This document shows positions 1 through 34,049 of a DNA stretch of 34,049 nt, piece by piece. The stretch comes from a virus. Within the stretch, counting starts at the first letter, position 1, and each line of letters begins with the position of its first letter. The position numbers and the translations under genes were made by a program. Where the stretch lies: positions 1 to 34,049 of IMG/VR virus record IMGVR_UViG_3300012964_000032, one strand, 5' to 3'. Below the pieces are notes generated by a model. The model was not told the DNA's origin, did no database searches, and saw only the letters and a list, made by a program, of their open reading frames with translations.

Positions 1-1
1 T

Positions 2-145
2 CAGGATAAAGTTTATTACAGACCGGACAGTATCTCAAATAAATCCAAAAAACAAATAACTGATTATATCGAAAACATTTTATCAAAAGCAATAACTGAG
101 AATTGGCCTGTCTATCCGCCCGATCCTGATTTAAGGAGAAAATAA
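2..145 (+). CDS. C-terminal fragment of an upstream phage protein
   Basis: An open frame enters from the left edge and ends at a TAA whose last base is the A of the SSB start codon. Only 47 residues are visible; the end is basic and proline-containing (YPPDPDLRRK). I do not recognise the family. The one-base overlap with ssb suggests co-translation in the same early or replication operon. Its position just before SSB makes a recombination or replication role possible, but that is inference from context only. Confidence 0.55.
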   Translation, partial: QDKVYYRPDSISNKSKKQITDYIENILSKAITENWPVYPPDPDLRRK

Positions 146-534
146 TGCCGAACTATAACAAAGTAATTCTTGTAGGTCATTTAACGAGAGACCCTCAATT
201 ATCATATACTCCGAATCAAACTTCTGTATGCCAGTTTGGAATAGCGGTAAATCACAAATATGGAGATAAGGGAGATAAGAAAGAGGAAGTTTGTTTTGTA
301 GATTGCGTAGCCTTTGGAAAAACATCAGACAATATAAACAAATATTATGCCAAAGGCAGGGCAATTCTGGTTGAGGGCAGACTGGCACAAGACCAATGGA
401 CTGCCCAAGATGGAACTAAGCGCAATAAGCACAAAATTGTTATTGAGAGGTTCTGTTTTATTGAAAACTCAGAACAGACAGAACCACCGATAGAACAAGA
501 TAAAAGACAAAACAATGATGATATACCATTTTAA
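145..534 (+). CDS. ssb: Single-stranded DNA-binding protein
   Basis: This 129-residue protein binds and protects single-stranded DNA during replication and recombination. The N-terminus (NKVILVGHLTRDP) and the VEGRLAQDQW segment are hallmark SSB OB-fold strands. The last residues, DDIPF, match the acidic tip by which bacterial SSBs recruit partner proteins. The linker is short and polar, so the protein is at the small end of the family. A good ribosome site (AAGGAG) lies before the ATG and inside the end of the preceding gene. It heads a run of replication-type genes (nuclease, DnaD-like protein), consistent with a phage-encoded SSB serving phage DNA synthesis. Confidence 0.95.
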   Translation: MPNYNKVILVGHLTRDPQLSYTPNQTSVCQFGIAVNHKYGDKGDKKEEVCFVDCVAFGKTSDNINKYYAKGRAILVEGRLAQDQWTAQDGTKRNKHKIVIERFCFIENSEQTEPPIEQDKRQNNDDIPF

Positions 535-545
535 GGAGAACAATA

Positions 546-926
546 ATGCCAAGAGCAAAAACTTTTCGAGAGACAATTCAGGTAGGGATGGATTCGCAGG
601 GCAAGGAGATTGTAATGCCCGAAAAAACAGATTGGGGCTTTTATTGTCAAGCGGGAATTAAGAGCGTTTTAAGAACTTACAGACTTGAGCCTGATGCAAT
701 TGTGGAAGCGTTCATCAAGACTGTCAGGCAGCGAAAGACAAGACAAACATCCAATAAGCCAGAGAAAGTCCAGCCAGCAGAGCCACAGGAGCAGGAAAGA
801 CCACAGGGAAAGGGAGTCTGGCAATGTGATAAAGGTCATAAATTCGATTTCCCAAAAAAGTCGGTAAAAGATGAAGATATTTGCCCTGTATGTTTGACAA
901 AAAAGATTGAATTAGTCGGCGGCTAA
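546..926 (+). CDS. Small protein with C-terminal zinc-ribbon-like motif
   Basis: A 126-residue protein of unknown function, starting after a strong AAGGAGAACAATA ribosome site 11 bases downstream of ssb. The N-terminal 60 residues look globular, the middle (about 60-85) is a Gln/Pro/Glu-rich linker, and the C-terminus contains WQCDKGH and CPVC. That spacing fits a zinc knuckle or ribbon with Cys and His ligands. Such ribbons often bind nucleic acid or protein partners. Its place between SSB and a nuclease suggests DNA metabolism, but no family is recognised. Confidence 0.75.
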   Translation: MPRAKTFRETIQVGMDSQGKEIVMPEKTDWGFYCQAGIKSVLRTYRLEPDAIVEAFIKTVRQRKTRQTSNKPEKVQPAEPQEQERPQGKGVWQCDKGHKFDFPKKSVKDEDICPVCLTKKIELVGG

Positions 927-1070
927 GTCAAGGACAAGGAGACACCGGAAAGATAGAAAATAAATGAAAGGTGTGTGTAAGTATGCAATTTCTTCAACGA
1001 CAACTACCATGTTCAACCAGATTAGGCGGAATGGAGTCCGCCGAGCCGCCTTCAACTTATAGGAGAAATT

Positions 1071-1259
1071 ATGGCTACAGCTCATATTATATTTAAGGAC
1101 TTAAAGAAAAGAGTTGAAGTAGCGATATTTAATGTAATCTCTGACAATCCAACTATAGCACAGAAACTTGCATTAAGAGTTTATAAAGACCTTTGTTTGA
1201 AATTAGAAAAAATTGAAAAGGAATTATTGAATGGCACGGACGACCAAGATGGGCTTTGA
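1071..1259 (+). CDS. Hypothetical small protein
   Basis: A 62-residue, mostly helical, charged protein starting after a TATAGGAGAAATT ribosome site. It overlaps the following nuclease gene by 29 bases, suggesting translational coupling. No motif is recognised. The gap of about 145 bases before it holds only a short hairpin (1025-1042, stem GGCGGA/TCCGCC) and a doubtful 32-codon frame. Confidence 0.6.
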   Translation: MATAHIIFKDLKKRVEVAIFNVISDNPTIAQKLALRVYKDLCLKLEKIEKELLNGTDDQDGL

Positions 1260-1710
1260 GACAAATCGAAGAATATGCTACGACTGGCACAACAAGCCGG
1301 AAACTAAGTATGGCTTTCGATTCAAGAGCCAGATAGAGAGGAAGTGGGCTGATTATCTGCAAATTTTAAAAGACCTGGGAGCAATCATATCGTGGGAATA
1401 CGAGCCTAAAAGGTTCTCCTGCGGTCATAAGTTCGGCAAGGACAGATATTATACCCCTGACTTCAAAATCGTGGAAGGCGAGCATGGAATCGAATACGAG
1501 TATTTTGAGGAAATCAAGACAACCCTGCGACAAAAGGACATATCACGTTTCAAATGGCTCAAACAATCGTTCCCTGAATTGATTATTGTTCTCGTCCTGC
1601 CTTACTGCGCAAATAATTCTAAACAGGCTTTACTTCGTCAGCAGGCTCATAAGTACGTTCAGAGAATCGTTTATGCAAATCCATTGTTCAAACAATACGG
1701 GATAAAATGA
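1231..1710 (+). CDS. PD-(D/E)XK nuclease-like protein (DUF1064-like)
   Basis: A 159-residue protein resembling the phage DUF1064 family of small nucleases in the PD-(D/E)XK superfamily. Visible signatures in order are SQIERKWADYLQILKDLGAI (the N-terminal acidic helix, about residues 32-51), YTPDF (about 81-85) and EEIK (about 95-98), which supply the expected E, D and ExK residues. A Cys-Gly-His stretch before YTPDF may bind metal. Relatives sit in phage replication clusters and are thought to process branched or replication intermediates. It overlaps both neighbours (29 and 4 bases). Assignment is from the motif pattern; activity is not proven. Confidence 0.75.
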   Translation: MARTTKMGFETNRRICYDWHNKPETKYGFRFKSQIERKWADYLQILKDLGAIISWEYEPKRFSCGHKFGKDRYYTPDFKIVEGEHGIEYEYFEEIKTTLRQKDISRFKWLKQSFPELIIVLVLPYCANNSKQALLRQQAHKYVQRIVYANPLFKQYGIK

Positions 1711-2174
1711 AACCTCCAACACTTGAGCAAATAATCGAATACGTCAAGGCCAAAAACTTAATGGTTAATGCAGAAACTTTTTATGAACATTATACCTGCG
1801 ATGAGGACAATCTCTGGAAAGATAAAAATGGTAAGCCCATAAAAAGCTGGAAACAAAAAGCCCAGACATGGCATAGCTTTGAACAAAAACAGGGCAAGCC
1901 ACATCGCTGTTGCCAAAGACCGTTCGGCTCTTGCCGGAACCCGGGAATATATTACGCTGGTACTGATGGTGATGGTCATTCACTTTTTTGGTGCCATTAT
2001 CACAAACCCAAATTCAAGCCGGTATTGCCAAAGGATATAACTGAAAATGTTTTGAAAACAGTACCCAAAATAGATGTAGTCCTTGACGATGATGTTTATG
2101 TTTCAAAAGATTACGACAAACATCAATTCATAAAAAAAGACTGTGAAATAAGGGACAAATTACCAAAGATTTGA
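1707..2174 (+). CDS. DnaD-C-like phage replication protein with Cys/His-rich insert
   Basis: The 155-residue product begins like the C-terminal domain of phage DnaD-type replication initiators: PTLEQIIEYVKAKNL, then FYEHY, then GKPIKSWKQKAQTW (residues about 4-55). Known members load the helicase or bind the origin. Unlike them, this protein lacks an N-terminal winged-helix part and continues into a Cys/His-rich segment (HRCCQRPFGSC...WCHYHK, about 67-100) that could bind zinc. The tail is Lys/Asp-rich. It is coupled to the nuclease gene by an ATGA overlap. A role in phage replication is likely; the exact step is unknown. Confidence 0.65.
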   Translation: MKPPTLEQIIEYVKAKNLMVNAETFYEHYTCDEDNLWKDKNGKPIKSWKQKAQTWHSFEQKQGKPHRCCQRPFGSCRNPGIYYAGTDGDGHSLFWCHYHKPKFKPVLPKDITENVLKTVPKIDVVLDDDVYVSKDYDKHQFIKKDCEIRDKLPKI

Positions 2175-2186
2175 AAGGAAATTAAG

Positions 2187-2438
2187 ATGTTAATAGGTTG
2201 CATATTTTTAGCTTTAACTATCGGATTCTGGACTGGTATTTTTCTTGCTGTATATGTTTCAGAAAAGGCTAAAGAAAAAGCGATAGAATCAGGAATGTTA
2301 ACGAGTGGTAAATGCGCGTATCTTGTTGTTCCCATTAGTGTAGTAAGGGGTAAAGTTGATTTTATGGAAATAAAAATTGGTAATGAAGTAAAAATCATGG
2401 GTGAAAAAACAGAAAATTTGAAAGGAAACAAGCCATGA
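2187..2438 (+). CDS. Small membrane-anchored protein
   Basis: An 83-residue protein with one N-terminal membrane segment (about residues 2-24, CIFLALTIGFWTGIFLAVYV) and a soluble, Lys-rich C-terminal part containing short alternating hydrophobic stretches. The ribosome site GAAAGGAAATTAAG is good. It overlaps the next gene, which encodes an exported protein, by the ATGA quartet. Function unknown; it belongs to a trio of envelope-directed genes between replication genes and the methyltransferase. Confidence 0.65.
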   Translation: MLIGCIFLALTIGFWTGIFLAVYVSEKAKEKAIESGMLTSGKCAYLVVPISVVRGKVDFMEIKIGNEVKIMGEKTENLKGNKP

Positions 2439-2947
2439 AAAAAGGAATGTTAGTAACAATGATTGTGCTGCTTGTTGTAGCGAATGTATGGGCGGATGAG
2501 CCGAATCAGCCAGAAATGAACGATGCAATCACAGCGAGGATTTTTACGGAGCCTACTCTCAGCCAGGCGAACATAGAAGGCTGGCTGGGCATCCAGAAAG
2601 ACAATTCCGAGATTGGTCTAATTCTTGGATTTCTTGATGAATCCACAGATGAAGATTCAAGCATGACAATAGGCGCATTCGCAGCCTACCACTTCCCGGA
2701 CATTCGTGAGAATCTTGAGAACATCTTCTGGCCGATAGACTTCATGCCGGAAACAATTGAGGCCGAGCCTTCGATAGGGTTATCAGGGACTTACAATCTT
2801 GAAACTGAAACTCTAAGGATAAGTCCGTTTGTCGGTTTGAAAATATTCGAATCAATTGAAATCGTCACCAGCTACAATGCCTTCGGCGGCGGCACGCCGG
2901 AAGCAGACCGTTGGCAAATAGGAATTAGCAAAATCTGGAGATTTTGA
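2435..2947 (+). CDS. Exported beta-barrel-like envelope protein
   Basis: The 170-residue product has a clear Sec signal peptide: MKKG, a hydrophobic core, and a likely cleavage after VWA at residue 20. The mature part has alternating-polarity strands (for example EIGLILGFLD, TLRISPFVGLKIF, RWQIGISKIWRF) and ends in an aromatic Phe, typical of outer-membrane beta-barrel proteins. An outer-membrane location is therefore plausible but unproven. In a phage it could act in superinfection exclusion, receptor masking or lysis timing; this is inference. It starts after GAAAGGAAACAAGCC and overlaps the preceding membrane-protein gene by 4 bases. Confidence 0.65.
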   Translation: MKKGMLVTMIVLLVVANVWADEPNQPEMNDAITARIFTEPTLSQANIEGWLGIQKDNSEIGLILGFLDESTDEDSSMTIGAFAAYHFPDIRENLENIFWPIDFMPETIEAEPSIGLSGTYNLETETLRISPFVGLKIFESIEIVTSYNAFGGGTPEADRWQIGISKIWRF

Positions 2948-2997
2948 TGATGCGGTGGGCGGGCAAGGAGTTTTGATATTAGAATGAGAATTGAAAA

Positions 2998-3195
2998 ATG
3001 ATAACATTGACTTTTCTTCTGTTGTTTGGCTCTACCTACAAACCACCTGTGATAACGGCCTGCCGGGAAGTCACGGAAAGCAAGTACTATGTTCAATGGC
3101 CTATCTATTGGAATCATGGGGAAGTCTATATCATGCAGACAAAAACAGACGAAACTCGCCGAGGCGTAGAAACCAACATTTTCAAAAAGGAGTAA
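2998..3195 (+). CDS. Short hydrophobic-N-terminus protein
   Basis: A 65-residue frame starting MITLTFLLLFGS, short for a signal peptide but hydrophobic. It contains a YKPPVITACR motif that resembles the C-terminus of the next gene product (YQKPVITGCR). The next gene's ribosome site (AAGGAG) lies in its last codons, two bases before the next ATG, which supports a coupled pair. The gene has no strong ribosome site of its own (GAATGAGAATTGAAAA). Unknown function; moderate chance that it is real. Confidence 0.45.
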   Translation: MITLTFLLLFGSTYKPPVITACREVTESKYYVQWPIYWNHGEVYIMQTKTDETRRGVETNIFKKE

Positions 3196-3197
3196 CT

Positions 3198-3653
3198 ATG
3201 AGCAAGATATTTCTATCAATAGCAATGATGTGTGTTTTTCTGGGTTACGGTTCCGTGCCAGCCCCGGTCGTTCAGCCGGACGGCGTGACTTTCGACCCCA
3301 ATGCAATGCCTTCGCCGGTGATGAAGGCTTTTAACTGCTGGCTGGGGGTCGAGAAATCCGGCGAGTTCGACTGCGAGTTCACCAGGGGCAATACCATTAC
3401 GGCGACGGCAGACGCCGGTATGACTCTAAGCCTGAAAAGCAGTATCATCCTTATTGACGACCCGAACATTACAAAAAACACTTATATCTGGAAATGTACG
3501 CCAGCGACTTTGGGAGTAAAGGGCTATAACATTAAGGTCGAGGACATTTCCGTCACTGATTCCGAAGACAAACATCCCAAAGACGAGAGAACCATAGTCA
3601 TCTTTGCGAAAAGATACCAGAAACCAGTTATTACAGGCTGTAGGGGAAATTGA
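3198..3653 (+). CDS. Putative secreted protein
   Basis: A 151-residue product starting at the ATG after AAAAAGGAGTAACT. I prefer this start to a longer in-frame extension because it gives a strong ribosome site and an N-terminal signal peptide (MSKIFLSIAMMCVFLGYGSV, cleavage probably near residues 20-22). The mature part is beta-rich with three cysteines and polar strands, suggesting an Ig-like or small beta-sandwich fold, and it ends YQKPVITGCRGN. No family recognised. It closes the trio of exported or membrane proteins upstream of the methyltransferase. Confidence 0.65.
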   Translation: MSKIFLSIAMMCVFLGYGSVPAPVVQPDGVTFDPNAMPSPVMKAFNCWLGVEKSGEFDCEFTRGNTITATADAGMTLSLKSSIILIDDPNITKNTYIWKCTPATLGVKGYNIKVEDISVTDSEDKHPKDERTIVIFAKRYQKPVITGCRGN

Positions 3654-3674
3654 TTTTAATGATACATGATTTTC

Positions 3675-3758
3675 GGGCGGGCCTGCCTTTAGCGAGACCT
3701 CGCCTTTGGGCGGGCCTATGAATTGTGATGATACGGAAGAGCACAAACCGGCCCGCCC
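3675..3758 (+). repeat. GC-rich direct and inverted repeat before methyltransferase gene
   Basis: GGGCGGGCC occurs at 3675-3683 and 3708-3716, and its reverse complement GGCCCGCCC at 3750-3758. Between the first two lies a short palindrome, GCGAG-AC-CTCGC (3692-3703). The segment is markedly richer in G and C than its surroundings. In RNA, either direct copy could pair with the third to form a hairpin just ahead of the methyltransferase start at 3769. It may be a leader control element or a repeat acquired from elsewhere. Confidence 0.6.
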
Positions 3759-3768
3759 AGGATTTGAA

Positions 3769-5280
3769 ATGGACTTCATAAACAAGATAATTTGCGGGGA
3801 CTGGCAGGGATGCTACGAAGGTTCATGGAAGGACTTAATCACGCCGGAAAGTTTTGCGCATCCTGCGAAGATGGCAAAGTGCCTGCTCGATAAGATTCTC
3901 GACCATGCCGAGCAGGAGGGCTGGCTTTATCCAGGAGCGGTTATTTGCGACCCGTTCGGAGGAATTGGCTCGACCGGCATTTTGGGGGCTTATCACGGGT
4001 ATCAAGTGGTCTGTGTCGAACTTGAAAAATCATTTGTAGATATGTCAAGGGGCTGCGAATGCGCCGGACTAACGAAAAATGAATGGGTGCGATGGTATGG
4101 TAGATTCAACCGAAATCTCGATATATGCCCGACTTGCCGTAATAATGCCGCCTTTTGGTACAAAAAAGACAGTGGCATAATACCTTCGACAGAGTTGCAT
4201 CACTTTGTCGGTAACTTTGAATTGCACTACAACGCTTGGCAGAAGTTAGACTGCCCCCGCCCTATAATGATAAACGGCGATTCGAGAAGGCTGGCGGAGC
4301 TAATTGAGAAGGCTGATATTGTTGTGGGAAGTCCGCCATATAGCCACGAAGGATTAGGACATTCAGGAGGATTTACGGAATTTGATTTGTTACATAAATT
4401 GCATAGTAGAATAAACGGAGCATCTTACGGCACAACTCCCGGCCAGTTGGGGAGCATGAAGGCAGGCAGTATAGATTTGGTCTTGTCATCGCCGCCGTAT
4501 TTGGTCGAAGAGCGATTGGGGCGAAAATTGACGGAAAAAAGCATCGGCGGTCGAGAGCCACAAATGAACGTCATTTATGGTTCAACTCCCGGCAATCTTG
4601 GCAATCTGAAATCCGGCTCGGTCGATGCAGTGATTTCAAGCCCACCGTATGCAGATGGTTGTTGTCGTACTGGCGGAGAACACGATTCTCAACCATTTAT
4701 TGAAGGCGGCAAATTAGAAAATGTGTCTTATGGCACGACTTCCGGCAATCTTGGAAATCTAAAGGCAGGCGATGTGTCGATGGTCATTTCGAGTCCACCG
4801 TGGGAAGGGATAGAAGTTGCAAGTGCATGTAAGGCACAAAATCCAAATGGCAGACAAGCTACATACAAACGCTCTATGGGTTGTAATAATTATGGAGAAA
4901 CCGAAGGACAATTAGGACATACGCAGGGCGAAACATTCTGGCAGGCCGCAAAAGAGATTGTATTGCAGTGCCATAAGATAATCAAGGACGGCGGGTACGC
5001 AATTTGGGTCGTCAAGGACTTTGTGCGGAACAAAAAGCGTGTGGACTTCTCCGGCGACTGGCGGCGGCTCTGCGAGGCGGTAGGCTTTGAGACGCTGCAT
5101 GAGCATCATGCAATGCTGGTCAAAGAGAGCAAGCACAATGACCTTTTTGAAGGAGAGATAATTACTAAAAAAGAGCGCAAGAGTTTTTTCCGGAGGCTGG
5201 CCGAGAGCAAGGGAAGCCCCCGGATAGATTTTGAAACGGTTTTGTGTATGAGGGCAGGCCAGAAGGCTTTGTGGGAATGA
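3769..5280 (+). CDS. DNA methyltransferase with four tandem SPP(Y/W) motifs
   Basis: A 503-residue enzyme of the amino (N4-cytosine or N6-adenine) DNA methyltransferase class, transferring methyl groups from S-adenosylmethionine to phage DNA, probably against host restriction. Motif I, DPFGGIGSTG, is at residues 61-70. The catalytic motif IV appears four times: GSPPY (187-191), SSPPY (240-244), SSPPY (290-294) and SSPPW (341-345). Each is followed by a YGxTxGxLG element (220, 270, 321, 375), so a unit of about 50 residues is repeated. The C-terminal part (about 385-450) has the usual WVVKDFVR and LCEAVGF segments. I place the start at 3769 (AGGA six bases upstream; protein begins MDFINKIICGDW) rather than at ATG 3718 or TTG 3706. 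The four-fold repeat is unusual; which copies are catalytic is unknown. Confidence 0.85.
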   Translation: MDFINKIICGDWQGCYEGSWKDLITPESFAHPAKMAKCLLDKILDHAEQEGWLYPGAVICDPFGGIGSTGILGAYHGYQVVCVELEKSFVDMSRGCECAGLTKNEWVRWYGRFNRNLDICPTCRNNAAFWYKKDSGIIPSTELHHFVGNFELHYNAWQKLDCPRPIMINGDSRRLAELIEKADIVVGSPPYSHEGLGHSGGFTEFDLLHKLHSRINGASYGTTPGQLGSMKAGSIDLVLSSPPYLVEERLGRKLTEKSIGGREPQMNVIYGSTPGNLGNLKSGSVDAVISSPPYADGCCRTGGEHDSQPFIEGGKLENVSYGTTSGNLGNLKAGDVSMVISSPPWEGIEVASACKAQNPNGRQATYKRSMGCNNYGETEGQLGHTQGETFWQAAKEIVLQCHKIIKDGGYAIWVVKDFVRNKKRVDFSGDWRRLCEAVGFETLHEHHAMLVKESKHNDLFEGEIITKKERKSFFRRLAESKGSPRIDFETVLCMRAGQKALWE

Positions 5281-5489
5281 ATGAAACAATCGGAATAATT
5301 TGCACTATCTTGGCTGTTGCAGGCGTAGTTCTTAACAACAGGAAAATGAGACCATGCTTTATTATGTGGCTGTTTTCAAACGGAATTAGCCTTTGGATTC
5401 ACCTTCAGGCCGGGATATGGAGTTTGGCTTTTAGAGACCTGATATTCTTTATACTGGCGATTGAAGGCTGGTATAGATGGAAGAAATGA
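5277..5489 (+). CDS. PnuC-like small multi-span membrane protein
   Basis: A 70-residue hydrophobic protein with about three membrane segments (IGIICTILAVAGVVL, CFIMWLFSNGISLWI, LIFFILAIEGWYRW). The pattern NNRK, MW-FSN, then RDLIFF...G-Y-W resembles truncated PnuC-like proteins common in phages. True PnuC transports nicotinamide riboside or mononucleotide; this protein is far shorter, so transport is not established. It is coupled to the methyltransferase by an ATGA overlap (stop 5278-5280), which favours ATG 5277 over an upstream GTG inside the methyltransferase frame. Confidence 0.65.
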   Translation: MNETIGIICTILAVAGVVLNNRKMRPCFIMWLFSNGISLWIHLQAGIWSLAFRDLIFFILAIEGWYRWKK

Positions 5490-5535
5490 TGATTAGATTG
5501 GGTAATAAATCACTTGAAACACCATAGGGTAAAAT

Positions 5536-5865
5536 ATGAAAACTATAATTGATAAAAATGGGATTATTCGACTAAACCTTAAAAAAGGCAAATGTAGCAG
5601 TTGTGCGTTTGAAAGTCACTGGCAAGAATATGGCATGTGGTTTTCGGATTGCAATTTACCAGCAAAGTTTTCTGATAAATTACTTGATTTTGGTGAAGTT
5701 GGTAATATTGTACCCTGTCCATTTTGGAAACGAAAATCAACTACAATTTGCATAAAACATAATACTGAGAGTATTGATATTTGCGGTCAATGTGAATATG
5801 AGTTTGAAAAAACATTAGAAGAAAACACGAAAAAAGCATTCGCAGAGTATCCGTTAAATTTTTAA
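5536..5865 (+). CDS. Cys-rich hypothetical protein, probable zinc binder
   Basis: A 109-residue protein with two Cys clusters: CSSC near residue 20 with further Cys at about 39 and 61, then CIKH and CGQC (residues about 72-86). This spacing fits two small zinc-binding modules. An ATG with only a weak AGGGTAAAAT ribosome site starts it. Function unknown. It is AT-rich relative to the methyltransferase upstream. Confidence 0.6.
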   Translation: MKTIIDKNGIIRLNLKKGKCSSCAFESHWQEYGMWFSDCNLPAKFSDKLLDFGEVGNIVPCPFWKRKSTTICIKHNTESIDICGQCEYEFEKTLEENTKKAFAEYPLNF

Positions 5866-5869
5866 ATAT

Positions 5870-6025
5870 ATGGTGAATGAAGTGATTTATTACCTTAGAT
5901 TGTGTATCTGGAAACTAAAAGTATGTTACTTCAAGTTAATGTTCAGACTGTTCCAGATATTTCGCGGACATATTATAAAATTTGCAGAGAACTTAATTAA
6001 GGAGAACAAAAATGAAAACATCTGA
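5870..6025 (+). CDS. Possible small basic hydrophobic protein
   Basis: A 51-codon frame (MVNEVIYYLRLCIWKLK... ending ENKNENI) fills the gap between two more convincing genes and overlaps the next one by 14 bases. Its composition, aromatic and basic residues with a possible membrane helix, is protein-like, but no clear ribosome site precedes the ATG. If it is not translated, the 5866-6011 gap is simply AT-rich leader. Confidence 0.25.
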   Translation: MVNEVIYYLRLCIWKLKVCYFKLMFRLFQIFRGHIIKFAENLIKENKNENI

Positions 6026-6293
6026 ACAATTCCATAAGTATGAAGATGAGTTCCTGAAATTTGAAAGAATACCACTTGCAAAACGATTGCATCTCAGACC
6101 GGATATATGTGCAATGCTTTATATCTCCAATTTATTTCCAGAAGCAATCGGAATAGACATTATAATTTTTGCGGAACATGAAATTTTCGGTGTTCCTATT
6201 CCAGATAAGTTAACGGATGAAGATGTAATATACCTTTCTCGTTGTGGCGTACATTACAGTACTGAATTTGAATGTTTAGCATTTTTTACTTAA
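6012..6293 (+). CDS. Hypothetical protein
   Basis: A 93-residue protein preceded by an excellent ribosome site (TTAAGGAGAACAAAA). It is mixed in composition with no signal peptide and no recognised motif; the segment IGIDIIIFAEHEIFGVPIPDK suggests an alpha/beta fold. The same ribosome-site style (TTAAGGAGAA) precedes the next gene, so the two are probably expressed at similar levels in the same operon. Confidence 0.6.
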   Translation: MKTSEQFHKYEDEFLKFERIPLAKRLHLRPDICAMLYISNLFPEAIGIDIIIFAEHEIFGVPIPDKLTDEDVIYLSRCGVHYSTEFECLAFFT

Positions 6294-6304
6294 GGAGAAA
6301 AAAA

Positions 6305-6511
6305 ATGGATGCGATAATTGAAAAAGTATTGAGCATGATACCCCGCAAGATAATCGGTGGTCTTGTCGGTATGTACTTAATAGGCTACTTCGCCGAAAAG
6401 GGAATAGACTGGAAGATTCTGGCATTGATGACAGTAATCGGCATTGGAAGCGTGGCAAGTCACTGGGCGTTGGAATGGAAGAACCCAACACAGAACGGGG
6501 CGGCGAAATGA
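6305..6511 (+). CDS. Holin-like small membrane protein (candidate)
   Basis: A 68-residue protein with two probable membrane segments (about residues 17-31, IIGGLVGMYLIGYFA, and 36-56, WKILALMTVIGIGSVASHWAL), a charged N-terminus and a short polar tail. Size and topology resemble small holins, which permeabilise the inner membrane at lysis, and a spanin-like pair follows within 0.6 kb. No endolysin is recognised nearby, so the holin call rests on topology and context only. I chose ATG 6305 because TTAAGGAGAAAAAAA sits directly before it. Confidence 0.5.
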   Translation: MDAIIEKVLSMIPRKIIGGLVGMYLIGYFAEKGIDWKILALMTVIGIGSVASHWALEWKNPTQNGAAK

Positions 6512-6795
6512 AAACAAAGTACAAATTCATAGAATTTTCAGATTTAGGAGATTCTTGGCAGTGTCGTACAAAACATGGTGTTTTGCTGGGACAATGTGGT
6601 TGGTATCCCAGATGGAAACAATATATATTTGTTCCTTCTGGGAATAATTGCTGTTTTAGCAATGACTGCCTGCGTGACATAGCAGATTTTCTTGAACAAT
6701 TAAAAAGGCGGCGAAATGAGAAAATTAAAATATTGGATAGCAAAATTTCTTTTCATCATCGGATTTCGCAAATATGTTGGAATGGACAGAGATAA
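6508..6795 (+). CDS. Conserved-type small phage protein (WY-W-Y motif)
   Basis: A 95-residue protein starting at an ATGA overlap with the preceding membrane-protein gene. The central block CGWYPRWKQYIFVPSGN, then FSNDCLRDIADFLEQLK, matches from memory a small family seen in many tailed-phage accessory regions, in which the C-terminal helix follows an aromatic beta hairpin. Function unknown. Its last 80 bases overlap another short frame (6716-6850), and the residues after about 70 look less protein-like, so the true end of the fold may be earlier. Confidence 0.6.
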   Translation: MKTKYKFIEFSDLGDSWQCRTKHGVLLGQCGWYPRWKQYIFVPSGNNCCFSNDCLRDIADFLEQLKRRRNEKIKILDSKISFHHRISQICWNGQR

Positions 6796-6850
6796 TAAGC
6801 CATCTTTTATAGCTTTTTGGGATTGGCAAGAAAAATGGTTAGATAAATAG
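6716..6850 (+). CDS. Possible small basic/hydrophobic protein
   Basis: A 44-residue frame (MRKLKYWIAKFLFIIGF, then FIAFWDWQEKWLDK) with a basic hydrophobic N-terminus that could be a membrane anchor. AAAAGGCGGCGAA precedes the ATG as a ribosome site. It starts inside the end of the preceding gene and stops 9 bases before the next, so it fills what would otherwise be a gap. Possibly part of the lysis region; no family recognised. Confidence 0.4.
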   Translation: MRKLKYWIAKFLFIIGFRKYVGMDRDNKPSFIAFWDWQEKWLDK

Positions 6851-6859
6851 AGGTAGCAA

Positions 6860-7042
6860 ATGAAACCCAAGCGTAAAAATCTTAATCTCCGGGAGGCTGA
6901 GTGCTGCCGATACTGCGTGCACAGTGACTACACTTGTGATTTGGATGATATATTTGGAAGAATAGTATGCGAATTTTTCCCGAAGATTATAGAGACAGAA
7001 ATATGCAACAAATTTGAGTGGGACAACAAGCATGGAAGTTAA
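6860..7042 (+). CDS. Small Cys-rich zinc-binding-type protein
   Basis: A 60-residue protein dominated by cysteines: ECCRYC near residue 15, then C at about 26, C at 37 and C at 49, followed by KFEWD. This arrangement (paired Cys, a charged middle, and single Cys in short strands) recurs in small phage proteins and is likely to bind one zinc ion. AGAGGTAGCAA precedes the ATG. It overlaps the following spanin-like gene by 11 bases. The 14168-14350 gene product is similar in style. Confidence 0.6.
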   Translation: MKPKRKNLNLREAECCRYCVHSDYTCDLDDIFGRIVCEFFPKIIETEICNKFEWDNKHGS

Positions 7043-7322
7043 AACTATAATCACAATAATCCTGGAATTTTTCAAGTTGATTTTCGGCCGCAAAAAACCG
7101 AAGCCATTGGACAAAAGAACCTCAGAACTCGCCACCGAAATCAAAGAACTGGAGGACCAGAAAAATGACGCCGAAAAAAAGAAAAAAGCTGCTCTTGCTA
7201 ACTGTGACGCTGCTGAGCTTAATAAGCAGCACAATCGGCTGTCAGAAATCGAATATAAGCTCAGGGACAAATTCGCCGCCTACGGTGAGGCTCTATATCA
7301 TGCGCGAAGGTATGCAGGCTGA
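7032..7322 (+). CDS. Candidate inner-membrane spanin (Rz-like)
   Basis: A 96-residue protein with a hydrophobic N-terminal stretch (VKTIITIILEFFKLIFG), a basic-proline spacer (RKKPKPLDKR), and a long Lys/Glu-rich helical region with coiled-coil character (about residues 34-85). This is the layout of inner-membrane spanins, which with an outer-membrane lipoprotein fuse the two membranes at the end of lysis. The membrane helix is short and contains a Glu, so the call is tentative. The strongest support is the lipoprotein gene that starts inside it in another frame. ATG 7032 is preferred over an upstream TTG. Confidence 0.55.
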   Translation: MEVKTIITIILEFFKLIFGRKKPKPLDKRTSELATEIKELEDQKNDAEKKKKAALANCDAAELNKQHNRLSEIEYKLRDKFAAYGEALYHARRYAG

Positions 7323-7404
7323 GACCACCGAAGGCTTGATAATAGTAGAGACCGACAGCGTCATTATACCAGGCTACGAATATGACAGGCTAACTGATAA
7401 ATGA
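7165..7404 (+). CDS. Candidate outer-membrane spanin lipoprotein (Rz1-like)
   Basis: A 79-residue product with a basic start (MTPKKRKK), a hydrophobic core (LLLLTVTLLSLIS) and a lipobox-like STIGC with Cys 26 as the predicted lipidated residue. The mature part is short with a small Pro pair (NSPPTVRLY). It begins within the candidate inner spanin gene in the +1 frame and overlaps it by 158 bases, the nested or overlapping arrangement of phage Rz/Rz1 genes. A strong internal ribosome site (GGAGG, nine bases before the ATG) supports independent translation. The lipobox -3 residue is Thr rather than Leu, so lipidation should be tested. Confidence 0.6.
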   Translation: MTPKKRKKLLLLTVTLLSLISSTIGCQKSNISSGTNSPPTVRLYIMREGMQAETTEGLIIVETDSVIIPGYEYDRLTDK

Positions 7405-7634
7405 AACCTGAAACCATAATAAAACACTTGAAGGCTGAGAAGACCAAAGTATATATTGAGATGGTCAAGAGAGGCATTGAATTAGGAAATACCAGGAATA
7501 TTTTGAAAAATATCAGGAATATTATAGAAAGTAATCGTCTTAATATGGATCCAAAAGTTTACAATGAAATTACGAGCAAGTTTGATGAGATTATGCTCGA
7601 ATTTATCGATTTCGACCGCAGGAACAAGAAATAA
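7401..7634 (+). CDS. Hypothetical helical protein
   Basis: A 77-residue, Lys/Glu/Asn-rich, probably all-helical protein, coupled to the lipoprotein gene by an ATGA overlap. No motif recognised. It is the last gene of the left plus-strand operon. Only 16 bases separate its stop from the stop of the convergent minus-strand gene, and no intrinsic terminator is visible there. Confidence 0.55.
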   Translation: MKPETIIKHLKAEKTKVYIEMVKRGIELGNTRNILKNIRNIIESNRLNMDPKVYNEITSKFDEIMLEFIDFDRRNKK

Positions 7635-7650
7635 AGCCCCTCGGCATTGT

Positions 7651-7938
7651 TCAGAAGTCATTTTTGGTTTTGGCTACGGCGGCTTCAAGTAAATGGTCAA
7701 TAACACTTCCTTTGCATAAAGGCAATATATCTTGACCATATTCCCTTAACATTTTCAAAGTACATTCACACGCTTCAAGCAAATCCGGGGCGGCGGCGAT
7801 TAGGCGGGCGTTACTCTCTGCCTCTTTAACAAATTCTTTTGATTTATACTTAAACTCACCGCCATAGTAAGCAGCTATTGCCCTGCCAGCTTGTCGAATT
7901 TCCCCACATTCAATCGTCCATTTTCTTTGTGTTGTCAT
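7651..7938 (-). CDS. Phage accessory protein with NARLIAAAPDLLEA motif
   Basis: A 95-residue protein whose central signature SNARLIAAAPDLLEAC is shared by a very common family of small phage accessory proteins of unknown function. The N-terminus (MTTQRKWTIECGEIRQ) forms a short beta region and the rest is helical. The ribosome site on the minus strand is GAAGGTGAG, just before the ATG. It is the promoter-distal gene of the minus-strand cassette. Confidence 0.7.
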   Translation of the reverse strand: MTTQRKWTIECGEIRQAGRAIAAYYGGEFKYKSKEFVKEAESNARLIAAAPDLLEACECTLKMLREYGQDILPLCKGSVIDHLLEAAVAKTKNDF

Positions 7939-7973
7939 TTCTCACCTTCTTTCTCTTTACAATAAAGAAAAGT

Positions 7974-8183
7974 TTAATCTGGTTTTTGAAGGGAATCTTC
8001 AAATAACATAGTTTCAAGAGCATCGACTTTACCGCGAAGATACTCAAACTCATCCAATTCGCCGGAATCTTCGTCCGGCAACTCACAAACTAATTCGTCT
8101 GGTAAAGCCAAATCGAACCGGCCAAAACGGCGTAAAGTATCTACTCGACCATTTATATAAGATGGATATTTTAAGACTGCCAT
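7974..8183 (-). CDS. Hypothetical acidic protein
   Basis: A 69-residue acidic protein (many Asp and Glu between residues 27 and 50) ending in a helix (LRGKVDALETMLFEDSL) that could form a coiled coil. The ribosome site GAAGAAGGTGTAATT resembles that of the gene downstream. No family recognised. A GC-rich hairpin separates it from the gene upstream on this strand. Confidence 0.55.
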   Translation of the reverse strand: MAVLKYPSYINGRVDTLRRFGRFDLALPDELVCELPDEDSGELDEFEYLRGKVDALETMLFEDSLQKPD

Positions 8184-8206
8184 AATTACACCTTCTTTCT
8201 TTCAAA

Positions 8207-8236
8207 GCCCCCCGGCAATTCCCGAAGCCAGGGGGC
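8207..8236 (-). terminator. GC-rich intergenic hairpin (terminator-like)
   Basis: On the minus strand the stem GCCCCC-GGC pairs with GCC-GGGGGC, with one mismatched base per arm and a 10-base loop, followed by TTTGAAAG. The U-run is short, so termination may be partial or the hairpin may stabilise mRNA ends. It lies between the genes ending at 8252 and starting at 8183. Confidence 0.4.
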
Positions 8237-8251
8237 AGGGTTAAAAATCAG

Positions 8252-8587
8252 TTAAAATTCTGGCAGACATTGGCAATTACATGGGCCACCTTTACAGCCA
8301 ACTTGGTGGTCATAGTTGCTCGCCCAGCCGGGGCCGTTGTTTCCTTCTTCGGCTTTGGAATCACCAACCATAACTTGTACCCGCCGCCTTGCCTCGCGTT
8401 CAGGTGGTTTGTTACCGTCCTGTGAAAGTGCTTTCGCTACTTTCGTGGCCTCTTTTAGTCCTTTGGGGTTGTAAGGATATGGGCCATAATAGTCCGTACC
8501 AAGTCCGCTACCACCATCAAGTGATTCGAGTTCATCGAAAACCCAATACGCCCATTCTTGCGTTTGATTTTTAGTTTCAGATTTCAT
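8252..8587 (-). CDS. Hypothetical protein with Cys-rich tail
   Basis: A 111-residue protein: a helical N-terminus (QEWAYWVFDELESLD), a Gly/Tyr/Pro segment (GTDYYGPYPYNPKG), a basic middle, and a terminal CKGGPCNCQC cluster that could bind metal. The ribosome site GAAAGGGGCTAAAAATG is identical to that of the gene upstream at 9317, showing shared origin or shared regulation within the cassette. No family recognised. Confidence 0.6.
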   Translation of the reverse strand: MKSETKNQTQEWAYWVFDELESLDGGSGLGTDYYGPYPYNPKGLKEATKVAKALSQDGNKPPEREARRRVQVMVGDSKAEEGNNGPGWASNYDHQVGCKGGPCNCQCLPEF

Positions 8588-8618
8588 TTTTAGCCCCTTT
8601 CTAATAAGTTGTTAATAA

Positions 8619-8657
8619 AGCCCCGGCCCCATGACCACACGGTCACAGGGCTGGGCT
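8619..8657 (-). terminator. Long GC-rich intergenic hairpin (terminator-like)
   Basis: On the minus strand AGCCC-GCCC-TGACC pairs with GGTCA-GGGC-GGGCT around a GTGT loop, a stem of about 14 pairs with small internal mismatches, followed by TTATT. It lies between the stop of the 8667-9317 gene and the start of the 8252-8587 gene and is the best intrinsic-terminator-like element inside the minus cassette. Confidence 0.5.
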
Positions 8658-8666
8658 AAAATATGC

Positions 8667-9317
8667 TTACTCTTTGAATTTGATAACAGTTTTGTTTTTG
8701 TTCAAAGCACAAACTACTTGGTCATCATGCCAACCAGCATCTTTAAGCATTCCGCCGATTGACTCAACCAACGCATTGTAATCACCAAGATTTTTAGCCA
8801 AAACTTTCAAATCTCTTGTTTCGTAAAATTCTCCTTCATCATTGACCTCTAAGTCAAAACCAATTTCTTTTACGATATCAAGCATAGCACAAACAAGGGT
8901 ATGGCAACGGACAAAATGTTCGGCATATTGAGTTTTGCAAAATTCGTGAGCCTCAAATATTTCGCCTTTTTGGTAAAAGGTTATGTCGCTGCTTTCGCAA
9001 CCTTCACCGGGCCATAAACTAAGTGAAATAACTTCAGACGGAACGCCATCCGACTTAATCATAGTCCAAGTGTCAAGACCACGTTGCTTTATGAGCAAAT
9101 CCCGCTGGTGTAAGTTTTCTTTGCTGTTGTTTGGGCAAATACATTGTCTTTGTAATTCGTCAAAGAAGTCAATGTCATCTTGGGTAATAACTTTATGTTC
9201 GACTTGCCCGACTTCTTCAAAAGGCAAATCTAAACATTTTTGACGCAGTTTTTCAAGCCCATCAATAGCCTGTTGCGACGTTTTCGCAATAATTGTGTAA
9301 TTGATTGTAAGTCCCAT
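8667..9317 (-). CDS. Hypothetical protein, minus-strand cassette
   Basis: A 216-residue soluble protein. I take ATG 9317 because GAAAGGGGCTAAAA precedes it and the upstream TTG would sit on that ribosome site. The N-terminus (MGLTINYTI) is a beta strand followed by a helix (SQQAIDGLEKLRQKC); the middle contains several Cys (QRQCICPNN) and the segment SLSLWPGEGCE; the C-terminal half is helical with a final KTVIKFKE strand. No catalytic motif or named family is recognised. It is the second full gene of the cassette driven from about 10.13 kb. Confidence 0.7.
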   Translation of the reverse strand: MGLTINYTIIAKTSQQAIDGLEKLRQKCLDLPFEEVGQVEHKVITQDDIDFFDELQRQCICPNNSKENLHQRDLLIKQRGLDTWTMIKSDGVPSEVISLSLWPGEGCESSDITFYQKGEIFEAHEFCKTQYAEHFVRCHTLVCAMLDIVKEIGFDLEVNDEGEFYETRDLKVLAKNLGDYNALVESIGGMLKDAGWHDDQVVCALNKNKTVIKFKE

Positions 9318-9432
9318 TTTTAGCCCCTTTCGCAAAAAGACAAGCCCGCCGTCCAGCTTCGGGTATGGCGTACTCGGATTGACCGGACAAGCGGGCCTTA
9401 TTGTTATTAAAATATTTTAGTGCTTTTGCCAT
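9262..9432 (-). CDS. Possible short ORF overlapping cassette hairpin
   Basis: A 56-codon minus-strand frame begins MAKALKYFNNNKARLSGQSE and runs through the GC-rich hairpin into the start of the 8667-9317 gene. Its first 40 residues look protein-like and GCGGGT precedes the ATG as a weak ribosome site. It overlaps the stronger 9317 gene by 56 bases. If real, the GC-rich segment here is coding rather than a terminator. Confidence 0.3.
   Translation of the reverse strand: MAKALKYFNNNKARLSGQSEYAIPEAGRRACLFAKGAKNGTYNQLHNYCENVATGY
9344..9396 (-). terminator. Intergenic stem-loop (terminator-like or regulatory)
   Basis: GCCCGC (9344-9349) pairs with GCGGGC (9391-9396), and GTCC (9351-9354) with GGAC (9385-9388). 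On the minus strand the stem is followed by TTGTCTTTTTG. A competing 10-base inverted repeat (CGGGTATGGC at 9360-9369, GCCATACCCG at 9428-9437) could form an alternative structure. The segment may also be part of a short ORF, so the terminator reading is tentative. Confidence 0.35.
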
Positions 9433-9452
9433 ACCCGCTAACCACTACAAGG

Positions 9453-10076
9453 TTAGAATTCACTTACAAGGGCTTGTTTTGCATATTCAAATCCCGTAAA
9501 GCCCCAGCAACTATCGAAGTTTATCATTTTCTTATCTTTGTCAAGGTTTTCGACTACACAACCGTAAACATCACCGGACAAATAAGAATTCCATTCTTCT
9601 GTTAATGCTTTAGCTGCATTATAGGCCTTTTCTTCTGTATCAAATTCCTTTTTGCTTGCAAGCACACAGCCACAATGAGAAGTATCCCATCCGCCTGGAT
9701 CAACTTCAAAACTTGTTCGGCCAAGTTTTAGCCATACGCCACTGTGGATTAAGGCGGATAATTCGAAGATATAAAAGCCGTTCAATTGGTGATTTTCTTT
9801 TTCTTCTTCGTCGATATTGCCATGAAGATAATCAATGAGTTGGTTTTCTTCAACATATTTGCTTTTTACCCAGAAGTCCCGATGATAATGAACGAGAAAT
9901 AAAGACTCATCTCCATTCTCATCTGGTGATATGGGGTTTTCATCTTGAACAAGATACTTTAATTTGTATCCGTCCTCTGTCTTTTCACAAGTGATAGTGT
10001 TTTCGACTGGTTCATATTGATATTCTTGATTATTGTCAATATCAATATACTTTGTTGTGGTTACTTTCTTAATCAT
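9453..10076 (-). CDS. Conserved-type accessory protein (HSG...SGDVYG signature)
   Basis: A 207-residue protein with the signature ALIHSGVWLKLGR, then WDTSHCGCVLASKKEF, then WNSYLSGDVYGCVVE, which I associate with a widespread family of phage and plasmid proteins of unknown function. It is soluble, acidic and beta-rich in the centre. I choose ATG 10076 because GAAAGGG lies seven bases upstream, whereas the ATG at 10082 would be one base from it. It is the first gene behind the strong minus-strand promoter at 10128-10156. Confidence 0.7.
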   Translation of the reverse strand: MIKKVTTTKYIDIDNNQEYQYEPVENTITCEKTEDGYKLKYLVQDENPISPDENGDESLFLVHYHRDFWVKSKYVEENQLIDYLHGNIDEEEKENHQLNGFYIFELSALIHSGVWLKLGRTSFEVDPGGWDTSHCGCVLASKKEFDTEEKAYNAAKALTEEWNSYLSGDVYGCVVENLDKDKKMINFDSCWGFTGFEYAKQALVSEF

Positions 10077-10120
10077 TGCCATACCCTTTCAAAAGTGTTA
10101 TTAAATTTGATTATTTATTC

Positions 10121-10138
10121 TATCGTCATAATACGATA
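10121..10138. promoter_or_regulatory. Operator-like palindrome over the -10 box
   Basis: TATCGT-cataat-ACGATA is a perfect 6-base inverted repeat covering the -10 hexamer and expected start site of the minus-strand promoter. A dimeric repressor binding here would block it. No repressor gene is recognised in the window, so the ligand is unknown. Confidence 0.4.
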
Positions 10139-10156
10139 ATAGCTTTAATCCGTCAA
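10128..10156 (-). promoter_or_regulatory. Strong sigma70-like promoter for minus cassette
   Basis: On the minus strand TTGACG (10156-10151) is followed after exactly 17 bases by TATTAT (10133-10128): five of six matches in each hexamer with optimal spacing. Transcription would start near 10121 and run through the 10076 gene and on leftwards. This is the only strong promoter seen for the minus-strand cassette. Confidence 0.7.
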
Positions 10157-10338
10157 CAGGAAAAATATTTTCAAAGCGAAGATTTATATAAACGCCTTAA
10201 AATTATATACTTACAACAACACTTTTTTGCTTATAGTATTATTATCAATATTTATATAGATTTATCTTGGTTTAACGTGAGACTTGTTATAATAGATTAT
10301 ATGATGATGAAGCATGGAAGCTATTATCAAGAATATAT
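10157..10338. other. AT-rich divergent intergenic region
   Basis: About 180 bases of very AT-rich sequence between the minus-strand promoter and the plus-strand leader terminator. A plus-strand open frame crosses it, but its composition and lack of a ribosome site argue against coding. It holds an extended -10 promoter (10285-10293) and could serve as a DNA-unwinding segment near the DnaA boxes at 10655-10684. Confidence 0.5.
10285..10293 (+). promoter_or_regulatory. Extended -10 promoter
   Basis: TG-T-TATAAT is a perfect extended -10 element. The upstream -35 is poor (TTGGTT at 10267-10272 with 15-base spacing), as is usual for this promoter class. The predicted start is near 10300, giving a short leader that meets a strong terminator at 10339-10389 ahead of the late genes. 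Confidence 0.55.
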
Positions 10339-10389
10339 CGGGCGTTCGCTCGTCAACTTTGAAAGACAAGCGGATGCCCGTTTTATTTT
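10300..10389 (+). ncRNA. Candidate short leader RNA, about 90 nt
   Basis: RNA starting behind the extended -10 box and ending at the intrinsic terminator would be about 90 nt, with a loose AU-rich 5' half and a stable 3' hairpin. No credible ORF lies in it. It could be a terminated leader controlling the downstream rightward operon, like the lambda pR' leader, or a free small RNA. Both readings are inference from promoter and terminator placement. Confidence 0.45.
10339..10389 (+). terminator. Strong intrinsic terminator upstream of late genes
   Basis: CGGGC (10339-10343) pairs with GCCCG (10376-10380), CGCT (10347-10350) with AGCG (10369-10372), and GTC (10352-10354) with GAC (10365-10367) around a 10-base loop. 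TTTTATTTT follows directly. It ends plus-strand transcripts from about 10300, 36 bases before the next gene start. Confidence 0.75.
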
Positions 10390-10424
10390 AAAAAGCAACG
10401 TAGTAGGCTTTAAGGAAGGGAGCA

Positions 10425-10610
10425 ATGTCTATCAAAGTTGACAACTCCAAGATTTGTTGTGCTGGTAGCCAGGTGCAACAAGGAACGCCGTTTTTGATGA
10501 TAGCGGATATGGACAATACGAACGGCCTGTCCAGCAACTATAATCCGTTTGGCTGCCGATTACATGGGAACTTCAATTGGCTCCGTCGGGCAGTAAGCAT
10601 TATTCCTTGA
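10425..10610 (+). CDS. Small protein behind the terminated leader
   Basis: A 61-residue frame preceded by a strong AAGGAAGGGAGCA ribosome site. The product has Cys near residues 11, 12 and 44 and a polar, Asn-rich centre. No family recognised. As the first frame after the 10339-10389 terminator it would be expressed only by read-through, antitermination or another promoter. Confidence rests mainly on the ribosome site. Confidence 0.45.
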   Translation: MSIKVDNSKICCAGSQVQQGTPFLMIADMDNTNGLSSNYNPFGCRLHGNFNWLRRAVSIIP

Positions 10611-10654
10611 GCTGAAAGTGATAATAGGCAGTTAGTTAGTCTTAACTGTGACTT

Positions 10655-10684
10655 TGTGGATAACAGCACTTAAATTGTGGATAA
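10655..10684 (-). promoter_or_regulatory. Two perfect DnaA boxes, 21 bp apart
   Basis: TGTGGATAA, the reverse complement of the consensus DnaA box TTATCCACA, occurs at 10655-10663 and 10676-10684 in the same orientation. The 21-base period is two helical turns. Just upstream is an inverted repeat, CAGTTA (10629-10634) / TAACTG (10643-10648). This noncoding stretch (10611-10768) has no good ORF and is a candidate replication origin or DnaA-regulated site. Confidence 0.55.
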
Positions 10685-10768
10685 CTTTTTAGGCGTGACT
10701 GTTAAAACTGGTATTGAATGTTTCTTAATTTCACCATCAAACAGTAAGCTTAAAGACTATCGATACTT

Positions 10769-11185
10769 ATGTTAAAGATAACAGTACAATTACTGAATGA
10801 AGGCAAAAGTAATAATGGAGCCTGGAGCTATAAACAACTAAGGGCGTTGGGTATAAATCCACGTTTTAACTCTGGCTGGCTAAAGAAGTCAATAGGTATT
10901 CCGATAACACAAGAGCAGTTGAATACGTTTTTGGCCTTAAAGAACAAGCATATAAAAAACAAACAGCCTCAAAGGCGACAGGAAAAACTATTCAAAGATG
11001 ATATTCCGGGCATGATACCTTACGAAGACTATCTTCACATGCAAAGCATAAAGCAAGAGATTAAAAACACCCAAAGTCATAATTGTAAAGAATGTTATCA
11101 CTTCAAAACCAACAACTGTACTTTCCGGATCGACGGCGGATGTATAGAGTACATAGAAGCTAAAGAGATATTCGCGGAGGTTTAA
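10769..11185 (+). CDS. Phage protein with C-terminal CxxC zinc motif
   Basis: A 138-residue protein. The N-terminal block (NNGAWSYKQLRALGI, GWLKKSIGIPIT, TFLALKN) matches a short domain that I recall from many phage accessory proteins, usually followed by variable tails. The C-terminus has CKECYHFKTNNCTF and GGC, a probable zinc site. It ends six bases before the small terminase start, so it may be a packaging-region accessory factor. Its ATG lacks an obvious ribosome site. Function unknown. Confidence 0.65.
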   Translation: MLKITVQLLNEGKSNNGAWSYKQLRALGINPRFNSGWLKKSIGIPITQEQLNTFLALKNKHIKNKQPQRRQEKLFKDDIPGMIPYEDYLHMQSIKQEIKNTQSHNCKECYHFKTNNCTFRIDGGCIEYIEAKEIFAEV

Positions 11186-11191
11186 GACAAA

Positions 11192-11650
11192 TTGACAAAG
11201 CCAAATCAACTTACATTAAAGCAGCAGTTATTTGTAAATGAGTACATAATAAATGGAGGGAACTGCTTGAGTGCTATGTTAAAAGCTGGTTATGCTGAAA
11301 AATACGCATATCACTGGAATACAAAGATATTGGAAAGTATTGGTATCAAAAGAGCTATTGCAAAGCATAAGGCTAATTTGGCGGCTAAATTTGAGGAAAC
11401 AGAGGAAACAATTGCAAGGAAAGCTGAGGAACATCGTTTACTTGCGCTTGATAAACTTGATTTATCAGCAGCGAATGGGGCTTTGACGATACAAGCTAAA
11501 TGTTTTGGTATCTTAAAAGATAAGAGCATATCACAATCATCGGATATACCATCTATGAATGAGCAGCAGCAGGCGGAAGCGCGTAAAATAGCGGAGATAA
11601 TAGCTAATCAGGCCTTAGATCAGAACATAATTAAGATAAAATCTGCGTAA
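11192..11650 (+). CDS. terS: Terminase small subunit
   Basis: A 152-residue DNA-packaging protein that recognises phage DNA and recruits the large terminase. LTLKQQLFVNEYIINGGNCLSAMLKAGYAEKYAYHW is the classic helix-turn-helix opening of the Terminase_2/XtmA type (shown here in part: LTLKQQLFVNEY and AMLKAGYAEKYA). The rest is helical and includes a likely oligomerisation helix (residues about 65-95). The start is a TTG; GGAGG lies 11 bases upstream at the end of the previous gene and no ATG occurs before the conserved motif. The large subunit follows after three small genes. Confidence 0.85.
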   Translation: MTKPNQLTLKQQLFVNEYIINGGNCLSAMLKAGYAEKYAYHWNTKILESIGIKRAIAKHKANLAAKFEETEETIARKAEEHRLLALDKLDLSAANGALTIQAKCFGILKDKSISQSSDIPSMNEQQQAEARKIAEIIANQALDQNIIKIKSA

Positions 11651-11680
11651 TTGAGCCAATAATGCAGAATGTAGGATAAT
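11651..11680 (+). promoter_or_regulatory. Possible promoter directly upstream of 11688 gene
   Basis: TTGAGC and GATAAT are separated by 18 bases, matching four and five of six consensus positions. The expected start falls on or next to the ATG at 11688, which would give an essentially leaderless message. Compare the better example at 14134-14168. Confidence 0.35.
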
Positions 11681-11687
11681 AACTATT

Positions 11688-11879
11688 ATGCGACATAGGG
11701 AAGAAAGCCAGGATAAAGGCAAAGTAAACCAGGGCGAAAGCGGAGTCTTTATGGAGACTATAAGTTCAGGCGAGTCAACGATTTATTACAGGCAAGACCC
11801 CCCTATACCCCCCAAGCCGCCGGTGGCATCAGATAGTATTATATCCCTCTCTATTCCGGCTGATTTTAAGGATTGTTAA
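11688..11879 (+). CDS. Possible small polyproline protein
   Basis: A 63-residue frame with a polar N-terminus and a proline-rich block (DPPIPPKPPVASD). Only a distant AGGA precedes the ATG, but a promoter-like sequence ends seven bases before it. Small proline-rich proteins occur near phage terminases, but no family is recognised. Coding is uncertain. Confidence 0.35.
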   Translation: MRHREESQDKGKVNQGESGVFMETISSGESTIYYRQDPPIPPKPPVASDSIISLSIPADFKDC

Positions 11880-11891
11880 TTTAGGTAATTT

Positions 11892-12083
11892 ATGAAAGTT
11901 AGATTTGAAGAAGATAAGAAAGAGTTGGTTTTTGAAGCGGAAACGAAGATGGATGCCTTTCGTCTTGGCAAGATAATCTACAGGTTGAGGGATTATAACC
12001 TCAATTATAGTATTCAAGGTGACGTTTTAGAGGTAAAGTTAACTTCTGGCGTTATTTTGTCATTTTTAGAATTTGAGGATTAG
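11892..12083 (+). CDS. Hypothetical small protein
   Basis: A 63-residue charged protein with strands and one central helix (MKVRFEEDKKELVFEAET, RLGKIIYRLRDYNLNYSI), resembling a small alpha/beta fold. TAGGTAATTT precedes the ATG, a modest ribosome site repeated before the next gene (TAGGTAATAT). Function unknown; it sits between the two terminase subunits. Confidence 0.6.
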   Translation: MKVRFEEDKKELVFEAETKMDAFRLGKIIYRLRDYNLNYSIQGDVLEVKLTSGVILSFLEFED

Positions 12084-12090
12084 GTAATAT

Positions 12091-12423
12091 ATGGCTTACA
12101 AGGACAAAGAGAAGCAGAAACAGGCATCAAAGGAGCGTGCAAGGCGTTACAGAGCCAAGATAAAAGGCGTTACGCCCGTCGCGCCCGAAGGCGTTACCGT
12201 CACGCCTTGCGTCACGCCCAAGTATCCTTCTGAATATGGCTTGCCTGGATGTGCTTGTATGATGTGCAGAGCCAAGCGAAGTAACAAGAGTAATGCTATA
12301 ATCAATCATGGACCATACAAGCGGGCGGATAGGCTTAGTCCTAATGAGCTTAATCGTGTGCCTTTGCCGGGCGATATTGATTATTCAGGTATTGTAAAGT
12401 TGGATGAGATACCGGGACATTGA
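12091..12423 (+). CDS. Basic hypothetical protein with GVT/VTP repeats
   Basis: A 110-residue protein. The N-terminus is very basic and helical (KEKQKQASKERARRYRAK), followed by a low-complexity GVTP/GVTVTP/CVTPK tract, then CACMMCRAK, a CxxC-type site, and a conserved-looking end (NELNRVPLPGDIDYSG). The DNA of the repeat is itself repetitive (GGCGTTACGCC and CGTCACGCC). It could bind nucleic acid, and its stop immediately abuts the large terminase start, so a packaging-associated role is possible. Unproven. Confidence 0.65.
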   Translation: MAYKDKEKQKQASKERARRYRAKIKGVTPVAPEGVTVTPCVTPKYPSEYGLPGCACMMCRAKRSNKSNAIINHGPYKRADRLSPNELNRVPLPGDIDYSGIVKLDEIPGH

Positions 12424-14097
12424 ATGGACTTAACATCCGAACAAGTAGCGAGCAGTGACGTATTGACGTGGGTTCTTTTGAAGCAGATAAGGCTTCAGAG
12501 TGGGGACGTTTACACGCTCGTTGGTCACGAGTACATGAAGAGACCGATGATGAGCAAATGCCGCAAGAAGGCCGCCATGAAGGCCACGGGTATGGGATTT
12601 AGCGAGGGGATGGGCATATTACCAAGTTTACACGGTTTGAGGTATGGCAGGTACAAGCAGGGTGTTTTGTACCTGTTTCCTACCAATGATGATGTTCAGG
12701 ACTTTAGTAAGAGTCGTTTTGCGAGTTTGATAGCGAATAACAGGGCGAGCATAGGTCAGTTTGTCAAGAGTGGCGGTACTGGAACTGACACCGCGAGGTT
12801 GAAGAAGGTCGGTAATTCCTATCTGTATTTAAGGGGAGCTACGTTATCGCCGGAGGACGAGGGTGGCGGCGGCACTAAATCGACGAAGTTGAGTGGTATT
12901 CAGGTTGACAGGGTAGTTTTTGACGAATTAGCTCAGATGAATATAGAGGCCATTTCCAAGGCCGTAGGCCGTATGCAGCATTCAGAGATTAAGGAGGAGG
13001 TCTATATCGCCAATCCGGGTGGAGAGGACGAGGACATAGACCTTGTAATGCAGCAAACCAATCAGATGTACTGGCACAGAAGATGCGGATGCGGGACATG
13101 GACTTGCGCCGAGTTGGAGTTCCCGCAATGTGTAAGACTTTATCCCGACGAAGACGAGAGGCGGAGGTCAGGCAGGAAAAGGGGATATATCGCCTGTAGT
13201 AAATGCGGGAAGGAAGTTTCGGTTTGGAACGGATTAGGAAGCAGCGAATGGGTAGCGAAGAACACGGGTATTGTTGACTTCGAAGGTTATAATTTGAGTC
13301 ATTTATCGTCGGCGTTTGTCGATCCTGCGGACGTTTTGGACCATTTCAACAATCCCCCTCATGGCAATCTGGGTGATGTTATTCGTTTGGAGTTAGGGAA
13401 GGCATACTCCTCGAAGGAGGACAAATTGCAGAGGCAGATGGTTTTACAGCTTTGCGGGCGGGAGATAATGCCTGACAGGCACAATGGTCCCTGTGCGATG
13501 GGCGTTGACGTAGGTATTGTTTTTCACGTTGTTATAGGAACGAGGACCGGCAAAGACACTTTTGAGATTATCAGGGTTGCGCAGGCCAAATGCTGGGAGG
13601 AGGTTGAGAGCTTAGGGAAGAGGTACGGAGTTAAGAACGAGGTTGACGATATTCGGCCTTACGAGGACAGTGCGAGAAACCATCAGAAGCTTATGAGGAA
13701 CGATGGTATCAGGGTTTTCCTGTCTCAGTACGTTGAGAGTCCTCTTCGGGAGGCCGACTTCAACGATAACACGGGTATAGTAAAGGTTTACAGGACGGGC
13801 ATATTTGATAAGAGTCACAGGTACATTGTCGATGGAAAATTTACTTTACCCCGTCAGAGTCCCGCGATAGAGGAGTTCGCCCGTCAATGTTGCAACTGTG
13901 CCAAGCACAAAGAGGAGGTCAGGGGCGGCGGGATAGTCTATCGGTATGTCAAGACGGGCACAGGCGAGGACCATTATCGGAACGCCCTGAACTATTTTTT
14001 ATTGGCTGCCGAGGGCTGTCATACGAAGATTGTAAGTTCTTCCGGCTACAGGAAGCCTTTGGCGACGAAGTGCATCCATGAGACGGTTCGGATATGA
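12424..14097 (+). CDS. terL: Terminase large subunit, lambda gpA type
   Basis: A 557-residue packaging motor and nuclease. The ATPase has a deviant Walker A with an early lysine, KATGMGFS (residues 53-60), aligning with the KSARVGYS form known from lambda gpA, and a Walker B VVFDE (164-168). The central region has a Cys cluster (C221, C223, C258, C261) typical of a zinc insert in gpA-like terminases. The RNase H-like nuclease shows MGVDVG (D362), D415 and EDHYRNAL (D516) as probable metal ligands. Full length is normal. It starts directly after the previous stop. Combined with T7-like virion genes it makes a mosaic packaging module. Confidence 0.9.
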   Translation: MDLTSEQVASSDVLTWVLLKQIRLQSGDVYTLVGHEYMKRPMMSKCRKKAAMKATGMGFSEGMGILPSLHGLRYGRYKQGVLYLFPTNDDVQDFSKSRFASLIANNRASIGQFVKSGGTGTDTARLKKVGNSYLYLRGATLSPEDEGGGGTKSTKLSGIQVDRVVFDELAQMNIEAISKAVGRMQHSEIKEEVYIANPGGEDEDIDLVMQQTNQMYWHRRCGCGTWTCAELEFPQCVRLYPDEDERRRSGRKRGYIACSKCGKEVSVWNGLGSSEWVAKNTGIVDFEGYNLSHLSSAFVDPADVLDHFNNPPHGNLGDVIRLELGKAYSSKEDKLQRQMVLQLCGREIMPDRHNGPCAMGVDVGIVFHVVIGTRTGKDTFEIIRVAQAKCWEEVESLGKRYGVKNEVDDIRPYEDSARNHQKLMRNDGIRVFLSQYVESPLREADFNDNTGIVKVYRTGIFDKSHRYIVDGKFTLPRQSPAIEEFARQCCNCAKHKEEVRGGGIVYRYVKTGTGEDHYRNALNYFLLAAEGCHTKIVSSSGYRKPLATKCIHETVRI

Positions 14098-14133
14098 GGG
14101 GAAATTCTCAGGGAAGATATGAATAATTTTATC

Positions 14134-14161
14134 TTGACAAAGTATAAGGAACGCCTATAGT
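14134..14161 (+). promoter_or_regulatory. Sigma70-like promoter of the moron cassette
   Basis: Perfect TTGACA (14134-14139), a 16-base spacer and TATAGT (14156-14161). The start is expected near 14168, which is the ATG of the next gene, so the message may be leaderless. It lies between the end of terL and the structural genes. Confidence 0.7.
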
Positions 14162-14167
14162 AATATT

Positions 14168-14350
14168 ATGAAATGTAAAGATTGTAAATATTATGGTAAG
14201 TACAAAGGTAATTTACACCGTAATGACAAAGATAAAGAACTTTATGAATGTTTAAATGAGAAGTTTAATAATATGTTAATTTGTTGTTGTGAATGTGTTC
14301 ATTTTAATCCGGACGAAGATTTTGGATGTATATTATTTGAACCTAAATAA
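14168..14350 (+). CDS. Small Cys-rich protein in an autonomous cassette
   Basis: A 60-residue protein with CKDCKYY at the start and CCCECVHF plus a final Cys near the end, the pattern of a small zinc-binding protein similar in style to the 6860-7042 product. It is AT-rich compared with terL and portal. It has its own promoter immediately upstream, no Shine-Dalgarno (the predicted transcript begins at its ATG) and its own terminator downstream. That makes it a moron-like insertion in the late operon. Function unknown. Confidence 0.6.
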   Translation: MKCKDCKYYGKYKGNLHRNDKDKELYECLNEKFNNMLICCCECVHFNPDEDFGCILFEPK

Positions 14351-14355
14351 TTAAA

Positions 14356-14456
14356 TAACGGGCTCCCTGAAACTTAGGCCAAGGTCAAGGGACGCAAGAA
14401 CAAAATTTAAGCAGGTAAGTGCTTATCCATTTACCTGCTTTTTTTGTTGCCCGTTA
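14356..14456 (+). other. Structured RNA region closed by an 8-bp stem
   Basis: TAACGGGC (14356-14363) is perfectly complementary to GCCCGTTA (14449-14456). Inside are a hairpin closed by TCCCT (14364-14368) / AGGGA (14388-14392) and the terminator stem at 14410-14439. The 3' arm ends just before the AAGGAG of the next gene. It may be a composite terminator or a cis-regulatory leader of the structural operon. I see no match to a known riboswitch class. Confidence 0.5.
14410..14445 (+). terminator. Strong intrinsic terminator
   Basis: AGCAGGTAA (14410-14418) pairs perfectly with TTACCTGCT (14431-14439) around a 12-base loop, followed by a run of seven T (14439-14445). It ends the 14168 gene transcript and lies 31 bases before the next gene. 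Confidence 0.85.
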
Positions 14457-14475
14457 TAAGGAGATTTTTTTCGAT

Positions 14476-14664
14476 ATGTCGAGACCCAAGATTAAAGCTC
14501 CCAGCGTTATGCCGCCGGTTCAGATACCAGAGGTAAGTAAAGAGCCGGAGGACTGGGCTGTTAAGCAAGCCAAGAGGCGCAGGGGCTTTGAAAAGACTTT
14601 ATTGACGGGTGCGAAGACTCCGAAACTGGCGCCGAAGACTTTTCTGGGGGTAGGAAATGTCTGA
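14476..14664 (+). CDS. Small pre-portal phage protein
   Basis: A 62-residue basic protein, MSRPKIKAPSVMPPVQIP, then KRRRGFEKTLLTGAK. The pattern of a Pro-rich start and an RRRG...LTG segment is found in small proteins just upstream of podovirus-type portal genes, so a minor structural role is likely. ATAAGGAG precedes the ATG at a rather long distance across a T-run. It overlaps the portal gene by 8 bases. Confidence 0.65.
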   Translation: MSRPKIKAPSVMPPVQIPEVSKEPEDWAVKQAKRRRGFEKTLLTGAKTPKLAPKTFLGVGNV

Positions 14665-16297
14665 GATTGAGGACAGAAGGGCGGTCGAAATTATTCACAT
14701 GGCCGAGCAGGAGGAGTCCAAGGCCGCGAATTTCCGCAGTCTTTACCAATCGGTCGCTGATTTGATGTATCCCGTGGAGAACCAGATAACCGGCAGTCAT
14801 ACTCCAGGGGAGGATAAGTCTTTGAATATCCGAGATCCGACGGGGATTTTCGCCCTTGATGATATGGTGGCCGGCCTTATAGGGACATGGATACCTTCCG
14901 GCCAGAAGTTTTTCGGCATTAAGGCCAAGGACAGGAGAAGGGGCGGCACGGACAGGTCTTTGCGTTATCTCGCTCTCGCAACTGACGTTGCCCACGAGGA
15001 GATGTTCGAGAGCAATTTCATGCTCCAGCTTCACGATACAGTGAAGGCATTAGGCGCTTTTGGGACGGGAAACATTTATTCTGAATGGAACACCAAAGTC
15101 GGTGGTTTGAATTACAAGGACTGGCACATATCGACATATACGATAAAGCAGGACGCCAGGGGCAGGGTCGATACCGTTATTATAACTTTTGATTATACAG
15201 CGAGGCAGGCGTGTGACGAGTTCGAGAATCCCGGGGAGAAAGTCATTAAAGATGCCTCTGACCTGAAGACCGAGAGCAAGCTCCACACTTTCATTTACGT
15301 TGTAAGACCGAGACTTAAAAGAAATGTAATGCTCGTTGATAATCTCAATATGCCATGGGAGAGCGTTTACGTTAATAAGAACGAGAAAATTATCGTTGAT
15401 GAGGGCGGGTTTGAGGAGTTTCCGTTCGCCGTTCCCCGGTGGGAGAAGTCGTCGGTCGAGAAGTACGGAAGGGGCAGGGGCACGGTAATGCTGAGTGCCG
15501 TCAAGGAGCTTCAGCAGATGCACAAAGACTTCGTGGAATGCGGAAATCGCTGGAACAATCCTTCCCGATGGCAGATAGATGCTGCTATGGAGGGTACTTT
15601 GGACAATTCCCCGGGCGCCTTGAACCACTTCATGGAGAAGGATGCCGCCGGGGCGCTCGATAGCCAGCTTAATGGCAATTTCCCGATAACGAAGGACGTT
15701 ATAGAGTTCCAGCAGGAGATTATTAATAAGGGTTTTTACAAGGACATATTCGTTCAGATGGCCGATTTGAAGGGCGACAGGAGAACTACGGTCGAGATAG
15801 AGGCCCGCCTGAAAGAGGGATTGAGGAGGCTGGTCTCCCCTGTGGCGAGAATGGAGAGCGAACTTTTCACCCCCTTGATTACCAGGAGTGTTCTTTTACT
15901 GATAAGGAACGGCAGGATACCCAAGCCTCCCCCGGAACTTTCAGGGGCGGAGTTCGGAATAGAGTACATGGGCGAACTTGCGATGGCGATGAGGAACTAC
16001 CAGGCCCGCGCCTTCACGCAGTTCACATCTTTGTTGGCGGGTATGGCGCCGATGTTCCCGGAGGCTACGGACATTTTGAATCTTGACAGGGCCTTGCCGA
16101 ATATCGGCGTTACGATGGGTGTTAGGGTCGAGGACATGAATACCGAGGAGGAAATCGCCGCCAAGCGTGCCAAGCGTGCCCAGGACGAGATGCAGATGAA
16201 GATGCTCATGGCGGCCCAGGCCGGGGCTGAGGCTTATAGCAAGGCCACTAAGGCGCCGGAGGCCGGAAGTCCGGCTGAGGAACTTGTAGGAGTATGA
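14657..16297 (+). CDS. Portal (head-tail connector) protein, T7 gp8-like
   Basis: A 546-residue protein forming the dodecameric portal at the head vertex through which DNA is packaged. The sequence follows the head-to-tail connecting protein family (PF12236-like) along its length: FRSLYQSVADLMYP near the N-terminus, then LDDMVAGLIGTWIPSGQKFF, ALGAFGTGNIYSEW, and the C-terminal ARMESELFTPLITRSVLLLIRNG block. Length is normal for the family. The C-terminus (about 500-546) is helical and Ala-rich. It overlaps the preceding small gene and leads the structural operon. Confidence 0.92.
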   Translation: MSEIEDRRAVEIIHMAEQEESKAANFRSLYQSVADLMYPVENQITGSHTPGEDKSLNIRDPTGIFALDDMVAGLIGTWIPSGQKFFGIKAKDRRRGGTDRSLRYLALATDVAHEEMFESNFMLQLHDTVKALGAFGTGNIYSEWNTKVGGLNYKDWHISTYTIKQDARGRVDTVIITFDYTARQACDEFENPGEKVIKDASDLKTESKLHTFIYVVRPRLKRNVMLVDNLNMPWESVYVNKNEKIIVDEGGFEEFPFAVPRWEKSSVEKYGRGRGTVMLSAVKELQQMHKDFVECGNRWNNPSRWQIDAAMEGTLDNSPGALNHFMEKDAAGALDSQLNGNFPITKDVIEFQQEIINKGFYKDIFVQMADLKGDRRTTVEIEARLKEGLRRLVSPVARMESELFTPLITRSVLLLIRNGRIPKPPPELSGAEFGIEYMGELAMAMRNYQARAFTQFTSLLAGMAPMFPEATDILNLDRALPNIGVTMGVRVEDMNTEEEIAAKRAKRAQDEMQMKMLMAAQAGAEAYSKATKAPEAGSPAEELVGV

Positions 16298-16300
16298 TTT

Positions 16301-16429
16301 ATGCCTGAAGCGATGGAGAGAGGTTTGAAGGCGACGGCCAGAAGGAAGGGTTATAAAGGCGAAAGATTCAGGGCCTACGTTTACGGGACTATGCGAAAAC
16401 ATGGTTGGAAACCCAAAAGGGAGCAATGA
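16301..16429 (+). CDS. Small basic phage protein
   Basis: A 42-residue very basic protein (MPEAMERGLKATARRKGYKG, then YVYGTMRKHGWKPKREQ). The KATARRKGYKGERFRAYVYGTM layout is recognisable from small proteins in phage structural regions, of unknown role. TGTAGGAGTATGATTT before the ATG is a good ribosome site. Its TGA overlaps the next start, supporting translation. Confidence 0.6.
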   Translation: MPEAMERGLKATARRKGYKGERFRAYVYGTMRKHGWKPKREQ

Positions 16430-16617
16430 TGGCTAAGATTAGTAAAAAATTACTGAAATGGCGAAAGCGTCAGAAGCGAGGCGCGATAATGAAACCTTCG
16501 ACCTTCAAGGAGATTGAGGCCAGGGCCGCCGCATCAGGCGCGACAAATCCCAAAGACGTTGCCGGCCATGCTTACTGGGCGACTGCAAGAAAGAAATTCG
16601 CTAAGAGGAAGAAATGA
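16429..16617 (+). CDS. Small basic phage protein
   Basis: A 62-residue basic protein beginning MAKISKKLLKWRKRQKRG and containing IMKPSTFKEIEARAAASGA and HAYWATARKKFAKR, a pattern I recognise from short phage proteins next to portal and scaffold genes. Two ATGs in tandem (16426 and 16429) follow AAAGGGAGCA; either may be used. It probably binds nucleic acid or a structural partner; unproven. Confidence 0.6.
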   Translation: MAKISKKLLKWRKRQKRGAIMKPSTFKEIEARAAASGATNPKDVAGHAYWATARKKFAKRKK

Positions 16618-16745
16618 TTTTAAGAAAATGGTACAGTCCTTGGGTTGAAAGAAAGGTATGGTATTTTTTTACTGCGAAATACATGGCTGCGAATAAAAGT
16701 CTTTTAAGGGTTTTATGGTCAATGGTAAAGGCTTATGCCAACTGA
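16614..16745 (+). CDS. Small membrane-active-like protein
   Basis: A 43-residue frame (MILRKWYSPWVERKVWYFF, then SLLRVLWSMVKAYAN) joined to the previous gene by ATGA and overlapping the next start by 11 bases. It is rich in Trp, Tyr and Lys/Arg and could be amphipathic. No family recognised. The tight overlaps on both sides favour a real gene despite its size. Confidence 0.45.
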   Translation: MILRKWYSPWVERKVWYFFTAKYMAANKSLLRVLWSMVKAYAN

Positions 16746-16983
16746 AGTCGAGCAAATGTCAATAATGTATAAAGACGTTTTCGGTTCCGAGAACGGCAAG
16801 AAGGTCCTTCAGGATTTGGATATTAAGGGACTTTTCAGGAGAGAAATATTTGTCGAGCAGTCGGAACGCAAGACCTGTTTTAATTTGGGAGCGAACTGGC
16901 TGATAAGATATATACACACGATGATAGAGAAGAACTTAATGGAAGAAACACAGAAAGAAGTCATTAACAGGGAGATTTTATGA
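16735..16983 (+). CDS. Bbp19-like phage protein
   Basis: An 82-residue protein matching the Bbp19-like phage domain pattern: MYKDVFGSENGKKVLQDL near residue 11, then a middle basic segment and FNLGANWLIRYIHTMIEKN. Bbp19-like proteins lie in podovirus structural clusters and their function is not known. It overlaps the next gene by ATGA. Confidence 0.65.
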   Translation: MPTEVEQMSIMYKDVFGSENGKKVLQDLDIKGLFRREIFVEQSERKTCFNLGANWLIRYIHTMIEKNLMEETQKEVINREIL

Positions 16984-17345
16984 AAGACGAAAAAGGGACA
17001 ACTGCTGCCGTCGCGCCGGTTCAGGATGCGAAAACGCCAGCCCCGACAATGTACAGGGAAATCGAGCAGGACGTTGAAGTTCCAAGAGGATACGTGAAAG
17101 TCACGGAGATTATCGCCTACGAAAAAGCCGGGAAAAGAAAAAACGAGGACGGCAAAGAGGAGATTTTGGAGAAAAGGCACGGGAAATACTTCTGCCAGGA
17201 CACGGAGGACGTTAATGTTTTCAAAGCGAACAATCCCGGTTTGAGAATTGAGACGTTTTCCATCCAGCTTCAGAAATCCACGGCGATTAGATACATTGAC
17301 AGCCCGGAGAATATGGAACAGTTTAAGGGGAGGAAGGACTTATGA
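16980..17345 (+). CDS. Hypothetical structural-region protein
   Basis: A 121-residue charged protein with a Pro/Ala/Thr-rich N-terminus (about 1-25) and a compact region (about 28-121) containing VPRGYVKVTEIIAYEKAGK and HGKYFCQDTEDVNVFKANN. ATGA overlaps on both sides show coupling to the Bbp19-like and scaffold genes. It may be a head-assembly accessory protein; no family recognised. Confidence 0.65.
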   Translation: MKDEKGTTAAVAPVQDAKTPAPTMYREIEQDVEVPRGYVKVTEIIAYEKAGKRKNEDGKEEILEKRHGKYFCQDTEDVNVFKANNPGLRIETFSIQLQKSTAIRYIDSPENMEQFKGRKDL

Positions 17346-18211
17346 CCGAAGAAAATGTGACGACTTCCGGGACATCAACCACGGATGAAAAGAAAGCCTC
17401 CCCGGCGCCTTTGACGAGTTTCATCGGGGAGCAGGGTGAGCTTAAAGAAGGCTGGCAAGGGATTTTTCTGCCCGAAGATTTAAGGTCTCAGCCCATCTAC
17501 AGCCAGATAAAGGACATTAAGGGCGCCTTCAGTATTATCGGCAACCAGGCAAAATTAGTAGGCAAGAAGGGAATCATACCACCTACGGAGATTTCTCCCC
17601 AGTCCGAATGGGATGCCTACTATGACGCCGCAGGACGCCCCAAGACCGCTGGTGATTACAATTTACCCATTCCTAAAGAGTTCGAAGATTACTACGATGA
17701 AGGAATGATTAAGCAGGGGAGGGAAATCTTCCACAAGATAGGATTGAATCAGAAACAGGCCGATGCCCTCTGGGAATTTGAGAAGGCCAGAGTCGCATTA
17801 ATGGACAAGACCATTACGGAGTCCGAGGCACTTGAAAAGTCTCAGGCCGAGACCGCCCTCCGGCAGAAATGGGGGACGGCCTATGACGAGAACAAGCATA
17901 TTGCCGATAGGGTGGTTTCAGAAAATGTACCCCCTGACAAAATGGATGCTTTTCTGGCCCAGTACGGGAATGACCCCCTGATTGCGGAAGTCCTGTCCAT
18001 CGTCGGCAGGAAATTTCTGGAACATAGAATAATAACCGATATTACTACTCCGGTTGCCGCTGCAAATAAGAAAATCGATGAGCTTATGGGCAAAGATTTA
18101 CCGGTTGCCCAGCAGAAGGCCCTGCCTTACTGGGACAGGAACCATCCTAATCATCAAGCGACCGTCGATATGGTTCAGAACCTTATGAAGGAGCAGGCTT
18201 CCCGGAGATAG
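17342..18211 (+). CDS. Scaffold / capsid assembly protein, T7 gp9-like
   Basis: A 289-residue protein directly before the capsid gene, the usual scaffold position. Features: a Thr/Ser-rich disordered start; GWQGIFLPEDLRSQP (about 39-53); SEWDAYYDAAGRPKTAGDY (about 88-106), a segment typical of podovirus scaffolds; long helices with acidic and Gln-rich character; and a helical C-terminus (VDMVQNLMKEQASRR) that would bind the capsid protein. It should be lost during head maturation. Coupled to the preceding gene by ATGA. Confidence 0.8.
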   Translation: MTEENVTTSGTSTTDEKKASPAPLTSFIGEQGELKEGWQGIFLPEDLRSQPIYSQIKDIKGAFSIIGNQAKLVGKKGIIPPTEISPQSEWDAYYDAAGRPKTAGDYNLPIPKEFEDYYDEGMIKQGREIFHKIGLNQKQADALWEFEKARVALMDKTITESEALEKSQAETALRQKWGTAYDENKHIADRVVSENVPPDKMDAFLAQYGNDPLIAEVLSIVGRKFLEHRIITDITTPVAAANKKIDELMGKDLPVAQQKALPYWDRNHPNHQATVDMVQNLMKEQASRR

Positions 18212-18290
18212 AAAAAGGGGACAATCTTTAAGAAAAGACCCCCGTTTGGAGTGTTTAAGTCAAAACTGGACAATCAGCTTAACCGCTGAC

Positions 18291-18331
18291 CCGAAAGATG
18301 GTGGTAATCCACCGGCCAACCGGCCTTTCGG
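18291..18331 (+). promoter_or_regulatory. Three-way-junction RNA in capsid leader
   Basis: In the 191-base gap between scaffold and capsid genes, CCGAAA (18291-18296) pairs with TTTCGG (18326-18331). Inside are GGTGG-taat-CCACC (18300-18313) and, directly abutting, GGCC-aacc-GGCC (18314-18325). Every stem is perfect and the two inner stems could stack. GGACAAYC occurs three times around it (18219, 18268, 18352). A cis-regulatory or processing role in capsid expression is inferred. Confidence 0.55.
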
Positions 18332-18355
18332 CAGGACAGGCCCATTTAAGTGGAC

Positions 18356-18396
18356 AACCTTTCCGACAAAAGAATTTAATTTTATTTGGAAAGGTT
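18356..18396 (+). promoter_or_regulatory. Hairpin burying the capsid Shine-Dalgarno
   Basis: AACCTTTCC (18356-18364) is perfectly complementary to GGAAAGGTT (18388-18396), with a 23-base AT-rich loop. The 3' arm holds the capsid ribosome site (GGAAAGG, eight bases before ATG 18403). When folded it should reduce ribosome access, suggesting a translational switch or a ribosome stand-by arrangement for the most abundant virion protein. Confidence 0.6.
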
Positions 18397-18402
18397 ACTT
18401 AA

Positions 18403-19326
18403 ATGAGTCTTCAAATACCGGTATCATTTGTTGACCAGTTCAAGGCGAACATCCTCATGCTCAGCCAGCAGAAGCAGGCCAAGCTGAGAGGTTGCTGCCG
18501 CCCTGAAGCGATCACAGGCGATACAATGTATGTTGAGCGCATTGGGCCGAAGGACGCCGTTCTGAACACGACACGGCACGGCGAAACGCCCATTTCAGAC
18601 GCCCAGCATTCAAGACGCAAGCTATCAATGGCGGATTATGATGTTCCTGCCGATTTGATAGACAAAGCTGATAAGCTGAAACTGCTTATCGATCCTCAAT
18701 CGTCTTACGTCAATAACCAGGCATCCTCCCTCAATCGAGCCATAGATGACGTGATTATCGCCGCCCTGTTCGGTGCCGCTTACAGTGGTCACACGGGCGC
18801 GACGACCGTCAATGTCTATGACGTCGGAGAGTGCCGCCTGGTAAATTCGGACGGTACTATCGAGGCCGCAGGAAGCGATTGGGACGATGACACCGAAACC
18901 GGCCTTACAATAGCAAAGCTTCTGACCTGCAAGCAACTCCTTGACGACGCTGAGATTGACGAGGAACGTCAGAGATATTTCCTCACGAATCCCTACAACA
19001 TCAACCAGTTGCTCAATACCACCGAAGTCAAGAGCGCGGACTACAACACCGTTAAGGCGTTAGCCCAGGGATATATTGATACTTTTATGGGCTTTAAGTT
19101 CATAAAGAGTACGAGACTTCCCGCGGACGATAGCGACACGGGCGCTACGAAATGCGCGGCTTTCGCGCAGGACGCAATAGTCCTGGCGGTGGCGCAGGAA
19201 CCACAGGTGGACATAAGTGTTCGTAACGATTTACGAAACGCCGTACAAGTATATTCGACACTCAGTATAGGCGCAACAAGAGTCGAAGGGCCCGCGGTAG
19301 TTCCAATTCTTCTGGATACTGTATAA
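18403..19326 (+). CDS. Major capsid protein
   Basis: A 307-residue protein forming the icosahedral shell. Position after the scaffold, length, and segments such as MSLQIPVSFVDQFKANILML, KLSMADYDVPADLIDKADK, SSLNRAIDDVIIAALFGAA and YLTNPYNINQLL-like (here RYFLTNPYNINQLL) match T7 gp10/podovirus-type capsid proteins, and the end (VYSTLSIGATRVEGPAVVPI) is characteristic of the group. HK97-type fold is expected. Its 5' leader is long and structured, unlike all other genes in this operon. Confidence 0.85.
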   Translation: MSLQIPVSFVDQFKANILMLSQQKQAKLRGCCRPEAITGDTMYVERIGPKDAVLNTTRHGETPISDAQHSRRKLSMADYDVPADLIDKADKLKLLIDPQSSYVNNQASSLNRAIDDVIIAALFGAAYSGHTGATTVNVYDVGECRLVNSDGTIEAAGSDWDDDTETGLTIAKLLTCKQLLDDAEIDEERQRYFLTNPYNINQLLNTTEVKSADYNTVKALAQGYIDTFMGFKFIKSTRLPADDSDTGATKCAAFAQDAIVLAVAQEPQVDISVRNDLRNAVQVYSTLSIGATRVEGPAVVPILLDTV

Positions 19327-19346
19327 CCAAGAAAGGAGATTTTTCA

Positions 19347-20150
19347 ATGAGTAATTACTTTACATATCCAAACAATCCGATTCCCTGGAACGGTTCTCCG
19401 AAGGATTTTAGCGGTGATAGTGCTGATGTTCCGTTTATGGGTCTTTACGCCGTAGAGACGGTACAAAGGTACATTCCCGGCACGAGGCATATTACCTGGG
19501 ACGGTCGGGTATTTAAGTATGCTCTGGCTGCGGATACGGTTGGTCCTGGCAGACCTGCCGGATTTGGCGCGAGCGTAGCGACGAATGGCGTTGCTTATAC
19601 GACCATAACTGGTTCTAAGGTTGTTGGCGATGTTCAGGTTAGCATTGCTTCGCAAAGTTTTGCCAAAGACATCTTGGCTGGCGGTCTGGTACTTCTTTAT
19701 GGTGATAGTTACACTTATTATCAACAGAGAGGTATCATCGGTAACAACTATTGTTCAAGTGCGACCTTAAATATCGACTTGGACGGTCCGTTGTCCGTAG
19801 CCATAACTACAGCCAGTACGGGCATTGAGGTAATGCCAAATCCGTACAGGTACATTCACAATGGCACTACAATCAATCCAGATGCTATGAGTGCCGCCGG
19901 AATACCGGCTGCGCGTGCCGTATCCGGGGAGTTTTTCTGGATGCAGACTTGGGGAATGTGCAATGTAGAACCTGGCGAAACCATTAGTGGCGGTGATTGC
20001 AGGCAGTTGGTGAAACGGTCAGGCACTTTTGCTTGCGGACTGCACACGACTGCTAACGCTATCACGCTTCAATCGCAACATTACGGTTTTATTTTGGATT
20101 CGGGCACATCCAGCACCGTACCGTTTGTGATGTTGCAAATCAGTATTTAG
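19347..20150 (+). CDS. Virion structural protein, probable head decoration
   Basis: A 267-residue, beta-rich protein immediately after the capsid gene with a strong ribosome site (GAAAGGAGATTTTTCA). The segment YIPGTRHITWDGRVFKYALA resembles head-associated proteins found next to capsid genes in environmental podoviruses. The rest is Gly/Ser/Thr-rich with short strands and few charges. A capsid decoration or head fibre role is likely from context; not proven. Confidence 0.6.
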   Translation: MSNYFTYPNNPIPWNGSPKDFSGDSADVPFMGLYAVETVQRYIPGTRHITWDGRVFKYALAADTVGPGRPAGFGASVATNGVAYTTITGSKVVGDVQVSIASQSFAKDILAGGLVLLYGDSYTYYQQRGIIGNNYCSSATLNIDLDGPLSVAITTASTGIEVMPNPYRYIHNGTTINPDAMSAAGIPAARAVSGEFFWMQTWGMCNVEPGETISGGDCRQLVKRSGTFACGLHTTANAITLQSQHYGFILDSGTSSTVPFVMLQISI

Positions 20151-20162
20151 GAACTGTTTTTT

Positions 20163-20387
20163 ATGGAGATTCTTGAACGAGCGAAAGGCGATTCAGGCGA
20201 TATAGTTTCGCCTTTTGCAGACGAGAAGGAACTCAAAGAAGAAGTAAATCGGCGGACGGCCAGGGCGGGTTATACGACCCGTCTTGGCGAGCCGCCTTAT
20301 CGCACGAAGATTATGAACAATGGTTTTGGTGAAAGTAAATTGAATGTATGGCCGCGCGACGAGCACGGCAATTTGATAGGAGATTAA
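20163..20387 (+). CDS. Hypothetical structural-region protein
   Basis: A 74-residue charged protein (MEILERAKGDSGDIVSPF, then EVNRRTARAGYTTRLGEPPY), ending NVWPRDEHGNLIGD. The ribosome site is weak (GGAACTGTTTTTT). No family recognised; tight spacing with its neighbours indicates an operon gene, possibly a minor head protein. Confidence 0.6.
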   Translation: MEILERAKGDSGDIVSPFADEKELKEEVNRRTARAGYTTRLGEPPYRTKIMNNGFGESKLNVWPRDEHGNLIGD

Positions 20388-20390
20388 TTT

Positions 20391-20702
20391 ATGGCAGTAG
20401 CAACAGCTAATCAAACGCTTCATGGATTTGTTTATTACCTCAAACACAATCCTTTTAAATCAATTGAAGCTGGTTTTACTCACGCCGATTTGGACGCGAT
20501 GCTGACGGCTTATATAGCGGTAAATGCTTCGGACGCTACATTGACGGCGGACCCTTTGAGCTATGGTGCGACGCAGGATTTCCCCAAACGTGATACGACC
20601 GGCGCAGGCCGGGCGGACGGGGCGGGAGTGTCCTGTACTACGCCGTCAACAACGGTAACGGACCAGGCTTATTATCCTGACCAGCATTACGGAGGTTATT
20701 GA
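20391..20702 (+). CDS. Hypothetical structural-region protein
   Basis: A 103-residue protein with a folded-looking N-terminal half (QTLHGFVYYLKHNPFKSIEAG) and a Gly/Thr/Asp-rich second half ending YYPDQHYGGY. GATAGGAGATTAATTT precedes the ATG. It carries GGAGG for the following gene in its last codons. Unknown; likely virion-associated by location. Confidence 0.6.
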   Translation: MAVATANQTLHGFVYYLKHNPFKSIEAGFTHADLDAMLTAYIAVNASDATLTADPLSYGATQDFPKRDTTGAGRADGAGVSCTTPSTTVTDQAYYPDQHYGGY

Positions 20703-20704
20703 AA

Positions 20705-21082
20705 ATGGCACTTGATGCAATTAGTACACCGACAATAGTTGACGAGATACCTTTCAAGGGCAGGAGTTTATGGGCGATTAACGGTTATGATACCGATGCT
20801 TCGACCGCCATTGACATTAAGGATGCCCCCGGGGCGGGTAAGTCCCTATACATTACTTCCGTGATTATTACCTGCAACGATGCCGACGCCTATCCCCAGT
20901 TACAGGACGGAGATGCCACTATTTTATTCGGCAGGTTTTTCACTACGGCAACGGATTCCCTTAGTCTTGTTAAAGAGTTTAAGCGCCCTATTAAGGTCGC
21001 AACGAACAAGTCTATCGCGTTAAAGGCTGCGGCGGGCGGTAATGTATCTATCTGGATGGAAGGTGCAACGGCGGATGATTGA
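20705..21082 (+). CDS. Small beta-rich structural protein
   Basis: A 125-residue protein of alternating strands (SLWAINGYDTDASTAIDIKD, SLYITSVIITCNDADAYPQL, KSIALKAAAGGNVSIWMEG). The jelly-roll-like pattern and hydrophobic strand spacing recall small phage decoration or baseplate proteins; the 22090-22476 product has a similar style. I use ATG 20705, nine bases after GGAGG, rather than the upstream TTG. Confidence 0.6.
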   Translation: MALDAISTPTIVDEIPFKGRSLWAINGYDTDASTAIDIKDAPGAGKSLYITSVIITCNDADAYPQLQDGDATILFGRFFTTATDSLSLVKEFKRPIKVATNKSIALKAAAGGNVSIWMEGATADD

Positions 21083-21099
21083 TTGAAAGGAGATTAATT

Positions 21100-21279
21100 A
21101 TGGCCCTTAACTGTGAGTTCGAAGTGGGACCTGACTGCATTGTTTTTATTACCCGGTCCAACGGCGACAGGATTGAACTGAAGGGTTTTGACCTTGACGC
21201 CGAAAACGCCGCAAATCTGGCAACAATGATAAATGAGGGAATGAATGTAAAAGTCGAATTAAAGGAAATAGAAACATGA
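21100..21279 (+). CDS. Hypothetical small protein
   Basis: A 59-residue acidic protein of strands and one helix (MALNCEFEVGPDCIVFI, then LDAENAANLATMINEGMNV). AAAGGAGATTAATT before ATG 21100 fixes this start. It overlaps tail tubular protein A by ATGA. Function unknown. Confidence 0.6.
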   Translation: MALNCEFEVGPDCIVFITRSNGDRIELKGFDLDAENAANLATMINEGMNVKVELKEIET

Positions 21280-22076
21280 GTCTTACGGAAACCGAAGTCG
21301 AAATCTGCAATCAGGCTCTCGGTAAGTTCGGCTCGGAGTCGATGGACTACGACGTTCAGACGACCAACGTGGCCCTGAAGTGTATTCAGCATTACGAGCA
21401 GACGCGAGACGCCCTCCAGAGAAGGTACAGGTGGAACTTCTTATCGAAAAGAATTGTCCTGGTTGGTGACTGGGAAACCGGTAAAAAATATACTACGGAC
21501 CATTACGCCTGGGAAGATGAAATTCTTTATAAGTGCAATACAGCGCATACATCGACAACCTTCAATTCGAATTACGTCTATGACGGGGACGATATTGTCT
21601 ATGACGGGGATGATCTTGACGTTGACGATTTGGTGGTCGATTCGGACGTGACATTCAACTGGACGATGGTTTTGGAAGTTGATTACACGCCGGACTTCTA
21701 CTGGAATTACAAATACCAGCTTCCCGCCGACTTTCTGAGACTGAAGCCCGAATATCTTCACGGTTATTACGGTGTTCATTTCAAGATTGAGGGCGATTAC
21801 ATTCTCTGCGATGAGACGGAGATTAATCTTCATTACATAGCGAAAGTCACTGACCCCGATGACTTCGACCAGTTGTTTACGGAAGTCCTGATTCTGGAGT
21901 TGGCCTTGAAACTGCTTTATCCCATTGCAGGAACGAATACTCAGGACATTAAGCTGGAACTTCAGAGGGAGCGTATGGAGGCGATAAAAGGCGCGATGGC
22001 TGTCTGTGAATCTGAAACGAACCAGACCGGTCATTCCGACTGGAATGAGGCAAGGTCTGGTTCAGGAATCTTATAG
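21276..22076 (+). CDS. Tail tubular protein A, T7 gp11-like
   Basis: A 266-residue adaptor that joins the portal to the nozzle in short-tailed phages. The start, TETEVEICNQALGKFG, then CIQHYEQTRDALQRRYRWNF and YKYQLPADFLRLKPEY, are typical of the gp11 family, as is the C-terminal helix region (ILELALKLLYPIAG). An acidic insertion at about residues 98-124 contains tandem VYDGDD repeats not expected in the family. Normal family length is near 200, so the insertion accounts for much of the extra size. Confidence 0.85.
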   Translation: MSLTETEVEICNQALGKFGSESMDYDVQTTNVALKCIQHYEQTRDALQRRYRWNFLSKRIVLVGDWETGKKYTTDHYAWEDEILYKCNTAHTSTTFNSNYVYDGDDIVYDGDDLDVDDLVVDSDVTFNWTMVLEVDYTPDFYWNYKYQLPADFLRLKPEYLHGYYGVHFKIEGDYILCDETEINLHYIAKVTDPDDFDQLFTEVLILELALKLLYPIAGTNTQDIKLELQRERMEAIKGAMAVCESETNQTGHSDWNEARSGSGIL

Positions 22077-22089
22077 AAAGGATTGATTT

Positions 22090-22476
22090 ATGAGTGTTGA
22101 TATTAAAACTGTGGCGATGAAACTGTTATCTTCGACTACCGTTTCTTTTGCTGCTGCTGCGGCAACGACCCTTTATACCGTGCCTGCGGGATTCAGGTGT
22201 GTTTTGAGCCACGCGGACGTTGTTGCGGGCGCGGACGCGGGCACTTCTACTGTGACTATCGGACGATCTACGGCCCTGACGGACTTTTTGGGTACGCAGA
22301 CCCTGTCCAACCTGGACGCGGCCTACGACAAGGTGACTTTGCAGCCCATTCCCAACGCCACACCCGTCAAGCAGAAGTCTTACGCGGCTGCGGTGGTAAT
22401 CCAGATGGACGTTACGAGCGCTGCAGGCGGGGCGACTAATACTGTGTATCTTTTCGGTTATCTCTATGCGGTATGA
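22090..22476 (+). CDS. Small beta-rich structural protein
   Basis: A 128-residue Ala/Thr/Val-rich protein with strands (TTLYTVPAGFRCVLSHADVV, GTSTVTIGRSTALTDFLG, NTVYLFGYLYAV). The TLYTVPAGF motif is common in phage decoration and tail-spike accessory proteins. AGAAAGGATTGATTT precedes the ATG. Likely a virion protein; exact position unknown. Confidence 0.6.
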   Translation: MSVDIKTVAMKLLSSTTVSFAAAAATTLYTVPAGFRCVLSHADVVAGADAGTSTVTIGRSTALTDFLGTQTLSNLDAAYDKVTLQPIPNATPVKQKSYAAAVVIQMDVTSAAGGATNTVYLFGYLYAV

Positions 22477-22478
22477 GG

Positions 22479-22505
22479 AAAGACTTCTTCATAAAGAAGG
22501 TCTTT
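22479..22505 (+). terminator. Hairpin downstream of 22090 gene
   Basis: AAAGACTTCTT pairs with AAGAAGGTCTTT, an 11-pair stem with one bulged G and a CATA loop. It lacks a long T-run, so it may attenuate transcription or stabilise the mRNA end rather than terminate. The rest of the 22477-22585 gap holds a DnaA box and no ORF. Confidence 0.4.
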
Positions 22506-22537
22506 ATGGAAATATTAAAGACTTAAATAACGGTCAT

Positions 22538-22546
22538 TGTGGATAA
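22538..22546 (-). promoter_or_regulatory. Third perfect DnaA box
   Basis: TGTGGATAA, the reverse complement of TTATCCACA, lies in the gap after the 22479-22505 hairpin. GATAATAGGCA (22542-22552) is also found at 10620-10630 beside the paired DnaA boxes. A single box may be chance, but the shared 11-mer makes it notable. Confidence 0.35.
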
Positions 22547-22585
22547 TAGGCAAAGAATAGAACTGAAATTCATATAGGGGATAAA

Positions 22586-22852
22586 ATGTCACTTACAGAC
22601 AAACTTGATATTGCATACGCCGAATTGACACAGGCACAAAAGGTAGCAAAGGCGAGGGCTTTAATTCAGCCGGTTAGAGAAGATGTTCTCCGTGTTAATA
22701 CCGAACTACAGGCACTTGCCGATAGTGGCACGTTCAATACAGTTGATGTTGATATTAAGGCGGCTCTTGTTGCTGCATGGAACGTAGTTAAGGCGGCAAA
22801 GACCGGATTTGAGAATGTCACCGTAAAAGAGTTGCTCGATTGGCGGCCATAA
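22586..22852 (+). CDS. Hypothetical helical protein
   Basis: An 88-residue all-helical protein (DKLDIAYAELTQAQKVAKAR, VLRVNTELQALADSG, VVKAAKTGFENVTVKELLDW). ATAGGGGATAAA precedes the ATG. It ends one base before the fibre-like gene, so it may be a chaperone or minor component for that protein. No family recognised. Confidence 0.6.
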   Translation: MSLTDKLDIAYAELTQAQKVAKARALIQPVREDVLRVNTELQALADSGTFNTVDVDIKAALVAAWNVVKAAKTGFENVTVKELLDWRP

Positions 22853-22853
22853 T

Positions 22854-25268
22854 ATGCCTGGTACATTCGCATACACTGTAGCAACAAACAAGATAGTCGT
22901 TACTGATGGTACATCCGGTGCGCCTGCCACGTTCAATGATATGTACACGGCAGACCAAGCGGGTACGGGGACTATCCTGAATGTCGCGGAGAATGGTGCG
23001 GCTGCCGTCACTCTCGATTACCAGATACGACCGACGCATTCTAAAGCCTTGATAATCAAATGTATCGTTACCTTAAAGACGGCGGAGGCTGATTATATCT
23101 TCATTACCGGAACTGATGCGTGGGACGCCGCCCAGACTGAATCTCTCGATGTTACGGCAGGCAACGGCACTTATACCACGACCAAACGATTCAAGACAAT
23201 TACGAATCTTGATTGTTCTGATAATGCCGCAGGTGGCGGTACGGTCTGGGCGGACGGGAAAATCGCCGTTACACAGGACATCTGGGGAGTAGTTTGGGAG
23301 ATTGTAGCTGACGCTGAGTATAAGATTGACTGCAATGTTGACTTTGGCGATGGAGTGACGGCGACATATTTTACAAGCAAGAACGAATTAGTTTATTTTG
23401 CCGACGATATTGATATTCTCGTGACGGCTAACGCAACACTGAAATTGGGAGAAAGCAATGGAGATTATAGTCGCAACGGGTCAATGTGGAGTTTGCATCT
23501 TTCATCTACTCCAAAGACAATTTCCAACACGAACGGCACAATAATTCTATATGCTTCGTTTCTGAAATTCAGGTCGAATGTTCTTGTTCGTAGTTACGCC
23601 AACTGCACAATCAATAAATCTCAAATTGATATGTCCTATGATATTTTTGGGGGTGACATTATCTCATGGTCGTTTCGAGATGGAAATATAAATCTGGAGA
23701 GTTTTTATATATGTAATACAGGTTCACTTGCTTTTTCAGTATCTCCTATTTCTGCAAACAATATTCATATTCACGACACGAAGTATGGTTTGGAATTCGA
23801 TACTGGTAATGTTACTGTTTCTAAATTACTAATAACGGATGCTTCTACAGAAGAATGTCGCGGTTATCTCACAGATAGTATCATTACAGACCCCGTGATT
23901 ATTCCAACATTGATAGGAATGTATGATTCTGGAGATTCACTCACAGTAAGATATACGACGAATATCCACGTAGCTGATGAAGATGGAAATGATTTGGCAG
24001 GAGTTACGGTTGCCTGTGTTGATAAAGATGATACGGCAGTTTTCAGTGTAGTAACTGATGCTAACGGTGACATTGCAGAACAAACGATAAATTATAAGAA
24101 ATGGGCAGGAACGGACGAAACGCTCACCGAATATAGTCCGCATAAATTTACATTAACATACGGTTCGGAGACACAAGACATAGAAGCTATCACCGTTGAC
24201 CATCCTATTGTATGGCATCTGGAATTTCCTTCTTACACGACATTAGGAACTCAAGTTGCGGCGATTTATAACAAATTGCCAACGAATTACATTATGGGTA
24301 GTAGTAACGTAAATGACCAAGATACAGTTATTCATACTGGTACTGTCCCTGATGATAATTCAACTGCAAACAGTATTAACTTAGCTGCTTCGGCATCTGC
24401 AACGAATGATATTTATAATGAGAATCTTGTTATTATTATTAGTGGTACTGGTTCTGGACAGGCAAGACTTATTACTGATTATTTCGGTGGCTTAAAAGCA
24501 GCGGCCATTAGAAATTCCTGGGTAATTACTCCTGACCATACGAGCGTCTATCGAATATATCCATTCAGCGGTATTTTATACGCCAATACCGGGGTATGCA
24601 ACGGCGGGGCGGCAGATTCAATTACATTACGAACTCCTGCTCCTGCAACGGCAGACTTATACAATGGTCATACAATTTATATAAGCGGCGGGACAGGAGT
24701 AGGCCAGGCACGATTGATAACAGATTACTCAGCGGGATTGGTAGCTACAATTAGTCCTAACTGGGATATTACACCTGTTGTCAATGATAGCGTATATATC
24801 GTTCTTCCGATTGGTATTGGAAATGTATATGCAGATGTAACTGCTATAAAAACTGTTACGGATGTCATACCAAACGCCGGTGCATTAACTGATATAGATA
24901 CCGGAGTTAATAATATCGAAACGGCAGTAATTACCAATGCGGCAGGAACGGATATAGCGGCTGATATTATAGCTTTACAGACAGATGTAACTACAATTGA
25001 CGGTAAGGCAGACGTGATTCAGGAGCGGACGGACAATCTGCCTGATGACCCCGCCGACCAGAGCGAGGTCGAGACTGCCATAACTGCCGCCCAGACGGCG
25101 ATAGTTGATGAGGTCGATGCCAACGAGGCTAAAATCGATATTATAGATACCAACGTAGATACGATACTTACCCTGGAAGGAACAGTCGTCAACGTCTATT
25201 CAGCGACGGGAACGGCCAAGAAGAAGATTACAGGGGGAATGGCTCAGGGCTACGTAGAGGAAGATTAA
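22854..25268 (+). CDS. Large fibre/spike-like virion protein
   Basis: An 804-residue multidomain protein. Residues 1-150 form a beta-rich head domain; about 150-345 look like a right-handed beta-helix with short repetitive strands; about 368-458 form an Ig-like or carboxypeptidase-regulatory-like domain (NIHVADEDGNDLAGVTVACV). Two related modules follow (about 518-570 and 601-653), each with SGTGxGQARLITDY then W-IT. The C-terminal 100 residues are helical, with IDIIDTNVDTI coiled-coil-like stretches. Such architecture suits a host-recognition fibre or spike between tail adaptor and nozzle genes. Carbohydrate binding is plausible; no enzymatic site is recognised. Confidence 0.7.
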   Translation: MPGTFAYTVATNKIVVTDGTSGAPATFNDMYTADQAGTGTILNVAENGAAAVTLDYQIRPTHSKALIIKCIVTLKTAEADYIFITGTDAWDAAQTESLDVTAGNGTYTTTKRFKTITNLDCSDNAAGGGTVWADGKIAVTQDIWGVVWEIVADAEYKIDCNVDFGDGVTATYFTSKNELVYFADDIDILVTANATLKLGESNGDYSRNGSMWSLHLSSTPKTISNTNGTIILYASFLKFRSNVLVRSYANCTINKSQIDMSYDIFGGDIISWSFRDGNINLESFYICNTGSLAFSVSPISANNIHIHDTKYGLEFDTGNVTVSKLLITDASTEECRGYLTDSIITDPVIIPTLIGMYDSGDSLTVRYTTNIHVADEDGNDLAGVTVACVDKDDTAVFSVVTDANGDIAEQTINYKKWAGTDETLTEYSPHKFTLTYGSETQDIEAITVDHPIVWHLEFPSYTTLGTQVAAIYNKLPTNYIMGSSNVNDQDTVIHTGTVPDDNSTANSINLAASASATNDIYNENLVIIISGTGSGQARLITDYFGGLKAAAIRNSWVITPDHTSVYRIYPFSGILYANTGVCNGGAADSITLRTPAPATADLYNGHTIYISGGTGVGQARLITDYSAGLVATISPNWDITPVVNDSVYIVLPIGIGNVYADVTAIKTVTDVIPNAGALTDIDTGVNNIETAVITNAAGTDIAADIIALQTDVTTIDGKADVIQERTDNLPDDPADQSEVETAITAAQTAIVDEVDANEAKIDIIDTNVDTILTLEGTVVNVYSATGTAKKKITGGMAQGYVEED

Positions 25269-27607
25269 TGCCTAATATACCGATACTTTTGTTCTCGAAG
25301 GGAGAAGTGACTCCTTTGATAGACGCAAGGAACGATACGGAGGTCTATCAGGCCGCCTGCCGTCATTTAGAGAACTTCATAGCGCGGATGTACGGCGACG
25401 CCGAAAGGAGGCCGGGCACTAAGTACATCGCCGGCATGAGAGATTCGGATGATAGTGAGACCGTGGCCGGTGTGTCTAAGGCGTTGTTAGTTCCCTTCAT
25501 TTATTCTGAGGACGTTGCGTATCTTCTGGAGTTCACTCAGTATCATATCAGGGTCTTTTATGACGACACTCTTTTGGATTCTCTTGCAAGCCCTTATCTT
25601 GAAACAGACCTGTTCGACCTTCAATTCAAACAGTTGGGGGACGTTATATGGATAACTCACAATGATTATGCCCAGAGGAAATTCTTGAGGGTAAGCACAT
25701 CTTATTTCGCCCTTGAGCCGATAAATTTTGAAAAAGGCCCGTTTATGACTCGTAACGACCTCGCCGTGGGGGATGGTATTACGATGAAGAACAGCGGGAA
25801 CTGGTCAGGCGTTACCGATGACCAGACTGATACGGGTTGTACGATGGACGCCAGTAGTGAGTATTCCACGGCCTACGCCGCCGAGAAGGCAGTTGATGAC
25901 CTATTTACAACCAAATGGCAGTCGAGCGGAGCGACCAACCAGTGGATAAGCTGTTACTGGTCGGGGGGAAAGGCGATAAAGCAGGTAAGATTCCTCTGTG
26001 CCGTTGCTACTCCTTATAGTAATTATAACGCCAAGCACGTTAAAATCCAGAGGAGCGATAACGGCACGGACTGGACAAAATGCTCGATTAACGCCTGGTA
26101 CGGTAATTGCGCGGCTTACAATACCGATGAGGCACTGTTGGACAATATGCACCGCTCCCAGGAGTGGGTAAGGTTCGGTCTTAATAATTCCACCTCTTAC
26201 AATTACTGGCGGATATACGTGACCGACGTTTACGACCGTATGCAGGACGATTATTATGTGGACAAGGTTGCTATTACCGAATTGGAGATGTCAACGGACG
26301 CCGCGAGCACGGAAAACTTTACCCTTACCTGTTCGGCTGATTATTTCAGCGCGGACCACGTCGGAACTCTTTTCAGTCTTACCCAGGTCAGGGTAAATAC
26401 GGAAGTGACGATAACCAAGGCTGCTACAGTAACAGACGAATATTCGGACGAGCTGCTCGTGGAGGGTCAGTTCAATATCGACGCCAACTGCTCCACGGGC
26501 GCGTGGACGGGAACGCTTTTGATAGAGAGAAAAATAGATGTGGAGGGCACATGGGAAACTTACCGGACTTATAAATCTAACAATCTCAATAGGGTCATTC
26601 AATTTTCAGGTGTTGAGGAGGATATAAACTGTTATTACAGGATACATATTGAGAGTTTGACTTTGGGTACTTTATGGGCGGCAATTTCCGTTATGGATAG
26701 TACGCAGACGGGAATATGCAAAGTCGTTAAATACGTCAGTACTACCCAGGTCGAAATTGACATTCTGAAAGACTTCGCATCAACTGAGGAAACTACCAAG
26801 TGGGCGGAAGGGGCATGGAGTACGATTCGCGGTTATCCCATCAGCATCACTTTTATCGAAGGCCGGTGCGTTTACGGCGGGATGAAGTCTTTGGCGAACG
26901 ATACGAAGCTCGCTACGGTATGGCTTTCAGCCGTCGATGATTACGAGGATTTCGACGAAGGCGTGAAGGGCGGGGACGCCTTCTCTTTGACTATTCCCAC
27001 GACCGAAACTCTTTCGTGGGTTGAAGCAATGGACAATTTGATTATTGCCACTGAGGGCGATACGTGGTTTGTAAGGTCGAGCAAGATGGACACGCCTTTA
27101 GTACCCGATCCCCCGCCTATTGTCAGGCAACAGTCGGGATATGGTTGCGATCCGATTCGTCCGGTGGACGGCGGGAAGGCATTGCTTTATATATCAGGCA
27201 GGCAGTTGAGAGAACTTGCTTATGACCGTGAAGCGTCTCAGTTTGACGCCGATATGACGGCTCTTGCTGAGCATTTTACGGCCTCCCCGATAGTCCAGAT
27301 GGCGATGCAGTACGATCCTGAGATGATTCTGTGGTGTGTTCACAACAACGGTGATTTCAGTGCGTTTGTCTATGACAGGGAAAACAACGTGACCGCATGG
27401 TGCTGGATAGTCATGGCGGGGGATGTTCAGAGCGTTTGCGTCCTTCCTCACAGCGACCAGGGCGATGACGTTTATATCACGATTAACCGTACTATTACCG
27501 GAAAGACTGTCGTTGACGGAGAAGATACGGTTTATGACGGGGACGAGATTGTGACTGATAAACTTTATCCTATTTATATCGAGAAATTCGCACAAAGGTT
27601 CGAATGA
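25268..27607 (+). CDS. Tail nozzle (tubular protein B, T7 gp12-like) with F5/8C-type insert
   Basis: A 779-residue nozzle protein capping the short tail. The start, PILLFSKGEVTPLIDARNDTEVYQAACRH (shown in part: FSKGEVTPLIDAR), ENFIARMYGDAERRPGTKYI, and the later VWLSAVDDYEDFDEG and RQLRELAYD segments are diagnostic of the family. Residues about 185-342 form an inserted discoidin/F5-8C-like domain (SEYSTAYAAEKAVDD, KWQS, VRFGLNNSTSYNYWRIYVTD), a sugar-binding fold. The protein ends at IEKFAQRFE, where homologues I recall continue into the domain encoded by the next gene. Start overlaps the previous stop by one base. Confidence 0.85.
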   Translation: MPNIPILLFSKGEVTPLIDARNDTEVYQAACRHLENFIARMYGDAERRPGTKYIAGMRDSDDSETVAGVSKALLVPFIYSEDVAYLLEFTQYHIRVFYDDTLLDSLASPYLETDLFDLQFKQLGDVIWITHNDYAQRKFLRVSTSYFALEPINFEKGPFMTRNDLAVGDGITMKNSGNWSGVTDDQTDTGCTMDASSEYSTAYAAEKAVDDLFTTKWQSSGATNQWISCYWSGGKAIKQVRFLCAVATPYSNYNAKHVKIQRSDNGTDWTKCSINAWYGNCAAYNTDEALLDNMHRSQEWVRFGLNNSTSYNYWRIYVTDVYDRMQDDYYVDKVAITELEMSTDAASTENFTLTCSADYFSADHVGTLFSLTQVRVNTEVTITKAATVTDEYSDELLVEGQFNIDANCSTGAWTGTLLIERKIDVEGTWETYRTYKSNNLNRVIQFSGVEEDINCYYRIHIESLTLGTLWAAISVMDSTQTGICKVVKYVSTTQVEIDILKDFASTEETTKWAEGAWSTIRGYPISITFIEGRCVYGGMKSLANDTKLATVWLSAVDDYEDFDEGVKGGDAFSLTIPTTETLSWVEAMDNLIIATEGDTWFVRSSKMDTPLVPDPPPIVRQQSGYGCDPIRPVDGGKALLYISGRQLRELAYDREASQFDADMTALAEHFTASPIVQMAMQYDPEMILWCVHNNGDFSAFVYDRENNVTAWCWIVMAGDVQSVCVLPHSDQGDDVYITINRTITGKTVVDGEDTVYDGDEIVTDKLYPIYIEKFAQRFE

Positions 27608-28140
27608 ACAGAGAAGATGCATATTTTGTTGATTGCGGAGTGGTTTATGACGGTGTGGCGACCACGACTATAAGTGGTCTTACGCACCTTCTTGGCGAGA
27701 CGGTAACGATTCTTGCCGATGGCGAGGTTATAGACGACCAGGTAGTTTCGGACACAGGGACGATTACTTTGACGACCGCAGCGAGCCTGGTTCATGTCGG
27801 ACTGGCTTTTACTTCCAAACTTGAGCCTATGAAGCCGGTCATAGAGACGCGGATGGGTAGCTCGGCGGCTTCGATAGTCGCCTGTCACGATATGGGTATT
27901 TCGTTTCATAACACGTCCGGGGTTCAGTACGGGACTTCGGACGATGAATTGTATGATATAGACTTCGATGACGTTCGATGGGAAAATACCTGCGAGAAGG
28001 ACGACTTATTTACAGGTGTTGTAAGGGTATCAGTGAATGGCGGTTTCAGTCTTGATAATCCTCTTATTATAAGCACAGACGAGCCTTTGCCGTGTACCGT
28101 GAGGGCTTTAATACCGGCGGTGAATGTGACGGGAAGATGA
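27604..28140 (+). CDS. Detached nozzle C-terminal domain protein, copy 1
   Basis: A 178-residue protein beginning MNREDAYFVDCGVVYDG, then HLLGETVTILADGEVIDDQV and EKDDLFTGVVRVSVNGGFS. In gp12-like proteins as I know them this domain follows directly after the IEKFAQRF-type segment, so here the nozzle appears to be split at an ATGA junction. AAAGG six bases upstream allows independent initiation. It probably assembles with the truncated nozzle. A paralogue with an inserted propeller follows. Confidence 0.75.
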   Translation: MNREDAYFVDCGVVYDGVATTTISGLTHLLGETVTILADGEVIDDQVVSDTGTITLTTAASLVHVGLAFTSKLEPMKPVIETRMGSSAASIVACHDMGISFHNTSGVQYGTSDDELYDIDFDDVRWENTCEKDDLFTGVVRVSVNGGFSLDNPLIISTDEPLPCTVRALIPAVNVTGR

Positions 28141-29879
28141 ATAGAGAAAACGCATATTTCGTTGACTGTGGAAATTCGATGAGCCGGAGCGAACTTGAAT
28201 ACAGGGAAGAAGGTTACGGAGAACTCGTGAGCAAGACCTATACGGAATATTTCGTAGGTCAGCATTGGGCTGCCGGAAGCGACCAGGACATTGTCCTGAA
28301 AGTCACAACTGATAACGTTCTTGATACGACCTGGGGCGATAATGGAACGTGGCATTATCTTGGCGTCAACGGAAGTACGACTTCGTGTAGAGACGTTATC
28401 CAGTTGGATGACGGCAGATTACTGGTTGCTTTTGGGTCTTTTTGGATAGATGGAACTGGAATGTTCGACGGCGGCAAGTCTGTGTGCTGTGCCATGCTGG
28501 CCGAAGATGGCACGCTTGATACCTCATGGGGCTATAACGGTTTTTTGGTGACTTATTCCGTGGATTTGGGGATTTTATACGGAAGTATCAGTGTGGAGAA
28601 ACTTTTGCAGGATTCAAACGGCAATTTTCACGTGTTAGGCGATTACAGTCTCATGTGCGATGAGGATGGGACAATTCTTCGAATACTGACTAATTTGCCT
28701 TTATCGCCTTCATGGGTTTATGATGGGGTCTTTGACGCCGATGGTACGAGTGTTATTGCGGTAGGAAGTGCAAAACAAATATCAGGAGCGACATTTTACA
28801 ATGTCACGGCGTATAGTATAGAGGATGGTTCTTTAGATACGAGTTTCACAGGCAATATCGGAGTCCCTGGACGGGCGGTTATAGGCGTACCTTCTTATGA
28901 CGCCGCAACAACTTACGGAATCAGGCGACTCAGCGATGGTTATGTAATAACGATTTATACTACATCATCTTCGAATACAATAGGGAAACTTTCATTGACC
29001 GGTTCTGTTGATACTTCATGGGGAACGTCCGGCTACAATGATATAGGATTGTATGTCTATGGCAGAAGGGGCATTACAAATATCGGTGACACGGTTTACA
29101 CGGTTGCGGAAAACTCTCTTGCCGACCAGGACACGGTTGAAATGTCGAGGATAGATTCGTCCGGTACGATTGACCTGCAATATTTTGATTACGATACAGG
29201 TTCTATAGATACTTTCTTATTAATTGATAATTTCAATGATTATCTTTATTTCGGAACGCAGTTGGCCGAGACTGTGCAAAAGTGGAATACTGATTTCGAA
29301 TATCAGGACGGTTTTACAAGCGGTTCATCTTATACGACTACAATCATCCCTGATGAGACCACGGCGATAAACACTTACGAGGAGTCTGAAAGCGAGTCCG
29401 AAAGATGGCTCGTTACGGGACAGAACCACCTGATAGGAGAGACGGTTGCCATTCTTGCCGATGGTGAAGTGCTGCCAAGACAGGTAGTTGATGATAATGG
29501 GAACATAACTCTTGACCAGGCATACGACATAGTTACGTGGGGACTTCCTTATAAGTCGAAGATAATGCCGATGAAAAACGTGACTAAGACTCAAAGGGGA
29601 AGTTCTATGGCGAGCAAAGTATCGTGCAAGGAGATGGGAATTAGTTTCCACAATACGGACTTGGTTCGGTATGGAACGGCGGATGATAAAATGTTCGATG
29701 TTAACTTCGATGATGCCCGATGGGAGAACAGGTGCGAAAAAGATGATTTGTTTACGGGGACGGTTGCGGTTAGCGTTGATGGCGGGTTCTCCGTAGATTG
29801 CCCGTTGCAGTTGACGACAGACGAACCCCTGCCGTGTGTAGTCAGGGCGATGATACCGAAGGTGGATGTGACTGGATAG
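28137..29879 (+). CDS. Nozzle C-terminal domain paralogue with inserted beta-propeller
   Basis: A 580-residue protein. Residues 1-15 (MNRENAYFVDCGNS) and about 425-580 (HLIGETVAILADGEVLPRQV ... EKDDLFTGTVAVSVDGGFS) are clearly homologous to the preceding 178-residue product. Between them, about 45-400, is an insertion with repeats of the delta-60 type (LDTTWGDNGT, LDTSWGYNGF, LDTSFTGN, VDTSWGTSG), expected to form a beta-propeller. The start is ATG 28137 in the ATGA overlap. This suggests tandem gene duplication followed by domain insertion, probably adding a receptor- or glycan-binding module to the tail tip. Confidence 0.75.
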   Translation: MNRENAYFVDCGNSMSRSELEYREEGYGELVSKTYTEYFVGQHWAAGSDQDIVLKVTTDNVLDTTWGDNGTWHYLGVNGSTTSCRDVIQLDDGRLLVAFGSFWIDGTGMFDGGKSVCCAMLAEDGTLDTSWGYNGFLVTYSVDLGILYGSISVEKLLQDSNGNFHVLGDYSLMCDEDGTILRILTNLPLSPSWVYDGVFDADGTSVIAVGSAKQISGATFYNVTAYSIEDGSLDTSFTGNIGVPGRAVIGVPSYDAATTYGIRRLSDGYVITIYTTSSSNTIGKLSLTGSVDTSWGTSGYNDIGLYVYGRRGITNIGDTVYTVAENSLADQDTVEMSRIDSSGTIDLQYFDYDTGSIDTFLLIDNFNDYLYFGTQLAETVQKWNTDFEYQDGFTSGSSYTTTIIPDETTAINTYEESESESERWLVTGQNHLIGETVAILADGEVLPRQVVDDNGNITLDQAYDIVTWGLPYKSKIMPMKNVTKTQRGSSMASKVSCKEMGISFHNTDLVRYGTADDKMFDVNFDDARWENRCEKDDLFTGTVAVSVDGGFSVDCPLQLTTDEPLPCVVRAMIPKVDVTG

Positions 29880-29903
29880 AATTATAGTAGTGTCAATAGA
29901 AAT

Positions 29904-29918
29904 AAAAAAAGTCAGTAA
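29904..29918 (-). terminator. Intrinsic terminator tail of the small RNA
   Basis: The 3' arm TTACTGACT of the outer stem is followed by uninterrupted U residues on the minus strand (plus-strand A-run 29904-29910). On the plus strand the other side of the stem is followed by AATATAATT, so the element is directional. Confidence 0.6.
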
Positions 29919-29998
29919 ATTAGTAGTTGCCTTCTACGGGCGAATGGCTGCGCTCGGTCTGGCTACCGATTATCCATCGCCGTTTTAACTTACTGACT
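29904..29998 (-). ncRNA. Candidate minus-strand small RNA, about 95 nt
   Basis: Read on the minus strand, AGTCAGTAA opens and TTACTGACT closes a perfect 9-bp stem (29998-29990 with 29918-29910). Inside are GGCGATGG/CCATTCGCC (one bulge) capped by TCGGT-agccag-ACCGA, and a GTAG-aaggcaa-CTAC hairpin, giving a three-way junction. The closing stem runs into seven U. A promoter with consensus hexamers lies just upstream (30005-30032). No good ORF is present on the minus strand here. It is antisense to the space between the tail and internal virion genes. Family unknown. Confidence 0.65.
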
Positions 29999-30004
29999 AA
30001 TATA

Positions 30005-30032
30005 ATTATAACTGGTGTATAGAGAATGTCAA
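30005..30032 (-). promoter_or_regulatory. Consensus sigma70 promoter of the small RNA
   Basis: On the minus strand, perfect TTGACA (30032-30027), a 16-base spacer and perfect TATAAT (30010-30005). Transcription should start near 29998, exactly at the 5' side of the outer stem. The -35 box overlaps the ATG of the plus-strand GNAT gene at 30026. Confidence 0.7.
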
Positions 30033-30448
30033 TAGAGATTAGAGACGCAAAACCAGAAGATTTGGATTATTGCCGGAAGAACGGCATTGACGAGGACATG
30101 AAAGTCTATCCCAATTGGGACTTGACCGGCTGGACAAAAACAATGTTGATAGACGGGGAGATTGTGGGAATAGGCGGTATTGTAATTTACTGGCAGGGGA
30201 TGGGCGAAGGATGGATATGCGTATCGAAGAATATAGAAAAACATCCTGTAAAGTCGGTTTTGAGATTGAAGAATCTTTTGATGGAAGTGTTGAAAGAACT
30301 TGATTTAAGGCGTTTGCAGGTGGCGGTCAGGTTTGACTTTGCCCAGGCGATAAAACTCGTTCAGGCACTTGGTTTTGAAAAAGAATGTCTTATGAAAAAG
30401 TACCTGCCGGGCGGTAAAAACGCCTGGTTATACAGTATCGTGAGGTGA
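30026..30448 (+). CDS. GNAT-like acetyltransferase-family virion protein
   Basis: A 140-residue protein with a GNAT layout: MSIEIRDAKPEDLDYC at the start, GEIVGIGGIVIYW (central strands), a helix at LKNLLMEVLKELDLRRLQV and the final FDFAQAIKLVQALGFEKECL. GNAT-fold proteins at this position occur in T7-like phages (gp13 region) and have structural or internal-virion roles rather than proven acetylation. The acetyl-CoA-binding P-loop (Q/RxxGxG/A) is not evident. The start codon sits under the -35 box of the minus-strand RNA promoter. Confidence 0.7.
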   Translation: MSIEIRDAKPEDLDYCRKNGIDEDMKVYPNWDLTGWTKTMLIDGEIVGIGGIVIYWQGMGEGWICVSKNIEKHPVKSVLRLKNLLMEVLKELDLRRLQVAVRFDFAQAIKLVQALGFEKECLMKKYLPGGKNAWLYSIVR

Positions 30449-30452
30449 GAAA

Positions 30453-31109
30453 ATGACTTTGGCGGCGTTAGGAATGGGAATGATGGCAGGTGGTCAGATT
30501 TACGGCGGAATCTCCGCTAAGGAAGAAGGCAAGGCCCAGGAGTCTATAGAGAATTACAACGCTGCCGTCGAGGAGCAGAGGGCCAAGGCAATTGAACTCA
30601 AGACTGAGTTCGAGCAGCAGAGGCAGGCAGAGGCCGGGGCAAGAATCAAGGGTTTACAGCTTGCAGGGGCGGGGGCTTCCGGCCTTGTCGTGTCCGAAGG
30701 TGCTCCATTGCTTTCGGCGGCCATGCAGGCTTCGGAACTTGAATTGGAGAACCTTTTAATCGGATATGAGGGGATTACCGAGGCCGCCCGGGCCAGAAGT
30801 CAGGCTGCCGAGTACCGCATGAGGGGCAAACTTGCCAAACAGAGGGGCAAGAGTGAAATGATTGGTAAATTTCTTGAGGCGGGCGGGACTTTGCTTACAG
30901 GTTTTAGCGAATTTGGAGAGACTCCGGGCGCTCCTGTAGATGAAGTGACAAAAAAGAAAAAAGCTTTGGCTTTGAAGAAAACCGTAACGGCAAAGAAAAC
31001 AACGTCAAGCGGAGTAGTTTCTTCGTCAGGATATAAGACTGGTTCAAGTTATGGAATTAAAAAGGCAAGCACATCGTACAAATTAGGATTAAAACCGAAG
31101 GCTGATTAA
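30453..31109 (+). CDS. Internal virion protein, T7 gp14-like
   Basis: A 218-residue ejection protein predicted to be stored in the capsid and released into the cell envelope at infection. The pattern MMAGGQIYGGISAKEEGKAQ, ELKTEFEQQRQAEAGARIKG, ELENLLIGYEGITEAARARS and GKLAKQRGKSEMIGKFLEAGG, LLTGFSEFG is typical of the gp14-like family. The first 150 residues are helical; the C-terminus (about 160-218) is Lys/Ser/Tyr-rich and looks disordered. TGAGAAAATGAC gives a modest ribosome site. Confidence 0.8.
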   Translation: MTLAALGMGMMAGGQIYGGISAKEEGKAQESIENYNAAVEEQRAKAIELKTEFEQQRQAEAGARIKGLQLAGAGASGLVVSEGAPLLSAAMQASELELENLLIGYEGITEAARARSQAAEYRMRGKLAKQRGKSEMIGKFLEAGGTLLTGFSEFGETPGAPVDEVTKKKKALALKKTVTAKKTTSSGVVSSSGYKTGSSYGIKKASTSYKLGLKPKAD

Positions 31110-31114
31110 AATAT

Positions 31115-32539
31115 ATGGCAACTTTTCCGATACAATATACAGAGAAAGTTCCGAGCGGCGAAGGCGAGGCGGCTCTTTACGATATGGATGTCGATACCGG
31201 CGCTCGGGGTCTTGCTGCAGGTATAGAAAAGATGGGCGGGGCAATCTTTAATCTGGGCATGAAAATCAGTCAGCAGGAGCAGAACGTCGATTACTATGAG
31301 AAGAAAAGACTTATAGACGAGGCTGGTTGGTCTGCTCATAACTCCGTTACGGGTGACGAGGAAGGCGATAGTGCAATCTGGGAGAAGTTTCTCGAAGATT
31401 CCCAGAGTATAAGTCAAAGTTCGAAGTGGGAAAACGTCAATAGTATGCTAAATAAATATGTAAATGACGTGGTTCCCCAATGGCAACAGTCTCTTTACGT
31501 CAGGAGTCTTGGAATAAGAAAGACCAATGCCGTTGACAGGCTCAGACTTGAAAGGGAAAAACTCCTTGAAAGCGGGGATGTTAAAGGTTCGATGACTTTG
31601 GCTGAAAATGCCTTCAAACTAAATGCTATAACCCGGGCCGAAAGAGACAATTTTGTCAATAATGCTTCGGTGGATTCGGTCTTTGCACAGGCGAGGAAAT
31701 TAATAGCAACTAATGAAACCGGGAATATAAATCTTGCCGTTGAAATGCTCAATCAGTTAAAGGATTTATCAGGTGAACAGTTGGAATATAGGAATAGCCT
31801 GGTAAAGAAATTGGAAGCAGACAAAGCTCAGGCGGCAATTATAAACCAGAGACAGGCCATAAATACATTCACTCAGAAGATTTTAGACCCGCAGAAGAAC
31901 GGCTGGATAAACCAACTGGAATTAGATAAAGGCAATGTTGTTAATGAAAATCACAAAATGGACTGGCAGATAATTATTGATTCCCAAGGTGATCCTCCTG
32001 CCACGGAAACAGATTGGGAAGATTATTTGAGATTGCAGTCAAGAGTTTTTGATTACTTAGATAAAGAACCAAATTCCGAGATTGAAGATATTCAAACTGA
32101 ACTTGCTATGGCTTATGCTGTTGGTAAGACAATTACGAAGAAAGAGTATACAGATTTATTAGGACAACTTGATGTTAATATTCCAAAAGATGTTTTGTTG
32201 AATATGAGGTCTTTGATTGAGGAGAATCTGAAAATACAAACAACAGTAGAAAAACAGAAAAAACCTAAAAAGCGGAAGGAAAGTTATAATAAAATTCAAT
32301 ATGCCATGATTAAAAGGACTGCTCAGGTATCCAAAGGTCTTTATGATTGGGTGACGAGGAAAGTTGCCGATGGCAAACCGCCGACTAAAAAAGATATGGC
32401 GGAGCAGAAAGACAGTCTCGATGATAGTACAGAAGAAACTAAAATGCCGAGAATAACCACAAAAGCGGAATATGATGCTCTGCCTTCAGGTACAAAATTT
32501 ATCGACGCCTTAACAGGCAAGGGTTACGAAAAACCATGA
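31115..32539 (+). CDS. Internal virion protein, gp15-like candidate
   Basis: A 474-residue, mainly helical protein placed between a gp14-like protein and a very large protein, as in the T7-like ejection-protein set. The N-terminus includes ALYDMDVDTGARGLAAGIEK; the body shows SLYVRSLGIRKTNAVDRLRL and repeated TPR-like helix pairs (SGDVKGSMTLAENAFK...). The C-terminus is Lys-rich then acidic. It overlaps the next gene by ATGA. Assignment is by position and composition, so gp15 homology is tentative. Confidence 0.6.
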   Translation: MATFPIQYTEKVPSGEGEAALYDMDVDTGARGLAAGIEKMGGAIFNLGMKISQQEQNVDYYEKKRLIDEAGWSAHNSVTGDEEGDSAIWEKFLEDSQSISQSSKWENVNSMLNKYVNDVVPQWQQSLYVRSLGIRKTNAVDRLRLEREKLLESGDVKGSMTLAENAFKLNAITRAERDNFVNNASVDSVFAQARKLIATNETGNINLAVEMLNQLKDLSGEQLEYRNSLVKKLEADKAQAAIINQRQAINTFTQKILDPQKNGWINQLELDKGNVVNENHKMDWQIIIDSQGDPPATETDWEDYLRLQSRVFDYLDKEPNSEIEDIQTELAMAYAVGKTITKKEYTDLLGQLDVNIPKDVLLNMRSLIEENLKIQTTVEKQKKPKKRKESYNKIQYAMIKRTAQVSKGLYDWVTRKVADGKPPTKKDMAEQKDSLDDSTEETKMPRITTKAEYDALPSGTKFIDALTGKGYEKP

Positions 32540-34049
32540 CTCAGGCAGTAGATAATCGTGAATGGCTTAAAGAGGCCATACCTTTGGAAAAACAAGACCG
32601 TTCATGGCTCAATGAAGCTACGGAGATTGGGGAGTTTGCCCTCGAAGATGAACTTGATTACATGAATGATTTTTACAGGCAGACGAGTTTGTCTGAAAAG
32701 GCCAAGCAAGGCGCACTTGCTGTACCCAAAGGTCTTGCCTACGGTACGGAGCAAATGATAGGCGGTGGCGGCAGTTTTGTTCGATGGATGTCAGAAAAAG
32801 CAACATTAGGTGGTGTTGTGAAAACGAGCTTTTTTTATGAAACTCCTGGCGCGGACATCGTTGCTGAACATCTTATCAGGAAGTACGGTCCGAAAAGGCC
32901 GATAGAGTTTTACGATAAAATGATGACTTTCTACGCTAAGCAGGGCAAGAAATTCGCTGATTTCATGGATGAGCAGGCGAATAAGGGATGGGAAGCACCT
33001 AATCAGGAAATTTTAAGGGCAAAGTGGTCTGAAAGGCCGATTTCAAAAGCCGTTCAGGTGACTTCACAGGCCGCTCCGAATTATCTTGCAGCGATAGGAT
33101 TGAGTGTTTTGACGAAGAATCCGCAGGTTGGTTTGGTTTTTCTATCAGAACTTTCAGGCGCGCAGGCTTACGAGAAACAGAGGGAGAAAGGAACTGGCAT
33201 GTGGCTGGCTGATAAGATAGCCACAATGACGGCGGCATGGGAATACGTTACTGAAAAAATACCATTTGACGAAGTTTTCAAACCTGCCAAAAGCAAATTC
33301 CTGAAAATGGCCAAAATCGGGACGATGGAATCTGCTCAGGAGTTCTTTCAGGGGCTTGGCGAAAATTTCCTGGAATATTTCGGTTATAATGCAAAAGACT
33401 TACAATCTATACCGTTGGCAGCAAGAGAAGGAATAAAACATGCTTTTGATGGTTGGATGGAGAATGTAGTTGCTGGATTTGGATTAGGCGCTGTCGGCGG
33501 TGGGATTGTTTCAAATGAGGCAATTAAGGCAAGGGCGGAAGAATTGAAGGCCAAACCGCCGGAAGGTTCTGCCGTAGCCGAGGCCATGCCGGAAGTTGAA
33601 AAGCCTACCGAGGCCAAGCCAGTCCCGCCGACAGAGGTACAACCTGCCCCGACAGAGAAGGCAGAATTGAAGAAAATACCAGAATTGGAAGTATGGAAAA
33701 ATGACAAATATTGGTCTGTTAAAACTAAAGATAGTAAGAATTATTTGCTTGATGCTGCTGGTCATATAAAATTATTCCGAACAGAACAATCTGCGAGAGA
33801 AGAAGGGGAAAAATGGTTTAATAAAAAGTTTGCAGGAGTCAAACCTACAAAAGAAATTACGCCAGAGAAGGCAGAAGTTGTTCCCGAAGTTACTCCTGCA
33901 ATCGCCGAGGAAGAAGAGGGGAAAAGACAACCTTATCCATCTTATGAAGGTGACCAACGAATTACAAAACAAGGGCCAGCCTATGCACCCATAGAAGATG
34001 TTGATGCCTTTGAAAAATTAAGAGATAATCAGATAGAATGGAATAAAAA
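32536..34049 (+). CDS. Large internal virion / polyvalent protein, N-terminal part
   Basis: An open frame from ATGA-coupled ATG 32536 runs off the right edge (504 codons visible, no stop). Helical segments with SYGTEQMIGGGG-like (here GLAYGTEQMIGGG), AAPNYLAAIGLSVL, GAQAYEKQREKG and MESAQEFFQGLGENFLEYFG are typical of giant phage internal or polyvalent proteins. A Gly-rich hydrophobic hairpin (VVAGFGLGAVGGGIV, about 313-327) could insert into membrane. Then a Pro/Glu/Lys-rich linker begins (about 340-375). Later domains, possibly a lytic enzyme, lie outside the window. Confidence 0.75.
   Translation, partial: MTQAVDNREWLKEAIPLEKQDRSWLNEATEIGEFALEDELDYMNDFYRQTSLSEKAKQGALAVPKGLAYGTEQMIGGGGSFVRWMSEKATLGGVVKTSFFYETPGADIVAEHLIRKYGPKRPIEFYDKMMTFYAKQGKKFADFMDEQANKGWEAPNQEILRAKWSERPISKAVQVTSQAAPNYLAAIGLSVLTKNPQVGLVFLSELSGAQAYEKQREKGTGMWLADKIATMTAAWEYVTEKIPFDEVFKPAKSKFLKMAKIGTMESAQEFFQGLGENFLEYFGYNAKDLQSIPLAAREGIKHAFDGWMENVVAGFGLGAVGGGIVSNEAIKARAEELKAKPPEGSAVAEAMPEVEKPTEAKPVPPTEVQPAPTEKAELKKIPELEVWKNDKYWSVKTKDSKNYLLDAAGHIKLFRTEQSAREEGEKWFNKKFAGVKPTKEITPEKAEVVPEVTPAIAEEEEGKRQPYPSYEGDQRITKQGPAYAPIEDVDAFEKLRDNQIEWNK

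Follow-up and report, generated by a model that had tools for sequence, protein, structure and literature searches.

The window analysed here is a virus contig from IMG/VR, 34,049 bases long, whose genes follow the order of epsilon15/T7-like podoviruses (terminase phrog_675, portal phrog_332, major head protein phrog_3437, tail protein phrog_376 and internal virion protein phrog_418). In its virion operon, a tail nozzle gene with its stop codon at 29877-29879 is separated from a GNAT-like gene by a spacer of 146 nt (29880-30025). A predicted RNA of 95 nt on the minus strand lies wholly inside this spacer, and only the -35 box of the cassette (29904-30032) overlaps coding sequence (Table 1). 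The initial annotation had described a podovirus-like phage with the RNA antisense in its virion operon. The location is right, as portal (phrog_332) and tail (phrog_376) genes are present, but the RNA lies opposite the spacer and not opposite a gene. No reading frame of note crosses the RNA on the minus strand, and a tRNA/tmRNA search found none. The ORFs scanned include no lysogeny gene and thus give no support for a lysogenic role.

Table 1. Features of the minus-strand cassette, its flanking genes and the head-operon RNA family (positions in the window)
Feature	Position	Strand	Remarks
Upstream gene, carrying the second nozzle C-terminal domain copy (aa 417-595) and a long extra N-terminal part	28092..29879	+	phrog_376
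Collapsed second promoter copy, TTGACA-4-TATAAT, ATTTCTATTGACACTACTATAATTCTAT	29879..29902	-	direct repeats D2, D5
Predicted 95-nt small RNA	29904..29998	-	predicted start A29998, end in U7
Seven-T tract, end of cassette	29904..29910	-	
P1 3' arm, UAAUUUACUGACU, then U-tract	29910..29922	-	
P3 arm, GUAG/CUAC, loop AAGGCAA	29923..29937	-	abuts P1 directly
P2 arm, GGCGA/UCGCC + UGG/CCA + UCGGU/ACCGA, loop AGCCAG	29939..29981	-	z -2.7 alone
P1 5' arm, AGUCAGUAAGUUA	29986..29998	-	
-10 box TATAAT	30005..30010	-	16-nt spacer from the -35 box
-35 box TTGACA	30027..30032	-	overlaps codons 1-3 of the plus-strand GNAT-like gene
Downstream GNAT-like gene	30026..30448	+	related to phrog_4177 and phrog_308 (internal virion protein)
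Head-operon RNA family	14357..14457	+	other members L013, L036-L072, L076; alignment A2, model R2

Read on the minus strand, the cassette runs from TTGACA (beginning at 30032) over 16 nt to TATAAT (ending at 30005), then over seven nt to A29998 and through the 95 nt of the RNA. The predicted start A29998 is the seventh base past the -10 box and at the same time the first base of the closing stem. The promoter is the sole 12/12 match in the window to the sigma-70 consensus, which is bacterial and may not be that of the host. The runners-up are one 11/12 site (14134, plus strand) and several 10/12 sites. Dinucleotide shuffling of the whole window (25 shuffles, spacers of 15-19 allowed) yielded 0.04 perfect promoters per shuffle. 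A promoter of 11-12/12 whose start region opens a stem of at least 8 bp that runs into a T-tract occurs once in the real window and in none of the 25 dinucleotide-shuffled windows. The coordinates of the perfect promoter in the initial annotation are right, and its view that the register of start, fold and terminator is hard to explain by chance is borne out.

The 95-nt RNA is predicted to fold into the three-way junction that the initial annotation had described, with the helices P1, P2 and P3. The minimum free energy of -33.2 kcal/mol compares with a shuffle mean of -18.6 (z about -5.4), and none of 200 shuffles is equally stable. P1 is a 13-bp closing helix (RNA positions 1-13 with 77-89) in which a perfect 9-bp part, AGUCAGUAA, is followed by a G-U and three further pairs. 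P2 is an interrupted arm of 13 bp (18-25 with 52-60 and 30-34 with 41-45), and P3 is an arm of 4 bp (62-65 with 73-76). As P3 abuts P1, the two helices may stack. The pair probabilities are mostly 0.84-1.00, except for one P2 pair (0.51) and the terminal A-U (0.75). The excess stability is mostly in P1. The inner arms are only modestly supported, since the inner 63 nt without P1 have a z of only -1.9 (nine of 200 shuffles equally stable) and P2 alone one of -2.7. The loops AGCCAG and AAGGCAA are complementary to each other in just three bases (GCC/GGC).

The first of the seven U at the end of the RNA pairs with A1, leaving six free. The perfect 9-bp stem and a T-run confined to the minus strand are confirmed, and a T-run is absent from the plus strand at the cassette. 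As a terminator, however, the arrangement claimed in the initial annotation is atypical, with a 63-nt enclosed 'loop' and only 3 G-C pairs in the 9-bp part. It does not have the form of a canonical intrinsic terminator (G+C-rich hairpin, short loop and T-run), and a scanner with a loop limit of 8 nt did not list it. Termination at P1 and U7 is plausible. At the level of sequence, the segment has the in-register promoter, the defined length and the end signal of an independently transcribed small RNA.

Past the major head gene (18403-19326), the majority of spacers do not exceed 20 nt, and the sole other large one is 109 nt. In the closest relative found (G004/L025, IMGVR 3300028920_000120), the portal of which is 80% identical, the end of the nozzle gene and the start of the GNAT gene share the four bases ATGA. 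In the more distant relatives G010 and G001, the next gene lies within a few bases of the nozzle-end gene. The exceptional spacer, together with the overlapping or tightly packed genes of the relatives, indicates that the cassette is an accessory, lineage-specific insertion; like a phage moron, it lies in an operon and is absent from the close relative G004. A collapsed copy of the promoter is located on the far side of the RNA, with a spacer of 4 nt compared with 16 nt, 12 nt shorter than in the intact copy. The alignment of the two copies has a score of 31.5, equalled by 0.27% of AT-rich 43/53-mer window pairs. The duplication suggests, with less than certainty, that the insertion was linked to a promoter or that a tandem unit has decayed, and it would be expected from recombinational entry of a promoter-linked unit.

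In the tail nozzle gene region (25268-29879, plus strand), the nozzle gene lacks its C-terminal domain. This domain is encoded twice downstream, at 27604-28140 and in the gene that precedes the spacer, where a long extra part comes before the second copy. In the relative G004 (L025 3347-4962, minus strand), the nozzle N-terminal part is duplicated, with one copy fused to a repeat-rich insert. Nozzle genes in this group of phages apparently tend to be duplicated in part and to capture domains in the process.

The initial annotation had matched the RNA to no family, and the Rfam covariance models agree, with no match at the gathering threshold. The three sub-threshold matches at E up to 5, including microRNA and CRISPR-repeat models, are chance matches, and phi29 pRNA is not among them. 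Blastn found no homologue of the RNA in phages and plasmids, the pattern AGTCAGTAA-N-TTACTGACTTTT did not occur in IMG/VR, and the record contains no second copy of the cassette. Searches for relatives through the GNAT protein in IMG/VR and through the portal in genome contigs found none. The covariance model R1, built from one sequence and therefore one that diverged homologues could escape, found no homologue over 414 kb of related loci and 398 bacterial genomes. Several candidates were rejected. The 16-mer CGGTAGCCAGACCGAG occurs in eight stretches, all unrelated; the 15-mer GTAGAAGGCAACTAC gave 40 matches and GGCGATGG/TCGGT/ACCGA 27, none of them structural by R1 (best E 2.5). An 18-mer had one chance match in GTDB contigs, in a Puniceibacterium MAG from which the rest of the RNA is absent, and an R1 match at 14410-14445 of the window (E 0.013) is merely a long hairpin before a T-run. 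Predicted duplexes of the RNA with phage gene starts, loops included, and with the structured segment at 14357 did not rise above background. As no relative was found, the function cannot be derived by comparison. Such an orphan could be an accessory RNA with rapid turnover, but also a non-functional insertion.

The structured segment at 14357-14457 (plus strand, z -6.1) lies between the terminase and portal genes. Two related phages (L013/L014) have a similar segment in the same gap, and a 20-base gapped pattern derived from it matched 39 stretches in IMG/VR, about 30 of them real. The alignment A2 of 27 distinct sequences shows a three-way junction with an invariant ACGCAAGAACAA...TTGTTGCCC and helices that are variable but compensated. 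Cells changed on both sides number 139 compared with 52 in shuffles, and the covariation score is 0.456 compared with 0.168 in shuffles and far above slid controls. The covariance model also picked up untrained members. L053, L063 and L069 each have a second copy at a distance of 5-6 kb (E 1e-18), and an unannotated member is present in the published virus vir555 (BK063671), whose host is given as Methanomicrobiales; there, the invariant helix AACAA/UUGUU is replaced by AAUAA/UUAUU, a compensatory change. The genes flanking the members are head genes from different families: portal (phrog_156 and phrog_332), terminase, protease (phrog_53), head morphogenesis (phrog_241) and major head proteins (phrog_212, phrog_371 and phrog_1357). 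In A2 columns 60-100 (14409-14440 of the window), the 5' strand of the big hairpin has two alternative partners, the adjacent copy or the distal 3' arm before the U-tract, and both pairings covary. Such alternative pairings beside a U-tract suggest a kinetic folding switch. No family matched this RNA at threshold in Rfam 15, and it was not found in the open-access literature. The head-operon RNA is a widespread covarying family in diverse tailed phages, absent from Rfam. The 95-nt RNA is not a member, as model R2 has no match at 29904 on the minus strand.

Three further observations concern this family and its surroundings. A bacterial genome (L144 1501-1596, minus strand) has a weak, diverged R2 match of 31.8 bits, the only one among 398 genomes sampled. 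A group I intron is located at L057 5605-5965 (minus strand), on a phage contig with the head-operon RNA. The second-best promoter of the window, TTGACA-16-TATAGT at 14134 (plus strand), stands directly before an A+T-rich, Cys-rich ORF of 60 aa (14168-14350) without a PHROG or Pfam match. Its predicted transcription start coincides with the ATG, so the ORF is possibly leaderless, and the unit at 14134-14350 looks like a protein moron.

The minus-strand segment 29904-29998 looks like a genuine small-RNA gene of a familiar general kind, albeit an orphan, and we consider this identification probable. The fuller reading, preferred here only tentatively and with a chance somewhat short of even, is that of an autonomous 'RNA moron' that is transcribed by the host polymerase and most likely acts in trans. 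This reading builds on the sequence, the register, the predicted fold, the intergenic site, the absence from the closest relative and the flanking promoter duplication, all of which are observed. A small autonomous non-coding RNA gene would have entered the virion operon between the tail nozzle gene and the gene that follows. The host sigma-70-type RNA polymerase would start at the consensus promoter of the RNA gene itself and run counter to the operon. Transcription would be constitutive and independent of the late-gene control of the phage, since the promoter would serve the host polymerase. In the transcript of ~95 nt, the 13-bp helix would seal the 5' to the 3' end and abut the short hairpin, before U7. 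The U-tract would release the polymerase and stabilise the RNA, and the sealed ends would likewise stabilise it. We infer the transcription, termination and autonomy from these sequence features. The likely contact surfaces are the loops AGCCAG and AAGGCAA and the A-rich junction. The target and the trans action are a guess, in which a host RNA, the RNA of a competing phage or an RNA-binding protein is most likely acted upon. The use of sigma-70 by the host of the phage is assumed; an archaeal host is possible, because one phage with a member of the head-operon RNA family has Methanomicrobiales as its given host. Prophage accessory (moron) loci are described as typically having independent promoters antisense to lytic genes (PMC7067206), and small phage RNAs (50-125 nt) that act in trans have been documented (PMC12197685).

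The best surviving alternative, which we regard as unlikely but worth weighing, is a cis-antisense RNA that would bind its complement, the spacer in the virion mRNA. Recruitment of RNase III or opening of the spacer would then lower or uncouple the downstream GNAT and internal virion genes, or related phages with the same spacer would be excluded. Complementarity to the operon mRNA is given by construction, precedents exist in P22 sar, whose pairing partner is ant mRNA (PMC12197685), and in STnc6030 of BTP1 (PMC7067206), and the -35 box overlaps the start of the next gene so that the two promoters and strands would interfere. However, the RNA covers non-coding spacer alone. Its 5' end at 29998 is 28 nt upstream of the next ATG at 30026, so that the translation start is not covered, as it would be by a sar-type RNA. 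The antisense brake on late mRNA proposed in the initial annotation would thus act on the spacer and leave the start region of the next gene unmasked, and the idea was not upheld. Moreover, the closest relatives have no such spacer to target, and a pure antisense RNA needs no highly structured three-way junction with sealed ends.

Lack of any function of its own is a rather less likely explanation. The segment would then be either an insertion that is degenerate or neutral, with an inverted repeat and promoter left over from recombination, or a small MITE-like element ending in AGTCAGTAA...TTACTGACT. The orphan sequence, the imperfect duplications on the flanks and the inner arms near chance are all consistent with this, but a perfect promoter with start, stem and T-tract in register is unlikely by chance. 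For a MITE, terminal inverted repeats, a target-site duplication and multiple copies would be expected. Only the inverted repeat is present: no clear target-site duplication abuts it, and a second copy is absent from the record and, by exact internal 15-18-mers, from the collections.

It is improbable that the functional structure is on the plus strand, where the folded spacer of the virion mRNA would serve processing or control translation between the nozzle and GNAT cistrons. The plus strand adopts nearly the same structure; the minus strand, however, is more stable (z -5.5 vs. -3.5), and it alone carries the promoter and the T-tract. It is also very improbable that the small RNA is structural, binds protein and serves the virion or packaging process of a podovirus whose terminase is ordinary, or that it aids host takeover by mimicking a structural RNA of the cell; in either case its fold would be unprecedented. 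The packaged RNA considered in the initial annotation found no supporting evidence, and phi29 pRNA, the one known Rfam packaging RNA, was not matched. A type I toxin-antitoxin-like pair, in which the RNA would silence a 32-codon plus-strand frame from GTG 29890 (VSIEIKKVSKLVVAFYGRMAALGLATDYPSPF), is scarcely credible: the open frame faces the RNA over nearly its whole length, but it has no clear Shine-Dalgarno sequence, is not strongly hydrophobic, is of a length often expected by chance, and has first codons that mirror the start of the GNAT gene as explained by the promoter duplication.

If the RNA moron is expressed, compact RNA-only cassettes would, beside protein genes, be inserted as morons in the virion operons of uncultured podoviruses. 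The cassette is a clean, self-contained unit of 130 bp, the effect of which on a host is testable by expression. It is a single orphan, and the covarying multi-phage family at 14357-14457 is the stronger result and of wider importance.

The known systems closest to the cassette are phage RNAs and morons. The phi29 pRNA is a phage RNA of about 120 nt with a three-way junction closed by paired 5' and 3' ends. The likeness is one of outline only (three-way junction and paired ends), as there is no covariance-model match even at E 5, and the source phage has a classical large terminase (phrog_675) with no indication of a phi29-type motor. P22 sar has its own promoter and lies within the arc-ant intergenic region. 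It is a small antisense phage RNA of 68/69 nt that pairs with ant mRNA and blocks the initiation of ant translation (PMC12197685). The 95-nt RNA is likewise a small antisense phage RNA; unlike sar, it is larger, forms a three-way junction, lies among tail genes and leaves 28 nt between itself and the next start codon. STnc6030 of phage BTP1, a superinfection-exclusion factor of 786 nt antisense to the tailspike and a DNA-injection gene (PMC7067206), is also an antisense RNA of a podovirus tail/injection-gene region. STnc6030 overlaps its target genes and comes from a lysogen, whereas the 95-nt RNA is spacer-borne, in a phage in which no lysogeny gene was seen. Among morons, lambda bor is an example from a late operon. 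A further example is STMMW_20121 (PMC7067206). Although both are protein-coding and the cassette has no frame on its own strand, it shares with late-operon morons its own promoter, a position in or antisense to the late or lytic region, and absence from a close relative.
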